From Bdellovibrio bacteriovorus (GTDB lineage: Bacteria; Bdellovibrionota; Bdellovibrionia; Bdellovibrionales; Bdellovibrionaceae), in assembly GCF_001592735.1 (NCBI RefSeq), contig NZ_LUKE01000001.1:248001-312000 (forward strand): a DNA stretch of 64,000 nt, written 5' to 3'. Within the stretch, counting starts at the first letter, position 1. Every line of letters starts with the position of its first letter. Shown one piece after another: positions 1-64,000 of the stretch. The position numbers and the translations under genes are program-made. The notes beneath the pieces were generated by a model. The model searched no databases, was not told where the DNA came from, and saw only the letters and a program-made list of their open reading frames with translations.

Positions 1-665
1 CATACCGGAATTTTGCGCTCGCATTTAAGTTCTAAGACAACGTTCATCCCCGGTTGCCCAAAAGCACCGGGATGGTCATAATTCAACATCGGTGCCGCTG
101 CCGGGTTGACATTGTATTCAGTTTCTTCGCGATAGCGCATAAAACGATCAAAAGTCACCCGAGCATAATCATCGATATTTGAAATATAGGCCTTGCGGCG
201 ATACTGAGTTAAGATCGTGGGGTTTGCTCCATAAGTGCGGGTCAAACCTAAAAAATACTGCAAGTGCGTGTCTTCCTCGGGATCAAAGCTTTGAGGCTTC
301 GAAGGATCTGTGATGATCTCACCCCAGTTTTCAATGGGAACTTTGCCTCGGCGCTTTTTACTGAAGTCGCCGATTTTCTCTTTGGTTTCAAAATAATAAG
401 GTGCTTTCGGCTGATCGCCATAAGAGCGCACGCGCAGACTGTACCTTCCCGTTTGGTTGTCTTTGTGTCTTAAGAAATAAAAGCTGGGCGTTTCAAAATA
501 AAGACTGTTTATCGTGTAGAAACCATCGTGAGAAATCTGGGAATAGTAATCTAAATCACAAAAACTTTCGACATAACGAGAAATCGGTTCCACCATGGAA
601 AAGGGAATCAAGTATTTGAGCTCATAGCGCTCTAAAACTAAAGGTGAAACCGGTTTTACGGACAT
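1..665 (-). CDS. VTC-domain protein (polyphosphate polymerase-like), 3' end outside window
   Basis: Reading leftward from the ATG at 665 gives an open frame that runs off the window edge (221 codons seen). It has the VTC/CYTH tunnel-fold pattern: ERYELKYLI at residues 12-20, then SLYFETPS, a basic strand SLRVRSYG, FETKEKIG followed by KKRRGK, QYRRKAY, RVTFDRFMRYR and VVLELKCERKIPV. Alternating Lys/Arg/Glu residues on these strands bind triphosphate in the family. In yeast Vtc4 this domain makes polyphosphate from ATP; bacterial members are often annotated as polyphosphate polymerase domain proteins and often sit next to DUF4956 genes, as here. No signal peptide is seen, so the domain is probably cytoplasmic. 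The ATG overlaps the stop of the TolC-like gene (TAATG), so it is the last visible gene of a translationally coupled operon. Family assignment is firm; the reaction is inferred. Confidence 0.85.
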   Translation of the reverse strand, partial: MSVKPVSPLVLERYELKYLIPFSMVEPISRYVESFCDLDYYSQISHDGFYTINSLYFETPSFYFLRHKDNQTGRYSLRVRSYGDQPKAPYYFETKEKIGDFSKKRRGKVPIENWGEIITDPSKPQSFDPEEDTHLQYFLGLTRTYGANPTILTQYRRKAYISNIDDYARVTFDRFMRYREETEYNVNPAAAPMLNYDHPGAFGQPGMNVVLELKCERKIPV

Positions 666-1885
666 TACAAAATCCTTTTTTGGGATTTCGAAAAATGATT
701 CACTTCGGGCTGATTTACCAAGGTCGCGGATTCATGCAAGTACACGATATACAAAGCCCGAATGCGGTACTCTAAGTCTAAAAGCTGTTCGCGGCTTTCA
801 TACCAACCACGCTGCAGTTCTAAGGCTAACATGGGATCGGTGGCCGCAATGGACTTACTCGCTTTGCGCATTTGCTCTGGACTCATTGCCGATAAGGAGT
901 TTTGTAAAGTCTCATGCACCTTTAACAATGTCTTAAGCTCAATCACGGAATTTTTAAATTCCCTTTCAGAGACCTTCACGGTTTCAATCAAGCTGGCCTT
1001 GTCACGAAGATCACGGGCTTCTTTGCTGACGCGACTTAAATTGGGTGCCGAGGCAAAGGGCAAGTTAAACGCAAATTCAAAACCATAGATGGTTTCTTTT
1101 TGGACGTCAGATATGGACACTTCCAAATGATCAAACCACTTTTCATCACGGGCTCGTTCGTAATTCATTCCCGCGCGTGAAGCGATTAAATCCATTTCGG
1201 CGGTCTGAGCAGAAAGAGTTTTTGAAGTGTCAGTGTCCGCGGCCGCGTCGAGCTTTTGTTTTAAGTCTTGAATACTTGCAAAATCACTGAGATCAAAACT
1301 TTCAATATTACCTAAAGAAAGATCTTTGAGTTCGGCTTGCAGTTTTTGATAATCCCGTTCGCTGTCGGCGATCTTGATATTGATTTTATCAAGGTCCGCT
1401 TTGTTTTTTAGGTAAGATTTTAATTCGGCCCGATCTTTTTGCGCACTGTAAGACAACGCCCGCGACGCTTTCTTACCGACCTCCGCAAAACGATCTGATA
1501 TTTCTTTTTTTTCTTTAAACAACGCAATCCGCGCTAAAAGATCATAGCGGCTTGATAAAAGCTGTGACAACATCGCGGCTTGTGCGGCTTTTTCATTTTT
1601 CTCTAAAGAGCTTTGGAATTCTTGGGTGGTGCGATGCTCAGTGTATCCTTTAGGATAAAACCGCAACGCGTATTTCACGTCGTCTTGTTCAAGCTGACCA
1701 CGGTCAATGCGCAAATCCGCTTTTTCGAGCGGATTTATACTTTTGGCATCGCTGACAATTTTTACGGACTCTTGATGTAGCTTTAAGCGCGGGTCTTTCC
1801 ATACCGGACGTAAAGCGTCCTCGGGCGCTGCCGCCAAAACAAAGCTTGGCAGAAGGCTTAAAACAAAAAAACCTTGGCGGATCAT
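665..1885 (-). CDS. TolC-like outer membrane efflux protein
   Basis: 406 residues with a signal peptide (hydrophobic run ending AAA near residue 20). The rest is mostly long heptad-rich helix (about residues 95-215 and 280-390), the layout of TolC-type outer-membrane channel subunits, whose helices form a periplasmic tunnel. A segment around 255-285 (SISDVQKETIYGFEFAFNLP) resembles the barrel strand that follows the first helical hairpin in the family. It is slightly short for TolC (usually 420-480 residues). The start overlaps the stop of the HlyD-like gene (ATGA at 1882-1885) and its stop overlaps the start of the VTC gene, so the three are co-translated. Its likely partner is the HlyD-like adaptor; no ABC or RND pump is present in the visible part of the operon. 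Confidence 0.75.
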   Translation of the reverse strand: MIRQGFFVLSLLPSFVLAAAPEDALRPVWKDPRLKLHQESVKIVSDAKSINPLEKADLRIDRGQLEQDDVKYALRFYPKGYTEHRTTQEFQSSLEKNEKAAQAAMLSQLLSSRYDLLARIALFKEKKEISDRFAEVGKKASRALSYSAQKDRAELKSYLKNKADLDKINIKIADSERDYQKLQAELKDLSLGNIESFDLSDFASIQDLKQKLDAAADTDTSKTLSAQTAEMDLIASRAGMNYERARDEKWFDHLEVSISDVQKETIYGFEFAFNLPFASAPNLSRVSKEARDLRDKASLIETVKVSEREFKNSVIELKTLLKVHETLQNSLSAMSPEQMRKASKSIAATDPMLALELQRGWYESREQLLDLEYRIRALYIVYLHESATLVNQPEVNHFSKSQKRIL

Positions 1886-3645
1886 TTGACCTCTACCTTA
1901 GCAAAAAGAGCCGTGTCATTTTTTTCATCAAACGTCACCATCAATGATCGTTGGTGAGTATTAAAGGCCAAGCCTTCAGGCTTAACACCTTTAAAGAATT
2001 TGATCTGACTTGAGGTCAAGGTGCCGTCCTGGTCACGCAGCATCCAGATCGCTCCACAGTCTTCTTGAGGGCACACGGAAGCTGCGTAAAGCTTGCCATC
2101 ATGATGGATCAAATCACTTAAACGATGCACTCCTTCATCCGTTTCAAGTTTGACGGTGTGCCATAGGCTGACCTGTGAGGCCTTTAATTCAGACTTATCA
2201 AACAAACTGGCAAAGTCTTTAACTTTTAGGATGATGGCGTGCCCCTCTTTCAAGGGACCCTTCAGGCCTAAGATCAAATCTTTACCCATAACAAAGTGAC
2301 TTTCGATTTCAAAATCTTTTCCCGCTTGCGTTAGCTTTTTAAGATCTTTATCGGTCGAAGAATTTAAAGCCGCAAATAATAAAGGTTTGAATTCCACCAC
2401 CTTGGTATCAGAGAGGTTGAGGCCAGAACGTTTGACCCGCACCATTTGATTGCGATTCTTTTTGTCTTTGCCTTTTTTATTAAGACCTTGAGACGTTAAA
2501 AGATAAATATAACCATCCTGCTGACTGATGGATTCTAAGTCAGAGATTTTCTTAACACCGGGGACGGTCAAAACTTGCGTTTCTACCGAGCCATCGGCGT
2601 TCACTAAAAATAAAGTCGCACTTTTTTCTTCATCAGTGTCATCGCTGACAACCAAAAACTTTTTAAGATCTTCTAAATAAATGGCGCCCGAAGGCTCAAA
2701 CGAGAAGCGCTTGCTAAGTTCCTTTGGAAAATTCATTGGCAACGGATCTACGGATACGCCCACCGGGCTTGTCTTAGTTGCCTCTGCAGCTGAAGCGGTC
2801 GCTTGAGGCAGGCTGATAAAGTCAAAACGGGGTTTGATCTGAACCTTTTCTCCTAACAACAATCCGTTATGCGGCGGGATTTCAATCACGACTTCCCGCC
2901 CGTAAACTTGCATATTGGGATAATGGGCTAAACGCGGTGGAATCAGAATAATGCGCGAACCGACGCTCACGATCTTACCCTCAAGAGCGGCGGTCCCGCT
3001 TGAAAGCGGCGTGATACTGACGGTTTTACCCACCTCCAGTTTCGTGCGCAGGCTTTCGTGCAAAAAGCCTTCAACATAAGTCGGACTGTCCGGAGAAAGG
3101 GTCAAAACACTGGTGAATGCCGGAACTTTTTCACCTCGGCGAAAGTTCACACCGCCAACCACGCCATCCACTTGGGCAAAGACGAAAAGATTTTTACGTT
3201 GTTCTTCAAGGTCCGCGAGTTGTTCGTTTAAGTCTTCGATATCCACGTTTAATGGATCGGCCAGATCCCCCGCGGAGGAATTGCTGACGATCAGGTTTAA
3301 TTGCGATCTTAAGGATTTTTCAGAGTGCAGACGTAAAAGCTGGGCTCGCACCAGGCGGATTTTTTCGTTAAGTTCGGATTGATCAAGTTCCATCATCAGA
3401 TCACCCTTGCGAACGGTTTGTCCTGAAAGAACATGCAGTTCTTTGATGGATACGGGATATTCAAAACTGACTTGTTGTTCCCGAGAATCTGCAACCCCTA
3501 AAAAACTGCGAGTTTCCGAGTTTAGGTACAACCCCAAGATAATCAGACCACTCAAACAAGCAAACCAGGCTATCGCAATAAAGCGATTTCCGGTGCCGAT
3601 GACGTCATGTTGGATTGTTTCAATGATTTTTTTAACTGTCTTCAT
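1882..3645 (-). CDS. HlyD-like membrane-fusion protein fused to a C-terminal beta-propeller-like domain
   Basis: 587 residues. One transmembrane anchor (about 22-42) is followed by a lipoyl/barrel-sandwich half (SIKELHVLSGQTVRKGDLMM, about 66-86), a short coiled-coil hairpin (about 88-155), the second lipoyl half (QVDGVVGGVNFRRGEKVPA) and a beta-barrel part to about 275. This is the periplasmic adaptor architecture that links inner-membrane pumps to TolC. From about 305 to the end comes a second domain with SDDTD, DLESIS, IYLLTS, EIESHFV, SLWHTVKL and VKPEGLAF, a pattern like phytase-like/DUF3616 propellers. The same domain occurs alone, with its own signal peptide, at 40124-41089. An adaptor carrying such a domain is unusual. 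The gene lies 1 nt from the DUF4956 gene and overlaps the TolC-like gene by 4 nt. What it transports or senses is unknown. Confidence 0.8.
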   Translation of the reverse strand: MKTVKKIIETIQHDVIGTGNRFIAIAWFACLSGLIILGLYLNSETRSFLGVADSREQQVSFEYPVSIKELHVLSGQTVRKGDLMMELDQSELNEKIRLVRAQLLRLHSEKSLRSQLNLIVSNSSAGDLADPLNVDIEDLNEQLADLEEQRKNLFVFAQVDGVVGGVNFRRGEKVPAFTSVLTLSPDSPTYVEGFLHESLRTKLEVGKTVSITPLSSGTAALEGKIVSVGSRIILIPPRLAHYPNMQVYGREVVIEIPPHNGLLLGEKVQIKPRFDFISLPQATASAAEATKTSPVGVSVDPLPMNFPKELSKRFSFEPSGAIYLEDLKKFLVVSDDTDEEKSATLFLVNADGSVETQVLTVPGVKKISDLESISQQDGYIYLLTSQGLNKKGKDKKNRNQMVRVKRSGLNLSDTKVVEFKPLLFAALNSSTDKDLKKLTQAGKDFEIESHFVMGKDLILGLKGPLKEGHAIILKVKDFASLFDKSELKASQVSLWHTVKLETDEGVHRLSDLIHHDGKLYAASVCPQEDCGAIWMLRDQDGTLTSSQIKFFKGVKPEGLAFNTHQRSLMVTFDEKNDTALFAKVEVK

Positions 3646-3646
3646 G

Positions 3647-4330
3647 CTAAACCTCGATGATTGATTCTTGCATCATCAAATTAACCCCGCGAGCATCGGG
3701 AATGCCTCGCAAAGAATTCATGACGGACTGATGGGATGCTTGGGGCTTGAACTTCAATTGATATGCGTAATCTAAAAGATCCCCTTGGCCGATTTCACGA
3801 ACGGAGATCATGGCAAAGTGTTTACAAGCATCACCCAAGACTTGTTCGACTTGGCGTGTGCCGTTGCCGTCGCGGACCACCTGCAATCTAAGTAAAGCAT
3901 CAAATTGCGGGCCGTGGGCAAAAGGAGTTTTAGCCAAAACCAAAACGGCCGCGGTAAAACAAAAAGTTCCGATCGTCGCAATGGAATACGCATGGACACC
4001 AGCGGCTAAACCAATGGCCAAGGCGGCAAAGATAAAAAACATATCGCGTGGGTCTTTGATATTCGTTCTGAAACGTAAAATAGAAATGGCCCCGATCATA
4101 CCGATACCGCGAGCGACGTTGTCCCCGATCGCCTGCATTGCCGTCGCCGTTAAAATAGGGCAAAGGACAATACAGTGAAGAAAATTGCGCGAGTACGAAA
4201 GACCTTGGAAAGTTTTAACGTAAAGAAGGGCGATGGCCGTACCTAAAACAAAAGAAAGCAAGAATGCGTAAAAAACAGAAAGCAATGTGGGATTTGCCAT
4301 GGATGTGCTAAGAACCGTAAAATCTAACAT
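3647..4330 (-). CDS. DUF4956 family membrane protein
   Basis: 227 residues. Four or so hydrophobic segments lie in the first 135 residues, with the family's conserved stretch ARGIGMIGAISILRFRTN followed by DPRDMFFIFAALAIGLAAG. The C-terminal 90 residues are soluble and probably cytoplasmic. DUF4956 has no established biochemical function, but its genes are commonly found beside VTC-domain genes, which matches this operon. It is the first gene of the four. A GGAAT stretch lies 10-14 nt before the ATG. As the only multi-pass inner-membrane protein visible in the operon it is the obvious candidate for the inner-membrane part of a HlyD/TolC-type conduit; that is inference. Confidence 0.85.
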   Translation of the reverse strand: MLDFTVLSTSMANPTLLSVFYAFLLSFVLGTAIALLYVKTFQGLSYSRNFLHCIVLCPILTATAMQAIGDNVARGIGMIGAISILRFRTNIKDPRDMFFIFAALAIGLAAGVHAYSIATIGTFCFTAAVLVLAKTPFAHGPQFDALLRLQVVRDGNGTRQVEQVLGDACKHFAMISVREIGQGDLLDYAYQLKFKPQASHQSVMNSLRGIPDARGVNLMMQESIIEV

Positions 4331-4420
4331 CTGAATTCCTTCGGGTACTTTGAGAAATGCTGTCTATGAAACAGAAAGTCTTTGTGCCAAAAAAATCCTC
4401 TAAGTGCTAGCTTTCACTCT

Positions 4421-4439
4421 AAAAAACACATTCTTGTGT
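4421..4439 (-). terminator. Possible intrinsic terminator of the alpha/beta hydrolase gene
   Basis: Read on the minus strand, a 5-bp stem ACACA/TGTGT with a 4-nt loop is followed by six T residues. It lies 15 nt after the stop of the gene at 4454 and before the DUF4956 operon, so it would separate the two transcripts. The stem is short, so this is tentative. Confidence 0.4.
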
Positions 4440-4453
4440 CATCTTTGTAATTT

Positions 4454-5752
4454 TCATTGGGATTTAAGAAATTTTTCCATGATTTTATAGAATTCCAGAG
4501 GGTGATTTTGGTGGGATTCGTGACCTCCTCCTTCGATCAAAATCACTTGAGAATTCGGTATTGAACGCGAATTGCGAAGGACCGCCGACGGCACCTGGAA
4601 AGGGTCTTCCTTACCACCAATTAAAAGTGTGGGTCCCTTAATTTTTCCTAACCATTCCCGCGATGGCGGCACATCGAAAAAAGCTTTCACGCCAAAACAA
4701 GTGTCTTGAGAAAAGTTAACGCCCTCTAACCACAATTCCTGATTCATTTCATCGTGAGTGATGCCTTCGGAGCAAATCACCGCCGTTTTAATCCAAGTTC
4801 CCCGCGTCAGTGTCGGAATAGAATAATTATTCGGATCAAATTTTATCGCCGTCATTTGGTCCACTTGTTCCTTTACGTCCACCGGCAGATCCGTAATGCG
4901 CTTTTGCCAAAGATCTAAAACCTCCACCACCCGGCTTGAGCAGCCGGGATCATTTTCAATCGCCATGATCATATCGACACGGAAGTCCTTAAGATAAAAA
5001 CGACTTTGCAGCCGTGGCGGACGGATGTTTTTTATTCTTTGTAGTTTTAAGACATTGCGTAAGAAAAATTCAATGCCTGCTTGTTGATCTTTTAAGTTTT
5101 TTGCAATGGGGGCCGGACAGGTTTTCAGGTATTCATCCCAATAAGAAAAATCTTTAGCAAAAAGACGTAAATTAGATTCTCCAATTTCACGGGTATCAAT
5201 CGAAGCCGAATACAAAACCAAACCTTTTACGCGATCAGGAAAAAGGGCGGCGTACTTCGCCGCTAAATCACCACCCGCACTGTGAGCGAGCAGGTAAACG
5301 GGTTTTTTTGGTGAAACCGCGTCCACCACTTTCTTTAAATCATCCACTTGCAGGTCCGTTGAAAAATCAGCTGGTGTATAAAACTCTGCGGATTGTTTTA
5401 ATAACGACTTTCCGGTGCCTCGAGGATCGAATAGAACCACGTTCATATCCATGTGCGCCCACATAGCATCCATGATGCCTTTTTTATTGAGACTTAAACC
5501 AATGGCTTGCGCATCTGTTCCCGGGCCACCAGGAATTAATATCACGTTGTCCTTTTCTTCCACCTTGGAAAGCTCTTTGGTCAGCTTCACCGCCGAGATA
5601 ATAAATTCTTCGTTTTTATTTTTTTGAGGTATGCGATAGCACTGGCTTTCCGCCAAGCTATTAAACGCAAATTTCACGTCGCAAGGGTCATAGGCCCAAC
5701 TATTTTGACTTAACAAGACGGCAAAAACTAAAAATCCCCAGTAAGTTTTCAT
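4454..5752 (-). CDS. Exported alpha/beta hydrolase (proline iminopeptidase/TAP-like)
   Basis: 432 residues with a signal peptide cleaved near SWA-YD (residue 20). The fold signatures are in order: PGGPGTDA at 74-81 (oxyanion region), FDPRGTGKS at 108-116, nucleophile elbow AHSAGG with Ser158, a helical cap (about 195-330), GGKEDPF carrying the probable acid and GGGHESH carrying the catalytic His. This arrangement is typical of S33 aminopeptidases and TAP-like exported hydrolases. Cys residues at 24 and 38 suggest a disulfide in the periplasm. The substrate cannot be read from sequence; peptide N-terminal hydrolysis or ester cleavage are both possible. It is transcribed alone, with a weak terminator downstream. 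Confidence 0.8.
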   Translation of the reverse strand: MKTYWGFLVFAVLLSQNSWAYDPCDVKFAFNSLAESQCYRIPQKNKNEEFIISAVKLTKELSKVEEKDNVILIPGGPGTDAQAIGLSLNKKGIMDAMWAHMDMNVVLFDPRGTGKSLLKQSAEFYTPADFSTDLQVDDLKKVVDAVSPKKPVYLLAHSAGGDLAAKYAALFPDRVKGLVLYSASIDTREIGESNLRLFAKDFSYWDEYLKTCPAPIAKNLKDQQAGIEFFLRNVLKLQRIKNIRPPRLQSRFYLKDFRVDMIMAIENDPGCSSRVVEVLDLWQKRITDLPVDVKEQVDQMTAIKFDPNNYSIPTLTRGTWIKTAVICSEGITHDEMNQELWLEGVNFSQDTCFGVKAFFDVPPSREWLGKIKGPTLLIGGKEDPFQVPSAVLRNSRSIPNSQVILIEGGGHESHQNHPLEFYKIMEKFLKSQ

Positions 5753-5895
5753 TTGAGTGACCTCTAAAGAATATTTTCAGCAAGAGCTAAGCCAAGGAGT
5801 GCGCTTGTAAGAAGCACCGTGATGGGTATGGCCGTTTCATATTGAGATTTTAGGACAGTAAAATGTCGATGTTGCCACTAAAGGGCTGCGAGAGC

Positions 5896-6399
5896 TTAGC
5901 TCTTTTTATCTTTGTTTAAAATCCCCATAAGAAAATTATTTTCGCGTTTCTTATCGGCCTTAACGGCAGTGGGCATTTTTTTATTCTTAGCTGTTTTTTC
6001 TGATTTTTCTTTTGTGACCGGCGCCATTTTAACGGGGGTGCCTAGTAAAGGATTGTGCTTGGTGATTTCGCGCACGAATTGTTTTACTTCATCTTCGAAG
6101 TTTTCAGAATCTGCGGGTATATAAAGCCAATCTTTATTGGCTGGATGATTTTCCAAAAATGAAAATTTTAAAAAAAACGCACTTTGTTTTTTGTATTCCA
6201 CGGGCAAGATGCAACCATTCCAAATCTCGAAGGGATAGCTAACCCCTTTGTGTTCATACGTGCCGGGCTTTTCCACCAAGATCATGATCATCTTCATATC
6301 CAGATAATAGGCCATCCCCCCATGCTTAGGGGCGGATTCGGTTTCTAAAGGTAAAAGTTCTTCAATCCAAAGAAGGTTATTTAAAACATGATCAAACAT
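5896..6399 (-). CDS. Hypothetical protein, weakly TfoX-N/YjbR-like, basic C-terminus
   Basis: About 167 residues from the ATG at 6399; an in-frame TTG at 6435 is possible but neither start has a good Shine-Dalgarno sequence. The core (residues 18-130) has HGGMAYYLDMKMIMIL and LYIPADSENFEDEVKQFVREI, which recall the small alpha/beta fold of TfoX N-terminal or YjbR-like proteins; that similarity is by eye only. The last 40 residues are Lys-rich and low in complexity, possibly nucleic-acid binding. No signal peptide, so cytoplasmic. It is flanked by unrelated genes. Confidence 0.6.
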   Translation of the reverse strand: MFDHVLNNLLWIEELLPLETESAPKHGGMAYYLDMKMIMILVEKPGTYEHKGVSYPFEIWNGCILPVEYKKQSAFFLKFSFLENHPANKDWLYIPADSENFEDEVKQFVREITKHNPLLGTPVKMAPVTKEKSEKTAKNKKMPTAVKADKKRENNFLMGILNKDKKS

Positions 6400-6668
6400 G
6401 GATCTAAAAATACCTAACCCAGCCACAAAGTTCAATCTTTGGGTGTCACCGAGATGACGATGTCTAAGACCTAGTCAGTTGTTCAAAGCTCATCATTAAA
6501 CCCAGTAACTACGCGACTTACAGATTTTAGGAACAAAAATGGAGCCCAAAACTTCAACACCGAGTACGGGTCAACTGGTCTCAGTTGATTTTAAGCCGCG
6601 GGAACGACCCTTGCTTTGTTAGTCAGTATCGACTTGTCTCAAAAACAGTCGGGCGTTTGGGGGGAGAT

Positions 6669-7817
6669 ATGAAACGTACGTTTAGAAACTCCATTATAGT
6701 GGCGTTGTCTTTGATGCTCATGCTGGCATTCCAGAACTGCTCAAAAGCGGGCATCCAAGTAGAAGACACCCTTCAAGCCTCTACCGCTGATGTGGGCGCC
6801 CATGGCAGCGCCGACAATAATGATGACGGGAACAACAATAACAACGGAAATACCGAGCCTGAGATTCCCACTGAAAAAGCCAGCCAAAGCTTTTCAAGCA
6901 TTTCCAAATATAAAGCTCTGGATATGGTGTGGGTTATTGATAACTCGGCCTCCATGACTAAAAACGTGACTCAGACCAAAAACAATATCTCGGCTTTCTT
7001 TAGTTCTTTACGCCAAGAAATGGATATCAACTTTACCTTGATCACCAAAGAAGATGCGACAAACTTAAATACCAGCTTTAAACTTTCCGATTATACGAGC
7101 CTGGGATCACAGATCAACTTTATGGTGCACAGCTACAACCCCATGTTGGTGGCGGCGGCATCGACCTGCCCTATCGCTCCCGAGGCCTCGGATGTCTTTT
7201 GTAATCAGGTTAAAAATAATTCGCGCTATAACATGATTTACGGTGCTTTGAATTCATTCTTCCGCAATGATTCTTTAAAAGTTTTTGTCTTCGTAACGGA
7301 TGACGATTCTTCAAGTCCAGGCAAGTCTAGCATGCAATATAACGGTGCCTCCGGCCTCGGGTACGTCACTGAATCAAAACAAGTCGTGGAAAATGATGAC
7401 TTTATTACGGCCAAAGGCTTTAGACAGCGCATGGCTTCGGCATTTGGCAGCTCGTCTTCATTTAAAAGTTTTGGCTTTGCCTCACTCTCTAACAGCGCTA
7501 GCTGCCGTGCCCGCGTCAGCCAAGCCTACATGGATTTAAATACACAAAGTGGTGGCGACTCTTTTGATATCTGCGCTGCGGACTGGTCCGCAAACTTTGA
7601 CGCTTTGACATCACGAGTGAGCGAATACGCGGCGACGACATATGTGGTCAGCGATGCTAAGTTTGTCTCCGTTGAAAGCGTCGTCTTGGGGGGCGCGACC
7701 TTAACCAAAGGGCTAGATTATACAGTGAATGGCAACGTGGTGACTTTAAAAAATTCGCTGGTCCAAGCCGTGGGTAGTTATCAAATCACAATCCACTACA
7801 ACCGAAAAGTTCAATAG
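6669..7817 (+). CDS. vWA-domain lipoprotein with FQNC lipid-attachment motif
   Basis: 382 residues from the ATG at 6669, chosen over the upstream in-frame codon because GGGGAGA lies just before it and a hydrophobic export signal follows at once. The signal ends in LMLAFQNC with Cys24 as the likely lipidated residue; Asn at -1 is not a standard lipobox residue. A low-complexity Asp/Asn/Gly linker (about 44-62) leads to a von Willebrand A domain whose MIDAS motif DNSAS is at 91-95, followed further on by TDDD in a metal-coordinating position (VFVFVTDDDSS). A C-terminal stretch of about 60 residues looks like a small beta-sandwich. Likely a periplasmic or surface metal-dependent binding protein. 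The first 31 residues resemble those of the lipoprotein at 12259. Confidence 0.8.
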   Translation: MKRTFRNSIIVALSLMLMLAFQNCSKAGIQVEDTLQASTADVGAHGSADNNDDGNNNNNGNTEPEIPTEKASQSFSSISKYKALDMVWVIDNSASMTKNVTQTKNNISAFFSSLRQEMDINFTLITKEDATNLNTSFKLSDYTSLGSQINFMVHSYNPMLVAAASTCPIAPEASDVFCNQVKNNSRYNMIYGALNSFFRNDSLKVFVFVTDDDSSSPGKSSMQYNGASGLGYVTESKQVVENDDFITAKGFRQRMASAFGSSSSFKSFGFASLSNSASCRARVSQAYMDLNTQSGGDSFDICAADWSANFDALTSRVSEYAATTYVVSDAKFVSVESVVLGGATLTKGLDYTVNGNVVTLKNSLVQAVGSYQITIHYNRKVQ

Positions 7818-7891
7818 TTCGGTTGCACACGGGGTGAGTGATAACACAATAAAATTTCCATTTGTGAGGTAAATCCACTTATCCTTTATCC

Positions 7892-8224
7892 ATGGATGTT
7901 TATAAAAAACTGCGGAAACCCAAAGGCAGCATCGAAAGCGAAGCTTCCGAATTTGCAAACCTCATAAGTCTTGTCTGTAAAAAAATCACCGTCGATCAAA
8001 ATCCAGAAAGCTCGTTTAATGTGTCTGTCGAAATTGGCGAACAAAGCATTTTGTTTGTGATTGATCCCCCCCCGCAAAGCATGGGCCGTATTCTGGGATC
8101 CGGTGGAAAAACGATCAATGCCCTCCGTGTGATTGCCAAGGCGATGTGCGCTCCTCATGGATTTCGGGGCGTTATCGAAGTCGTTTACCGAGAAAAGGAT
8201 CAAGTGCCTCTCTCTAAAGTCTAG
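7892..8224 (+). CDS. KH-domain RNA-binding protein (KhpA-like)
   Basis: 110 residues, a single type II KH domain. The RNA-contact loop is seen as GRILGSGGKTINALR, with GSGG at residues 69-72. This matches the small KhpA (YlqC) proteins, which bind many RNAs and in several bacteria work with KhpB/Jag. It is longer than the usual 75-80 residues by an N-terminal helix of about 30 residues. It stands alone rather than in the common rpsP-khpA-rimM-trmD cluster, so it could be a second KH protein. Confidence 0.75.
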   Translation: MDVYKKLRKPKGSIESEASEFANLISLVCKKITVDQNPESSFNVSVEIGEQSILFVIDPPPQSMGRILGSGGKTINALRVIAKAMCAPHGFRGVIEVVYREKDQVPLSKV

Positions 8225-8316
8225 GGTTTCTGCACCAATGTCCCCATTTGCGCAAACCGGTCTTGTTCGAAATTCCTCCGATTTCCACAATGGAAGTGAC
8301 GACATCGGAGGGATTC

Positions 8317-8928
8317 GTGAAATCAGGATTGTTGGTTCTTTTAGGTACACTTGCTCTCTCTCTTTCAAGCTTTGCCGCCCCGGAACATGATTTCTTAGCA
8401 CAAAAGAATATTCTCATCCAAAGCCAAGATCCTCTGCAGGTTTTTGAACGAACCGCGGATAATCCAAAGGCTCTTTTTCAGCGCTACAAACCAAAGCTTG
8501 ATTCCGGCAGCAAGATCACCTCCCCCCTTCAAGTCGGAGGCACCCAAACACATCCCACGGTGAAAGTTTCAATCCGTAAGTGCGTCGCCTTTATTTGTCA
8601 GACCGTGGATCTAGATGCGGAAGTCACGATCCGCGAAGTTTCAGGTTCTTGCAAAAAAAATTACGCGATGTATGCGGATTTACGCCGGTCGAGTGCCACT
8701 CTGTCCGACACCTATGACCGTTTAGATGTCACTATCTGCTACCAGCAATCAAAAACAAATGAGGCGCAATTGCAGTTGGCGGCTTACGCGCATCGCGCCC
8801 CTCAATATTCAGGCGGCGTTGTCCAAAAAGAAATCATGGACTTTTTGCAACTGCAGGTTCAACCTATCACGCAAGCGTTAGCAGAAACTTTACGTTCCAA
8901 CGGATCAACCGCACCGCTAAGCCAGTAA
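8317..8928 (+). CDS. Exported hypothetical protein
   Basis: 203 residues from a GTG at 8317. That start is preferred because GGAGG precedes it by about 5 nt and a clean signal peptide follows (LLVLLGTLALSLSSFAA); the in-frame ATG at 8248 would add a hydrophilic leader. The mature protein has a Cys pair (RKCVAFICQT) and two more Cys at SGSCKK and VTICYQ, suggesting two disulfides in the periplasm, and alternating hydrophobic strands. I do not recognise the family. The next gene (RluA type) starts 4 nt downstream, so the two are probably co-transcribed. Confidence 0.7.
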   Translation: MKSGLLVLLGTLALSLSSFAAPEHDFLAQKNILIQSQDPLQVFERTADNPKALFQRYKPKLDSGSKITSPLQVGGTQTHPTVKVSIRKCVAFICQTVDLDAEVTIREVSGSCKKNYAMYADLRRSSATLSDTYDRLDVTICYQQSKTNEAQLQLAAYAHRAPQYSGGVVQKEIMDFLQLQVQPITQALAETLRSNGSTAPLSQ

Positions 8929-8932
8929 GCCG

Positions 8933-9628
8933 ATGAAAAAAATCCCCAAAAAATACCAACCTCGTGGTTTTGATATCCTTCACGAAGATATTGATATCAT
9001 CGTCGGAAATAAAGCTCCCGGAGCTTTAACTGTCGCGGCTAAATGGAATGCCGATGACACGATCCACAGCGCGCTAAACCAATGGGTGCGTAAAGGGAAT
9101 CCTCGTTCTAATAAATCAGTCTACGTCGTGCATCGTTTAGACCAAGCGACATCCGGAGTTTTGATTTTTGCAAAAAGCGAAGAGGTGCAACATTTCCTTA
9201 AAGACAATTGGAAATCGACCACGAAAAACTATTACGCGATAGTCCACGGTAAAATGAAAAAAAAGAATGGCACGATTCAGAGCTATTTGGAAGAAGATGA
9301 AAATTACGTGGTTCATTCAAGCCAAGACTCAGAAAAAGGAAAGCTCGCGATCACCGAATATGAAGTCTTAAAAGAAACCGATCAGTTCAGCCTCGTAAAA
9401 ATAAATCTGCTGACCGGTAAGAAAAATCAAATCCGTGTGCACCTTTCAGGCGAAGGCCACCCCATCGTGGGTGATGCAAAATACGGCAAAGGCCCTTCTA
9501 AATACAAAGATCTGTGCCTGCATTCGGCCGTGTTGGAAATCACTCATCCTTTTAATAAAAAAAGATTGCGCTTCACCGCCCCGGTGCCCGCCTATTTCAA
9601 AAAACTGATCCCGTTTGATTACGATTAG
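8933..9628 (+). CDS. RluA-family pseudouridine synthase
   Basis: 231 residues. The catalytic motif HRLDQATSGVLIFAKS holds the nucleophilic Asp70 that all pseudouridine synthases use. Later family blocks are present: NYYAIVHG, a GKKNQIRVHL block (motif III) and HPIVGDAKYG. There is no N-terminal S4 domain, so it resembles the short RluA/TruC-type enzymes that modify rRNA or tRNA. The target uridine cannot be predicted. It starts 4 nt after the preceding exported-protein gene. Confidence 0.85.
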   Translation: MKKIPKKYQPRGFDILHEDIDIIVGNKAPGALTVAAKWNADDTIHSALNQWVRKGNPRSNKSVYVVHRLDQATSGVLIFAKSEEVQHFLKDNWKSTTKNYYAIVHGKMKKKNGTIQSYLEEDENYVVHSSQDSEKGKLAITEYEVLKETDQFSLVKINLLTGKKNQIRVHLSGEGHPIVGDAKYGKGPSKYKDLCLHSAVLEITHPFNKKRLRFTAPVPAYFKKLIPFDYD

Positions 9629-9698
9629 GAAGGCTTGTGTTCTTTCACAGATTGAAGGGCCTTTGAAGTTTTATTAAGATAAGACGTAGGAGGTCCAC

Positions 9699-9887
9699 AT
9701 GCTTTATTGGTCGTTGGTATTTTTCTTAATCTCTTTAGTTGCCGGCATTCTTGGGCTGAATAACGTCGCCGGGCTCAGCATGGATATTGCGAAATTTCTG
9801 ATCGCGCTTTTCTTAGTATTGGCTATCGTCAGTTTTGCGATCGGAATTTGGACATACAAGAAGGCTAAAAATTTACTGAACAAATAA
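9699..9887 (+). CDS. DUF1328 small membrane protein (YtjA-like)
   Basis: 62 residues with two transmembrane helices (about 3-22 and 32-52) and a Lys-rich tail. Length and the pattern LYWSLVFFLISLVAGILG, with a second hydrophobic segment ending in GIWTYKK, fit the DUF1328/YtjA family, whose role is unknown but which is often stress-linked. TAGGAGG precedes the ATG. A strong bidirectional terminator follows immediately. Confidence 0.8.
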   Translation: MLYWSLVFFLISLVAGILGLNNVAGLSMDIAKFLIALFLVLAIVSFAIGIWTYKKAKNLLNK

Positions 9888-9891
9888 CTAA

Positions 9892-9922
9892 AAAACCCGC
9901 CGGAAAGGCGGGTTTTGTTTTT
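9892..9922. terminator. Bidirectional intrinsic terminator
   Basis: A perfect 10-bp stem (AAAACCCGCC / GGCGGGTTTT) with a 5-nt loop has A/T tracts on both sides. It lies between the DUF1328 gene and the convergent reductase gene and can serve both transcripts; its right edge touches the stop codon of the minus-strand gene. Confidence 0.9.
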
Positions 9923-10814
9923 AAAAGCTATTTGAAAGTTCCTGAATCATCACACCTTTTTCTTCGATCAGCGCGGCGATGTGATCATTGAGAGAAATCC
10001 TACCTCGGTCGGGCGCTCGCGGCTTTTCAAATTTATTATTCAACACCACGTCCGTCATCGCCGCCATGGAGGCTGCGGATTCTTTTGAAAATCCTTGTTT
10101 CATCATGGCTTCTATCCACTTATCTTGAGGAATCGTGACTACTTTCACCGGACGGCGCAAGTGCTCGCTAAAAGCCACCGCCACATCAGCGGGCGTATAC
10201 TCCTCGGGTCCTTCAATGTAATGAGGACGATCCATCCCTTCTTTATCTAACAAAAGCTCGGCCGCAAGTTTACCGACATCCTTGGGTGAAACCATGGGGA
10301 TTTTAAACTCCGCCGGAAAAAAAGAATACACAACACCTTCTTCCAAAGCCGATGGCAATGACGAATCCCAATTTGTCATATAGTAAGCGGAGCGCAAGAT
10401 ATGATAAGGGCGGAAAAGATTTTTAAGTTCTGTTTCCATTTCATACAGAATGCCCAAGTCCCCGATGCCATTTCCGGCCTGAGCTCCGTAAGTCGAGGCA
10501 GCTACGATACGTTCAATACTTGAGTCTTCCAAGGCCATCAGGATGGAATGCAAAGTTTCACGCTCTTCTTCAATCGAGTTTTTTGAAGGATCTCCGGGTG
10601 GGTTTAATAAAAAAAGACTGTGGCCCCGATCAAACACATGCCTAAGAGCATCCGTGTCTAACACGTCCACGGACGCGACCTTCGCCCCTTGTCGTTCCCA
10701 TTTTTTGGTCTTGTGAGAATCGCGCGTGATCAAAAGAACATTTTCTTTTTTCTTAAGAAGGTTTTCAGTCACTTCAGATCCGACATGGCCGGTAGCGCCT
10801 AAGATAATATGCAT
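9921..10814 (-). CDS. NAD(P)-binding NmrA-like reductase
   Basis: 297 residues from the ATG at 10814, which has GGAGG 6 nt upstream; a longer reading from 10853 adds 13 residues before the Rossmann core and is less likely. The N-terminus MHIILGATGHVGSEV carries the GxxGxxG dinucleotide motif, and AASTYGAQ and LRSAYYMTNW fit NmrA/QOR2-type atypical short-chain dehydrogenases, which lack a Tyr-x-x-x-Lys catalytic pair or use a degenerate one. Members reduce quinones or act as redox sensors. Substrate unknown. Confidence 0.8.
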   Translation of the reverse strand: MHIILGATGHVGSEVTENLLKKKENVLLITRDSHKTKKWERQGAKVASVDVLDTDALRHVFDRGHSLFLLNPPGDPSKNSIEEERETLHSILMALEDSSIERIVAASTYGAQAGNGIGDLGILYEMETELKNLFRPYHILRSAYYMTNWDSSLPSALEEGVVYSFFPAEFKIPMVSPKDVGKLAAELLLDKEGMDRPHYIEGPEEYTPADVAVAFSEHLRRPVKVVTIPQDKWIEAMMKQGFSKESAASMAAMTDVVLNNKFEKPRAPDRGRISLNDHIAALIEEKGVMIQELSNSF

Positions 10815-10905
10815 AGATGCCTCCATAGGCCATTTTAGGACAAAGCCCCCCATCTTTCACCGAAATGGGTTTAACCTGTGTGATCTAACAAGTACTTATC
10901 GATTA

Positions 10906-12042
10906 TTATTTTGAAAGGAGCGTGATCAGTTCATCTTTGCGCGAAAGGCCATCTTTATAACCGATCTCTATCAGGTCCGCACAAAAGCTAGATTCAAATA
11001 AAAGATAGCTAATAAGTTCGCTCGCATCGTGCATGGACCCAAGACCTTTTAAAAGGAAGCGCACCATCCGTGGGAGCTTATGCGCCTTTTGCACGGCCAT
11101 TTCGCCAATGTCCACGGACGGAGAAATAAAAAGATAGTCCAAGGGGCGTAAAGCAATTCTTTGATGCTGATCTGCGGGAATCGCATTGGCATAGTCATTA
11201 AGACGTCGCAAACGATCAATATCTTGTTCAACCGCATCCAGCATCACACCGTTCATGATGGTATTCACGACACGGGCGACACTCGGAGCTAAGATATTTT
11301 TGTGGGCACGTTCTTCATAAGCGGTGGCGCCTTGCATGCGCACTCCGATCACTAATAATTTCTGCGCGCCTAGGTAAATCACGGGACTGCAGGGAGCATG
11401 GTTACGAACAGCCCCATCCCCAAAAAATCTGTCATCGACTTTAACCGGTGGAAATAAAAGGGGGATCGCGGAGGATGCTAAAATATGTTCTGTCCCGATC
11501 TGCGCCCGTTCACTGCGTTTTCGGCCCTTGTCCCACTCTGGTAATTCAGGATGCCCTTGCACGAAAGTGGTGGTCGCTGATTTTACGTAATCAATCGCCG
11601 TGATGGCTAAGGCTTTTAAATGGCCCTGCTCAATATTCATGCGCACTTTCTCGTAATCCATATTGCCGTGAATAAGCTCACGCAAAGGAGACGTATCCAT
11701 TAAAGCCTTACCAGGCGTTGTTCCAGTAAGACCTCCGATAGACAGATCACTTAACCACTGCCAGCCAATGCGGCTCATGGTTAAAGAGTTTGTCGAGAAG
11801 ACTTTTTCAAAGGTGATTTCCGTCCAAAGACGGCTTAGGTTTGTGACGGCAAATTTAAAATTCTCAGCATGACACGCCAGGGAGCTGGCATTGATCGCTC
11901 CGGCACTCACTCCCGAGAGATAATCAAAACGAAAGGGCACGCCGGAAGTTTCGCTCACTTCTTGGACAGCTTTTAATACACCCACCTGGTATGCGCCGCG
12001 CGCCCCGCCACCAGAAAGCACGAGTCCCATTTCTTTACTCAT
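10906..12042 (-). CDS. Patatin-like phospholipase
   Basis: 378 residues. The three patatin elements are present: oxyanion loop SGGGARGAYQVG at 10-21, nucleophile elbow GVSAG with Ser46, and the catalytic Asp in FFGDGAVRNH (Asp209), giving a complete Ser-Asp dyad. No signal peptide, so cytoplasmic or delivered another way. The family hydrolyses acyl chains from phospholipids. The length fits single-domain bacterial patatins with a helical C-terminal extension. AAGGCGG lies 5 nt before the ATG. Confidence 0.88.
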   Translation of the reverse strand: MSKEMGLVLSGGGARGAYQVGVLKAVQEVSETSGVPFRFDYLSGVSAGAINASSLACHAENFKFAVTNLSRLWTEITFEKVFSTNSLTMSRIGWQWLSDLSIGGLTGTTPGKALMDTSPLRELIHGNMDYEKVRMNIEQGHLKALAITAIDYVKSATTTFVQGHPELPEWDKGRKRSERAQIGTEHILASSAIPLLFPPVKVDDRFFGDGAVRNHAPCSPVIYLGAQKLLVIGVRMQGATAYEERAHKNILAPSVARVVNTIMNGVMLDAVEQDIDRLRRLNDYANAIPADQHQRIALRPLDYLFISPSVDIGEMAVQKAHKLPRMVRFLLKGLGSMHDASELISYLLFESSFCADLIEIGYKDGLSRKDELITLLSK

Positions 12043-12258
12043 AAGCCGCCTTTATATTTGATCTTATTTTATCTCAAACCGGGAACTTCGCCATCAAAGC
12101 TTCGGGAACTAGACCTTTCTCAATAGTACACAGAAATCCTAGACAAACTTTTAGACTGTTTTTTTAAGTTCGACAGAACTTTGCCATCCCAAGCACTTTA
12201 ATTGATTTTAACTGTGTACACCTTTTGCTTCTGTCAATTCGTAGGGCATGGGGGAAAA

Positions 12259-13185
12259 ATGAAGGCATCTAAAATCGGGTTGTTTCTAGTCATGGGACTT
12301 ACAATTATCACTTTCCAAAACTGTTCCAAAGTTGGACTTCAAGTTCAAGACATGGCAAAGCTTCAAGGTGACGATAATTTTGAGGCCGGCGTTGACGTCC
12401 CCGTTGTGGATCAACCCGACCATAATGATGATTCTGATAACAATGATGGTGGTCCCAAAGACGGCGGTCCCAAAGCCGGGATGCCTGATGATACCTCCTC
12501 CACACCACCAGCCGCACCTTTAGATGCGACTTGCAAAGGTCTTATATCTAGCAGCACAGCGATTGCTTATGACTCTGTGGCGGCCGCCAATTCAGTAGAG
12601 AAAAATTATGCGATCCACTCATTAGAAGAAGCCATCAATTATGAGACTGTGGGTAAGGTCAGCAATGGCTCCGCCAATACCGTATCGGTCACCGCTCGGT
12701 CCATTGCTCAGGTCAGCAACTTTTCGGTGAACAAACTTTTCTTAAATGCCACAGCTATCGGAAAGATTTCTAGTTTTTCGTCCTCACAAGTCGTCGCCGT
12801 CGCCAGAAGTATTGATCAGATCTCTAGCTTTTCAGCGAATCTGTGCTTAAGCCTTCAAGAGCTTGGCACATTGAGCAACCTTTCATCGGATCTTACCATC
12901 ATGGGACGCGGTGAAAACGGAGCGCGTGCAAAAGTTAAAGAGATCGAACATATCTCTGCCTTGATGAGTTTGCATAATGTTGACGTGGAATCCATCCAAA
13001 GTGGTTCGATCCGCGTGCGAGCCGAAAACGTAAATATCGGAAGTATTTCTTCGGGCTCGGGCACTATTTATCTGGTGGACTCGAAAATCGATTCTGTGTC
13101 TAAATTTTCTGGCACCATTCACCTTTACGGGAACTCTTCGGTGGGTTCAAGCGTGTCCTCTTCAGTTCGCATCGTAAAACACTAA
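12259..13185 (+). CDS. FQNC lipoprotein with 18-residue solenoid-like repeats
   Basis: 308 residues from the ATG at 12259 (GGGGG upstream; export signal begins at once). The signal ends TIITFQNC with Cys22 as likely lipidation site, followed by SKVGLQVQD, nearly the same as SKAGIQVED in the lipoprotein at 6669. An Asp/Asn/Gly/Pro-rich linker (about 53-88) leads to four exact 18-residue repeats at 131-148, 149-166, 167-184 and 185-202, each starting with a branched hydrophobic residue and containing [IV]S[NS]xS. Looser copies continue to the C-terminus. This predicts a beta-solenoid. No enzymatic motif is seen; it is probably a structural or adhesive envelope protein. Confidence 0.8.
   Translation: MKASKIGLFLVMGLTIITFQNCSKVGLQVQDMAKLQGDDNFEAGVDVPVVDQPDHNDDSDNNDGGPKDGGPKAGMPDDTSSTPPAAPLDATCKGLISSSTAIAYDSVAAANSVEKNYAIHSLEEAINYETVGKVSNGSANTVSVTARSIAQVSNFSVNKLFLNATAIGKISSFSSSQVVAVARSIDQISSFSANLCLSLQELGTLSNLSSDLTIMGRGENGARAKVKEIEHISALMSLHNVDVESIQSGSIRVRAENVNIGSISSGSGTIYLVDSKIDSVSKFSGTIHLYGNSSVGSSVSSSVRIVKH
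12649..12864 (+). repeat. Four tandem 54-nt (18-residue) coding repeats
   Basis: The repeat is visible in the protein: VGKVSNGSANTVSVTARS, IAQVSNFSVNKLFLNATA, IGKISSFSSSQVVAVARS and IDQISSFSANLCLSLQEL. The DNA copies differ a good deal, so this is an old, selected protein repeat and not a fresh slippage tract. Confidence 0.8.
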
Positions 13186-13199
13186 GAAATCTTTGATGG

Positions 13200-13216
13200 G
13201 GGGACTATCTGTCCCC
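13200..13216 (+). terminator. Possible terminator after the solenoid lipoprotein
   Basis: A 6-bp GC-rich stem GGGGAC/GTCCCC with a 5-nt loop begins 15 nt after the stop codon. It is followed by TTGCTTAG and not a clean T run, so it may be a weak terminator or a 3'-end stabilising hairpin. Confidence 0.45.
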
Positions 13217-13271
13217 TTGCTTAGGTCCAGTCAAATTAAAAACTTCCAAAGACTTGTCCCTTCAAGAGAGA

Positions 13272-14228
13272 ATGACTCTTAAGACATTCATGAGAGTTAT
13301 TCTGACATTATTCATTTTTATTTTGCCCCTCACCGGTCAGGCTAAAACCTGGCTTTGTGAAACCTATGATATTTGTCGAAGTGGTTCTCGCCCTAATTCA
13401 TCCGCGCCCGCTCAGCCCACCACCAATAGTACGATCAATATCAACCCAGCGGCCGTGCCCACGACAAAAACCACCGGCATTGAGGCTTTATATTACAAGG
13501 GTCTTTTTGATTTTGCCTTGGTAAAAGGTTTAGGTCGTGTGGGTGCCGCGATTTCACCATCCAACACGGAAGAAACTTTTTTTGGGGCCCCGGGCTTTGA
13601 AGTACCCGAAGAGTACGCCGAACGTAAATCTGAAGGCAATAAACTCCCGTCGCAGAAAGTCGCTTTGGCGACCGCATTTAACATCTTTAGCAATAAAAGA
13701 AATGGCCTCAAAAAGTTCGAACTGAATTTAGGCGTGATCGGAAAGTACAATAAAATTTCCTATAAGGTTTCCCCCGGCGGGGGTGTTAGTGGTATCGCAG
13801 GTCCTTTCACTTTCGGGTATTCAGCTTATGCGGATTCTTTCATTTGGAATAAAGACGCCTTTGATGCCGATCCGAACTTAGAAATTCTTTATAACGTAGA
13901 AACCTATTCGGCCGGGATTTTTTTAGACAGTGTCGCCTTAGATTATTCAGAGCTTAGGATTTACCCCAAGGATGCCCGGGATTCAAAAGTATCCATGCTG
14001 ACGGGGTCTTTACTTTTAAAAGATGGCATCATCACCTTGTCTTGGCGCAAAGAGACTTCGGATCGGTACGCTTTTAATTTCACCACCCACATGCTTGAAG
14101 AGCGCCGAGACAAAGAAGACCTATTCGGTGGTGTGCAAGTGGCGGCAACCAAAAATATCATGATCGGCGCCTTCTATAACTACTATTTACTTCACGAAAT
14201 CTCTCTAGGCGTCACAGCATTTTTTTGA
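13272..14228 (+). CDS. Exported hypothetical protein, probable outer-membrane beta-barrel
   Basis: About 318 residues from the ATG at 13272; an in-frame TTG at 13254 and ATG at 13290 are alternatives. The signal peptide ends near TGQA-KT. Two Cys (CETYDIC) follow, then a Ser/Pro/Thr-rich linker. From residue 70 on, alternating hydrophobic strands with aromatic residues continue to a C-terminal ...GVTAFF, and a terminal Phe is the usual signal for outer-membrane barrel insertion. I do not recognise the family. It probably has its own promoter and is followed by the antiporter gene. Confidence 0.65.
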   Translation: MTLKTFMRVILTLFIFILPLTGQAKTWLCETYDICRSGSRPNSSAPAQPTTNSTININPAAVPTTKTTGIEALYYKGLFDFALVKGLGRVGAAISPSNTEETFFGAPGFEVPEEYAERKSEGNKLPSQKVALATAFNIFSNKRNGLKKFELNLGVIGKYNKISYKVSPGGGVSGIAGPFTFGYSAYADSFIWNKDAFDADPNLEILYNVETYSAGIFLDSVALDYSELRIYPKDARDSKVSMLTGSLLLKDGIITLSWRKETSDRYAFNFTTHMLEERRDKEDLFGGVQVAATKNIMIGAFYNYYLLHEISLGVTAFF

Positions 14229-14284
14229 CGACGAGCCCGTGATCGCGCATATTAAAAAAAATTAATATCTTTTAGGAGCTCTTA

Positions 14285-15400
14285 GTGACAAAAGGAATGG
14301 CCGCTCGTGTGACGGTGTCTTGGTTAACGGTTTTAAGTTTTTTCTTTTTCCTTTCAACTTGGCTGCAAGACTTAAGTTCTCCCCTGGTTTTGACCGGTCT
14401 TTTTGTTTGGCTCTTTGCCGTTATCATGTGGGCTGCATTTGGCGTGGTGCACGAGGCTGAAGAGCTTGCCATTCTTTTAGGGGAACCCAAAGGAACCTTA
14501 GTACTGACGCTTTCTATCGTGATTATCGAAGTGGCGCTGGTCGCCGCGGTGATGCTGGGGGCTCAAGGCGCCCCGACATTGGGGCGCGATACGATGTTTG
14601 CCGTTTTGATGATCGTACTGAACGGTGTTGTGGGTTTGGGACTTCTTATCGGGGGGCTTAAGCACCGCGAGCAGTCTTACAACCTTCAAGGGGCGGCTTC
14701 TTATTTATCTATTCTGGTTCCCCTGACTATCGTTGCCTTGATTTTGCCGAACTTTACCACGTCCTCAAACGCGGGGACCTTAACGAACTTTCAGGCCGGG
14801 ATGTTTTCTTGTTTCACGGTAGGCTTGTACGCCGCGTTCTTGATCACACAAACAGGACGTCATCGCTCTTACTATGTTCACGTCAGGGATGGAGAAGCTC
14901 CCGTCGCCGTGGCGATGGCTCCGATGCCTCCCCCACCGCTTGATCGAAAAAAAGTTTTCACCCATACTATTTTACTTTTTGCGAATATCCTGCCGATCGT
15001 TTTGCTAGCAAAAGGCTTAGCTAAAATTTTAGATTACGGAATCACCTCGCTAGAGCTTCCCGCCGCTTTGGGCGGGGTGGTTATCGCGGCCATCGTTTTT
15101 GCGCCTGAAGGTATCAGCGCCCTTCGCGCCGTTGCGAGAAATGACTTACAGCGCACCATCAATCTGTGCTTGGGAGCGGCCACATCAACCGTCGGCCTCA
15201 CCGTTCCGGTGGTTTTAGCTATCGGAATTTTTACCGGTCAAACGGTGATCCTGGGTCTTAAGCCCACCGAGATGACATTGTTAGTAATGACTTTGATTTT
15301 AAGTTCGATGACGTTTTCAAATCGTCGCACGACTTTGCTTGAAGGCGCCGTGCATATCGTTGTTTTCTTAGTATATCTGGTTTTAGTTTTTAATCCTTAA
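14285..15400 (+). CDS. Ca2+/H+ antiporter of the CaCA family (ChaA-like)
   Basis: 371 residues from a GTG at 14285 with AGGAG 6 nt upstream. There are about eleven transmembrane helices. The two inverted alpha-repeat ion-binding regions are visible as VHEAEELAILLGEP...TLSIVIIEVALVA and, in the second half, FAPEGISALRAVARNDLQRTINLCLGAATSTVGLTVP, each with the acidic residues that coordinate cations in the family. Family members exchange Ca2+ or Na+/K+ for protons across the inner membrane. Substrate choice between Ca2+ and Na+ cannot be settled from sequence. Confidence 0.85.
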   Translation: MTKGMAARVTVSWLTVLSFFFFLSTWLQDLSSPLVLTGLFVWLFAVIMWAAFGVVHEAEELAILLGEPKGTLVLTLSIVIIEVALVAAVMLGAQGAPTLGRDTMFAVLMIVLNGVVGLGLLIGGLKHREQSYNLQGAASYLSILVPLTIVALILPNFTTSSNAGTLTNFQAGMFSCFTVGLYAAFLITQTGRHRSYYVHVRDGEAPVAVAMAPMPPPPLDRKKVFTHTILLFANILPIVLLAKGLAKILDYGITSLELPAALGGVVIAAIVFAPEGISALRAVARNDLQRTINLCLGAATSTVGLTVPVVLAIGIFTGQTVILGLKPTEMTLLVMTLILSSMTFSNRRTTLLEGAVHIVVFLVYLVLVFNP

Positions 15401-15427
15401 ACCAAACATTGGCTTTGCCGGAGGCTT

Positions 15428-17221
15428 TTAAGCGCCTCCGCGAAGGGCTTTAACGGTTGAATCCATCACGTGAGATTTGGATTCAATTTCGGCTGCCGTC
15501 GCCACGATTTCTTCGGCTTGCGCGGCATTTCGTTGTACCAACTGGTCTATTTCACCAATCGAAGTTGAAATCGAAGTGATCCCCGTCGCTTGTTCCACAC
15601 TGGCTTGGGCGATTTCGGTATTTAAAGTCGAAACCTTATCCACACTGCCAGAGATTTTTTTAAGGAACTCGCCATTTTCTTGCGCGGTCACGCGACCCTG
15701 TTTGATTTGCTGAACACTGGTTAAAACCAAAGAGCCAATATCTTTGGCGGCGATCGCGGATCGTTGCGCTAAGGACCTCACCGCTTCGGCCACCACCGCA
15801 AAACCTTTGCCATGTTCACCGGCGCGAGCGGCCTCGACAGAAGCATTCAAAGCTAAAAGATTGGTCTGAAAGGCGATATCATCAATGATCGTGGTGATCT
15901 CTTCAATGCGTTTTGAAGAGGCTTCCATTTCGCTCATGATGTTGATCAGTTTTAACATTTCAGCTTCACCTGATTTTGCTAACGTCGCTGATTCTAAGGA
16001 AAGGCCCGCAGCGGTTTGCGCATTATTAGTATTTTGTTTCACCATCGAGCTGATTTCTTCTAACGAGGCGGCGGTTTCTTCCACTGACGCGGCGGCATGG
16101 GTCGAAAGATTTGCAAGTTCCGAACCATTCGCATGAAGCTGTCTTAAGCTTTCAGAAATACCGCCGGCAGAGGAAGTAAGATCCGAAGACAGGTTTTGAA
16201 TTTTTTTAGAGCTGACCCGGGCTCCCAGATATACGGTCAACAAGATCAAAACCAGCCCGCCGAGGGAAAATAGGAATTGATGAGTAAGAGCTTTGTACGC
16301 GGGAGCTAAAATCGTTGAAACCGGAGTCTCAATGATCAGGCTCCATTTTTGTTTTAAATTAAAGATTTGAATTGGCACCACTAAAACCCAATGGTCTTGG
16401 AGTTTTACATACGCCGTTTTATATTCATCAATCGCTTTAAGAACTGATTCGTCGGCTTGGTAAGGCTTCATTTCTTTTTCTTTATCCGGAGAGGAAACCA
16501 CCATTTTTGTATCTGAAACCAACGTGACGCGAGAGTCTTCAAACGGGCGCATTTTTTCTACCACGCTGCGAACCGTGTCTAAACTGATATCAACACCTAA
16601 GACGCCTAGAAACTTTCCATCTTTCACCACCGTGTATACGGCGGAGGTCATAAATACTTTTTGTCCATCCACGATGTCGCTGTAGGGCTCAATCAACATG
16701 TTTTCTTTGGTTTGCTGGGGCTTCAAATACCAGTCGCCAAGATCGGGCGTTTCCGGATTTAAAATTGTTTTATAAGTGATTACATCCCCTTTACGAATCC
16801 ACCACGGATAAAACCTTCCCGTGTGTTCGTGTTGAGGAGCATTGACGAACTTGGCATCCATGCCGTCGAATCCGTCAGGTTCAAATCCAGACCAGGTGCC
16901 AAAATAATTTTTATTTTGTTTTAAAATTTCACCCAACTCTAAAATTGTGCGTGCGCGACGTTGTTCGCCGATCTGCATTTGGGCTAATAAGTTAATCCCT
17001 AAGGTTTCCATTTGTACGAAAGGTTTTTCGAAATACAAAGTGATCTCTTGCGAAGAATGTTGACCGACTTCACGCAGTTGTTCTAAGGCTTTTTCTTGAA
17101 CCAGCTGAAATGAGTTCTTGGATTCCCAATAACCTAAAATCAAAAGCACTAAGAGAGAGACAATCGCGATAGGCAAAGTGAGTTGTTGAGTGAAAGAAAG
17201 ACGAGAAAAACGTGCAAACAT
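15428..17221 (-). CDS. Methyl-accepting chemotaxis protein with dCache-type sensor
   Basis: About 597 residues from the ATG at 17221 (GGAG about 9 nt upstream; an in-frame TTG at 17272 would add 17 residues). TM1 lies near 15-30, then a periplasmic double-Cache sensor (FGTWSGFEPDGFD, YPWWIRKGD, GVLGVDISLDTV are typical), TM2 near 310-330, and a cytoplasmic signalling region with the hairpin tip IAFQTNLLALNASVEAARAGE. No clear HAMP follows TM2. The C-terminus lacks a CheR/CheB tethering pentapeptide. Senses a small ligand, perhaps an amino acid, in the periplasm and controls CheA. Confidence 0.9.
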   Translation of the reverse strand: MFARFSRLSFTQQLTLPIAIVSLLVLLILGYWESKNSFQLVQEKALEQLREVGQHSSQEITLYFEKPFVQMETLGINLLAQMQIGEQRRARTILELGEILKQNKNYFGTWSGFEPDGFDGMDAKFVNAPQHEHTGRFYPWWIRKGDVITYKTILNPETPDLGDWYLKPQQTKENMLIEPYSDIVDGQKVFMTSAVYTVVKDGKFLGVLGVDISLDTVRSVVEKMRPFEDSRVTLVSDTKMVVSSPDKEKEMKPYQADESVLKAIDEYKTAYVKLQDHWVLVVPIQIFNLKQKWSLIIETPVSTILAPAYKALTHQFLFSLGGLVLILLTVYLGARVSSKKIQNLSSDLTSSAGGISESLRQLHANGSELANLSTHAAASVEETAASLEEISSMVKQNTNNAQTAAGLSLESATLAKSGEAEMLKLINIMSEMEASSKRIEEITTIIDDIAFQTNLLALNASVEAARAGEHGKGFAVVAEAVRSLAQRSAIAAKDIGSLVLTSVQQIKQGRVTAQENGEFLKKISGSVDKVSTLNTEIAQASVEQATGITSISTSIGEIDQLVQRNAAQAEEIVATAAEIESKSHVMDSTVKALRGGA

Positions 17222-17301
17222 GCCGACGACTCCGAATAAAAGGCTCAATTCAGTATCGTGATTAGTACGCAAAAACGAAAGGACTTTGAGGTCTAGACTC
17301 G

Positions 17302-17706
17302 CTAAAGATTTTGCACAGCCCAGTTGAGAATTTTGAGCAGTCGATCATTTAAAAGACGTGAGGCTTCACTTTCAGTCACCCATCGATACTCGTGATGTTC
17401 AGGCCGGCATAATTCAGGACTCAACCCGAGGACTACGTTTAGTGAATTTACTTCCCCCAAATAATATCGGGCCACTTTGCCGTTAGCATAGGGCTCTGTT
17501 TCCACAAAGATTTTTCCAACGGGAAATTCCACATCTTCGATCCCTGACTCTTCTTTGAGTTCACGAAGGGCTGTTTGAAAAGGATCTTCTCCTTCCTCCA
17601 CAGTTCCTTTGGGAAAATCCCAATATTTATAACTGCGCAGGATAAGAAATAAGGTCTTTCCTTGCTTTCGATGTATCGGAATTATACCGGCAGACAATGT
17701 TCTCAT
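17302..17706 (-). CDS. Nudix hydrolase (diadenosine tetraphosphatase-like)
   Basis: About 134 residues from the ATG at 17706; a GTG directly before it is also possible. The Nudix box is complete: GTVEEGEDPFQTALRELKEE, then SGIE, giving the G-x5-E-x7-REUxEExGU pattern that binds Mg2+. FPKG just before the box and YYLGEV near the C-terminus are usual in bis(5'-nucleosyl)-tetraphosphatases, which clear Ap4A. It could also be a general housecleaning pyrophosphatase. Confidence 0.8.
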   Translation of the reverse strand: MRTLSAGIIPIHRKQGKTLFLILRSYKYWDFPKGTVEEGEDPFQTALRELKEESGIEDVEFPVGKIFVETEPYANGKVARYYLGEVNSLNVVLGLSPELCRPEHHEYRWVTESEASRLLNDRLLKILNWAVQNL

Positions 17707-17782
17707 CACCGACAGAGACTATTTTTATTTCCATAATCCTTCAATATTTTCGATAGCTTCGACGCTGCTTTGGGGGGCGACC

Positions 17783-17844
17783 TAAGTAATTGATTGATTA
17801 CTTATTTGTAAATATGCTACATTTAGTATGTAATTAGTTACTTA
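17783..17844 (+). promoter_or_regulatory. Paired inverted repeats (operator candidates) of the DUF3943/PAP2 cassette
   Basis: The first site is a perfect inverted repeat TAAGTAAT-N6-ATTACTTA at 17783-17804. A second, imperfect copy TATGTAAT-TA-GTTACTTA lies at 17827-17844. Between and overlapping them is a sigma70-like promoter. The arrangement suggests a dimeric repressor; the regulator is not in the neighbourhood and is unknown. Confidence 0.65.
17790..17818 (+). promoter_or_regulatory. Sigma70-type promoter of the DUF3943/PAP2 cassette
   Basis: TTGATT at 17790-17795 and TATGCT at 17813-17818 are 17 nt apart. The -35 box lies inside the first palindrome and the start point would fall at the second, so a bound repressor would block the polymerase. 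Confidence 0.55.
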
Positions 17845-17861
17845 CTTAAAGAGCGGTTTTC

Positions 17862-18515
17862 ATGAAATTCTTAAGTAAAAACAAAGACTTATTTTTTAAA
17901 GTGCTTTTAGACGTGAGAGTTGTTCTAGTCATTTTAAGCATCTTAGCCTCCATTCAATCTTTTGCAAATAATGACTTCAGCATCTCACGGCCGGCAACTG
18001 AGTATGCACAAAATTTTGGAATCATGTACAGCGCGCAATGGGCGTTTTATGTCCTCTCTCAAGAGGACACGATCGATAAACATGGTTCATTTAAGAACTG
18101 GATCGAGTACCCGACCCAACCCGACTTCGATAAAGACAGCTTTGACTACAATATTTTTAAACACAGCCTTGCGGGGAATTATTATTACTTATTTTATCGG
18201 CATCAAGGTTACAGCGAAATGGAAAGTTTCGCGTGGACCTTTCTTTCGTCTTTAGCTTTTGAATTCACCATCGAAACGGTCACCGAAAAACCCAGCTTTC
18301 AAGATATTTATCAAACGCCCATTTATGGAACGATTGTGGGGATGGGCAGCGAACGCTTAAGCCAATATCTCTTAGACAGTGATGCGACATGGATGCGTGT
18401 CTTAGGTTACGTAGTGAATCCATTTAATCTTTTAGGCCCACATCCTTTAGATGTTTCTGCGCTTCCTATTTTTGATGCAAAGGCACCGGGATTTGTTATG
18501 TCCTGGCGGTTTTAG
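17862..18515 (+). CDS. DUF3943 family exported protein
   Basis: 217 residues with an N-terminal signal segment (about 14-36, ending SFA-NN). The family pattern is visible: FDYNIFKHSLAGNYYYLFYRHQGYS, SLAFEFTIETVTEKPSFQDIYQTPIYGTIVG and a C-terminal NPFNLLG. DUF3943 proteins are bacterial envelope proteins of unknown function. The terminal MSWRF ends in Phe, compatible with an outer-membrane location. It is first in a four-gene cassette, 3 nt before the next gene. Confidence 0.75.
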   Translation: MKFLSKNKDLFFKVLLDVRVVLVILSILASIQSFANNDFSISRPATEYAQNFGIMYSAQWAFYVLSQEDTIDKHGSFKNWIEYPTQPDFDKDSFDYNIFKHSLAGNYYYLFYRHQGYSEMESFAWTFLSSLAFEFTIETVTEKPSFQDIYQTPIYGTIVGMGSERLSQYLLDSDATWMRVLGYVVNPFNLLGPHPLDVSALPIFDAKAPGFVMSWRF

Positions 18516-18518
18516 TTT

Positions 18519-19175
18519 ATGAAAACTTACTACATCACACTGATTTTATTCTTATTTCACTTCAGCGCTCGCGCCGACGACTTCTCCCCCGCATCTTGGC
18601 AACCCGGACTTCACCTTTTTGCCGGAGGCGGTTTGAATTCTTCCCTTTACACCTCGGACACTGAACGTGTCGAAGGTGGAGTGGGACTTAATATGAAAAC
18701 GGACTTGGTGTATTTCTTTAACGACACGTGGGCCGCCGACTGGGGTTCTTCCGTCAAATTTGCGCGCATTGATGGTTTTCTTTTATGGGACACGCAATTC
18801 ACCTTAGGTGTGCGACGTCGTCTTTCAAGTATTGATATTTGGGATCTAGCCAACCCTTACGTTCGCGTTTTCGCGGGAAAATCACCAACGGTGATTTTTT
18901 TAGACGGCAATGAGTTGCCGGGACGAAATCAAGATGGCGACGTGAATCGCATGCAGTTTGATGGCACTGTTTATGGCGTCACTTTCGGTAGCATGACTAA
19001 GACCGCCGCTGGGACCACGTGGTTTGCCGAACTCAGCCTTTCCCTTCAACAATTTGAACGGGAAAGTGAAATCAAAATGGACGGAGAAGTTCCGGTCGTA
19101 ACTCACGAAGGACCCGTCCAAGCAAATGCCAATATGTATACGGTTACCTTTACTATCGGTGCACTGATTTTTTAA
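18519..19175 (+). CDS. Probable outer-membrane beta-barrel protein
   Basis: 218 residues. A signal peptide ends at SARA-DD (about residue 19). The remainder is alternating hydrophobic/polar strands with aromatic ends (HLFAGGG, AADWGSS, FLLWDTQFTLGVRRRL) and finishes ...VTFTIGALIF with a terminal Phe, the usual barrel-assembly signal; about eight strands would fit. No known family is recognised. It sits 3 nt after the DUF3943 gene and 13 nt before the first PAP2 gene, so it is part of the same transcript. Confidence 0.7.
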   Translation: MKTYYITLILFLFHFSARADDFSPASWQPGLHLFAGGGLNSSLYTSDTERVEGGVGLNMKTDLVYFFNDTWAADWGSSVKFARIDGFLLWDTQFTLGVRRRLSSIDIWDLANPYVRVFAGKSPTVIFLDGNELPGRNQDGDVNRMQFDGTVYGVTFGSMTKTAAGTTWFAELSLSLQQFERESEIKMDGEVPVVTHEGPVQANANMYTVTFTIGALIF

Positions 19176-19188
19176 TAAGAAGGCCCTT

Positions 19189-19761
19189 ATGGAAACACTG
19201 ATTCAGTTAGACCAAAAAATATTTTATCTGATCAATCATGTGCTTACGGCCCCGTGGGTAGATTTCTTTTTTATTCAGCTGACTGATTTTACTAAAACGC
19301 CGGCGTTCTATGTTCTATTGCCGGTGATCTTAATCATTGTCTTTCGTCAATTTGGCCTCAAGGGCTTAACGGTTCTATTTTTGGCGGTTTTGTTTTCTTC
19401 GTTGGCGGATGTGATTTCAAGCTCGTTAATAAAAGAATTTGTCGCCCGTCCCCGTCCCGAGTTTTCATCCCTGCCCTTCGAGGTGATCTTGCGACGTCCG
19501 TCTGAAGGAAGCTTTTCCTTCCCCTCTAGTCACGCCTTTGATGCTTTTACCCTGGCCAGCTTCATCTTTTATTTTTGCCGATCTTGGGGCGTCTTCTCGC
19601 TGACACTTGCCGCGCTTATTGCTTATTCTCGCGTGTATGTGGGCTTGCATTTTCCCGGAGATGTTTTCGCGGGCGCGGCTTTTGGAAGTCTGTTGGGTTT
19701 TGTGGGTGCCGCAGTAGTAACGAGAATTTTAATCACCCCGCAGAAAAGAGTTTTAAAATGA
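19189..19761 (+). CDS. PAP2-family membrane phosphatase
   Basis: 190 residues with about five transmembrane helices. All three PAP2 motifs are complete: KEFVARPRP (K-x6-RP), FPSSHA with the catalytic His, and SRVYVGLHFPGD (SR-x5-H-x3-D). Such enzymes remove phosphate from lipids such as undecaprenyl pyrophosphate, phosphatidate or lipid A at the periplasmic side of the inner membrane. Its stop overlaps the start of a second PAP2 gene. Confidence 0.88.
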   Translation: METLIQLDQKIFYLINHVLTAPWVDFFFIQLTDFTKTPAFYVLLPVILIIVFRQFGLKGLTVLFLAVLFSSLADVISSSLIKEFVARPRPEFSSLPFEVILRRPSEGSFSFPSSHAFDAFTLASFIFYFCRSWGVFSLTLAALIAYSRVYVGLHFPGDVFAGAAFGSLLGFVGAAVVTRILITPQKRVLK

Positions 19762-20486
19762 AAAATCTTTTTTTTGCTTTCACCGTTTTTTTAGCGAGCT
19801 CTGTTTCTTACGCCTTCGACGACCTTACGGGAGGAAAAGATTTATTTACCTGGGGTTGGGAAGATCAAATCCAACCGACCATCAACAGATCTTATGATAC
19901 AAAAGGCTTAAGCATTTTAGCGGCCGGGGCGGCCTCGACCGCGATGGCCCATCAATATGACGATACGGTTCGCCGTCATAATGACGATATCAACCGCCGC
20001 ATCTTTGATCGCGACACGACGGACCTGGGGGGCTATCTTGGCAGCGGAGGCCCGGGCATTGCGATTGCGTTGGCTCAACTTTTTTGGGACACCGAAAATG
20101 GCTTAGCTCATTCCCGCGCGATTGCTTTAACGGCGGCAAATCACATCACTCTCGCGGCTATCATTCATCGCGAGCGCCCAAATAAACGCGATTCTCTTTC
20201 CATGCCTTCTGGTCACGCCTCCTCCTCATTTGCGACCGCAACTTCATTGGCTTATGCCTATGGATGGCAAGTAGGTGTGCCGGCCTATCTGGTGGCAGGA
20301 TTTATTGCCGCGACTCGCGTCAGTGAAAATATTCATTGGACCAGTGACGTCGTGGCCGCTGCGGCCTTAGGCATTTATTGGGGCCGTGCCAGCAGCCTGG
20401 TCGCAGAAGATCGTAAAAACTCTCCGCAGGTGATGCCCACCTTCACCCACGAGGGAGCGATGCTGACCGCGACTTGGGATTTCTAA
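19758..20486 (+). CDS. Second PAP2-family phosphatase, with signal peptide
   Basis: About 242 residues from the ATG at 19758, overlapping the previous stop as ATGA; the open frame extends further upstream but only as an overlap with the first PAP2 gene. A signal peptide ends near SYA-FD. The PAP2 motifs are seen as HRERPNKRDS (motif 1), MPSGHASSS (motif 2) and TRVSENIHWTSDV (motif 3, with Thr in place of Ser). It is less hydrophobic than its neighbour and ends in TATWDF, so it may be a periplasmic or outer-membrane phosphatase acting on a different lipid. Tandem PAP2 genes of different location suggest two steps in lipid dephosphorylation. Confidence 0.85.
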   Translation: MKNLFFAFTVFLASSVSYAFDDLTGGKDLFTWGWEDQIQPTINRSYDTKGLSILAAGAASTAMAHQYDDTVRRHNDDINRRIFDRDTTDLGGYLGSGGPGIAIALAQLFWDTENGLAHSRAIALTAANHITLAAIIHRERPNKRDSLSMPSGHASSSFATATSLAYAYGWQVGVPAYLVAGFIAATRVSENIHWTSDVVAAAALGIYWGRASSLVAEDRKNSPQVMPTFTHEGAMLTATWDF

Positions 20487-20595
20487 TTCCGCCTATTTTG
20501 TCACCGCTCAAGCAAGTTTTTCTAAAGCCCCCCTACGCCCCCCCTTATTTGCATATCAGATTGAAGCGCCCGCCCCTTTGTCTTAAACTGCGCCC

Positions 20596-21381
20596 ATGAA
20601 ATTCCTAATCTCTTCCATCACTATCCCTCTTATCATTTCGGCTTTCAGTTTTTCCGCCCGCGCATTTGATGCCCCCGTAAATTGCACGCCGTTTGGAAAT
20701 TCAGAACAGCCCTTTGAAAGGGATTATAAATTTCTAAATTCTAAAGAAGCCATTGATCAAGATGCGCTGGCGACTTATCAGGGCGAACATCGCTTAAAGG
20801 GACGTGCCTATTGGGATCAAAACCAGCGCGCTTATGTTTTACCCTATTCTCAAAGCGGCGTGCCCCTGACTCAGAATTTTATCAAAGGCTTAAGCGCGCA
20901 TTTTGCCAAAGCATTAGAAAACCGATATGCGGATGCGATCATTTATCCTGACATGGGACATGCTCATTTAGTTTTACCAACGCAAGAATGGATCGATACT
21001 AAAAAATCAACTGAAGACATGACCGCCCGAGTGAATGCGGCCCTAGCTTCACCGCGCATCAAAGCTCTTTATCATACCGCGGAAATGGTCCATATCAAAG
21101 AAGGCGATTTTGCCAAAGGCCGTATGCCTCAAGATCCTTGGAAGTTGTGGCGTTACTTTTCAAGAAACCTTTTGGGCAGTTTCGAAAGCCTTCCTTCCCT
21201 GGAAGTCCTTTGGGCGGGTCCAAAGGCTGTCTATAACACCGTTCGTGAGGTTCCCAGTATGACCGAAGTCACCACGGTGTACTTTGTCGCTCATAAATCA
21301 GGCTGCTTCCCCTTTAAGGCCCCTGAAGGCGAAAAGTTCTTTGACATCACTTTCGAGACAATTCCTTATAAAAAGAACTAA
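20596..21381 (+). CDS. Exported hypothetical protein
   Basis: 261 residues with a signal peptide ending SARA-FD (residue 24). The mature protein has one Cys near the start and one near the end (CTPFG... and SGCFPF), which may pair. A YPDMGHAHLVLP segment in the middle and LYHTAEMVHI later could bind a metal through His, but there is no known signature. I do not recognise the family. The preceding 109 nt contain C-runs and no clear promoter. Confidence 0.7.
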   Translation: MKFLISSITIPLIISAFSFSARAFDAPVNCTPFGNSEQPFERDYKFLNSKEAIDQDALATYQGEHRLKGRAYWDQNQRAYVLPYSQSGVPLTQNFIKGLSAHFAKALENRYADAIIYPDMGHAHLVLPTQEWIDTKKSTEDMTARVNAALASPRIKALYHTAEMVHIKEGDFAKGRMPQDPWKLWRYFSRNLLGSFESLPSLEVLWAGPKAVYNTVREVPSMTEVTTVYFVAHKSGCFPFKAPEGEKFFDITFETIPYKKN

Positions 21382-21382
21382 C

Positions 21383-22150
21383 TTACGCGGCCTTAGTTAG
21401 AACAAGTTTAATGACACCCCGACATTGACCGGGCACGATCTCCAACTCATCGGATAAGATCTCAAAGCCCGCATCTAAAAGTTCGCGACGGATCCGTTCT
21501 GCGGGAGCCAATTTTTGTGAAGCCGTCCAAGATTTTCCCTCCATTTGTACGACTCCTTCAACATCGGATTCCGGAGTTTGTCTCCATAAGATGTAATCTT
21601 GATCTAACGTCACGGACTCAAATGTCTCTTGCGGATTAAATTCAGCTGTGAGCACATTTGTCACCAAAACAAATTTTCCGTTTTGCGCCAAAGATTCTTT
21701 CACTGATTTTAGGAACTGTTTTCGTTCTTCCGTATTTGTCATTTGCGTAAAGCACTCGCGATCATGGATCAACTCGAATTGTTCATGCAATTCGTGGATA
21801 TGCAAAGGATCACCCACGCGCAATGAAATATTCAGATCTTCTTTTTGGGCCAGCTTTCGCACCACGGAAATCGAAGAGCGAAACACATCCAAAGCGGCAA
21901 CTCGGAACCCCATTTCCGCCAAAGCCATTGCCGCCACCCCACGACCCGAGTTTAAGTCCAGGGCTCGGTACGGAGGGGTTTGATCATGGCTTTCTTCATA
22001 AAAACGACCGATCACTTTTTGTAGATGATCTACACAACCACGCTCGTCCAATGCGCCCAGGCTTAAAATATGGCTCATCGTATTTATCACGGGCGGACGT
22101 TGGATTTTACGAGCGGGAGAATGTGTATAATGGCGATATTGAGTTTTCAT
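21383..22150 (-). CDS. Class I SAM-dependent methyltransferase (TehB-like)
   Basis: About 255 residues from the ATG at 22150, chosen because GGAGG lies 6-7 nt upstream; a longer frame to 22207 has no such site. Motif I is ALDLNSGRGVAAMAL, where the first Gly of the usual GxGxG is Asn-Ser-Gly, then AALDV with the acidic ribose-binding Asp. FELIHDRECFTQM and FVLVTNVL fit motifs II and III. It resembles TehB-type small-molecule methyltransferases. The His-rich N-terminal tail (residues 1-25) is outside the fold. Divergent from the SWIM/J gene across an operator region. Confidence 0.75.
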   Translation of the reverse strand: MKTQYRHYTHSPARKIQRPPVINTMSHILSLGALDERGCVDHLQKVIGRFYEESHDQTPPYRALDLNSGRGVAAMALAEMGFRVAALDVFRSSISVVRKLAQKEDLNISLRVGDPLHIHELHEQFELIHDRECFTQMTNTEERKQFLKSVKESLAQNGKFVLVTNVLTAEFNPQETFESVTLDQDYILWRQTPESDVEGVVQMEGKSWTASQKLAPAERIRRELLDAGFEILSDELEIVPGQCRGVIKLVLTKAA

Positions 22151-22204
22151 GGCGGCCTCCTTAGTGGCGTCTGCGTTAAGGGTATTGCATCGACAGTGCC
22201 ACCG

Positions 22205-22232
22205 CATATACCTAGCAATTTCAATAAGTTAA
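22205..22232 (-). promoter_or_regulatory. Possible promoter of the methyltransferase gene
   Basis: On the minus strand TTAACT and TATATG are 16 nt apart, about 55 nt upstream of the methyltransferase ATG. Both boxes deviate from consensus, so this is tentative. Confidence 0.35.
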
Positions 22233-22245
22233 GACGAAACCAGTG

Positions 22246-22302
22246 TGCCGAAAACTCGGCATATACCGGGAGTCCGGCAGGCGGCTGCCGAGATCTCGGC
22301 AG
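22246..22302. promoter_or_regulatory. Two 16-bp palindromes 40 bp apart in a divergent promoter region
   Basis: TGCCGA-AAAC-TCGGCA at 22246-22261 and TGCCGA-GATC-TCGGCA at 22286-22301 share the same arms and the same spacing. The second extends to an 18-bp perfect palindrome (22285-22302). Their centres are exactly 40 bp apart, close to four helical turns. A third, overlapping dyad CGGCAG-GCGG-CTGCCG lies at 22275-22290. Likely binding sites for a dimeric regulator controlling the divergent genes. Confidence 0.7.
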
Positions 22303-22348
22303 AGTAAAAATCAAAGACATTTCAAGATATCTGCCATATAAATTTCTT

Positions 22349-23020
22349 ATGAAATCTCGCGAACACTGGCAGCAGTTTTTTAAACCAGAAACTCAAACTT
22401 CGGGTGATCAGTTAGTCACCGAAAAAAATGTGGTTTTGACGGTCACCTCGGACACCGCCATCAATGGTTTTGTGCGTGGCGGAGGCAATGCAAAAGTCAG
22501 CTTCGTGAGTTCGAGCATCGCTGCAGAAAAGTTCACGGCCACGTGCTCCTGTTCGCGAGCCGCTAAAGGGGTTTTTTGTAAACACATCTGGGCCGTCCTT
22601 ATGGCGACGGAAGAAAAACATCCCGATTTTTTAGATTCTAAATCCGTGGTTGAAATGGGCCCGGCGCCAGCCAAGCCCACCACCTCGGCATTTAAAGAAA
22701 AACAGAACGAATTTAAAAAATTGCAGGCCGAGCGCTTAAGAATTCGCCATAAAGAGATGCGCCAAGCAAAAAAATCTTTAAAAACCAAAGAGGCTAAACC
22801 CTCCAAATTCAAGGTCTCCTATCCCGCTGATGTGCAGGAAGCTTTGGATTTTTTTAATTCTAATGGGTTTAGCTTTGAAGCCCACATGGACGAAGAAGGT
22901 CTTAAGGAAGCCCGTAAAGTTCTTTCGCGCATATTTCATCCCGACAAGGGCGGAACTCATGAAGAGTCGCTTTTATTAAACCAATATTATGACACTTTGT
23001 TAGAGTACTTGGGTTCATGA
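22349..23020 (+). CDS. SWIM zinc-finger protein with C-terminal J domain
   Basis: About 223 residues from the ATG at 22349; the open frame reaches upstream but only through the operator region. The SWIM finger is CSCSRAAKGVFCKH, with Cys66, Cys68, Cys77 and His79 as ligands. A charged Lys/Arg-rich helix (about 110-150) links it to a J-like domain in which HPDKGG begins at 197, the motif that stimulates Hsp70 (DnaK). The J domain is C-terminal and lacks G/F and zinc-finger regions. SWIM fingers bind DNA or proteins. Its stop overlaps the start of the next gene (ATGA), so the two are coupled. Confidence 0.8.
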   Translation: MKSREHWQQFFKPETQTSGDQLVTEKNVVLTVTSDTAINGFVRGGGNAKVSFVSSSIAAEKFTATCSCSRAAKGVFCKHIWAVLMATEEKHPDFLDSKSVVEMGPAPAKPTTSAFKEKQNEFKKLQAERLRIRHKEMRQAKKSLKTKEAKPSKFKVSYPADVQEALDFFNSNGFSFEAHMDEEGLKEARKVLSRIFHPDKGGTHEESLLLNQYYDTLLEYLGS

Positions 23021-23721
23021 GTATCGTTTTCTTACCTGGATTTCTTTGCGATGAACGAGTTTGGCATCACCAAGTCAAAGCGCTGTCGCGCGAAATGAAC
23101 ACCGAAGTTTTGGATTTACGTCATTGTCTTGATCTTGAAGGGATGATTCAAAAAGTCGTCAACGCTTCATGGTCTCAGTTTCACTTGGTGGGTTTTTCCA
23201 TGGGAGGTTATGTCGCGCAAGTCTTTGCGACAAAACATCCAGAACGCCTGCAGTCCCTGTCGATTATTGCTTCTAGCGGCTCTAAACTTTCAGAAACAGA
23301 CCTTAAGGGCCGCCAGCGGATGGAGTCTATTTTAAAAAATGCGAAGTATCGCGGCATTTCCCCTAAAGAGATGGCTCGCTATATTCACCCGAAGCATCTG
23401 GAAAATCGTGAGATCACGGACCTCATCGTCGCGATGTCGGCCGAAAACACATCTGAAATGTACTTAAATCAAATGCGCGCCACCCTTCATCGACACGAAC
23501 ACTTCGCCGAGCTTGAAGCTTTGGATTTTCCGATTTTAATTGTTGGCGCTAAAGACGATCGTGTGGTGACCCCGGAAGAAATTCAGAGTCTGGTTAAAGG
23601 TATTCCGCGAGCCGAACATCACATGATCGCCGAATGCGGGCATTATATCCCGTTAGAAAAACCGGTCGAATTAACCGGCTTGCTGCATGATTTTTTAACT
23701 AGAAATCAGAAATCTGGCTGA
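23017..23721 (+). CDS. Alpha/beta hydrolase
   Basis: 234 residues, cytoplasmic. The nucleophile elbow is GFSMGG with Ser61, the acid is in GAKDDRVVTP and the His in AECGHYIPLEKP, giving a full catalytic triad with a small cap. Similar proteins include MenH/BioH-like and esterase enzymes; the substrate is not predictable. Start overlaps the SWIM/J stop by 4 nt. Its 3' end overlaps the convergent endonuclease gene by 23 nt. Confidence 0.85.
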   Translation: MSIVFLPGFLCDERVWHHQVKALSREMNTEVLDLRHCLDLEGMIQKVVNASWSQFHLVGFSMGGYVAQVFATKHPERLQSLSIIASSGSKLSETDLKGRQRMESILKNAKYRGISPKEMARYIHPKHLENREITDLIVAMSAENTSEMYLNQMRATLHRHEHFAELEALDFPILIVGAKDDRVVTPEEIQSLVKGIPRAEHHMIAECGHYIPLEKPVELTGLLHDFLTRNQKSG

Positions 23722-24448
23722 TGAAGTCCGGATGATCAATAAAGACATTGCGATTGCCTTGAATTTTTTCGATGGCATCGTTCCGAGCCATTTCTTCCTC
23801 ATCAATAGGGTCTTCTTGATGCCAGCGGCGTAAGACTTCTTCTTGAACAGGATCAATCGATAAGTTGTAGCGCACGGAAAAATAAAACATCGCCCGCGCA
23901 ATATTGCCTTTGTGATTTAGAGGCGCTTCGAAAACTTTATCGCCTTCGGGATTAAGTCCCACTTTAGATACGGGGCATTTCAGTCTTTGCGTGCTTTCAA
24001 CCACATCCCCAAAATCAAGATTCGCGCGAGCGGCATTCATACGAGTGTCGGCGGGAAAAAGATGATGAAGGTCATCGCGTTGCATGTCATCATCGTATTC
24101 ACTGGCAAATTTACTTTGCGGCCAAGTGTGCTCAACATTGATGATATTGCCACCAGGAACAAGATTTGGTCCGGGCGTTTGGCCTTTTTTAAACTCTTGA
24201 GAGACTCTGGTTTTATCGCAATACACGTCTTTCACCGCGTAAGTACCGTTATTGGCGGCGGTCAGATAAAACTGACCGAACATAAAGAGGCGCGCACGAT
24301 CGTACCCGGCATCGGAGTGATGTTCTTCCATCTGGGCCCGTAAAGAGGCTTTTAGAGCATCGTCTTGAGTGGGCGCTGCCGGGGGAGAAGCCGCTAAGGC
24401 CAGTTGAGAAATCAGCAGAATGGAAAAAAAATGCGCTAAGAACTTCAT
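23699..24448 (-). CDS. Secreted endonuclease I (EndA/NucM family)
   Basis: 249 residues with a signal peptide ending ALA-AS (residue 20). The active-site region is NVEHTWPQSKF with the catalytic His107, followed by RDDLHHLFPADTRMNAARAN, the conserved Mg2+-binding block with the structural Asn. These are non-specific DNases and RNases of the periplasm or medium. In a predator such an enzyme would degrade prey DNA; that role is inferred. Two further exported-protein genes lie upstream on the same strand. Confidence 0.9.
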   Translation of the reverse strand: MKFLAHFFSILLISQLALAASPPAAPTQDDALKASLRAQMEEHHSDAGYDRARLFMFGQFYLTAANNGTYAVKDVYCDKTRVSQEFKKGQTPGPNLVPGGNIINVEHTWPQSKFASEYDDDMQRDDLHHLFPADTRMNAARANLDFGDVVESTQRLKCPVSKVGLNPEGDKVFEAPLNHKGNIARAMFYFSVRYNLSIDPVQEEVLRRWHQEDPIDEEEMARNDAIEKIQGNRNVFIDHPDFISQISDF

Positions 24449-24567
24449 CCGGTCAGTTATGAAGGGCCCGACTTAAAGAGGCAAGTTCTTTGGTTTTTTA
24501 GAAGGAAATTGCAAAAAAGGACTGTCGAAGTTTTTGATACTGCGGGGGGATTTAGGTCAATTTTTCA

Positions 24568-25437
24568 CTAGGGTCTTGGCTTACGCATGAGGCGCTCATC
24601 ACGTTGGGCTTTTTCAATGGCTTCATGGGCTCGTTGGGTGTTCATAAAACCATTTGGATCATCTTCATGTCGATCCGACTGACCAAATGCCCTACTGCTC
24701 GTAACCCACGAACTGGCCGAAGGATCCTGACTCTTCACCAAGGCTTCCCACTGATTTAATGGCACCGCTTTATCAAAAAGAATGGGATCAATCACGTAGG
24801 GTTCTGCCTGGCCATTTTTTTCAACGTACACCACATTCGCTACATGGAACTCATCCCAGCGAAACTTTCGACCCTTGGCTTCGACCCACAATGAGTTTTT
24901 AAACATCCAAAGAGTCGCCGCCGACCGTGAAGGACTCACGAAGACCTTGCCACTCTCCACTTTACAATCTTTCGCGATATCATCTGCGATTAAGTGGGAC
25001 CTCGCCGCGCAAACTCCGGTAGCAGCCCAGCCGTCCTTGATAAGGTAGCGACTTTTTTGTTTGTTCACGTATTTAAAAACATCCTGCACGTCACTTTCAG
25101 TTAAGCGACTGACGGGGAATTTTTTTTCAGAATAGCTGGTCATTTCGGTCTGAGCCGGAATATCGGCGCGGGACGAGTCGCAACGATTTAAGTTTTTTGC
25201 TTGCAAGGTTTCTTCGATGGGGGCCTCTGCCGCGGCGGTCTCAACAACGGCGGACTTCTTGGGTTTGAGCTCCTTATGAACCTGGCAGGTTGTTTTAGGT
25301 TTATTTAGCTTATCGCAGGCATCGACAACATTGCGTTGAATAAGTTCTTCGATGGACAGCTCTTCGGCCCGCGCAAATTGCAGGCTCAAAATGAGACAGA
25401 CTAGGGATAGCACACGCCATAACGACATGCTGAACAC
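24568..25437 (-). CDS. Exported protein-glutaminase-like enzyme
   Basis: 289 residues. A signal peptide ends FARA-EE (residue 24). The N-terminal 100 residues are a Lys/Ala-rich pro-region-like stretch with three Cys. The C-terminal half has the protein-glutamine deamidase pattern: GVCAARSHLIADD with Cys143, RWDEFHVANVVYV with His198, and YVIDPILF with Asp217, a papain-like Cys-His-Asp triad. Family members convert protein glutamine to glutamate and several are secreted. Start may be the first or the fourth Met (25437 or 25428). The assignment rests on motif order and spacing; a transglutaminase-like protease is the main alternative. Confidence 0.7.
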   Translation of the reverse strand: MFSMSLWRVLSLVCLILSLQFARAEELSIEELIQRNVVDACDKLNKPKTTCQVHKELKPKKSAVVETAAAEAPIEETLQAKNLNRCDSSRADIPAQTEMTSYSEKKFPVSRLTESDVQDVFKYVNKQKSRYLIKDGWAATGVCAARSHLIADDIAKDCKVESGKVFVSPSRSAATLWMFKNSLWVEAKGRKFRWDEFHVANVVYVEKNGQAEPYVIDPILFDKAVPLNQWEALVKSQDPSASSWVTSSRAFGQSDRHEDDPNGFMNTQRAHEAIEKAQRDERLMRKPRP

Positions 25438-25470
25438 ATCGGAAATATCTAATTTGGACTTTAAGTGGAT

Positions 25471-26589
25471 TTAGTTCGTACCGCGACGAGCACTTTGATT
25501 GCTGCTTCCCCCGCGACTGGCGCTGGTAATAAACGTCGTGGAGCCCAAAAGGAAATCAGGACGCGTGATTTTCAAATAGGAGGGCACGTTGTTAGCCATG
25601 TCATAAATATCGGTCATCGGAACGATTTCGCGATCTTTGAATACGTATTTCTTAGCAACGCTTGCAAGCTCCGTCTTTGAAACCTTCATTTCTTTTACAT
25701 ACAGTAGGCTTCCGAATGAATAACACTCAAGGCCCTTTGCGGTTAAAAGGATAGAGGTGCACTTTTTATCCGTGTCTGGTTCTAACGAACATGAGGGGCT
25801 TAAGTCATTTTTTCCCTGATCGTTCGTAATCACTTCAATGGGGGTCGCACCAACCCCTTCAAAGGATTTTTTCTTACCCATAAATATCCGGTGAATGAAA
25901 GAACTTTTACGACGTTCCGCTGCTATGTCCGTCAGTGAAATCGAGCACAGGTTCACCGCAAATTTATCGGCAGCTTCACGCACATTGATCGAAGCCCTAC
26001 GTGCTTTTTCTAAATCATCCACATTTAAAACAAATTTTTTATTACCGCGAACACAGGCGACTTTGCCTTCACCAGCAGCTTGAAAAGAATCACAGTCTAA
26101 TGACTCTCCGTCAGCAAGAATATCGCCATTTTCATTCATCAAAATAGCGCCGTTATAATAACTGCTTTTAGCCACGATCAACTTATGATCGGTATTATTG
26201 TCATCAAGATTGGCCACGACATCATAGGAGCGATTCGTGATAGTATTACCCGTTTTGCGATCCATAAGCTTAAAGTTTTTATCATTCGGGGCCCAGCACT
26301 CCACGTAGCCCGAAATGACGGACGCCGTGATACGACTGCATCCCAGGCGCTGCTCATCAGTGCACTTAGCACCGGGCATTTCACAGATGGCTTTTTGTTG
26401 GAATTGGAGATTCGAGAGTGTGTTGCCTCCACCGCCCGAAGCGACACCCGCAAAAGGACCTCCCTTATTGTCTAATATTCTTTCGAAGATGTTACAGAGT
26501 TGACCGCGCGGGCAATCAGCCGCCAAAGAATGCAATGGGAAACCAACAGCTAAAGTTAGTACAACAAATCGAAATAATTTGGAGATCAT
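25471..26589 (-). CDS. Exported Cys-rich hypothetical protein
   Basis: 372 residues. A signal peptide ends SLA-AD (residue 23). The mature protein has about fifteen Cys, including CPRGQLC, and mixed beta strands with short repeated blocks of the type VISGYVECWAPND and AKGLECYSFGSLLY, which suggest a propeller or repeat fold held by disulfides. I do not recognise the family. It lies 33 nt upstream of the glutaminase-like gene on the same strand, so the two may be one transcript. Confidence 0.7.
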   Translation of the reverse strand: MISKLFRFVVLTLAVGFPLHSLAADCPRGQLCNIFERILDNKGGPFAGVASGGGGNTLSNLQFQQKAICEMPGAKCTDEQRLGCSRITASVISGYVECWAPNDKNFKLMDRKTGNTITNRSYDVVANLDDNNTDHKLIVAKSSYYNGAILMNENGDILADGESLDCDSFQAAGEGKVACVRGNKKFVLNVDDLEKARRASINVREAADKFAVNLCSISLTDIAAERRKSSFIHRIFMGKKKSFEGVGATPIEVITNDQGKNDLSPSCSLEPDTDKKCTSILLTAKGLECYSFGSLLYVKEMKVSKTELASVAKKYVFKDREIVPMTDIYDMANNVPSYLKITRPDFLLGSTTFITSASRGGSSNQSARRGTN

Positions 26590-26718
26590 GTATTTAATTA
26601 AGCCACAAATTCGTTCAAATTGAGCTAATTTTTAATTCAAGCCAGCCTTTGGACAGCTTAAATTCTTATTGGTTTTTTTTAATGTCTCACCTTGAGAATA
26701 TCTCCTAGATCAGGCACT

Positions 26719-27126
26719 TTAAGGTTTCTTTTGCCGGTCTTCAATTCGCCCGGCAAGCTCGCGAATCTGCTTTTGTAATTCAGGACTCAGGGTCTGTAAA
26801 AATTTTTGCGGATCTTTTTGCGCGTTGGCCAGGGCTTCTTTCAAAGCCGCCGAATCATTTCCCTTCACCTCACCTAAGACCTGAGAAGCCAGCTTATAGA
26901 TGGCTTCTTGGTCCATCTTATTCCCGCCCGTCACATCCTGTACTTGGGCCGCCGCCTCTTTCGCTTCGGGCGTGGTAATCATCTGCTGGCGTTGGGTGGC
27001 GTTTATCAGGTCTTTTTGAGTTTTTTCTACAGCCTTGGTGTATTCCGCCATTTCATCGTCGGCTAGGGAGATGTTGGTGGAAAAAGTGATACCAAGAGCT
27101 AAAAGAAAATAAAGAAGTTTGTTCAT
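26719..27126 (-). CDS. Small exported helical protein
   Basis: 135 residues with a signal peptide ending SLA-DD (residue 22). The rest is charged, Gln/Lys/Ala-rich and predicted helical with heptad-like spacing; there are no Cys and no catalytic motif. Unknown family. It stands alone, with 129 and 159 nt gaps on either side. Confidence 0.65.
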   Translation of the reverse strand: MNKLLYFLLALGITFSTNISLADDEMAEYTKAVEKTQKDLINATQRQQMITTPEAKEAAAQVQDVTGGNKMDQEAIYKLASQVLGEVKGNDSAALKEALANAQKDPQKFLQTLSPELQKQIRELAGRIEDRQKKP

Positions 27127-27285
27127 GGATTTATTGTCCCAACATACCCTGGTTTGGTCTATTTCTGAATAAAGATTTCCTAAACTGAAACAAAGATCGG
27201 GGTGGCCGAAGGCCTTCTTGACTTCATTTCCAGGCCTCTGTTATTCCCATTCCACAATTCTTAAAGCATTTGTTCCGGAGGGGTT

Positions 27286-27843
27286 ATGAAGCTTTTTTGG
27301 GGTCTATTATTTCTTGGGTTTTCATTTGTTTCTGGAACCGCCCTAGCCCAAGTTCCAGGATGCTTAACTAACAATCCGCATTCATTCGCCTGCCAACAAG
27401 GAACCTTCTTTGGACGTATTTTTCCCTTAGTCCCGGCGTCTTCTAAAGCCCTTACTGGTAACTGGCGAGCTTTCGTGTACGCTCCGGCGCCAAGACAAGC
27501 CGCCCTTTTCCGGCCCCGCTTTTCACCCCGCAATCCTCGCATTCCGACCGGAATCGTCAATAGCGATAACAGCTTAGTGGGTTCTTTATTTTGGCCAGGT
27601 ACGAAGGGTTTGCGTTTTCCAAACTTCCGCGTGGCGGGAAATAACTTGCAACAAATTGGCGACGTTCGGCTTTCTGACCAAATGACCGCACAGGTCCCGT
27701 TCTTTAATCCACGTGAAGGCACTCGCGAGCTTTTTATTTGCCGCGTGTTTGTACGCAATCGCACGGAACATCTTTTGTGTCAGTGGTTACGCAATAGCAG
27801 CCAAGGTTTTACCATGATGGGTTATTTCGGTTTCATCCGCTAA
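27286..27843 (+). CDS. Exported basic hypothetical protein
   Basis: 185 residues from an ATG with GGAGGGG 6 nt upstream. A signal peptide ends ALA-QV (residue 21). The mature protein is rich in Arg, Pro and Phe with four Cys (CLTNNPHSFAC, ICRVF, LLCQW) and looks like a small beta-rich disulfide-bonded domain. Unknown family. It ends on the first codons of the convergent ankyrin gene's stop (4-nt overlap). Confidence 0.65.
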   Translation: MKLFWGLLFLGFSFVSGTALAQVPGCLTNNPHSFACQQGTFFGRIFPLVPASSKALTGNWRAFVYAPAPRQAALFRPRFSPRNPRIPTGIVNSDNSLVGSLFWPGTKGLRFPNFRVAGNNLQQIGDVRLSDQMTAQVPFFNPREGTRELFICRVFVRNRTEHLLCQWLRNSSQGFTMMGYFGFIR

Positions 27844-28271
27844 GACTTTCGTTTCATCCCGCGGATGGTGACCTTAAAAGGGTCTTTCCACTCGCGAGTC
27901 CCTTCAGGCAAAAGATCCAAGACACTTCTGCGCCCAAAAAGCTGAGCAAAGTCCATCACCGTCAAGTCGCGGTGATTTTTTAGCGACGTATCAGCGCCTG
28001 AACGCAAAAGCACACGAACCACCTCTGTATGCCCTTTAAAAGCCGCACGCATTAAAACCGAAGTGCCCGAAAGGTCCACCGTATCTACGTCAGCCCCTTG
28101 AGATAAAAGATATTCTGTCGCCGTGGAATGTCCGTTGTACGCGGAAAGCATTAAAAGAGAATGCCCGCGATGATTTCGCGCTTCGATATCTCCACCACCA
28201 CTTAGATAGTTTGAAAGCTTCGATATGTTGCCATAACGAGCGTCTTCAAAAACCGCTTCCCAAGGTGCCAC
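27840..28271 (-). CDS. Ankyrin-repeat protein
   Basis: 143 residues. Three to four ankyrin repeats are visible, each with the TPLH-like turn replaced by HSLLMLSAYNGH, TSVLMRAAFKGH and LTVMDFAQLFGR, and with the hairpin ends GADVDTVD and GADTSLKN. It has no signal peptide, so it is cytoplasmic and probably binds another protein. The partner is not evident from neighbours. Confidence 0.85.
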   Translation of the reverse strand: MAPWEAVFEDARYGNISKLSNYLSGGGDIEARNHRGHSLLMLSAYNGHSTATEYLLSQGADVDTVDLSGTSVLMRAAFKGHTEVVRVLLRSGADTSLKNHRDLTVMDFAQLFGRRSVLDLLPEGTREWKDPFKVTIRGMKRKS

Positions 28272-28368
28272 GTGCCTTCTCCTGCTTTTTGTATCGTAAG
28301 CATAAGAAAGCAGACGCCGCGGATGGCATTTGCATTTGTGTAATTTGTTAAAATAAAGGAGCGAGGAC

Positions 28369-28818
28369 TTATCGGCCTTTATTTTTTGGCAGCTTCGAAG
28401 TGGTGGGCCCCTCTTCGCCCTCTTTCATAAAGTCGCGGGAAAATTTCATTTCTTTTTTCAAAGACTCACGTTGATCTTTCGGCAGATCTTTTAAGGCTTC
28501 AGCAAATTCCTTAGGGTGAGAGTCTTCGACGGCCACCAGATAATCTGGAAGCTCGCCATGCGCGTCGGTTTTTAGCATAAGCATGGTCGCAGTTAAAAGG
28601 CTGCGGATTTCTTCAGAAAGATTTTTTTTGTCTGCAGAAAGCTTTTCATTCACTTGCGCCAAGTAGTCATTGTACTGGTCGTAACCTTTGGCCTCGTCTT
28701 CTTCGTAAACCTTGGTCATCTTTTCAACGTCGGCACAAATGGCGCAAGTGCCAGACACGGCGGCTTGAGCCGTCAGAGACAAAGACAAAAATGTTGCGAT
28801 GATAAGAGCTGATTTCAT
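28369..28818 (-). CDS. Small exported protein with CxxC
   Basis: 149 residues from the ATG at 28818, which overlaps the previous stop as TAATG and has GGGGGTGG upstream. A signal peptide ends AQA-AV (residue 19) and is followed by CAIC. The rest is acidic and helical. Unknown family. The overlap shows it is co-translated with the gene at 28818-29468, so the two products probably work together in the periplasm or outside. Confidence 0.65.
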   Translation of the reverse strand: MKSALIIATFLSLSLTAQAAVSGTCAICADVEKMTKVYEEDEAKGYDQYNDYLAQVNEKLSADKKNLSEEIRSLLTATMLMLKTDAHGELPDYLVAVEDSHPKEFAEALKDLPKDQRESLKKEMKFSRDFMKEGEEGPTTSKLPKNKGR

Positions 28819-29468
28819 TAATCCACCCCCGACTGTTGTTTCTTCTTCACGCGGATTGGTTTGTAACCCACGCTCGGGCAACTCCCGATAGGTCCTTGAG
28901 AGATTTTATCAAAGTCTGGATAATAACACCCCGTCAAAATGCGTCGACCCGCATTATACACGTTTGCCGGCGTACTTGTGGACATAAAGTGATGATACAT
29001 TCCATCATCCCCCACAACTTCGCTGTGCCCGTGAATATCCCCCTTCGAAGCGGAATAACCACGACGAAGAACGCCCTTATAAATACGCACCGCTCCCGGA
29101 GTTTCGCATTTAGAATTATCTAAAACAAAGCCCACTTTCAAGAGATCTGAGCCCCCATCTTTGGCCGATATTTGGGACATATGGGATTTCACGCACTCCC
29201 GATTTTTTCCCATGGCATCGGCGATAATAAATTTGACCGAACGGTAGCAATAGTTTTTTCCGGCAGAATAACCCACACCCGCGCTGGCACTTTTTGCCAT
29301 ACGCATGCCGATATCATTAGGTGGTACAAATCGCGAAGGAGATTGCAGGGCGTCGCCCGTGGATTGAGACTCTCCGTCAATATTCACCCGGCGCGTGAAA
29401 GCGTCAGAAGTTTGAAGGCCGGCAACCAGAATAAGACCCAACAGTGAAAACAGTTTAAGTGCTCGCAT
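28818..29468 (-). CDS. Exported hypothetical protein, possibly NlpC/P60-like
   Basis: 216 residues with a signal peptide ending SDA-FT (residue 23). AGKNYCYRSVKFIIADAM with Cys74 and GDIHGHSEVVGDDGMYHHF with His148 have the order and spacing of an NlpC/P60 or CHAP amidase (Cys on a helix, His starting a strand). Three further Cys could form disulfides. If real it would cut peptidoglycan peptides; identity to known families is too low to be sure by eye. First gene of a pair with the CxxC protein. Confidence 0.55.
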   Translation of the reverse strand: MRALKLFSLLGLILVAGLQTSDAFTRRVNIDGESQSTGDALQSPSRFVPPNDIGMRMAKSASAGVGYSAGKNYCYRSVKFIIADAMGKNRECVKSHMSQISAKDGGSDLLKVGFVLDNSKCETPGAVRIYKGVLRRGYSASKGDIHGHSEVVGDDGMYHHFMSTSTPANVYNAGRRILTGCYYPDFDKISQGPIGSCPSVGYKPIRVKKKQQSGVD

Positions 29469-29613
29469 ATATAAAGTGTACGTGGTCGAGACAACACCCT
29501 GTCCAGCTTCAATTCTTCGAACCTAGACAAAAGTGCTTATTGATTTACGACGCTCCGGAAATCTTTGAAGTCCCCCAGAAGCAGCGTAGGATTTTTTAAA
29601 TAAAGGTGGTTCC

Positions 29614-30114
29614 ATGAAAAAGTCTTTCGTGATCGGTTTGATGTTGTTAACAACGAGTTTTGCCCAAGCCGACATTAAAATTGCAATCGTCGACATGCAA
29701 AAAGTTGTTCAATCTTCATCTGCGGGTAAAAAAGCCAAAGCAACGCTAGAAGAAGAATTCAATAAAAAGAAAAAAGAATTAGAAAAAAAAGAAGCCGAAC
29801 TTAAAAAAATGAACGATGACATCGAAAAGAAAAAAGCCGTGATGTCCGAAGATGCTTTGCAAAAGCGTCATCAAGAATTCCAAGGCGAAATGATGAAGTA
29901 CCGTGAGTTGGTCAATAAAAGCCAAGGTGAAATTCAAAAACGCCAAAGTGAACTCGCTGCCCCCATCATGGAAAAAATCAGCAAGGTTTTAGATCGCATG
30001 ATGAAAGAAAAGGCTTATGATTTGATTTTAGAAAATAATCCTGGGATCTTGCGTTCTGTCAGCAGCATGAATATTTCAGATGAAGTTTTAAAAGAAATTG
30101 AAAAAGAAAAGTAA
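29614..30114 (+). CDS. OmpH/Skp-family periplasmic chaperone
   Basis: 166 residues. A signal peptide ends AQA-DI (residue 19). KIAIVDMQKVVQSSSAGKKAKATLEEEF is the typical N-terminal strand and helix, then a long Lys/Glu coiled coil (about 40-115) forms the family's tentacle and a C-terminal strand closes the body. Skp trimers hold unfolded outer-membrane proteins in the periplasm. It is not beside bamA or lpxD here, so it may be a second copy or a dispersed one. Confidence 0.85.
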   Translation: MKKSFVIGLMLLTTSFAQADIKIAIVDMQKVVQSSSAGKKAKATLEEEFNKKKKELEKKEAELKKMNDDIEKKKAVMSEDALQKRHQEFQGEMMKYRELVNKSQGEIQKRQSELAAPIMEKISKVLDRMMKEKAYDLILENNPGILRSVSSMNISDEVLKEIEKEK

Positions 30115-30132
30115 GAGCTGATTTGAGGGAAA

Positions 30133-30149
30133 GCGCTCCTAAAGAGCGC
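30133..30149. terminator. Hairpin between convergent genes
   Basis: GCGCTC-N5-GAGCGC, a 6-bp GC-rich stem overlapping the stop of the minus-strand gene. Neither side has a clear T run, so termination is possible but weakly supported. Confidence 0.35.
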
Positions 30150-31815
30150 ATCCCATTCGTTTTTCATTAAGGCTTGGTTGTAATTTAGAAAACATTCCTG
30201 ACTTTTCCTGAGGGTTGAGCCAATAAGAAGCTCGGTAAGAATCCTCCACCAATTCCATAAATTTCGTCTGCACGGGGAATTCATTCCAGTTGGTGCACAT
30301 CACCGCGCCTGCAGAATTTAGGGCCTGACTGATAGAGCTGTGGGGATTTCCTAAGTTATAAAGATATGACCACAGCGAAGTTTGATCCCGCGAATCTTCT
30401 TTATTGTTGATTTCTGACCAATCCCGATCAAAACCAAAAAGTCTTTTAGCAATCCCTTGAGCAAAAACACTCTCCGCACCTTGGCGGGTGATGTATAAAA
30501 CATTCTGACAACCCGCCGCCTTTAAGACTTGCACCGGATGTAAATCAGACCACCCCCCAGCCGAAACAAACTCCTTACCGGCTTCAGTGGTAAATTCGCG
30601 TAACGGTGATAAACCGGGTTCAGCCGGAGATAATGCAAGCACCTGTCTCCAGGTCGTTGAACCCAAAGAAACAAAACGACGGCTTTTTTCGTCGTTCATA
30701 TTTAAAGCATCTTCGATTCCTTGCAGATCTTCAGCATCGCCCCAATATCCAAAGCGCACGTCATCGGGGTTGGTGACGTAAAATTTCGCCCCAAACTGAG
30801 GACTTAATTGGCGATGATAATCCAACTGTGCTTCACGAAATTCCGAAACCGCAACACCCGTTAAGATCGCCGTTGTTGGATAGACCTGGAACTGGGATCC
30901 GATGCGTTGTTCCTCGTAACCTTCTTTTGGACCGCGGGAGAATTCTTCACGGAAAAGTTCACTAAAATGGGCCGCGCATTTAGGATTTTTTTGCACGATC
31001 TGTGTCCAAGAAAGACCCATGGAATCTTTTTGGCAGGAATCAAAAAACTTCTGCCAGTTTTTCACTTGCGCCCCGCTGCCGCTGTTTAATGCGTAAAACC
31101 CCGCTATCGAACCAAATGTTTTAGCTGCTTGATCAAAATTCACGATCCCTGCACGGAAAAATAAATTAGGCGATTGCGCATTAAAACTTCCGAAAGTTTG
31201 CACTGAATCCATCAGTTCCCTAATATAGAACTGCGAAGTTTTAACATCGTTCTTTTGCAAGGCAATAAAAAGAGGCCTTAAAGAATTCACATCAAACAAC
31301 CCCAACTGCACGGCATGATTGATCACGCTTCGGGCTTGTTGAAACTGTTTCGCCGAAACCAAAGATAAGGCGTTATTTAAAACGTCCCCTTCTTTTAAGT
31401 TTTTGGCCATGCCAAAGAGAGTTTTAAAATCATTCCAGGAATCCGTGCGTTGAACCTCGCCAAAAAATCCCACCATGCTTTTCAAAAGCAAAGAGGCTCT
31501 TTCTTTTTGTACCTGAATATTTTGGCCCCGCACCATCGGGTGAGACGCCATAGATTCTAATAAGAACATTGAAATCGTCGCGGAACTTCCCCCCGCCATG
31601 GCGTTTGGTAATCCCAGTTGCTCCACACTGCGAGCCAAAGCTCCCCAATGGGCTGGTTGGGCTTCGCCATTACCTCGCAAGGCGATACAGTAACCCGCAT
31701 TAGTGGAGGCGGGGTTGCGTTTATCTTGATTTGGTTGAGTTAGTGGAAAAAAGAAATTCCAGACAAAAAATCCGGCCACCAAAAAAAGTGCTAAAAACAG
31801 TCCCTGTTTTTTCAT
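30139..31815 (-). CDS. Patatin-like protein with N-terminal membrane anchor
   Basis: 558 residues. A hydrophobic segment at 5-24 is a signal anchor or uncleaved signal. ALRGNGEAQPAHWGAL (45-60) is in the place of the patatin oxyanion loop and AGGSSATISMF holds the elbow Ser78 (G-x-S-x-A, not G-x-S-x-G). SAGGWSDLHPVQVLKAAGC in the second half would supply the catalytic Asp. The loop and elbow deviate from the cytoplasmic patatin at 10906, and a helical insertion of about 250 residues separates the two halves. Likely a periplasmic lipase-like protein; activity is uncertain. Confidence 0.6.
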   Translation of the reverse strand: MKKQGLFLALFLVAGFFVWNFFFPLTQPNQDKRNPASTNAGYCIALRGNGEAQPAHWGALARSVEQLGLPNAMAGGSSATISMFLLESMASHPMVRGQNIQVQKERASLLLKSMVGFFGEVQRTDSWNDFKTLFGMAKNLKEGDVLNNALSLVSAKQFQQARSVINHAVQLGLFDVNSLRPLFIALQKNDVKTSQFYIRELMDSVQTFGSFNAQSPNLFFRAGIVNFDQAAKTFGSIAGFYALNSGSGAQVKNWQKFFDSCQKDSMGLSWTQIVQKNPKCAAHFSELFREEFSRGPKEGYEEQRIGSQFQVYPTTAILTGVAVSEFREAQLDYHRQLSPQFGAKFYVTNPDDVRFGYWGDAEDLQGIEDALNMNDEKSRRFVSLGSTTWRQVLALSPAEPGLSPLREFTTEAGKEFVSAGGWSDLHPVQVLKAAGCQNVLYITRQGAESVFAQGIAKRLFGFDRDWSEINNKEDSRDQTSLWSYLYNLGNPHSSISQALNSAGAVMCTNWNEFPVQTKFMELVEDSYRASYWLNPQEKSGMFSKLQPSLNEKRMGCAL

Positions 31816-31946
31816 GCGTTTTCACCTCATGTGATAGGCCCTATTGCACCTTGCCTTGCCGCGAAGTTCAACCGCTATTTTGACATGGCAGGATGAGGTC
31901 CGAAAATGGCCAGATTTTCATATTCACCTGGGGTATAGTCGTTTCC

Positions 31947-33380
31947 ATGAAGCAGGACGACATTTTTTACCAAGCCATGCTCGCGCGCGATCCGCGCTTT
32001 GACGGTAAATTCTTCGTGGGAGTTAAAACCACCGGAATTTATTGTCGTCCTATTTGTCCTGCAAAACCCAGACGCGAAAACGTCGAATTCTTTTCATCCC
32101 CGTTTGAAGCCGAACGTTCTGGATATCGACCTTGTCTGCGCTGCCGTCCCGAAAGTGCTCCGCGATCTCCCGCTTGGATTGGCACTTCGGCAGTGGTGCA
32201 AAGAGCACTTAAGGTTTTACATGCGCAAGAAAGTTTAGACTTTAACGAAGATGATTTTGCTAATCAATTTGGGGTGACAGCTCGACACTTGCGTCGTCTG
32301 TTTATTAAAGAAATCGGCAAAACCCCCAAGCAGCTTTCCTTTGAAAATCGCTTGAATTTAAGCCGCAAATTGATTTCGGAAACTTCACTTCCTATTTCTG
32401 AGGCTGCTTTGGCCGCGGGATTTAAATCCATTCGCCGATTCAACGCCGCCTTTAAGGATCGCTTTAAAAAAAGTCCTCGTGACATTCGCCGCAGTAAAAT
32501 TTCTAAAACTGAAAATCTGCGTCTTAGCCTGTCTTACCGCCCCCCGTTTGATTTTGCCGGTCTGCTAAAAACCTATAAAAATCATCGCATGGGGCATTTA
32601 GAGTGGTTCACGGATGACACCATGTTTCGCGTGGTTCACCACAATGGCCAGGTGGGCACGGTCTGCATCAAAGACCACGCGGATTCCAGCTGTTTGATGG
32701 TGGAAATTGAATTTCCGGACAGCTCGGCCGTGATTTTTATCTTATCCAAAATCCGAGCGATGTTTGATTTAGATTCTGATCCCGTCATTGTGGCTAATGC
32801 CTTAGAAAAAGATCCGGATTTAAAAAAGATTTTAAAAAAATACCCCGGCATTCGTTTGCCCTCCGGCTGGGATGGTTTTGAAGTGGCGATAGCTTCTATC
32901 CTGGGACAATTAGTCAGCGTGGAGCGCGGTCGCGCCTTGGTTCACGATTTAATCGAGATGATTGGCACCGATTCAGGATTAACAAATGAACTGGGGCCCA
33001 TAAAACTTTTCCCCACACCAAAACAGATCGTGGACGCGGATTTAGAAAAATTAAAAACCACACGTACCCGCAAGCAAACCTTAAAAGATTTCTCGAAGGC
33101 TCTGATAGACGGAAAAATATCTTTAGAGCCCACCCAAGACGTGGATGCATTCATAAAACAAGTTCTTAAAATTCGGGGGATCGGTCCGTGGACGGCAAAC
33201 TATATGGCTCTTAAAGTTTTGCGCAGCACAGATACTTTTCCCGGAACGGATTTAATCTTGGCCCGCGCCTTAGACAATCATCACCCCGAACTTTTAAATC
33301 GGGTGCGCCCTTGGCGCGGATATGCGGCGGCTTTGTTTTGGCGTGGCTATACCGGAACTGTGGCAAAGAAAGGAAAATAA
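31947..33380 (+). CDS. Ada-type regulator fused to AlkA DNA glycosylase
   Basis: About 477 residues from the ATG at 31947; an upstream in-frame codon at 31893 is less likely. The N-terminal Ada zinc domain has Cys33, Cys37, Cys63 and Cys66; the first accepts methyl from DNA phosphotriesters in Ada. An AraC-type helix-turn-helix pair follows (about 85-185), then AlkA N-terminal (about 195-305) and HhH-GPD domains, with LKIRGIGPWTANYMALKVL as the hairpin and the probable catalytic Asp435 in FPGTDLIL. It would sense methylation, activate transcription and excise alkylated bases. The Ogt gene follows 1 nt after its stop. Confidence 0.9.
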   Translation: MKQDDIFYQAMLARDPRFDGKFFVGVKTTGIYCRPICPAKPRRENVEFFSSPFEAERSGYRPCLRCRPESAPRSPAWIGTSAVVQRALKVLHAQESLDFNEDDFANQFGVTARHLRRLFIKEIGKTPKQLSFENRLNLSRKLISETSLPISEAALAAGFKSIRRFNAAFKDRFKKSPRDIRRSKISKTENLRLSLSYRPPFDFAGLLKTYKNHRMGHLEWFTDDTMFRVVHHNGQVGTVCIKDHADSSCLMVEIEFPDSSAVIFILSKIRAMFDLDSDPVIVANALEKDPDLKKILKKYPGIRLPSGWDGFEVAIASILGQLVSVERGRALVHDLIEMIGTDSGLTNELGPIKLFPTPKQIVDADLEKLKTTRTRKQTLKDFSKALIDGKISLEPTQDVDAFIKQVLKIRGIGPWTANYMALKVLRSTDTFPGTDLILARALDNHHPELLNRVRPWRGYAAALFWRGYTGTVAKKGK

Positions 33381-33381
33381 A

Positions 33382-33873
33382 ATGTCTTTAGCACAAATCC
33401 AATTTTCGACCCCTTTTGGGCCCATGTTTGCGGTGGCCTCTGAGAATGGTTTACGCAGTCTTTATTCTTTTGAAAAAGAAATTCCCGCCCCGAACGCCGG
33501 ATCGGCACAGGCAAAAATTCTTTCGCAGCTCGTGGATCAGATGGAACAATACTTCTCCGGAAATCTCACACAGTTTGAGGTGCCGCTAGATCCTGTGGGG
33601 ACGGAATTTCAAAAGAAAGTGTGGCGGCAGCTTTCACTGATTCCTTATGGCCAAACAATCTCATATCTGCAGCTTGCAAAAAATATCGGCAACTTGAAAG
33701 CATCACGCGCCGTGGGCAGTGCGAACGGTAAAAATCCTTTATGGGTCGTGGTGCCTTGCCATCGCGTGATCACCTCCAGCGGCGCCTTAGGGGGCTATGC
33801 CGGAGGCTTACATATGAAAAGTTTTTTGTTAGATTTAGAAAATGCTAGTCTTTCGAAAAATGCCAAATTCTAA
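33382..33873 (+). CDS. ogt: Methylated-DNA--protein-cysteine methyltransferase
   Basis: About 163 residues from the ATG at 33382, which follows the previous stop by 1 nt and has AAAGGAAA upstream. The active site PCHRV has the acceptor Cys126, preceded by the DNA-binding block ASRAVGSANGKNPL (recognition helix with the finger Arg) and followed by GALGGYAGG. It repairs O6-methylguanine in a single-use reaction. It completes, as a separate protein, the domain set of E. coli Ada. Its 3' end overlaps a convergent methyltransferase gene by 29 nt. Confidence 0.92.
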   Translation: MSLAQIQFSTPFGPMFAVASENGLRSLYSFEKEIPAPNAGSAQAKILSQLVDQMEQYFSGNLTQFEVPLDPVGTEFQKKVWRQLSLIPYGQTISYLQLAKNIGNLKASRAVGSANGKNPLWVVVPCHRVITSSGALGGYAGGLHMKSFLLDLENASLSKNAKF

Positions 33874-34537
33874 TCATCGGTTTTCCTAAGTGACGCGACC
33901 ACTGCGGTTTGATTTTTTCTAAATCCGCGTCACCCAATATATCTTCAGCGCGAATCAAACTCAGCCCCGCATTGCCGGCGCCCAGAACAAAATCTTCTTC
34001 TCGATGCGGATGACTGGTCAGATGAACTTCGGTGTCTTCATTCACTTTGAAATGGGCCATCACCCCTTGTTCCGTGCGCGAAGGATGAATTTCGGAAAGA
34101 TACAGATCCCCTTTTGTTTTTAGAGCTCGGGCGGCTTTTTCAAAAAAAAGATGTAAATCGCTTACGTGTTCTAGAACCAGGCTTTCCAAAACCACATCGT
34201 AATTTGTTCCCAGCGAAGTCTCTTTTATAAAATCGGCCTCTTTAAAAGTGACTAAAGGACTCTCGATTTTCTTTTTCGCCACGGCGAGCATTCCCGAAGA
34301 TAGATCTAATGCCGTAACTTGATTACCGTTAGCAACAAGTTTTTGCGTGTGCCGACCCGTTCCGCAGCCAATTTCTAAAATCTTTTTCCCGGTGTGATGT
34401 CGCCAAAATGCCGGAAAGTTTTTTTCATCCATAGCCACTGTAGGATTAGGATATTGATCGTAAAATGCGGACCATTGGTCATACCCGTCTTTGTTGCTGG
34501 TTTTGTTAGAGCTGGTTTTGTTCTTTGTGAAAGACAT
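33845..34537 (-). CDS. Class I SAM-dependent methyltransferase
   Basis: 230 residues. ILEIGCGTGRHTQKL is the SAM-binding motif I, ALDLSSGML holds the ribose-binding Asp, and YDVVLESLVLEHVSDL is motif II/III. It resembles UbiE/BioC-like small-molecule methyltransferases. The N-terminal Lys/Thr/Ser/Asn-rich tail is unstructured. The acceptor is unknown. Confidence 0.8.
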   Translation of the reverse strand: MSFTKNKTSSNKTSNKDGYDQWSAFYDQYPNPTVAMDEKNFPAFWRHHTGKKILEIGCGTGRHTQKLVANGNQVTALDLSSGMLAVAKKKIESPLVTFKEADFIKETSLGTNYDVVLESLVLEHVSDLHLFFEKAARALKTKGDLYLSEIHPSRTEQGVMAHFKVNEDTEVHLTSHPHREEDFVLGAGNAGLSLIRAEDILGDADLEKIKPQWSRHLGKPMIRIWHFSKD

Positions 34538-34681
34538 AGATACTCCTTATTGAGGTCTGCCTGACCACGTGAGGAGCATGAATTTTTTGAACTCAAGGGA
34601 TGAGTTCGCAGCGCCACTGCACCGTCAAAGTACCAAAGCTCTGTTCAGGTTTCAACGCTTTTTCTCGACGTAAGTCCCCAG

Positions 34682-34708
34682 CATAATGCCCAGAATATAG
34701 GCATTATG
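34682..34708. repeat. Inverted repeat upstream of the lipoprotein at 34799
   Basis: CATAATGCC / GGCATTATG, 9-bp perfect arms with a 9-nt loop, in a 261-nt gap. There is no T run, so it is more likely an operator or RNA hairpin than a terminator. The rest of the gap shows nothing clear. Confidence 0.4.
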
Positions 34709-34798
34709 GATGAAGATCCTGCAAACAATTTCAACGTTCCACCTAAGATTAAATTCCTCGCGGCGAGCGGCCGAAAGGTCCTATGACGGAGGTCTTAT

Positions 34799-36061
34799 AT
34801 GATCGGAACCACTCCAGCCAGAAAACTTGTGGTACTTAGTTGTTTGTTAACTTTGATGGCTTGCGCTCCCGGTGCAAATCTTCCCAGCATCGATGAATCA
34901 GGCTCAGAGACAGCCACCGAAGTTCGTGAGCCCGCAGGTAATGAAGATTCCAGTTTTGGCTCTGAAAGTCCTTCTCTATTAGAAACCAGTAAAAAGCTTT
35001 TACTCAACCAAGCCATGACCTTACGTTATGAAAAATCCGGCGTGCTTGAATCTAAGGTCGAGCTTCCGGAAGGCACGCAAATCGAAATCCCACAAAACTT
35101 TGAAGTGAAGTATTTGGACTATCGCACTTCTTCAGGGGCGATCGAAAGATCCAGCACAGGTTTCGTCTATCCAATAAAAGTCCTTAGTGTGCAGTCTAAA
35201 TACCAATCCAGCTTTCCCGCATCTAAGATCGCTTCTATCAATGCGACGGCAGGGGGTTTATATATTTCTGCTTCCATCGTCGGCAACATCGAAGGTACGA
35301 CGGGAAATTTTGCCGTCATCGCTGCCGCTGCGCCAGGCGCCGGTTTTGCGACTTATTACCAAACAACCGGCAAACCAAAAGTGGGCTTCACCACTTCTGC
35401 GAAAAAACGTTTCGGTGATAAGCTCAATAAAGGTACGGATCCGGCAAGTCTTTCTTCGGCTCAACGTCAAAAGTATCAGTCTATTTATAATGAATTAGTG
35501 AAAGCCGTAAATCGTAAAGTCGCTACCCCCAAATCTTACTTGATGATGGATAAAGCCAAGGCGACCCAAGCCTCAATCAACTTTGAAAAGACCGGCACTA
35601 TCTTAACCGGCGGCGCTTGGACGATTGCGACCGAAGCCACGGCCGTCCGTCACGGTTTCCCGAATGTTCCCTGTGCAGAATTTCAATCCGAACTTTTACG
35701 TCAAGCCTACCAACGTGCGGGTTATCGTGTGACCGATGACTTTAGCAAGGCTAAAGGAAACCAACTGATCTGGTCCAACACCGCCGCGGTTGTTAATTTC
35801 TCAATGGCTCTTTATAAAGCGGGCTGGACCGCTTGGGATCCTCAAAGTTATCGCCCGATTGTGGGTTCTTTCTTGATGCATGGTTCTGGTTTGAGCCCCG
35901 GTCATACTTATATCTCTGCCGGAGATGACGGCATGGTGATCGTAGATAACGGCGCTCCGCAAGGCCGCGACCTTCGTAAATCGACAGCAAAATCGATCAG
36001 CATCCAGTTTCAAACCGGCGTTTTCTTTTTACCTCCCGGGGTGATTCCTCCGAAATGGTAA
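34799..36061 (+). CDS. Lipoprotein with NlpC/P60-like C-terminal domain
   Basis: 420 residues. The export signal ends TLMAC with Cys22 at a standard lipobox. Residues 75-170 form a beta-rich domain (SH3-like wall-binding would fit), then a basic spacer. The C-terminal 150 residues have VPCAEFQSELLRQAYQRAGY with a Cys on a helix and GLSPGHTYISAGDDGMVIVDNG with a His before a strand, the order of NlpC/P60 and CHAP amidases. It would be an outer-membrane-anchored peptidoglycan hydrolase. GGAGG precedes the start. Confidence 0.7.
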   Translation: MIGTTPARKLVVLSCLLTLMACAPGANLPSIDESGSETATEVREPAGNEDSSFGSESPSLLETSKKLLLNQAMTLRYEKSGVLESKVELPEGTQIEIPQNFEVKYLDYRTSSGAIERSSTGFVYPIKVLSVQSKYQSSFPASKIASINATAGGLYISASIVGNIEGTTGNFAVIAAAAPGAGFATYYQTTGKPKVGFTTSAKKRFGDKLNKGTDPASLSSAQRQKYQSIYNELVKAVNRKVATPKSYLMMDKAKATQASINFEKTGTILTGGAWTIATEATAVRHGFPNVPCAEFQSELLRQAYQRAGYRVTDDFSKAKGNQLIWSNTAAVVNFSMALYKAGWTAWDPQSYRPIVGSFLMHGSGLSPGHTYISAGDDGMVIVDNGAPQGRDLRKSTAKSISIQFQTGVFFLPPGVIPPKW

Positions 36062-36067
36062 GATCAA

Positions 36068-37711
36068 TTAGTTATATGTTTTCCAGGTTATGAAACAGGT
36101 GCCGTTATAATTGATACGATAAATTTCGTAAATCACTTTACTTGCGGCAGTCACGGCCGCATTTGCCGGACTGTAAACACTTGTAGAACAACTGCCCGAA
36201 AACGTGTATGTGTAAGCCGAAGCATTTAAGATGATTAACCTCTTCTTCATCCCGGCGTTAACTCCGTTCAGACTGATTGACGCCGAAGAGGCCGTCGGAA
36301 AGATCACGGTGTCTGCGGTCGAAAAATCGGCCGTACTGCCACTGCCCGTCGTTTCCGAGATCTGAGATCCACCGATATCGGTGTACATGGAGCCATCACA
36401 CACTTGCATCTTGCCGGTAAAAAATCGCAGCACACCGATTCGCCCCGAATTACATCCCACACCATCATCGCCAAAACGAAGGGTCCCGTTCACTGACAAG
36501 GTTGCACTTGGCGTATTTGTTCCGATACCGACATTTCCACCGGCATCAAAGATCGCCGAATTCTGAAATCCAGCGCCATCAAATCGGGGCACCGAGTTCG
36601 CTGCCAGACCGGAAAATAATGGTGCCCAGGCTCCATCACCGCGAAGGAAGGTGGAGGTATTCGCTGATCCAATCCCTAAGCGAACGGGAGGAATCACGCC
36701 GGATGCGATCGCGGAGGCGTCTAAAGCTCCGATAATCTGACACTCAAACGTATCGGTCAGCGAAGACCACTTCACCGTTTGATTGGCCATGCATGCACCG
36801 GTATTAAAGGCACTGCCGCCCACACTATTTCGGATATCATTAAAACGGATGCCTTGGGCGACCCAGGCTGTACCGTTGGATCTTAAAACTTCACCTGCCG
36901 CCCCCGGCATGGGCATTAAACCATTAATCGCATTAGCGGAAATCGATACGACTCGCCCCTTTGGATCGACGGTAAGCACCGGAACCATATTCGACGCACC
37001 ATAAGTACCCGCCGTCACGCCACTGTTTGCTAACATAGGATTCGGATAAGTTCCGACTAAATCCCCTCCCGCGGCACCCACCGGTCCACTTCCGCCCGCA
37101 GGCGCATACAAAGATGAGGTACCGGCGATAAGATTTGTTAACTCTGTGACTTGCGCGGGATTAAATGCAGGAACGCCGACAGGATTGTTCGAACCGTCCA
37201 CGGCACGGAGAAGACTTTGGGCTTCAAAGGCACCGACCGTACGTGCCGTATCTGCCATTGGAACGGGATTGATCGTCAATGTGCCCACCACATCCGCCGC
37301 ACCACCACCAACATAGATGGTCACCCGCATGCGGCGCACGTCATTAATTCCCGGCGCGTAAGTTGAACCCGTCGCGCAAGAAAGACCATTCATGGTACCG
37401 TGATTTTGGAAAACACGAAGGAGCGTGGGATAGCTTCCCATCACCGTGCCGGTTCCGACGTTTAAAGAAAAATACCCCTCTGAAGCCGACATATCCAAAG
37501 TATGTGATTCACGGAATAACACACAGGCTTCAGACCCTGGACTTAAAATCTCTAAAACAAATTGAACCGACGAGTTCGTCACCACATTGCCGGAAGGGTC
37601 CACCAAAGAACCTTCATAGGTAAATCCTGCATGGGCTTGAAAACCAAAGACACTTAAACAGATGCTCAAGGACATTCCTGCCAACAGGGACTTGAAAAGA
37701 TTTTTTCTCAT
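36068..37711 (-). CDS. Fibre-like surface protein (Bdellovibrio mosaic adhesin type)
   Basis: 547 residues with a signal peptide ending AHA-GF. An N-terminal beta domain (FTYEGSLVDPSG) is followed by Gly/Ala/Ser-rich repeats such as GGDLVGTYPNPML, VPVLTVDPKGRVVSI and GEVLRSNGTAWVAQ, then VGIGTNTPSATLSVNG, as in phage tail-fibre tips, and a C-terminal beta domain. These pieces are typical of the chimeric trimeric fibres that Bdellovibrio displays for prey recognition (mosaic adhesive trimer proteins). The family call is by pattern. Its start overlaps the lipoprotein gene upstream (ATGA at 37708-37711), so they are co-translated. Confidence 0.75.
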   Translation of the reverse strand: MRKNLFKSLLAGMSLSICLSVFGFQAHAGFTYEGSLVDPSGNVVTNSSVQFVLEILSPGSEACVLFRESHTLDMSASEGYFSLNVGTGTVMGSYPTLLRVFQNHGTMNGLSCATGSTYAPGINDVRRMRVTIYVGGGAADVVGTLTINPVPMADTARTVGAFEAQSLLRAVDGSNNPVGVPAFNPAQVTELTNLIAGTSSLYAPAGGSGPVGAAGGDLVGTYPNPMLANSGVTAGTYGASNMVPVLTVDPKGRVVSISANAINGLMPMPGAAGEVLRSNGTAWVAQGIRFNDIRNSVGGSAFNTGACMANQTVKWSSLTDTFECQIIGALDASAIASGVIPPVRLGIGSANTSTFLRGDGAWAPLFSGLAANSVPRFDGAGFQNSAIFDAGGNVGIGTNTPSATLSVNGTLRFGDDGVGCNSGRIGVLRFFTGKMQVCDGSMYTDIGGSQISETTGSGSTADFSTADTVIFPTASSASISLNGVNAGMKKRLIILNASAYTYTFSGSCSTSVYSPANAAVTAASKVIYEIYRINYNGTCFITWKTYN

Positions 37712-38409
37712 TGGCTGACCTTCCAGTTTTTAATCTTGTAGTTGGTTCCTAAAGTCTTTTCGTCATTGAAAGGACCGACTTTGGAATACACTTTATAATT
37801 CATCGGAGAAACCATCACGCTGGCCCCACTGACAACACGCCCGGCACGTTTAGGAGCGGTCTTGGTAGTTGCTAGGCAGCTTGCAGGCCAGGATTTTTGA
37901 ACCGCGATGTTTTGCGACTGACTGGGGACTGTGAATGGAATTTCAACAATAACGTTTGGCTTTACATCGACGTTCTCAGCTTTGCCTAAATAATAAATTC
38001 GCTCGATAGGCCAACTCCATCCGGTTTTTGCCACCTTTGGGCAAGGCTCCGTGCTTTGCCTTAAAAAGGCATACAATTCAAAATTGCGCTCCATCCCGAT
38101 TTCAACGTCCACCGACAATTCACCACCGGGGCCGATAGCGCCCGCGATAGTGCCACGTTCAACATCACACGTGGTGGCGGGAACACTCGCGATCCCAGGC
38201 CCATTGACGTTGACCGCAAAACACAGTTTTTGTAAATCGATTGATGACATTGTTGAAACATCCGACTGAGACATCTTTTGCATTTGCTCTACGGTCGGCA
38301 TCTGAATGAGGACGCTCGAGTGACCGCTTGATGATACGCGATCACACGCTGACAGGAACATTCCAAAAGAAAAGACCGCAAAAAGTCCGATGAAATAGTT
38401 ATTTTTCAC
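37708..38409 (-). CDS. Hypothetical lipoprotein coupled to the fibre-like protein
   Basis: 233 residues. The signal ends MFLSAC with Cys22 at a standard lipobox. The mature protein is beta-rich with two Cys pairs and a conserved-looking MERNFELYAFLRQSTEPCPK stretch; no known family is recognised. Its stop overlaps the fibre gene start by 4 nt. The pairing suggests it anchors or exports the fibre; that is inferred from context only. Confidence 0.7.
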   Translation of the reverse strand: MKNNYFIGLFAVFSFGMFLSACDRVSSSGHSSVLIQMPTVEQMQKMSQSDVSTMSSIDLQKLCFAVNVNGPGIASVPATTCDVERGTIAGAIGPGGELSVDVEIGMERNFELYAFLRQSTEPCPKVAKTGWSWPIERIYYLGKAENVDVKPNVIVEIPFTVPSQSQNIAVQKSWPASCLATTKTAPKRAGRVVSGASVMVSPMNYKVYSKVGPFNDEKTLGTNYKIKNWKVSQ

Positions 38410-38499
38410 ACCTAATTATTCGGCGTAAAGTGAACAAAGCTTAAACAGTTTCTCCACACTTTGGATTACAAATGCGCCTCGACCTGAGACGCCGTGATC

Positions 38500-39963
38500 T
38501 TATGGGGTGGACGCGGGCAAGCGAATGTCGCCGCGAGTTTCTCCCAAGAGTTGGGGACGACTTAAAAGCGTTTCATACACCCGGAAATTGCGTCGAACCA
38601 AACGAACATACTCACGAGTTTCACTGTAAGGAATCATCTCTACAAAGAGCTCGATATTGTCTGTTGGATATCTTTTTTGCCACTTACGCACAATCCCCGG
38701 TCCGGCATTATACGCAGCTAGTGCCAATTCCACCGACCCAAACTCTTCGATCAGCTGCCCAAGGAACTGCGAACCCGCTTGAATATTCTGATCGGGCTTT
38801 AACAACAAAGAAGGACGAGGCACACCGAAACGACGCGCCGTCGGATAAATCAATTGCATCAGTCCACTGGCTTTTGCACGGCTTCGAGCTTGAGGATTAA
38901 AGGCACTTTCTTGACGTATTAAAGCTTTTACTAAAATAGGATCCATGTCGTGACTGTTTTCCACGATTTCGTTCCAATAACGAGTCGGGAATAAAAGGGT
39001 CGTCACGTCCGGAGAAACCATTTCTGGATGATCGGCGATGTAGCGATGTAAGGTTTGGAAAACCGCTAGGTCCGCCCCCGCGTATGTCATCATAACCAAA
39101 ACGGACGCTTGAAAAGAGTGAGGCAAAGAGCGTAAAGTTTCGTAATTCAATTTGCTCGCAATATATTGAACTGTGCTCTTTTTACCTTTTAGATTTAAAT
39201 CAACAAACGTGGCCAACAAACGATCCCAGTCTTCAGAACCACTTTGAGTTGTTAAATACCATGCCGCCGGAGTGCGATTTTCTTTAGGCGCATCTTTTAA
39301 AAGAATGCCGTAACCACTCCACGGATTGCGTTGACTGACTTCGGAAGCGCCCACGCAGAAACTCTTCACGTAAGCCAAACGGTCACTTGTCCCCCGCTCT
39401 GCCGGAGGGAAGTCTTTTAAGTAACCCATGGCACGCGCACAATCATTTTTTTGGATAGAAAAAATCGCCAAGCGGAAATAACTTTCGGCTTTAGCCGCGT
39501 AATCACAAGAGATGACTTTTTCATGCAGTTGTTGAGACAATGTCGTCGCTGTTTCGGCCGGAAAATCAATTTCTAGAGTAAAGCCCAAAGCTTGCGCTTC
39601 TGGCGCATGTTCACAAGTAAACGTGCTTAGAACTTTTTCGCTTTGGTGCGCGCGACGTTCCGCAGTCCACACGCGGTACTTACGGATAAATCCTTGAGTT
39701 AGAGATTTTTCTTTTGGCAGTGCCGGCGCCTTAGACGCACGCAAAGAATCTGGCAAATGAGACGCAGGATCTGCAGAGTTTGACACGTCATAAAGTTCAA
39801 CGCCCGAAACATGTTCTTTCAAGTAGGCCGTCGTTTCTTCGGGAGTCTGATGCAATGCTTTTTCCAAGGTCATCGCCCCTGCCGGAGCTTTTACCGGATA
39901 GGAAACGGGTTTTGAAGCGCAGGAAGCTAACACCAATAATGAAAGAATAAGCGTTTTTTGCAT
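38500..39963 (-). CDS. Lytic transglycosylase lipoprotein (Slt-type)
   Basis: 487 residues. The signal ends LVLASC, a standard lipobox at Cys15. A helical superhelix-like region (about 60-330) precedes an SLT domain: LIRQESAFNPQARSRAKASG with catalytic Glu352, GLMQLIYPTARRFG, and LALAAYNAGPGIVRKWQ. This matches Slt70-like enzymes that cut the MurNAc-GlcNAc bond and leave 1,6-anhydro ends. Slt70 itself is soluble; a lipid anchor is a variation. In a predator it could act on its own or prey wall. Confidence 0.88.
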   Translation of the reverse strand: MQKTLILSLLVLASCASKPVSYPVKAPAGAMTLEKALHQTPEETTAYLKEHVSGVELYDVSNSADPASHLPDSLRASKAPALPKEKSLTQGFIRKYRVWTAERRAHQSEKVLSTFTCEHAPEAQALGFTLEIDFPAETATTLSQQLHEKVISCDYAAKAESYFRLAIFSIQKNDCARAMGYLKDFPPAERGTSDRLAYVKSFCVGASEVSQRNPWSGYGILLKDAPKENRTPAAWYLTTQSGSEDWDRLLATFVDLNLKGKKSTVQYIASKLNYETLRSLPHSFQASVLVMMTYAGADLAVFQTLHRYIADHPEMVSPDVTTLLFPTRYWNEIVENSHDMDPILVKALIRQESAFNPQARSRAKASGLMQLIYPTARRFGVPRPSLLLKPDQNIQAGSQFLGQLIEEFGSVELALAAYNAGPGIVRKWQKRYPTDNIELFVEMIPYSETREYVRLVRRNFRVYETLLSRPQLLGETRGDIRLPASTP

Positions 39964-40123
39964 GAGTTCTTATCGGGCATTCTAAACTTTTTTAGCGGCC
40001 AGTTTCTTGGTTTCTTAACACGTTCCTAACATTACAAACCCGACCCTGACCTATCGACATGGCGCTCGTCCAAAGTCATAAAAATTCTTTGCCCGAGGCG
40101 CTGGAACCTGATCTGATATCTGC

Positions 40124-41089
40124 ATGCAGAATTTCTTATTCCAACGTCTTGGTTTATGCATATGTTTTTTGGGTATTTTCTCAGGCGGGGCCTTTAGCCC
40201 AACTTCGGCCCTGGCCTCGGGCGGTTTAAGAAAAGTCCAGGTTCCAGAAAAGCTGATGAAGAAACTAAAAACTTTTGAGCCGTCTTCAGCCCTTTATCTG
40301 GGCGACTTAAATCGTTACGTTCTTTCATCTGATGACACAGACAAAAATGAAACGCCCTATCTTTTCTTGATGGATGACCGTGGTCAAGTGGATGAAACTC
40401 CCCTGCGTGTTCAAAACTTATCGCAAATGACAGACATTGAGTCCATGACTCAAGACGGTCAAGGAAACATGTATTTATTGTCGTCATTAAGCATTAATAA
40501 AAATGGCGCTAATAAGTTTTCACGCAATCTATTTTCCAAGGTATCTCGCCAAGGAAAAGATCTGGTGCTTCTAGAAAAAGTGGAACTGAGATCTCTACTG
40601 CTCCACGCGATCAAAAATTCTGATATTCCGGATATTCAAGCCATTCAAAACCAAGTGGATCAATCTTTAGATATCGAGTCTCATTTTATTTTTGATGGAC
40701 AACTTTACCTGGGACTAAAAAATCCTCAGCCTCGTCCTAATGAAGCTTTGATTTTAAACCTGGGCCGCATCGAAGTGCTTTTGAAAGAACAACGTATTGA
40801 AGAGCTCTCCGTTTGGAAAACAGTGAATTTTGGCGGAGCTGGCACGGAGTGCCTGCTTTCTGATCTGCAGATGAGTGGTGATGAAATTTACTTAAGCACG
40901 ACTTCCGATCGCGGCGAACCTGGTTATCTTTGGCATCTGCAAATTTCAACAGACACGCTTTCGCGCGTCGATACCTTTGATGACGTAAAGCCCGAAGGTC
41001 TTGCTTTACGTGCGAAAGACAACAAATTGATGATCGTCTTCGATCAAGGCCTGGAACCTGCTTTATTCCACATGCGTCCTCGGTTATGA
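40124..41089 (+). CDS. Exported beta-propeller-like protein, paralogue of the HlyD-fusion domain
   Basis: 321 residues with a signal peptide ending ALA-SG (about residue 32). The whole mature protein aligns by eye with residues 305-587 of the product of 1882-3645: LSSDDTD against VSDDTD, DIESMTQDGQG against DLESISQQDG, MYLLSSLSINKNG against IYLLTSQGLNKKG, DIESHFIFDGQLYLGLK against EIESHFVMGKDLILGLK, and VKPEGLA in both. The fold resembles phytase-like/DUF3616 propellers with acidic loops that may bind metal or phosphate. It is 7 nt before the MipA/OmpV gene, so the two form an operon. Confidence 0.75.
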   Translation: MQNFLFQRLGLCICFLGIFSGGAFSPTSALASGGLRKVQVPEKLMKKLKTFEPSSALYLGDLNRYVLSSDDTDKNETPYLFLMDDRGQVDETPLRVQNLSQMTDIESMTQDGQGNMYLLSSLSINKNGANKFSRNLFSKVSRQGKDLVLLEKVELRSLLLHAIKNSDIPDIQAIQNQVDQSLDIESHFIFDGQLYLGLKNPQPRPNEALILNLGRIEVLLKEQRIEELSVWKTVNFGGAGTECLLSDLQMSGDEIYLSTTSDRGEPGYLWHLQISTDTLSRVDTFDDVKPEGLALRAKDNKLMIVFDQGLEPALFHMRPRL

Positions 41090-41096
41090 TGGGTGA

Positions 41097-41978
41097 ATGC
41101 ATTTTATCCGAGCTCTGATTGCTAGCTTCATTTTTGCTTTGATTACTTTCCCCGATGCTTATGCCCAAGAAGACTCTTCTGAGGCCTATTGGGATTATGG
41201 TTTTGGGGTGGGTGCAGTTCACTACGAACACTACCCCGCTTCCGATCAGTTTTCCGATCTTGTTCTTCCGGCTCCGACATTTCAATACCGCGGAAAAATC
41301 CTGCGCGCGGATGATCGCGAAGGGGCGCATCTTTATCTTTTGAAAGCTAAAGATCTGACCTTGGAGATGTCGGGCGTGGGATATCCCGCTTTAGATTCCG
41401 CAAATAATGAAGCCCGCCGAGGAATGGATAACCTGCCATGGATGTTAGCACTAGGACCTCAGCTGGTCTCTAGACACATTCCTTATATAGAACTGAGCCT
41501 TGGAGCTTATCAAGCCATCACAACCGATTTTGATATGACTCGTTTTAATGGTGGCATTTTTGAAGTCCAAGCCCAATACACTCACGACTATGAGTGGATG
41601 GAAAGCCAGGGCAAACTTTCAGCCTCTGTGAAGTGGGGCACCGCCGAGCTGCAAGAGCTTTATTATGGAGTTCCCGCAGATAAGGCAACGGCCGAGCGAG
41701 CGGCCTATATTACTAAAGACGGACTATTAAGCCAGGATCTGACCTATTCCCATAACTTTAAAAGCGGTCGACTTTCTTGGGTGGTCGGAGCTTCTGTGGG
41801 ATTTTACGGTCAAGCGGCGAACAGTGACAGCCCTTTGCATAAGTCCGATATGAATGTGACGGGCTTTGCCGGAATGAACTATGTCTTAGGGGAATCTAAA
41901 AAACCCGCGGTGCCTCAAGAAGACACCTCAGGCTTAATTAACAGAATCAAACAGCGCCGCGACTTACGCGAGTACTAG
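41097..41978 (+). CDS. MipA/OmpV family outer-membrane protein
   Basis: 293 residues with a signal peptide ending AYA-QE (residue 23). YWDYGFGVGAVHYEHYPASDQ, LPAPTFQYRGKILRADDR and GVGYPALDSANNEARRGM followed by PWMLALGPQL are the family's barrel strands. MipA scaffolds the transglycosylase MltA with PBP1B in E. coli; other members are plain porin-like. It follows the propeller gene by 7 nt. The 3' end overlaps metG by 4 nt. Confidence 0.82.
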   Translation: MHFIRALIASFIFALITFPDAYAQEDSSEAYWDYGFGVGAVHYEHYPASDQFSDLVLPAPTFQYRGKILRADDREGAHLYLLKAKDLTLEMSGVGYPALDSANNEARRGMDNLPWMLALGPQLVSRHIPYIELSLGAYQAITTDFDMTRFNGGIFEVQAQYTHDYEWMESQGKLSASVKWGTAELQELYYGVPADKATAERAAYITKDGLLSQDLTYSHNFKSGRLSWVVGASVGFYGQAANSDSPLHKSDMNVTGFAGMNYVLGESKKPAVPQEDTSGLINRIKQRRDLREY

Positions 41979-43918
41979 TTTGCCGGTGCCTCTTCGGCGA
42001 CTGCCGGGAAGAATACCCCCTTCGGATTGATCTTGTGACCCGCGGGAATGCCCGTACCAAGTTCCTCGGCGCGGAAAACAGACTCTGGCAAGTTTAATGA
42101 CTTACGAACCTCATTCATGGTGTCGGGAACAAATGGCGCCAGCATGATCATCAGATTTTTAAGCACATAGAAGCATGTGAAAAGAGCATCTTTTCTTTCG
42201 GCTCCCGGCGCACGATCGTCGTGGGGCTTATATTGCGTAAAGAGCGAATTTACTTGGCGCGCGTAATTTTCAATTTGCCCTAACAAAATGGCATAATCCC
42301 CTTTTTGCATCGAACGCAGATACATTTGCACCAGCTTGACGGTTTCAGCTTCCGCTTTGCCGATCAATTTTCCTTCTGGCACAATTCCATTAAATTTTGA
42401 AATACAAGCGGACAGCGGTTTTTCCAAGGCCGCGTTCATCGGACCTGCTAAGAACTTGTTTCTTTCAGCGAAATGCTCAAAATCAAAATTCGACGCTTTC
42501 ACGGGCAAGCTTAACAAGGCCAAGAAATACCGAACTTGATCGTTAGAATAACCCATCTCTAACAACTGATCGCCGGTATAAAAGTTCCCCTTAGACTTAC
42601 TCATTTTTTCGCCGTTCACCATCAAATGGAACACGCTTAAAATTTCCGTCATCTGCAAGTCCCCTTTTTGCGGCAATTGCAGAGGATGTTCCTGCTGACC
42701 CAACCACATCGAGCCTTGCATGATCACATAGAAAAAAACATTGTCCTGGCCCAAAAACTGAACCACCGTCGCTTCCGGATCACACCAGAACTCTTTATAA
42801 AGATCTTTACTGCGACCCGATTTTTCTAAAGCCACTTGAGTAAACACGATCGGCGCGATGAGGGAATCCGGCCAAACATAAAGAGTTTTCCCCTTCATCT
42901 CTGGATCGATTTCTGGCGGAACCGGAATCCCCCAAGAAACGTCACGCGTGATCGGACGATAGGCCCATTTGTCTGTCGCGACCGACGGAATGCCGGCCGC
43001 TTCCAGGGTGCCTTGAGCTTTCGCCAGATCGGCTTTGGAATCAAACAGGCACTCTACTTTTTTTCCAGCGACGTAGCGAGATTTATGCTTCGGCAATGTG
43101 TCTTTAATAGTTTTATATTTATCTTCAAACTGATTTTCAAAACGGCAACCGATAAGCACGGTATTGATCACTTCTTGAACCACACCGGCACGCCATGCTT
43201 TTTGCTTGGTCTCAATCCAAGTTTTCAGTGGATCGGCAGTCTTCCACATATTGAGCCACCAGTGAGCCGTATCTTTAAGTTCGGGAATCGCATCACTCAA
43301 TTGACTGCGCGGATCTTTTAATTGGCTTGGATCAAATTGAGTTCCGCAAGCGTCACACTCATCAGAATAAGCCTCGGTGTTACCGCAGTTCGGGCACGTG
43401 CCGCGCACGAAGCGGTCTTGAAGGAATCGATTCATTTTGGAATCGAACCACTGCTTGGTCACACGCTTTTCCAGGGCTCCGTTTTTATACAGGCGACGCA
43501 GAAAATCTTGCGAGTAAGCTTCGTGCAACGGATAAGTCTCAGGACGCGAAGTTCCCGTGAACACGTCGGTTTGAATTGAATATTTTTTTAAAGTGTCTTT
43601 TTGTTGTTCATGAATCGTGTCGATAAATTCGCGAATGCTTTTGCCGGCCTTCACCGCCGCCACTTCGCTGGTAGACCCATGGTCATCGTTGCCATTCACG
43701 AACAGAACATTTTCAGCCCCGATCAACATCCGCATCCAGCGTGCGTAAATATCGGCCGGAACATGAGCCCCTGCTAAGTGACCCAAATGCAAGGGACCGT
43801 TCGCATACGGCATGCCTGCGGTGACCACGACCTTTTTAGGTTTTTTAGCCATGGCTAAAACAGATTTAACGTCGGTCGGTTGCACAAATTTATTTTCTGG
43901 TTTTGATCCTGGCTGCAT
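41975..43918 (-). CDS. metG: Methionyl-tRNA synthetase
   Basis: 647 residues. The class I HIGH motif is HLGH at 44-47, the zinc knuckle has Cys175, Cys178, Cys188 and Cys191, and KMSKS is at 438-442. It charges methionine to tRNA-Met. There is no C-terminal dimerisation (EMAP-like) domain, consistent with 647 residues ending soon after the anticodon-binding helices. A segment of about 65 residues lies between WRAGVVQEVI and RPITRDVSWG, where most homologues have a short loop; this is an unusual insertion. AGGGGA lies about 7 nt before the ATG. Confidence 0.95.
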   Translation of the reverse strand: MQPGSKPENKFVQPTDVKSVLAMAKKPKKVVVTAGMPYANGPLHLGHLAGAHVPADIYARWMRMLIGAENVLFVNGNDDHGSTSEVAAVKAGKSIREFIDTIHEQQKDTLKKYSIQTDVFTGTSRPETYPLHEAYSQDFLRRLYKNGALEKRVTKQWFDSKMNRFLQDRFVRGTCPNCGNTEAYSDECDACGTQFDPSQLKDPRSQLSDAIPELKDTAHWWLNMWKTADPLKTWIETKQKAWRAGVVQEVINTVLIGCRFENQFEDKYKTIKDTLPKHKSRYVAGKKVECLFDSKADLAKAQGTLEAAGIPSVATDKWAYRPITRDVSWGIPVPPEIDPEMKGKTLYVWPDSLIAPIVFTQVALEKSGRSKDLYKEFWCDPEATVVQFLGQDNVFFYVIMQGSMWLGQQEHPLQLPQKGDLQMTEILSVFHLMVNGEKMSKSKGNFYTGDQLLEMGYSNDQVRYFLALLSLPVKASNFDFEHFAERNKFLAGPMNAALEKPLSACISKFNGIVPEGKLIGKAEAETVKLVQMYLRSMQKGDYAILLGQIENYARQVNSLFTQYKPHDDRAPGAERKDALFTCFYVLKNLMIMLAPFVPDTMNEVRKSLNLPESVFRAEELGTGIPAGHKINPKGVFFPAVAEEAPAN

Positions 43919-43924
43919 AAATGT

Positions 43925-43969
43925 CCCCTAGGGGGTTAATTTAACGAAAACTCCGCGTTGATGCATCAA
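43925..43969. promoter_or_regulatory. Two short palindromes upstream of metG
   Basis: CCCCTAGGGG at 43925-43934 covers the metG ribosome-binding site, and TTGATGCATCAA at 43958-43969 lies 40 nt upstream. They may be regulatory, but both are short and could be chance. The rest of the gap up to 44164 has no clear feature. Confidence 0.35.
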
Positions 43970-44164
43970 TTTAGGAGCTAATAACACGAGATTTTTCGGT
44001 AAAATAACAAAAGCAGCTACGGAGGTTGCGATGCATTAAATTTGAAGATGGCTCATAGATACCTGGAGGTGCGTCCAGGAAAGGTAGGGCTAGCGCGGAA
44101 AATCCCAAAAACGACACATCATTTCACTAGAATAAGGATCAAGCACCTTAGACCGGAGAATGAA

Positions 44165-44344
44165 ATGCCCAAATGGCTTAATGCCCTAAAAGCCCGCGCT
44201 ATCAAATTGCATGAAACAATCAAAGCCCTTGATGAAATGCCGATGCGCATGATCCAAGGCGAGTTTTACGAAGAGAAAAAAGCCGAAGTTCGAGCTCCTC
44301 GCAAAACGACCACCTCGGTGGAAGATCTCAGACCCAAAAGATAA
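44165..44344 (+). CDS. Small basic hypothetical protein
   Basis: 59 residues from the ATG at 44165, which has GGAG 6 nt upstream; the frame continues upstream to 44042 but without a ribosome site, and the extra N-terminus looks random. It is rich in Lys, Arg and Glu, mostly helical (WLNALKARAIKLHETIKALDEM), and has no signal peptide. Unknown. A gene on the other strand is possible but has no ribosome site. Modest confidence that it is real. Confidence 0.5.
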   Translation: MPKWLNALKARAIKLHETIKALDEMPMRMIQGEFYEEKKAEVRAPRKTTTSVEDLRPKR

Positions 44345-44360
44345 GCCTGGGATCAGGCTT
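44343..44360 (-). terminator. Possible terminator of the ArsR-family operon
   Basis: AAGCCTG-GGAT-CAGGCTT, a 7-bp stem, lies 11 nt after the stop of the ArsR-type gene. Read on the minus strand the stem is followed by ATCTTTT, a loose T tract. It also overlaps the end of the small plus-strand gene and may serve both. Confidence 0.5.
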
Positions 44361-44370
44361 AAATACCTTA

Positions 44371-44916
44371 TCAAGAGACCACCAACACCAAATTCTCTTT
44401 AAGCTGCAGATGCCCCGCCGTCTGCAGCTCTTTTAAAAGCAATCCCGGATCTTCTGCATATATCTCGGCCAGAATCTGTTGCGCTTTTTCTAAAGAATAA
44501 GACTTCTTTCCTTGAAAGCTGTGGCTGACTTTTTCTAACACCCACTCCCGCTTCTTTTTTTGCGTGGGGATCTTTATAAGCTTTCCGTATTTAAAGAAGC
44601 TTTTCAGTGTTTTTTCTTTAAATTGCTCTTCTTCTTTATCCTGCGCTTTTAAGTCGACCTTGGCTTGCGAAAGCAGTTGTTTCACGGAAAGCTCTAACAC
44701 GTCCGTCTTTGCTGAATAAATCGTGTAATACTGGTCGCGATAAGACGTGACCAGTCCCACTTCATTCAGTTTTTTCAGATGAAACGACACCGTCGAGGGC
44801 GCCAGTTTTAGTCTTTCAGAGATGACTTCGATATAAGCGTTCCGCTCTATCAATAACTGATAAATGCTTAAACGCGATTCATCGCTAAGTGCTTTTAAAA
44901 TCCCAATGACGTTCAT
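44371..44916 (-). CDS. ArsR-type regulator with DUF2087 C-terminal domain
   Basis: 181 residues. The winged helix-turn-helix is ILKALSDESRLSIYQLLIER then LKLAPSTVSFHLKKLNEVGLV. The C-terminal half KYGKLIKIPTQKKKREWVLEKV, with LAEIYAEDPGLLLKELQ, fits DUF2087, a domain found fused to such regulators. No metal-binding CxC box is present, so the signal is probably not a metal. It lies 1 nt after the preceding gene and is controlled by the 38-bp palindrome at 45271. Confidence 0.82.
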   Translation of the reverse strand: MNVIGILKALSDESRLSIYQLLIERNAYIEVISERLKLAPSTVSFHLKKLNEVGLVTSYRDQYYTIYSAKTDVLELSVKQLLSQAKVDLKAQDKEEEQFKEKTLKSFFKYGKLIKIPTQKKKREWVLEKVSHSFQGKKSYSLEKAQQILAEIYAEDPGLLLKELQTAGHLQLKENLVLVVS

Positions 44917-44917
44917 T

Positions 44918-45262
44918 TTATACCTGAAGTGACATTAAAGCCCGACGAACGCCATCTAAAAAAGCTATCTTGATCTTGCCGATTTCGACATTGCGATGAA
45001 CATCGTGCTGAATGTCTTTGGCTAATTTCATCGAAAAGTCGCACTCCATGCGCTCCACAAGATCCGTCATCGCGGCTTTTCCCACAAGTCCATGAACAGT
45101 GGGTTCTGGACGCGCGAACTTTTCGGACATTTTCAGAAAGATAGCCTCTAGCTCAGAGATGATTTTAAATTCGATATCTGCCGGAAGATCCCCACGACCT
45201 GAACTTTTCATTGTGCCCGCCATGGTTTTAATTTTTTCTTTAAATTCTTGGGTGTTAAACAT
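44918..45262 (-). CDS. Small protein of the ArsR operon
   Basis: 114 residues, helical, with an amphipathic N-terminus (FNTQEFKEKIKTMAGTM) and no signal peptide. I do not recognise a family. It is the first gene, 1 nt before the ArsR regulator, and its ATG follows AGGAGG at the edge of the palindrome. The gene order suggests it is the partner or ligand-sensing protein of the regulator, or simply its target. Confidence 0.65.
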   Translation of the reverse strand: MFNTQEFKEKIKTMAGTMKSSGRGDLPADIEFKIISELEAIFLKMSEKFARPEPTVHGLVGKAAMTDLVERMECDFSMKLAKDIQHDVHRNVEIGKIKIAFLDGVRRALMSLQV

Positions 45263-45270
45263 AAACCCTC

Positions 45271-45314
45271 CTAAAATCTAATTCTATATTTATAGAATTA
45301 GATTTTAGTGTCAA
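45271..45314 (-). promoter_or_regulatory. Promoter with 38-bp perfect inverted repeat (autoregulatory operator)
   Basis: CTAAAATCTAATTCTATA at 45271-45288 is mirrored without mismatch at 45291-45308 around a 2-nt centre. On the minus strand a perfect -35 box TTGACA (45314-45309) directly abuts it, so the -10 region lies inside the palindrome and the ribosome site begins at its far end. A dimeric ArsR-type repressor bound here would block transcription of its own operon. Confidence 0.8.
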
Positions 45315-45502
45315 TTTGTTTTTATGTTTGTCGAATTAAATTCCAGTTCACCACCGATGCGGTTCTGCATGGAGTCATTTTTCATCCCATTTGCACGGCA
45401 TATATCTTGTTTCACAGGGGCTTCTAAAACCTTGGTGCCAGCTTAGCCCCCTTTCTCCCCTGCTTAAGGTCGCACCTCGGACAGCCTTCGGACAAGGAAT
45501 GG

Positions 45503-46399
45503 GTGAATGGAATGATCAAGAAATTATCTGATAGCGAACTCGAAGCAAATTTGAAAATCCTAGTCGCCCACGAGCGCCGAACGTTGCACAGTATTTTAGA
45601 ACATATTAACGAAATTGATGTCAGAAAACTCTATTTAGAAAAAGCTTACTCTTCACTTTACGATTATTTGATTCAAGAATGCTCATATTCGGGATCAGCC
45701 GCCATGCGAAGAATTTCCGCCGCCCGACTTATGAAAGCCGTCCCCGAAGTCGGCGCCCAAATCGAGTCCGGGCACTTAAATCTTTCTCAGGTGTCAGAGC
45801 TTTCTCGCGCTATTAAGGAAAAAGAAAAAACGGGCGCAGTGGTCTCAAATATCCAAAAAGCTGATATAGCCCGGGCTATATCACAGAAAAACATCGGACA
45901 GACTCAGAGAGAGATTTCCAGGAGCCTGGATCTTGAACTCAAAGCTCCCGAAAAAACATTTGTACAAAAAGATGAGTCTGTTCATCTTCAAATAACGCTT
46001 TCTAAAGAGCAGTATCAGCAACTTTTAGAGTGCCGAGACGAAGCCGCCTCGATTTTACTCTCCGAGAATGGAGACGTGAGTTTGGCGAGTGTCATTGGCT
46101 TATTGACATCTTCATTTCTTCACGAAAAAAAGAAAACCGTGTCTACCACGGAAACATCCCCGCGTGAAAACAAAACACTCACACCGAAAACCCGAAGAAA
46201 CATCCTTAAAAAGAATCCCTGCTGCCAGTTTAAAGACCCCGTTACCGGAAAAATCTGTGGCAGTACCTTTAACTTAGAAATAGATCACCGACGGTCGCAG
46301 TGGGCGGGAGGGAATCACCATGTCGACAACCTGCAAGTGCTTTGCCGAGCCCATAACAACCATAAATACAGGAAGGAATCGATGGTCCGTTTACTTTAA
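45503..46399 (+). CDS. HNH endonuclease-domain protein
   Basis: 298 residues from a GTG at 45503; an ATG at 45512 is equally possible. The N-terminal half is a helical domain (SLYDYLIQECSYSGSAAMRRISAARLM), as in the DUF222-like proteins. The C-terminal HNH domain has NLEIDHRRSQWAGG, DNLQVLCRAHNNHKYR and paired Cys for a structural zinc (NPCCQF, KICGS). Such proteins occur in many copies in Bdellovibrio-like genomes; whether they defend against phage or act on prey DNA is unknown. No signal peptide. Confidence 0.85.
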   Translation: MNGMIKKLSDSELEANLKILVAHERRTLHSILEHINEIDVRKLYLEKAYSSLYDYLIQECSYSGSAAMRRISAARLMKAVPEVGAQIESGHLNLSQVSELSRAIKEKEKTGAVVSNIQKADIARAISQKNIGQTQREISRSLDLELKAPEKTFVQKDESVHLQITLSKEQYQQLLECRDEAASILLSENGDVSLASVIGLLTSSFLHEKKKTVSTTETSPRENKTLTPKTRRNILKKNPCCQFKDPVTGKICGSTFNLEIDHRRSQWAGGNHHVDNLQVLCRAHNNHKYRKESMVRLL

Positions 46400-46402
46400 A
46401 AT

Positions 46403-47335
46403 TTAGAAATAAAATCGCAGGTACGTCATGATTCCGTAATAACCAGCGTAATCAAAGTCGCGATTGAAATTCAGGTAAGGAACGACTTCATAGCCGAACA
46501 TGTTTTTATACAGCATATGATTCCACGAAGGCTGTAAGATGTATTCCGCGAGCTGATAATTAGGCTCATTTGAAAAATTAAAGAACACACCGTAGTTCAT
46601 AAGCTTGGTGGCGCTAAATCTTTGTCCTAAGCTCACCCCGTTGGTCACGGCAAATTGATGGGAACGATCCTTATAATCGCCTTCATTGATGAAGGTCAGG
46701 CTTAGATTATGACTTAAGTGAAAATTAAAGTTGAAAGAAGAAAAAATACCGGCCCCTTCTGCGGCATCGGCATAAAACTCTAACTTGGGGTTGACCCGAT
46801 AACCGTTTGGCCTTTCCGCCACACTTTCAAACGTCAGGGAATGCGAAATTTGAAAGCGACCTGCAAAACCTAAACGCGGCTGAAACGAAGTCCGAATGTT
46901 TCCTAACTTTTTAAAAAACCCGACACGAGCCCCGTAATTCCGTTCACGGGCCTCTTGTCTTAGATAAGTTTGCGTGGCGCTGCGTTCTTTGGTTTCATCG
47001 TAAGAAGAAAAAGTCAGATGCCAGTATTCTTCAACATTCGGTAAGCGCAGATTTAAATTAAAACTGGTCGCATCGGAAAAAGCGGTTTTTTCCGAATAAA
47101 AAAGTCCTGTTTCCACTTCAAAACGTGTATCATTTTTTCGCTCTGAATATTTCTTCCCGGCTAAAAAAAGATCTAAACCCTCAGCCATCCCGTCAAACCA
47201 TTCAGAGATTGCGCGATTGTCATCCATCAAAGACTCATCCCAAGCTTTGCGATGGGGATCTTCTTTAAGCAGCTGCGCCATTGCCGGCGGGCTCACCAAA
47301 AAAAGTGCTGATAGAAGAAAAACAAGTCGTCGCAT
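46403..47335 (-). CDS. Probable outer-membrane beta-barrel protein
   Basis: 310 residues with a signal peptide ending AMA-QL (residue 20). The rest is alternating strands rich in aromatic residues (FEVETGLFYSEK, LNLRLPNVEEYWHLTF, FSSFNFNFHLSHNLSLTF) and ends GIMTYLRFYF with the terminal Phe of outer-membrane barrels. Strand count is compatible with 12 or more. No known family recognised. It is convergent with the HNH gene, 3 nt apart. Confidence 0.7.
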   Translation of the reverse strand: MRRLVFLLSALFLVSPPAMAQLLKEDPHRKAWDESLMDDNRAISEWFDGMAEGLDLFLAGKKYSERKNDTRFEVETGLFYSEKTAFSDATSFNLNLRLPNVEEYWHLTFSSYDETKERSATQTYLRQEARERNYGARVGFFKKLGNIRTSFQPRLGFAGRFQISHSLTFESVAERPNGYRVNPKLEFYADAAEGAGIFSSFNFNFHLSHNLSLTFINEGDYKDRSHQFAVTNGVSLGQRFSATKLMNYGVFFNFSNEPNYQLAEYILQPSWNHMLYKNMFGYEVVPYLNFNRDFDYAGYYGIMTYLRFYF

Positions 47336-47412
47336 AATCTCCGCTGCTCTGAAACTGCAAAGGCGCAGTACTTTTTCATTGTATTTTCTGAGGGAGCTTT
47401 TAATCTTCCTCT

Positions 47413-48072
47413 ATGAATGACTTTAAACTGTCTTTTGGGATCATGTCGCTGATTATCTGCTTTTGGATTCCAAAAAATGCCTCTGCTTACAGTATTCAAC
47501 GCGGAAACGTGTCAGCCATCTTAGGCAACTATGTCTATCGCACTCACTATCAGGGTTCTGATCCCGCCATTTCGACACCCTATCTTTCCGGTCCCGCGTT
47601 GACGGTTTTAGGGGACGTTAGCGATAACGGAAGCTTAGAAATCGTGACGATCTACATGAATAAGCTCTATATCCGGGAGCAAGGGGGCTTGAGTGTCGCT
47701 GAAAAAACTCAAGCTTTTCATATTACGATGGGTTATCGCCATTGGTTTGGATCTTATTTTTCTACGTCGCTAGGCGTATACACGTCTTATCCGATGGGGG
47801 AATCCATGATTGTCCATGACGCTTTTCCGACGGGGCAAAGAATCAACACTACGGCCACCGAGGCCAGCGAGTCAGGACTTGATTGGAGCATCCAGTGGGA
47901 AGCGTGGAATAATGGCCGCTGGGGAGCCGTTTTGGAAACGAAGTACTCGTACTCCTTAACCAAACAGTCCAACGAGTGGGCCGACCAATATGGGTTTAAT
48001 CTTGGCGTACGCTACTTTATCCAAGGCGACGACACTGACGCCGCCATTCAGGAAAAACGCAAACAGAAATAG
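47413..48072 (+). CDS. Exported beta-rich hypothetical protein
   Basis: 219 residues. A signal segment at 8-24 ends ASA-YS. The mature part has barrel-like alternating strands (VSAILGNYVYRTHYQG, FHITMGYRHWFGSYFSTSLGVYT, WGAVLETKYSYSLTK, YGFNLGVRYFI) followed by a charged tail of about 20 residues. Probably an eight-stranded outer-membrane barrel. Its start is separated by 77 nt from the divergent barrel gene at 46403-47335. Confidence 0.65.
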   Translation: MNDFKLSFGIMSLIICFWIPKNASAYSIQRGNVSAILGNYVYRTHYQGSDPAISTPYLSGPALTVLGDVSDNGSLEIVTIYMNKLYIREQGGLSVAEKTQAFHITMGYRHWFGSYFSTSLGVYTSYPMGESMIVHDAFPTGQRINTTATEASESGLDWSIQWEAWNNGRWGAVLETKYSYSLTKQSNEWADQYGFNLGVRYFIQGDDTDAAIQEKRKQK

Positions 48073-48090
48073 TCACTTTTTCGCCGTATT

Positions 48091-49758
48091 TTATAACAGC
48101 CTCAACACGTGAGCCTCGAAAGGCTCTAAATTTACTCCTGAATCACTCCACGTGCGCGGCGTTTTATTAGTCAAAAGCGTTTGCGCCCCGGACAATGAAA
48201 CCTCATGAACAACACCTTCAGCCGGACGAGCCGTCATGTTACAAATCACCAAAACTTTTTCGCCATTTAAATTACGAACATAAGCATAGATCTGCGAATG
48301 TTCGGGCATCACAAGTTCATAGGTTCCATAGACAAAGACCGCATGTTCTTTGCGTAGCTGGATCATACGACGATAGAAATTAAAAATAGATCCAGGATCC
48401 TCAAGCTGCTGCTCAACGTTGATATGCGGAAAATTGGGATTCACCTTCAACCACGGCTTACCCGTCGTAAATCCACCTTGAGGAGAAGAATTCCACTGCA
48501 TCGGCGTGCGCGCGTTATCGCGCGAAACATCAGCGAGCTGAGCCGTGATTTGCTCATCCGTAAAACCCTCTGCTCGGCGAATTTCAAATTGGTTTCGTGC
48601 GCGAACATCATCAAAATCTTCGCGGCCTTTGAAAACCGTATTGGTCATGCCAATCTCTTGGCCTTGATAAATAAACGGCGTTCCCTGCATGAAAAAGTAC
48701 ATGGTCGCGATGCACGTCGCACTGTCATGCCAATAGTTCTTTGGATCGCCCCATTGATTGATAATTCGTGGCACATCATGATTTTCAACAAACAATGCAT
48801 TCCATCCCACTCCATGAAGTTGCCTTTGCCAACGCGTGAAGATGGATTTCATTTTTACGATATCTAAGACATCGTTCTTTTTCTCTTCCCACAAGCCCAC
48901 GTGCTCGAATTGAATGAGCATATTCAGGCGCAAACGATCTTCCGCCACCCACTCCGAAGCCTCTTCGGCGCTGACCCCATTCGCTTCACCCACGGTCATG
49001 ACATCGTATTTATTAAAAGTATTTTTCGAAAGCTCGGTGATATAATCCAAAATGCCCGGAACGTTACGATGCTTAGGTGTTGAATCCACATATTTCAAGC
49101 CATGAGGATTGGGCATGTCGGCCAAACCCGGTTCCTTGCGAGCATGGCTAATGGCATCGATACGGAATCCATCAATCCCTTTATCCATCCACCAACGCAC
49201 CATCTTGTAAATGGCCTCGCGCATTTCAAGGTTTTCCCAGTTTAAATCCGGCTGTTTGCGCGAAAACAAATGCATGTAGTATTGCTTCGTGGTCTCGTCA
49301 TACTCCCAGGCCGATCCCGCAAAAATACTTTCCCAGTTATTAGGTTCTTGCCCGTTCTTACCATCTTGCCAGATATACCAGTCTCTTTTCGGATTGCTTT
49401 TGGAAGAGCGCGATTCAATAAACCACGGATGTTCGTCACTGGTGTGATTCACGACCAAGTCTAAAACCAGTTTCATTCGGCGTTTGTGCATCTCCTTCAG
49501 GAGTCGGTCAAAGTCAGCCATACTACCGAACTCCGTATGTATGTCCTGATAATCACTGATGTCATAACCATTGTCGTCTTGTGGAGACTTAAACATCGGG
49601 CACAACCAAATCACATCAATTCCCAGACGCTGCAGGTAATCAAGTTTTTCTAAAATGCCATTCAAATCACCAACCCCGTCACCATTGCTGTCTTTAAAGC
49701 TGCGCGGGTAAACCTGATAAACAACGGATTCTTTCCACCATTTTTTCGTGATCTGCAT
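48091..49758 (-). CDS. GH13 alpha-glucosidase
   Basis: About 555 residues from the ATG at 49758 (AGGAAA upstream; promoter just before it). Catalytic residues are Asp201 in GFRIDAISH, Glu258 in MTVGEAN and Asp328 in VENHDVPR, with DLVVNHTS as region I and GDGVGDLNG near the N-terminus as the Ca2+ or structural loop of the oligo-1,6-glucosidase group. The residue after Asp201 is Ala, which in this subfamily goes with alpha-1,4 preference, where true oligo-1,6-glucosidases have Val. It is cytoplasmic and probably releases glucose from maltose-like sugars. Confidence 0.88.
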   Translation of the reverse strand: MQITKKWWKESVVYQVYPRSFKDSNGDGVGDLNGILEKLDYLQRLGIDVIWLCPMFKSPQDDNGYDISDYQDIHTEFGSMADFDRLLKEMHKRRMKLVLDLVVNHTSDEHPWFIESRSSKSNPKRDWYIWQDGKNGQEPNNWESIFAGSAWEYDETTKQYYMHLFSRKQPDLNWENLEMREAIYKMVRWWMDKGIDGFRIDAISHARKEPGLADMPNPHGLKYVDSTPKHRNVPGILDYITELSKNTFNKYDVMTVGEANGVSAEEASEWVAEDRLRLNMLIQFEHVGLWEEKKNDVLDIVKMKSIFTRWQRQLHGVGWNALFVENHDVPRIINQWGDPKNYWHDSATCIATMYFFMQGTPFIYQGQEIGMTNTVFKGREDFDDVRARNQFEIRRAEGFTDEQITAQLADVSRDNARTPMQWNSSPQGGFTTGKPWLKVNPNFPHINVEQQLEDPGSIFNFYRRMIQLRKEHAVFVYGTYELVMPEHSQIYAYVRNLNGEKVLVICNMTARPAEGVVHEVSLSGAQTLLTNKTPRTWSDSGVNLEPFEAHVLRLL

Positions 49759-49788
49759 ATGATTTCCTAAGTTTTGAAGTGCCCTCCA

Positions 49789-49817
49789 AATATAGGAGCA
49801 GTTTTCCGCGGAGTCAA
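49789..49817 (-). promoter_or_regulatory. Sigma70 promoter of the alpha-glucosidase gene
   Basis: On the minus strand TTGACT and TATATT are separated by exactly 17 nt, about 31 nt before the chosen ATG. This supports the shorter reading of the gene, since the longer frame would begin inside or upstream of the promoter. Confidence 0.7.
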
Positions 49818-49882
49818 AGAAACGCAGTCCCATTTTACAAGTCTTGCTGGCATCATTTCCCCTTCGGATTTATAACAAATCT

Positions 49883-50710
49883 ATGAGATCCTCGAAGCTG
49901 GCTTTTTTGTCCTTGTTACGACGTAATTTCGCTTTTGCGAAGCTCGCGATCGTCTCCAATTTGGAGTATCGACTGAACTATTTCGTCGACGCCATTTTGC
50001 AGCCCACATTGACTACTTGCATAGAAATGCTGCTTTGGTATGCGGTCTTTAAAAGTGCGGCGACAACGGAAATTGCCGGATTTTCAAAAGAGTACTACCT
50101 AGCTTATGCCCTGTGGGGGGCCTTCTTTGCCCGTATCTGCACCAGCTGGATGTATGAATATCGCATGATTCAAGAAATTGATTCGGGCAGTATCAACAGT
50201 CTTTTGACTCGCCCGATGACCTTCTATGAATACTATTTTTCCCAACTTATGGGATACAAAGTGATCACGACGGCCTGCTCAATGATGGTGCCTCTTTTGG
50301 CGGTCCTTATTTTTGATTTGCCAACGAAATTTTCGCGTCTGCCTCTGGCATTTGCTTTGGAATTTTACTATTTGATTTTGGTGCATTCGATCAGCTTTGT
50401 GATTGCGTCATGTGCCTTTTATTTAAATAAAGTTTATGCCTTCACGGGTGCTAAAAACTTAGCCCTGTGGCTTTTCACCGGCGAGCTTTTCCCGTTAGAC
50501 CTGATGCCAGAACCGATGAAAACTATCGTCATCACCCTTCCGTTCAGTGCGGGTGTGTATGTTCCAGTCGGATACTTGACGGGACGCCTGGGTGTGGGGT
50601 CCGTCATGAACTCTTTTGTTTCGATTTCTATCGCACTGATTTTAGTCAACGCCCTGGGTTTATGGATGTGGCGCAAAGGGGTCCATATTTACGCCGGGAC
50701 AGGGGCTTAG
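49883..50710 (+). CDS. ABC-2 type permease, first of a pair
   Basis: About 275 residues from the ATG at 49883; a TTG at 49844 is possible. Six transmembrane helices, with the family's N-terminal NLEYRLNYFVDAILQP and the DSGSINSLLTRPMTFYEYYFSQ loop. It belongs to the ABC-2 permeases of the DUF990/VxtA-B type, which work as heterodimers. The next gene is the second permease. No ATP-binding subunit is encoded in the window, so it must come from elsewhere. Confidence 0.8.
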   Translation: MRSSKLAFLSLLRRNFAFAKLAIVSNLEYRLNYFVDAILQPTLTTCIEMLLWYAVFKSAATTEIAGFSKEYYLAYALWGAFFARICTSWMYEYRMIQEIDSGSINSLLTRPMTFYEYYFSQLMGYKVITTACSMMVPLLAVLIFDLPTKFSRLPLAFALEFYYLILVHSISFVIASCAFYLNKVYAFTGAKNLALWLFTGELFPLDLMPEPMKTIVITLPFSAGVYVPVGYLTGRLGVGSVMNSFVSISIALILVNALGLWMWRKGVHIYAGTGA

Positions 50711-51505
50711 ATGAAAACACTGATAAAGTATTTCTCTTTGTACGGCGCCCTGTTTCGCACAAGCTTTATTGCCGACCTAGAATATCGCGTGAATTTTTTG
50801 ACTCGGATCGCGACGGATATCTTTTGGTATATCGCGCAGATTGTAACTTTCGAGGTTCTGTTCCTGCACACGCCTAAAATCGGCGACTGGAATTTAGAGC
50901 AAATGCGCGTTTTCTTAGGGGTGATGTTTGTTGTCGACGGGATTTATATGATCATCCTGTCAGAAAACCTTGATCAAATGTCCGAAAAAGTGCGCAAAGG
51001 AGATTTGGATCTTTTATTAGCCAAGCCCGTGAATTCGCAATTTATGATCAGCTTACAAAAAGCCTCCACCGCGATGATCGGGAATCTTTTAATTGGTCTT
51101 AGTTGGTTTATTTACAGTTTGATTCAGCTGCCCAGCTTTGAATGGATCCGTTTGGCGTGGTTATTATATTTAATCCCTTGTGGGCTCGTTGCACTTTACG
51201 CCATGCGATTTTTTATGGCGGCGACGGCCGTGATCTTTGCTCGCTCTGAAAACCTGCAATTTATCTGGTTTCAGCTTTATCGTTTGGGAATGCGCCCGGA
51301 TTCAATGTACACGCCCTGGTTAAAATATTTCTTGCTCACAGCACTTCCCGTGGGCGTGATTGCCAGTGTGCCGGCGCGGGCGTTACTTGAACCACCGAAT
51401 TTCGGTCTTTTTGCTTGGGTTTTTATTTTAGCCATCTTATTAGTTTATCTTTCTCACCGCTTCTGGAAATTCGCTTTAAGATTCTATTCAAGTGCCAGCT
51501 CGTAA
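50711..51505 (+). CDS. ABC-2 type permease, second of a pair
   Basis: 264 residues, six transmembrane helices, starting on the nucleotide after the previous stop. ADLEYRVNFLTRIATDIFW and KVRKGDLDLLLAKPVNSQF match the corresponding positions of the first permease, so the two arose by duplication. The export substrate is unknown; relatives carry viologens, lipids or peptides out of the cell. Confidence 0.8.
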   Translation: MKTLIKYFSLYGALFRTSFIADLEYRVNFLTRIATDIFWYIAQIVTFEVLFLHTPKIGDWNLEQMRVFLGVMFVVDGIYMIILSENLDQMSEKVRKGDLDLLLAKPVNSQFMISLQKASTAMIGNLLIGLSWFIYSLIQLPSFEWIRLAWLLYLIPCGLVALYAMRFFMAATAVIFARSENLQFIWFQLYRLGMRPDSMYTPWLKYFLLTALPVGVIASVPARALLEPPNFGLFAWVFILAILLVYLSHRFWKFALRFYSSASS

Positions 51506-51530
51506 ATTTTCCGGTCCTTATTTGCTAAAT

Positions 51531-51552
51531 AGCATCTGTGATATCAGATGCT
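51531..51552 (+). terminator. Hairpin downstream of the permease pair
   Basis: AGCATCTG-N6-CAGATGCT is a perfect 8-bp stem, 26 nt after the stop. It is followed by CCGGG and not T residues, so it may be a transcript-end stabiliser or a factor-dependent terminator. It could also regulate the next gene 50 nt further on. Confidence 0.4.
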
Positions 51553-51604
51553 CCGGGACTGATTTCCTGCTTAAATACGGAATACTTTAAAAGGAGTTTT
51601 TTGT

Positions 51605-52714
51605 ATGAAGTCTGTTTTATCCCTGTTAATTCTTCTTTTGAATTTTAGCCCCTTTGCGTACGCTCAAGATTCTGCTGGCAAGGTTTATGAGTCAGCCGGT
51701 CTTAAATTTCGCTATGAAAACTTAATGAAACGTTCGGACGCCATTTGGGGCTTTGATTTTTTAAGCGACGGAAAAATCATTTTCACGGAACGCCGTGGAA
51801 CTATAAACACTTTTGATCCCGCCACCAAGCAAGTCACCCCACTCACTGGCACCCCCGAGGTATGGGCCCAAGGACAAGGCGGCATGTTAGATGTGCGCGT
51901 TCATCCGACAAATAAAAACGAAATCTTTTTTACCTATGCGATGCCTTTAAATAAAGGTGGCACCACCGCCGTGGGGCGCGCCACTCTGGATAGCAACAAG
52001 TTAACTAACGTTAAGCGTCTTTTTATCGCTCATTCGGAAAGTAAAAATGGTGAACACTTCGGCTCACGCATTGAGTTTGATAATGCCGGACATATCTTTT
52101 TTGCGGTGGGCGATCGCGGTGAAAGACCGCGCGTGCAGGATTTAAGCTTTCATATGGGAAAAGTGATGCGCATCAAAGAAGATGGATCCGTTCCCCAAGA
52201 CAATCCTTTTGTTAAAACTAAAAATGCCAAGCCTGAAATCTGGGCCCTGGGCGTTCGCAGTCCCCAAGGCTTAACCACACACCCCGAAACCAAAGAGCTG
52301 TGGGAAGCCGAAATGGGCCCGCGCGGTGGCGATGAAATCAATATCATCGCTAAAGGCAAAAACTATGGCTGGCCTGTCATCACTTATGGACGAGAATACT
52401 GGGGACCTAAAATCGGTGAAGAGAAAAAAGAAGGCATGGAGCAGCCCTTGGTCTACTGGGTGCCTTCGATTTCACCGTCTGCTTTGACCTTTTACACGGG
52501 CAGTTCTTTCCCCACATGGAAAAACAATGCTTTCTTAGCGAACTTAAGTGGTCAGCATTTGCGTCGCTTGGTCATCAAAGACAACAAAGTGATACAACAA
52601 GAAGAGCTGCTTTCTGGCATAGCCCGTTTTCGCAACGTGCGCACGGGCCCTGACGGACATTTGTATGTTTCGACCGACGATGGACAGATCTCTAGACTTG
52701 TTCCGGCTAAATAG
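51605..52714 (+). CDS. PQQ-type aldose/sorbosone dehydrogenase-like protein
   Basis: 369 residues with a signal peptide ending AYA-QD (residue 21). A six-bladed propeller pattern is seen: [74 protein letters not shown] and [17 protein letters not shown], the last two being hallmarks of the GSDH/YliI family. Members oxidise sugars in the periplasm with PQQ, though some lack the cofactor. AGGAG lies 9 nt before the ATG. Confidence 0.85.
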
Positions 52715-55700
52715 CAAAGTACTTCGCATCCGGATGCATGAAATAATATCCAGACACGCTAGGCGGCGGATTCATCGCAAAGTTTTCCGTTAAGGAAACA
52801 CCGATGGTTTCTGCGGGCTTTAAAAGCTTCCAGATTTTAAGTTTCTCGGAATGATCTGGACACGCCGGGTATCCTGGCGCGGGACGAATGCCCCGATATT
52901 TTTCGGCGATCAAATCTTCGCGAGACAAATTTTCTTGAATGCCAAAATTTTCCCGCATCCATTTGTGAGTGTACTCGGCGGCGGCCTCCGCCAAGCGATC
53001 CCCCACGGCTTTCACCAAGATCGAAGAATAATCGTCATGATCTTTTTCAAACTCTTTAGCCATGGCGTCGATTTCTGATCCCGCCGTGACGACAAAGAGT
53101 CCCAAGTGATCTGCGCGGCCCGATTTTTCCGGCGCAACAAAATCGGCCAATGAATAATAAATATCATTGTTCACGACTTTTTTACGCGTCTGACGGTCAA
53201 AGTGCAGGCTCATCGTTTCATTTTGATGTTTTACAAAAACATTTTCATCTTCCGCATGGGCCGGAAAAACCCCGACCAGTGCGCGCGGCTTCACGCGGTT
53301 TTCGCTGATCAAACGGTTTAATAACTTTTGCGCGTCATCATAAAGCTTTTGGGCTTCTTCGCCGTATTTGGGTGATTTTAAAATCTGAGGGAAGCTGCCT
53401 TTGAGTTCCCACGCCCAGAAAAATGGCCCCCAGTCGATATATTTTGCAAGCTCAGAGATAGAAAGCGGCACTTCAAAAACCCCTTGGCGGGAAGGTGTTT
53501 TAATATCCACCTGAGCCCAATCGCTTTGGAATTTTTTAAGTCGCGCCTCTTCTAGGCTGACACTTTCTTGGGCTTCAGAATTTTTTAAATAGTCTTCGCG
53601 CAAGGCCTGGTTTTTCTTTTTTGATTCCAGCGTGTAAGCCTCTTTGGTGTTCGGGCTTAAAAGCTTATTGCAAGCTTCCACCACCAGCGAAGCATCCGCC
53701 ACATGCGCCACCACCCCAGAGTAATGTGGATCTAGCTTCACCGCCGTGTGCACTTTACTGGTGGTCGCGCCCCCGATTAGCACCGGGATTTTTAAGCCTT
53801 CTTTTTCAAAAACTTGCAGGTCAAAAATCATTTCATCTAGCGACGGCGTAATAAGACCACTTAAACCCACCATATCGGCGTTATGTTCTTTGATCGCCTT
53901 TAAGATTTCAGGCACCGGAGTCATCACTCCTAAGTCGACGACTTTATAACCGTTACAAGCCAGCACCACCGATACGATGTTTTTACCGATATCGTGGACA
54001 TCCCCTTTCACCGTGGCGATAACAAAAGTTCCCTGGCTTTGTAAGCCACTTTTGGATTTCTTTTCTTCTTCCATAAAGGGCTCTAAATACGCCACCGCTT
54101 TTTTCATCACGCGCGCACTTTTTACCACCTGGGGTAAGAACATCTTCCCTTCACCGAAAAGTCGTCCCACGACCTTCATGCCCTCCATCAAATGGCCTTC
54201 AATGACATCCAAGGGGCGTCCCAAAGTTTTTCGAGCTTCCTCTGTGTCTTCCACGATGTAGGCATCAATACCTTTAACCAAAGAATGAGTCACACGCTCT
54301 TGCAAGGTTCCCTTGCGCCACTCTTCACTGACGACCTCGTGAGCCGTTTTTGATTCTTTAAAAGACTCAGCCATCTTTAAAAGATCTTCGGCCGCCTGCG
54401 GGTGTTTATTTAAGACCACCGCTTCCACAAGCTCACGCAATTTTTCCGGGATTTCTTCATAAACTTCCAACATCCCGGCATTCACGATCCCCATATCCAA
54501 TCCCGCTTTATGAGCGTGATATAAAAATACGGCGTGCATGGCTTCGCGCACTTTATTATTTCCGCGGAAGCTAAAACTTAAATTTGAAACCCCACCCGAG
54601 GTGAGAACCCCGGGGCAACGTTTTTTGATTTCGCTGACGGCTTCGATAAAATCAACACCGTAACTATTGTGTTCATCCATGCCGGTGGCGACCGTCAGAA
54701 TGTTGGCATCAAAGATAATATCATGGGGATCGAAATCTAATTTTTCAGTTAATAACTTATAAGCCCGTTCACAAATACGAACCTTATCGTCTTTGCTGAC
54801 AGCTTGACCTTTTTCATCAAAGGCCATGATCACAACGGCTGCGCCATAACGTTGTAACAAGCGTGCCTGACGCAAGAATTCCTCTTCCCCCTCTTTAAGG
54901 GAAATAGAGTTCACCACAGGCTTGCCTTGAAGACATTTTAATCCCGCTTCAAGCACATCCCATTTTGAAGAGTCCACCATGACGGGAACTTTGGCGACAT
55001 CAGGCTCTGCCGCTAACAAGTTTAAAAACTTCGTCATCGCCTCGGGGCCATCAATCATACCTTCGTCAAAATTGACGTCGATGATATTAGCACCATTTTC
55101 AACCTGGCTGCGCGCCACATTCACGGCTTCTTCGTATTTGTTTTCTTTAATCAATTTGGCAAACTTCGGCGAGCCAGTGACATTGGTGCGTTCACCCACC
55201 ATCACAAAGCTGCGCACTTGATCCCAAGAAAGATTGTACGGTTCAAGTCCACTTAAGCGCTGCGCGCCCGCAATCTCTGTGCGTGCGTGGGGCTTATGCT
55301 TACCTAAAACTTCAGCGATCTTGGCAATATGCTTGGGTGTGGTCCCACAACACCCCCCCACCACATTCACAATTCCCTCTTCGCTCATCAGGCTTAACTG
55401 ATAGGCGATGGATTCTGGAGTTTCATCATAACCCGTGGGACTTAGTGGATTAGGTAAACCCGCGTTGGGATAACATGAAATATAACAATCCGCCACGCGA
55501 GCGAGCTCACGAATATAGGGATGCATTTCTTTAGCTCCTAAGGCGCAGTTGATCCCGACACTCAAAGGTTTTGAATGGCGGACCGAATTCCAGAAAGCTT
55601 CGACGGTTTGACCTGACAGTGTTCGACCGGAAAGATCTGTGATCGTTACCGACAGCATCAAAGGCAATTTTTCGCCACGCTCTTCTTCGATTTCAGAAAT

Positions 55701-56288
55701 TGCAAACAAGGCCGCTTTCAAATTCAAAGTATCAAAGGTGGTTTCCGGTAAAAGAATATCCGCGCCACCTTCTAAAAGTCCCAGGGCTTGTTCTTTATAA
55801 GCCGTTTTTAATTCATCAAAGCTGATCGCACGAAAACCGGGGTTATTCACATCCGGACTTAAAGACGCGGTTTTATTTGTCGGCCCCAAGGCGCCGGCGA
55901 CATAAGCGCGTTTGCCCGTTTTTTTAAAATGATCATCACAGGCTTTCTTGGCCAAACGTGCCGCTTCTACATTCATCTCGTAAGCAAGTGCAGAAAGCCC
56001 GTAGTCCGCTTGAGAAATCGTTGTGCCATTAAACGTGTTTGTCTCGATGATGTCCGCACCGGCTTGCAAATAATGAGTGTGGATTTCATAGATCACTTCG
56101 GGCTTAGTTAAAACCAAAAGGTCGTTATTACCTTTTAAATCACTCGGGTGATTTTTAAAACGCTCGCCTCGGAAATCCGCTTCTTGAAGTTTATAAAGCT
56201 GCACCACGGTCCCCATGGCGCCATCCAGGAATAAGATTCTTTCTTTCAAGGTTTGCTCAAGCTCCTTGAGCAATACGGATTTTTTCAT
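52707..56288 (-). CDS. metH: Cobalamin-dependent methionine synthase
   Basis: 1193 residues, close to E. coli MetH (1227). Domains in order: homocysteine-binding barrel with the zinc Cys pair in [10 protein letters not shown] (about 315), pterin-binding barrel ([14 protein letters not shown] onward), B12 cap and binding domain with GDVHDIGKN (His is the lower cobalt ligand), and the SAM activation domain [15 protein letters not shown]. It moves methyl from methyltetrahydrofolate to homocysteine. metF lies 5 nt upstream on the same strand, so the two are one operon making and using methyl-THF. The 3' end overlaps the dehydrogenase gene by 8 nt. Confidence 0.96.
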
Positions 56289-56293
56289 AGGAC

Positions 56294-57238
56294 CTACTTA
56301 ATTTTGCGAACGATTTCGGCCACCGAGTGAACGTCATTAAGAACATAAAAGTGCACGCCCGGTGCGCCTGAATTTAAAAGATCTTCGGCTTGTTTCTGTG
56401 CCCAACGCTTGCCGATCTCTTCGGCGTGTTGCGGATTTTGGTGAACTTCCTCGGCCAGCGTATCTGGCAGATCTATATAAAAATTCTTAGGAACACTTTT
56501 TAGCTGATTTGCGGATTTTAATATCTTGATCCCTGGAATGATCGGTACGGTGATCCCTGCCTCTCGGCAGGCTTCCACGAAAGCGTAATATTTTTGGTTA
56601 TCAAAAAACATCTGTGTGACCACGTAATCAGCGCCGGCATCGACTTTCTTTTTTAAGTTCATGATATCCAGTTTTAAACTAGGCGCTTCGAAATGCTTTT
56701 CGGGATACCCGGCCACACCGACACAGAAACCCAATGCATCCGCGCGATCTAGTTCATCTAAAAAGCGCCCCTCGTTCAGATCACGAATCTGCGCCACTAA
56801 ATCGGCGGCATAAGAATTTGTGGTACGATCCATACGCGCTGGCTTCTGAAAGTTCGGCATATCGCCACGCAAAGCCAACACGTTCTCAATACCTAGGAAG
56901 CTCAGCTCAATCAAAGCATCTTCGGTCTCTTCACGACTAAAACCTAAGCACAAAATATGGGCGACGGTGTCGATTTTAAAGCGATTCTGAATAATGCCGC
57001 AAATACCTAAAGTCCCCGGACGCTTACGCAGCGTGCGTTTTTGAATCGAACCATCCAACTTTTCTTGATAGTAGGTCGTCGAGCTATGGGACGTCACATC
57101 AATCCAGGGTGGCTCAAGGGGAGCCAAAACTTTCACGACTTCGATAATGTCTTTAACGCTACGTCCGCGCGGGGGAGGAACGATTTCATAACTGAATAAA
57201 GGCCCTTGGGCCTTCGCAAGATGCTCAATAACTCTCAT
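56294..57238 (-). CDS. metF: 5,10-methylenetetrahydrofolate reductase
   Basis: 314 residues. [14 protein letters not shown] carries the family's catalytic Glu near the N-terminus, [11 protein letters not shown] is the FAD/folate-binding block, and [26 protein letters not shown] the hallmark strand. [10 protein letters not shown] completes the TIM barrel. It reduces methylene-THF to methyl-THF with FAD and NADH, supplying MetH encoded 5 nt downstream. A 21-bp inverted repeat lies 5 nt before its ATG. Confidence 0.95.
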
Positions 57239-57243
57239 GCCGC

Positions 57244-57264
57244 TAATCTAGATGATCTAGATTA
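57244..57264 (-). promoter_or_regulatory. 21-bp perfect inverted repeat at the metF start
   Basis: TAATCTAGAT and ATCTAGATTA flank a single central G. The repeat ends 5 nt before the metF ATG, where a ribosome site would be, so it could be an operator or an RNA hairpin that hides the start. ArsR-type SAH/SAM regulators control such genes in several proteobacteria, but the site here matches none I can name. Confidence 0.6.
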
Positions 57265-57339
57265 AAACTTCAATGCATATTGCCCTTTAAAAAAACTAGA
57301 GCAATTGATTTAGCGATTTGAGACGGATACATTGCAAGC

Positions 57340-58230
57340 ATGGAATTTGGTAAGCTTGCAAACATCGATGGCATAGATTGGAGTCTTCCTAAAGATCGTG
57401 AAGAATCGATGACATTTCTTAGGGGCCTCCCTCGCAAAACCGCGCCTAAGTTTTATATCGGCACCCCTGCGTGGGGCCACAAGGAATGGGTGGGTAAGAT
57501 ATATGCGATTGGCACCAAGCCCGCCGACTATCTCTCTCGTTATGCAAAAAGCTTTAATACCATTGAGCTCAATACAACTCATTACCGCATCCCCACAGCC
57601 GATCAAGCCACGAAGTGGCGCGAGCAAGTAGCCGATCGCTCTGACTTCATCTTTTGCCCTAAAGTATTCCAAGGCATCTCCCACGCTGCGGGCGGGCTTT
57701 TAGATAAAAAACTTCTGCAAGAATGGTTTTATTTTCTAAATGAACTTAAAGACAACCGGGGGCCTTGTTTTATTCAGATGCCTCCCTATTTTGATTATTC
57801 TAAAAAAGCCACGCTCTTTCATTTCTTAGAACAGTGGCCCGGGGAATTTGAATTGGCCATCGAATTTCGTCACGCCTCTTGGTTTGAAGGACCCCGCATT
57901 TTACCGGCTCTTGAAAAATATCTTCGCACTAAAAAAATCAGCGTCGTCATCACCGACGTGGCCGGGCGCCGAGATCTCTTACACACCTCACTCACCGCCG
58001 ATTTTGTGATGCTGCGATTCATCGGCAACAACCTGCATCCTACGGATTTTACTCGTGCTCTGGCATGGTCTGAAAAGTTTGCGGCGTGGTGTGCGCAAGG
58101 CCTTTCCCGCGTGTTCTATTTTGCTCACGAACCAGACGACATCAACGCTCCTGAGATCTCTCAAGCGATCATTCGACATCTCAACGAAGAAGGCGGCGCA
58201 GAGTTGCCCCCGCTCCAATGGCAAACTTAA
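57340..58230 (+). CDS. DUF72 family protein (YecE-like)
   Basis: 296 residues. KFYIGTPAWGHKEWVGKIYA, YLSRYAKSFNTIELNTTHY and FCPKVFQGISH are the family's N-terminal barrel strands, and FELAIEFRHASWF and GLSRVFYFAHEPDDINAPE finish it. It has the TIM-barrel shape of DUF72, related to the UPF0759/YecE proteins of unknown function. It starts 101 nt from metF, divergently; the two share the intergenic region with the inverted repeat. Confidence 0.88.
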   Translation: MEFGKLANIDGIDWSLPKDREESMTFLRGLPRKTAPKFYIGTPAWGHKEWVGKIYAIGTKPADYLSRYAKSFNTIELNTTHYRIPTADQATKWREQVADRSDFIFCPKVFQGISHAAGGLLDKKLLQEWFYFLNELKDNRGPCFIQMPPYFDYSKKATLFHFLEQWPGEFELAIEFRHASWFEGPRILPALEKYLRTKKISVVITDVAGRRDLLHTSLTADFVMLRFIGNNLHPTDFTRALAWSEKFAAWCAQGLSRVFYFAHEPDDINAPEISQAIIRHLNEEGGAELPPLQWQT

Positions 58231-58329
58231 GGCCTCACATCCCAGATCTCAATGAATTTTAAGATCTAAAAACGAATCCACTCATATTTGTTAATACCTC
58301 TGTCGCGTGCTTCCTGAGCCATTCTCCGA

Positions 58330-58347
58330 ACCTTCCCGTAGGAAGGT
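58330..58347 (+). repeat. Hairpin in the gap before the L,D-transpeptidase gene
   Basis: ACCTTCC-CGTA-GGAAGGT, a perfect 7-bp stem, in a 214-nt gap. It may end the DUF72 transcript (no T run) or lie in the leader of the next gene. No other element is clear in this gap. Confidence 0.4.
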
Positions 58348-58444
58348 CATGATCTTTGCAACTTTGTTATGAAATTTACCCACACGTAATGAACCTCTCG
58401 TAGTCTTTGTCCACGCACACAAGACTTTAAACGGAGGAAATTTA

Positions 58445-59833
58445 GTGACGAATGAAAATCCACAAACATTCTTCTCACGTTTCAGCATCGCGCTCCTTAT
58501 GACAGCTTCCCTGGCCTTAGCCGCCTGCGGAGCTCAACACGGTGACACCGTGACTCTTCCTGACGATGAAACCGTCGAACAAATCGTTGATACGCCCGAT
58601 ACAACTGAAAAAATAACGGGAGCAGATCCCGACTATAGCGAAGCTGAAGAAGACGCCATTCTTGCTTCTTACGCGCATATCGATCCAACAAACATCGTTC
58701 CAACTCAAGCCTTAAAAGACGCACTTTTGTACTTTAATAAGAACAAGGCAAAGTTTAATAACCAAAACTATATTTCGGTCATCAACTTCGCGCAGAGTTC
58801 AAAAGAAAAACGCTTCTATATTATCAATATAAAATCGGGCGCTGTTTGGGCCATTCACGTCGCTCACGGCAAAGGTTCGGACTCAAACCACGATGGATTC
58901 GCGGAAAAATTTAGTAATGTTTCAGGCTCAAATGCCAGCTCCCTTGGAGCTTACAAAGCCGCAGAAACTTACACCGGCAGCCACGGCCTTTCACTTAGGT
59001 TAGACGGCCTTTCTGCGACGAACTCAAATGCGCGTCGTCGTGCGGTGGTGATCCACGGAGCATCTTACGTTCAAGAATCTAACGTCATTCAAGGCCGCAG
59101 CTGGGGATGCCCGGCGGTCTCCATGGACAATCGCGATGCGGTTGTTAAATATCTTAAAGGCGGAAGCTTGATCTGGGCCGTTACCGACAAAGGAGGGACG
59201 GGACCGGTGGTAAAGCCGACCCCCACTCCGGCACCCACAAATCCACCCGCGAGTGGCTATAAGGTCATGGATTTAGCTTGGACCAACTCTTCTTACCCAG
59301 AAAGAGATGCTTGGTCCAAATACCTGGTAAAGCTTGTTATGGAAGATTGGAACACTTTGCTTGCCGGATCTTCCGACATCAAAGACTTTTGCCCTCATTA
59401 TTATGAACTCGGGTCGCAAGATCGCGCCAATGTTTGGGCTCAACTGGTCGTGGCCATGGCTAAGTACGAAAGTGGTTACAAAGCGACTTCTCGTATGAGA
59501 GAAACCACTATGGGTATTGATCCCGTGACCGGCAGCCAAGTTTGGTCTGAGGGTTTACTGCAACTTTCCTATCAAGATGAAACGGGTTACACATTCTGTG
59601 ATTTTGATTGGAGCCAAGATAGAAACTTAAGCGGTACAGATCCAAAGAAGACCATTCTTGATCCTTATAAAAATCTTCACTGCGGAGTTGGAATCTTAGC
59701 TCGTCAGGTCGCACGAAAAGGGTCGATAAAATTAAGTTCTGGCGTTTACTGGGCCGTCCTTAAAGTGGGCGGTAAGTACGGGAAGACAAACGAAATCGCA
59801 TCCATGGTTCGCGCTCTGCCTATTTGCCAATAA
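58445..59833 (+). CDS. L,D-transpeptidase-like lipoprotein with C-terminal lysozyme-like domain
   Basis: 462 residues from a GTG with GGAGG 7 nt upstream. The signal ends ALAAC with Cys28 at a standard lipobox. Residues 85-250 match the murein L,D-transpeptidase catalytic domain family: VVIHGASYVQES with His204 and GRSWGCPAVS with Cys222, the active nucleophile. A Thr/Pro linker (256-269) leads to a helical domain with VVAMAKYESGYKATSRM (Glu342) and SEGLLQLSYQDETGYTF, like the Glu-x-G/GLMQ core of goose-type lysozymes and lytic transglycosylases. One protein would therefore cut glycan strands and form or exchange peptide cross-links. Confidence 0.8.
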   Translation: MTNENPQTFFSRFSIALLMTASLALAACGAQHGDTVTLPDDETVEQIVDTPDTTEKITGADPDYSEAEEDAILASYAHIDPTNIVPTQALKDALLYFNKNKAKFNNQNYISVINFAQSSKEKRFYIINIKSGAVWAIHVAHGKGSDSNHDGFAEKFSNVSGSNASSLGAYKAAETYTGSHGLSLRLDGLSATNSNARRRAVVIHGASYVQESNVIQGRSWGCPAVSMDNRDAVVKYLKGGSLIWAVTDKGGTGPVVKPTPTPAPTNPPASGYKVMDLAWTNSSYPERDAWSKYLVKLVMEDWNTLLAGSSDIKDFCPHYYELGSQDRANVWAQLVVAMAKYESGYKATSRMRETTMGIDPVTGSQVWSEGLLQLSYQDETGYTFCDFDWSQDRNLSGTDPKKTILDPYKNLHCGVGILARQVARKGSIKLSSGVYWAVLKVGGKYGKTNEIASMVRALPICQ

Positions 59834-59854
59834 ATAGGTCCCTTCAGAACAATG

Positions 59855-59887
59855 AAAAGACCGAAGACTGGCTCTTCGGTCTTTTTT
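59855..59887. terminator. Bidirectional intrinsic terminator
   Basis: A perfect 13-bp stem (AAAAGACCGAAGA / TCTTCGGTCTTTT) with a 5-nt loop has an A tract before and a T6 tract after. It lies between the convergent L,D-transpeptidase and histidine kinase genes and serves both. Confidence 0.9.
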
Positions 59888-61517
59888 AATGTAAAGATTC
59901 GCGCAGCTGCACGACGTTGCTGATAAGATTTTTCACATTAAATGGTTTTCCCATAAATCGATCAAAGCCTTCTTCCAGAGCTTTTTTTTCATTAGCTTTA
60001 TCCGTAAATGCCGTCAAAGCCACCAGCGGGATTTTCATTCCAAATTGAGTGCGTCCTTCACGAATTTTATGGGCTAAAGAGAAACCATCTTCTTCGGGCA
60101 TACTCAAATCACAGACAATGACCTCATAATCATCTTTCGCCTTTAAAGCCTCCGACACCGACTCCACACCGGCAACCTCTGCGCCATAGTTTTTCAAAAC
60201 CCTTTCAACAATGTGACGGGAGTCGTTGTCATCATCTACTACCAAAACCTTAATTCCTTGCAGAGCTTTTTTATCCAAAACATCTGCGGCAGGTGCGACG
60301 GCCTTCAGATCAAAATCATACAAAGGAAACTGCAAGCGAAAAGTCGCCCCTAAACCTGGCCCGGCGCTTTCCGCCTTAATTTCACCATCAAAAGCTTCTG
60401 TAAGATGTTTGGCAATCGAAAGGCCCAATCCCAAGCCGCCATACTTGCGGGTGCTTGAGTTATCGCCTTGTTGCAATCTTTCAAAAACGTGAGGTAAAAA
60501 GTCGGATTCAATACCACTCCCCTCATCTTTGATGGCTAACTCAACATCAGGTCCTTTTTTATCAATATGGACCCACACGGAACCACCATTAAAGGAAAAC
60601 TTGATCGCGTTCATAATAACGTTATCAATGATTTGACGAACTCGTACGAGATCGGCCTTAATCACCGCGGTATTTAAGGAAGATCGGACCTCGAACTTCA
60701 ATTGTTTTTTTTGAATTTCAGACTTCAGAGCCATGATGGATTGATTCACAATCTGACAAAGATCAATCGGGATTTTTTCTAGATGGACACGCCCAACCAG
60801 GATGCGCGAAGAATCCAAAAGATCTTCGACAATTTTTAACTGATTGCGAGCATTGCGTTGAATGGTATCTAAGCCTAAGCGTAATTCTTCGCCCTCTAAT
60901 TGATCTTGAACCAAAATGTCAGACCAGCCCAAGATAGAATTTAACGGCGTTCTTAACTCGTGAGAGACGTTCATTAAGAACTCATCCTTGGCTTGATTGG
61001 ATTTTCGAAGTTCTACAATTTTTGAATTCAAACTTTCATAAAGATTTAAGTTTTCCATGGCAACGGAAACCGAATCGGCCAAGGCCTGCAAAAGTTCCTT
61101 TTGTTCTTCGCTCGGCGCACGCACAGTCTTCCAATAAGTGCCGATAGCGCCGATAGGAGCTTCTTTACGAATCGGCGTCATCGCCATGCTTTTCACGAAT
61201 GTCGGGCGATAAGCATCTATAGGAACGCGCGCGTCTTTATATATGTCAGGAATGACCGCTTGGGCCTTATTGAGCATCGCCCAACCACTAACGCAAGCAC
61301 TCATGGGGAATTTCTGCCCTTTCCACAAGGGCGCAATGGCATCTTCATCAACGTAAGAACACATATCGCCGTCGCGCAAAACAAATGTAGCGCCATCGGC
61401 TTCCGCGATTTCTCGCGCGGCTTTTCTTACCAAGGACGTGACATCATCTAAGGTGCGCGCTGCTGACAAGTCTTGAATGACTTTCACCAGGGTCTTAGTT
61501 CCGCCCACGAAGTTCAT
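59886..61517 (-). CDS. Hybrid histidine kinase, GAF-HisKA-HATPase-REC
   Basis: 543 residues, no transmembrane segment, so a cytoplasmic sensor. The GAF domain spans about 1-155 (CVSGWAMLNKAQAVIPDIYKD is typical). The phospho-accepting His186 is in NVSHELRTPLNSILGW. The ATPase has NVIMNAIKF (N box), DEGSGIE and GLGLGLSIAKHL. The C-terminal receiver has VLVVDDDNDS, VIVCDLSMPEEDG with the phosphorylated Asp, and ALTAF...GKPF. GAF suggests a small-molecule or redox cue. It is followed on the same strand by a response regulator and another kinase. Confidence 0.92.
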   Translation of the reverse strand: MNFVGGTKTLVKVIQDLSAARTLDDVTSLVRKAAREIAEADGATFVLRDGDMCSYVDEDAIAPLWKGQKFPMSACVSGWAMLNKAQAVIPDIYKDARVPIDAYRPTFVKSMAMTPIRKEAPIGAIGTYWKTVRAPSEEQKELLQALADSVSVAMENLNLYESLNSKIVELRKSNQAKDEFLMNVSHELRTPLNSILGWSDILVQDQLEGEELRLGLDTIQRNARNQLKIVEDLLDSSRILVGRVHLEKIPIDLCQIVNQSIMALKSEIQKKQLKFEVRSSLNTAVIKADLVRVRQIIDNVIMNAIKFSFNGGSVWVHIDKKGPDVELAIKDEGSGIESDFLPHVFERLQQGDNSSTRKYGGLGLGLSIAKHLTEAFDGEIKAESAGPGLGATFRLQFPLYDFDLKAVAPAADVLDKKALQGIKVLVVDDDNDSRHIVERVLKNYGAEVAGVESVSEALKAKDDYEVIVCDLSMPEEDGFSLAHKIREGRTQFGMKIPLVALTAFTDKANEKKALEEGFDRFMGKPFNVKNLISNVVQLRESLH

Positions 61518-61694
61518 AGATTCCCCCTAAAACAATTCAAAGCAAAACATGTTTTTATATAATTATTCTACTCCAATTCATGAAAAGGGGTACGGCATCG
61601 AGGGCAAAAATGAAAAAGCATGCAAGGTAACAGTTTGCTATCGCGCAACATAGGGATAAATAATAATTTATTTTGAACTCACAAGGCTATTGGC

Positions 61695-62381
61695 TTAAAA
61701 CGTTCGTTTTGCACGGATCCAAAGTCTTAATGGAGATAATTCTTTCTCTGTAATCCCAACAAAATGGGTGGTGATTTTATAAAATCCGTCCACACCCGTA
61801 ATCTCTTCGCAGTGATCTACCCGGACCGCCACTTCGCGAATACCAACGTCCCCGAAAATGCTAGAGTGAACGCGCAGAATTTTACCCAAAGGCATCGGGA
61901 CGAGACTTTTAAAGTCCATCCCCAGTTCCGACACCGAAGTGATCTCGGTTTTCGTGTCCCACTCGGCTTGATAATGAACGCGGGCCTGGGCAAAGTGGGC
62001 CGATTCTTCGGGCTTAGTTTTTAAAAGATTCTGAATTTTTGCCAACAGAAGTTCTGGATCTAGAGGCTTCACGACATAATCGTTCACCCCAGATTCAATA
62101 CCTTTTTCAACGTCTTCTTTTTCACGTTTCCCCGTCAACAAGATCACCGGAAGTTTCGCCAAAGCGGGTTCTTTACGAACAGTGCGGGTCAAGGCATAAC
62201 CATCAGCACCACCAGGCATAATCGCATCCGTAATAAGCAAATCCATAGGTTCGCTGGTTAAGACTTTAAGAGCATCCAGCGCATTGGTACAGGCAATAAC
62301 AGCGTACCCCGCCCCCGTCAACAAAGCTTCCAATGTCAGAAGTACACTTTTTTGATCGTCTACGATAAGTATCCGTGCCAA
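61695..62381 (-). CDS. Response regulator with C-terminal PilZ-like domain
   Basis: 228 residues. An N-terminal receiver has ILIVDDQKS, LLITDAIMPGG with the phosphorylated Asp, and LLTGKREKEDVEKGIESGVNDYVVKPL. After a short helix, about 130-228 is a beta-rich domain (SVSELGMDFKSLVPMPLGKILRVHSSIF), which resembles a PilZ barrel; the N-terminal RxxxR of PilZ is not clear, so cyclic-di-GMP binding is doubtful. It may be the output of one of the neighbouring kinases. It lies 34 nt after the kinase gene on its 5' side. Confidence 0.75.
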   Translation of the reverse strand: MARILIVDDQKSVLLTLEALLTGAGYAVIACTNALDALKVLTSEPMDLLITDAIMPGGADGYALTRTVRKEPALAKLPVILLTGKREKEDVEKGIESGVNDYVVKPLDPELLLAKIQNLLKTKPEESAHFAQARVHYQAEWDTKTEITSVSELGMDFKSLVPMPLGKILRVHSSIFGDVGIREVAVRVDHCEEITGVDGFYKITTHFVGITEKELSPLRLWIRAKRTF

Positions 62382-62415
62382 AGCTTCCTCCCTTCATCCT
62401 TCGCGAAGCTTTATA

Positions 62416-64000
62416 TTAACTTGCTTTTTGCATTCGATAATCTTTTAAGTCCGCCAAGCTTTTTTTGAATTGAGCCTGGATTTGTGAAAGCAGTTGGTCG
62501 CCGATTTTTAAATCTTTAAGGCCTTCCGCCGTTTCACATAACTCTGCTAATTTTTTTGCCCCCAAAGTAGCGCTCGCCGATTTCAATGCGTGCGCCGCTT
62601 CCGAGAAGGTTTGTACGTTCCGATCTTGAAGCGATTTTTCCATGGCATCAATTAATTCAGGCGCCGAATGCTCTAAATCATGAATCAATGCCGAGATCAG
62701 ACTTTGATCTTTAACCATGTAAGTTTCAAGCTTGCCTAAGACCGCAGCATCTAATGAATTTTGGGCTAATCCCACCCAGTTTTCTAAAGCACGCACCAGA
62801 TGCGGAAGCTCTAAGGGTTTCGCTAAATAATCATCCATACCGGCTTCTTTATATCGGGTCAGATCTTGACCACCACCATCGGCCGTCAAAGCCAGAATCG
62901 GCATCTTATGACCTTTAGCGCGGATGTGTTTGGTAGCCTCAAAACCATTTAGTACTGGCATCTGGCAATCCATCAAAACTAAATCATAAGAATTCTGTGC
63001 GACCTTTTCACAAGCAACAAGACCGTTAGAAGCCACATCGACCTTCAATCCCAGTTTTTGCAAATAACTTTGCGCGACTTTTTGATTCACGATTTGGTCT
63101 TCAACTAAAAGCACGTGTCCTTGAAAAAGCTCTTCAAATTTGACTTCTTGAGCGCGCGGAATATCTTGTGCCGCCGCGGTCGGTAAATGAATCTCAAACC
63201 AGAATGTAGACCCTAGACCGACCACACTCTCCACACCGATCTGACCTTTCATCATGTCCACCAACTGCTTAGAAATGGAAAGACCTAAACCGGTCCCCCC
63301 ATATTTAAGACCCGCCGTGGTTTGAAAGTATTTTTGGAAAAGCGCGCGACGCTCTTCTTCTTTCATACCTGGCCCAGTATCGCGAACTTCAAAACGCAAG
63401 CGCATGGAGCCATCTAAGCCCAAAGCTTGAGTGATCTCTAAATTCACGGACCCTTTTTGCGTGAACTTCACCGCATTCCCCATCAGATTTGTCAGGATCT
63501 GGCGCAAGCGCCCCCCATCCCCAACAAAATACCAAGGGCGCAGTTTCGCCATTTCTACGGACAGCATCAGATTTTTTTCACCCGCTGCAGGTTTAAAGAT
63601 CTCTATAAGATCTTTGACCATAAATTCTAAATCAAAAGGTTTTGGATCTAGTCGAACTTTACCCGCTTCGATTTTGGAATAATCTAAAATATCATTGATC
63701 AGCATTAATAAGGATTCAGCCGACCTTTTCACCACGCCCACGTATTCAGACTGCTCTGAACTTAACTTCGTTTCGGCAAGAAGTGTCGTCATGCCGATGA
63801 CACCATTCATGGGCGTGCGGATTTCATGGCTCATTGCCGCTAAGAAGTCTGATTTTTTTAATGATGCTTCGACTGCCGCTTCACGCGCACGTTGCCATTC
63901 TTGTTCAACCATTTTACGACGAGTCACATCGCGGAAGACCACCAAGGCCCCGCCAATGCCACCTTCGATCGTTCCAATCGACCGGCTGCTTAAACTGATA
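62416..64000 (-). CDS. Tripartite hybrid histidine kinase, 5' end outside window
   Basis: The frame stays open to the right-hand window edge, so the start is missing; about 528 codons are seen. The visible order is the end of a PAS domain ([20 protein letters not shown]), HisKA ([17 protein letters not shown]), HATPase ([23 protein letters not shown]), a receiver ([34 protein letters not shown]) and an Hpt domain with [13 protein letters not shown], where His takes the phosphoryl group. This is a full phosphorelay in one protein, as in BarA-like or ArcB-like kinases. The Hpt can pass phosphate to a separate regulator such as the one next to it. Confidence 0.92.

Follow-up and report, generated by a model that had tools for sequence, protein, structure and literature searches.

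What is the role of a Bdellovibrio protein that carries both an L,D-transpeptidase-type domain and a lysozyme-type domain? L,D-transpeptidation and deacetylation-specific lysis have hitherto been studied separately in Bdellovibrio, and in this protein the two would meet in a single polypeptide. We found no description of the fusion in the open-licence literature, and the available part of PMC11656739 does not mention it.

A single gene encodes both domains

The gene lies in a 64,000-nt stretch of Bdellovibrio bacteriovorus DNA (the window), at 58445..59833 on the plus strand. It is a single open frame of 462 amino acids with a GTG start, and a ribosome-binding site (GGAGG, 58433-58437, plus strand) ends 7 nt before the start codon. 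All of the parts of the protein described here are encoded on the plus strand as well. The protein begins with a signal peptide with a lipobox (LAAC28; 58445..58528, with the codon for Cys28 at 58526-58528), as judged from the sequence and from a lipobox regular expression applied across the orthologues. Next is the L,D-transpeptidase-type domain, a Pfam match to YkuD_2 (PF13645; residues 85-245; 58697..59179). A Thr/Pro linker (residues about 250-270; 59192..59254) varies in both length and sequence between orthologues. The rest of the protein is a Dsl-type lysozyme domain, recognized by a profile match to DslA (PDB:6TA9; residues about 276-462; 59270..59830). The initial annotation had placed His204, Cys222, and Glu342 correctly and had noted the linker.

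We considered whether the fusion is an artefact of assembly or of a misread frame. Full-length orthologues from 15 more Bdellovibrio genomes, several of which are single-contig, rule this out. These orthologues are 50-68% identical to the window protein.

The protein had also been described as a lipoprotein. By the lipobox regular expression, this is correct for the window protein and for 12 of the 15 others (the cysteine is present in 13 of 16 fusions), but not for the fusions from G012, G015, and G017, which keep both domains. These three (L054, L025, and L024, from genomes presumed to be SKB1291214, ZAP7, and KM01, respectively) are apparently soluble and not lipid-anchored.

The C-terminal domain resembles the lysozyme DslA

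When we compared the window protein by itself to solved structures, the sole match was DslA (6TA9, 6TAD, and 6TAF), across residues 248-461 (E = 5e-14). A profile of 13 fusions matched DslA (6TA9) with E = 7e-43. Pfam's SLT family (PF01464) matches residues 325-426 below its threshold (E = 8e-4, 19.3 bits versus a cut-off of 21.3 bits). Lytic transglycosylases of this type (GH23) have a single catalytic acid and lack a second catalytic glutamate.

Catalysis by DslA needs both E143 and E154 (Harding and colleagues, PMC7511926). We checked the corresponding residues in two alignments, one of 62 lysozyme domains and one of 13 fusions. Glu342-Ser343 (Glu342 is at 59468-59470) aligns with E143-S144 of DslA, the ES motif that includes the general acid, and is invariant in the aligned fusions and in all Dsl-type rows. 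Glu353 (59501-59503) aligns with E154, the second catalytic glutamate, which is on strand beta1; by profile and alignment, no aligned Dsl-type row lacks it. Several other residues are invariant in the aligned fusions: Ser368, which corresponds to S166 of DslA (it holds E154); Tyr435-Trp436 (59747-59752), which corresponds to the specificity pair Y228-W229; and four cysteines, which are predicted to form the disulfides 316/461 and 385/413 (C117-C253 and C182-C199 in DslA, with the pairing taken from the alignment). Y228 adds to the activity of DslA and has been proposed to be a specificity determinant (PMC7511926).

Judging by its sequence, the C-terminal domain is a Dsl-type lysozyme and not a lytic transglycosylase. 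The initial annotation had proposed an L,D-transpeptidase fused to a lysozyme-like domain with Glu342 and the pattern of lytic transglycosylases. Both folds hold up at this level, and Glu342 is conserved, but the transglycosylase label does not hold, given the sub-threshold SLT score and the second glutamate. (Predicted models were poor and were built from shallow alignments: AlphaFold's pLDDT was 38 for the whole protein, with 5 sequences, and 36.5 for the C-terminal domain, with 3 sequences.)

In a phylogenetic tree, the window's domain lies inside the DslB/C clade. Bd1411-type rows, which are missing the second glutamate, are apart from it (100/100). DslB (Bd1413) and DslC (Bd1440) from strain HD100 are about 60% identical to the window's C-terminal domain and share its clade, ES motif, second glutamate, Tyr-Trp pair, and cysteines, but each of the two is a lipoprotein of its own, and neither has a transpeptidase domain. 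DslA (Bd0314; 6TA9, 6TAB, 6TAD, and 6TAF) is about 34% identical. It belongs to the same lysozyme family and has all of the catalytic and specificity residues in common with the window's domain, but it is a lipoprotein of one domain.

DslA, DslB, and DslC prefer GlcNAc-deacetylated peptidoglycan and are deacetylation-specific in vitro (PMC7511926). By analogy to these three enzymes, we infer that the fused lysozyme is specific for GlcNAc-deacetylated wall. This substrate can be made, because the window genome encodes a deacetylase of the Bd3279 type (a full-length match to 5JP6, E = 6e-127).

Two other arrangements of Dsl-type domains are worth recording. In HD100, the presumed Bd1402 L,D-transpeptidase, a Bd1411-type lysozyme, and DslB (Bd1413) share a strand in a stretch of about 10 kb (L047; G003:C1:1318000-1337500), and DslC is some 20 kb beyond this group. 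Also, a 443-amino-acid protein from G052 (L046:1648-2976) has a Dsl-type lysozyme domain after roughly 240 residues with no Pfam match.

The N-terminal domain has a complete YkuD_2 active site

The match to YkuD_2 is far above the threshold (E = 1e-48, 165 bits versus a cut-off of 27), and the active site (H...SWGCP) is complete. The key residues, His204 (59054-59056) and Cys222 (59108-59110), occur in each of the 16 fusions, as well as in all 73 of the other YkuD_2 rows in the alignment. This site does not tell a transpeptidase from a hydrolase. Among YkuD-fold proteins there are hydrolases, such as Bd1075, which is an L,D-carboxypeptidase from Bdellovibrio, and the amidase DpaA (PMC10653827). 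A search by sequence for solved structures related to the YkuD_2 domain gave no relative, and we found no YkuD_2 relatives with biochemical proof in the open-licence literature. Because the structure search gave no solved relative and other YkuD-fold proteins are hydrolytic, cross-linking by the fused domain is an assumption.

The wall of the invaded prey cell is reported to be modified and stabilized by two L,D-transpeptidases, Bd0886 and Bd1176 (reviewed in PMC10482364). Unlike the fusion, these are not reported to have a lysozyme domain. We did not see them among the YkuD_2 matches from HD100 at the positions that their locus numbers suggest, which is a rough guide. Bd0782 and Bd1402 from HD100 and Lpg1697 from Legionella do belong to the same Pfam family as the fused domain, but they are single-domain proteins. 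Where Bd0782 and Bd1402 should lie in HD100, there are YkuD_2 proteins that share 66-71% identity with the fused domain. (As to an origin in phages, the one hit was a distant YkuD_2 gene, beside an integrase, in OQ658363.1 (L180), which is labelled as a Pseudomonas phage; its neighbours look chromosomal.)

Which bacteria encode the fusion?

We identified the full-length fusion in 16 of 24 Bdellovibrio genomes. The carriers include genomes presumed to be B. reynosensis LBG001 (G010), SKB1291214 (G012), NC01 (G014), ZAP7 (G015), and KM01 (G017), as well as two Bdellovibrio sp. MAGs (L009 and L010). The fusion is missing from HD100 (G003, which has a 100% match to DslA) and from genomes presumed to be W (G004), SSB218315 (G006), Tiberius (G008), and kdesi (G009). 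Because HD100 and its clade lack the fusion, invasive predation can proceed without it. Its absence from this model strain also makes it invisible to work on HD100.

No further fusions were seen among 369 genomes of the phylum, with the best four candidates scored per genome. A candidate second fusion in genus g17 (frames of 511-513 amino acids) was rejected: a stop codon divides the two genes. In three genomes from another genus of the family, genes for an L,D-transpeptidase and a Dsl-type enzyme are neighbours, ordered as in the fusion but kept separate by a stop codon.

Besides the fusion, the window genome encodes YkuD_2 paralogues and two DslB/C-like lysozymes as standalone proteins, so the fusion is one of three Dsl-type enzymes in this organism. 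There is no DslA orthologue in the window genome (the best match is 38%). More broadly, at a threshold of E = 1e-40, orthologues of DslA (Bd0314) were not found in G000 (the window genome), G016, G019, G020, or G024 (estimated completeness is 100% for G000 and only 88% for G019). According to the available part of PMC11656739, the DslA cluster is represented in all of the intraperiplasmic Bdellovibrio in that study's set, and the Bd1413/Bd1440 cluster has a single representative in each of KM01, ZAP7, and SKB1291214. In the genomes presumed to be these three strains, the only DslB/C-type domain that we saw is the fused one. The phenotypes of deletions should therefore be readable in these strains, and in the window's organism, with its three Dsl-type enzymes.

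The pairing arose at least twice, and both domains are under purifying selection

The fusion gene is tail to tail with genes for a response regulator (61698..62381, minus strand; a REC domain and an uncharacterized C-terminus, from Pfam) and a hybrid histidine kinase. The regulator, which is the convergent neighbour, serves as a marker for synteny, and this arrangement holds for all of the fusion contigs that could be checked except for G021. HD100, SSB218315, Tiberius, and kdesi have the regulator and the kinase, and the fusion is missing at the locus. In G022, the transpeptidase half is found alone at the fusion's locus. Since it nests among the L,D-transpeptidase halves of fusions, G022 has lost the lysozyme domain.

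The two halves have different histories. The L,D-transpeptidase halves of the 16 fusions fall into one group (89/88), which also takes in some unfused paralogues. In contrast, placing the 16 fused lysozyme domains in a single clade is rejected (p-AU = 8e-65), while one clade for 15 of them, without G025, is not rejected (p-AU = 0.22). The fused lysozyme domain of G025 (L055:6795-8222) groups with DslA (99/100) and is the sister of that genome's own standalone DslA (84% identity, 100/99); we read it as a copy of that DslA. There are two ways to explain this: at the orthologous locus, a DslA-type domain took the place of a DslB-type one, or the DslA-type domain was fused to an L,D-transpeptidase in a separate event. 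With either history, the pairing of an L,D-transpeptidase with a Dsl-type domain was made at least twice. An exchange of one Dsl domain for another at this locus is an argument for selection on the pairing as such.

Estimates of dN/dS by the Nei-Gojobori method are low for both domains. For the L,D-transpeptidase domain, dN/dS is about 0.06 for G019/G020, 0.06 for G015/G017, and 0.01 for G005/G007 (range about 0.01-0.07). For the lysozyme domain, the corresponding values are about 0.02, 0.07, and 0.01 (range 0.006-0.07). For the linker, they are about 0.2, 0.1, and 0.06, which is clearly above either domain. The low values imply strong purifying selection, so both halves are maintained as functional.

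Potential roles of the fusion

Our best reading of the sequence evidence, which we hold with moderate confidence, is that the fusion is a secreted two-domain enzyme that acts on the prey's wall, with stem editing or cross-linking by the L,D-transpeptidase domain coupled to hydrolysis of deacetylated glycan. The protein would be secreted and usually anchored in the outer membrane. The YkuD_2 domain, with Cys222 as the nucleophile and with His204, would act on tetrapeptide stems, giving 3-3 cross-links or stem exchange. The other domain would be an inverting lysozyme (with Glu342 as the acid and Glu353 as the base) that hydrolyzes MurNAc-GlcN bonds, and its cutting would be confined to sites where the predator's own deacetylase had removed the acetyl group from GlcNAc. 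Both activities would be coupled on the wall of the invaded prey. With its transpeptidase half, the protein would stiffen the bdelloplast's deacetylated wall and lock it against lysis by transglycosylases. The attached lysozyme could still cut the locked wall, both to remodel it locally during growth and to allow exit.

Why would the partner be a lysozyme rather than a transglycosylase? Lytic transglycosylases are inhibited by L,D-cross-links, but hen egg-white lysozyme and mutanolysin (which are not Dsl enzymes) are unaffected (Alvarez and colleagues, PMC11390936). If L,D-cross-links block transglycosylases and spare lysozymes in general, this would account for the pairing. Strengthening and opening of the prey's wall may thus be coupled in one molecule, although the fusion of two domains is, by itself, no proof of coupled action. 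The link to predation that the initial annotation had drawn is likely. That annotation had focused on sealing the entry hole or reinforcing the bdelloplast; given the type of lysozyme, coupling could serve entry, maintenance, or exit alike.

More tentatively, and we consider this somewhat unlikely, the two halves might work as a lock and its key. The L,D-transpeptidase would make a wall that is proof against transglycosylases, and the attached domain would be insensitive to the cross-links and specific for deacetylation, so that the predator alone would time the opening of the prey's wall. If so, Dsl-type domains would be alone among glycan-cutting domains in combining insensitivity to these cross-links with specificity for the predator's mark. 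The fusion makes it possible to test whether a predator uses the type of cross-link to control which enzymes cut the prey's wall.

What if the YkuD_2 domain is a hydrolase (an L,D-carboxypeptidase, or an amidase for cross-links or anchors)? Then both stems and deacetylated glycan would be cut, for exit from the prey or for its digestion. The hydrolases Bd1075 and DpaA illustrate that the YkuD fold allows this (PMC10653827), and the Dsl enzymes are lytic (PMC7511926). But the full H...SWGCP site is present, even if it is not diagnostic, and the open-licence literature that we searched gave no member of YkuD_2 with a proven hydrolytic role. Overall, this seems fairly unlikely.

It is improbable that the fusion acts instead on the predator's own wall (in shape, septation, or envelope stress). 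Bd1075, which has the YkuD fold, does work on the wall of Bdellovibrio itself (PMC10653827), and in other bacteria most such enzymes act on self. But we take the predator's wall to be acetylated, and the Dsl enzymes spare acetylated wall (PMC7511926). The patchy distribution of the fusion within the genus also argues against this role.

Another idea is that the L,D-transpeptidase half mainly recognizes stems, or tethers the lysozyme to the wall by a covalent bond, which would keep cutting local; there would be little cross-linking. The three members that keep both domains but lack the lipobox cysteine might benefit from a different way of being retained. But a lipid anchor is already present in most members, and the strict conservation of the catalytic residues and a dN/dS as low as the lysozyme's suggest an active enzyme. 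We consider this quite improbable. Finally, the version in the initial annotation, in which a lytic transglycosylase that leaves anhydro ends is joined to the L,D-transpeptidase, has in its favour the weak SLT match and a GLLQ motif, but it is very improbable, as that match is below the cut-off, the nearest family is DslA, every aligned Dsl-type row retains Glu353, and L,D-cross-linking would inhibit such an enzyme.

The region upstream of the fusion gene

We searched for a sigma-28-type attack-phase promoter upstream of the fusion gene, and the score was no better than for shuffled sequences. The region before the gene (58320-58445 in the window) contains GGTC, repeats that are similar to CCGTAATG, and TAGnnTTTGTnnACGCACA, and is strongly conserved before nearly all of the orthologues. 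Its sequence suggests a promoter or leader dedicated to this gene. The candidate leader or promoter element TAGnnTTTGTnnACGCACA itself (58401..58419, plus strand) is 25 nt before the fusion's start codon and is conserved ahead of almost every orthologue at the locus. G000 and G005 each have one copy of TAGnnTTTGTnnACGCACA, and both copies precede the fusion gene.
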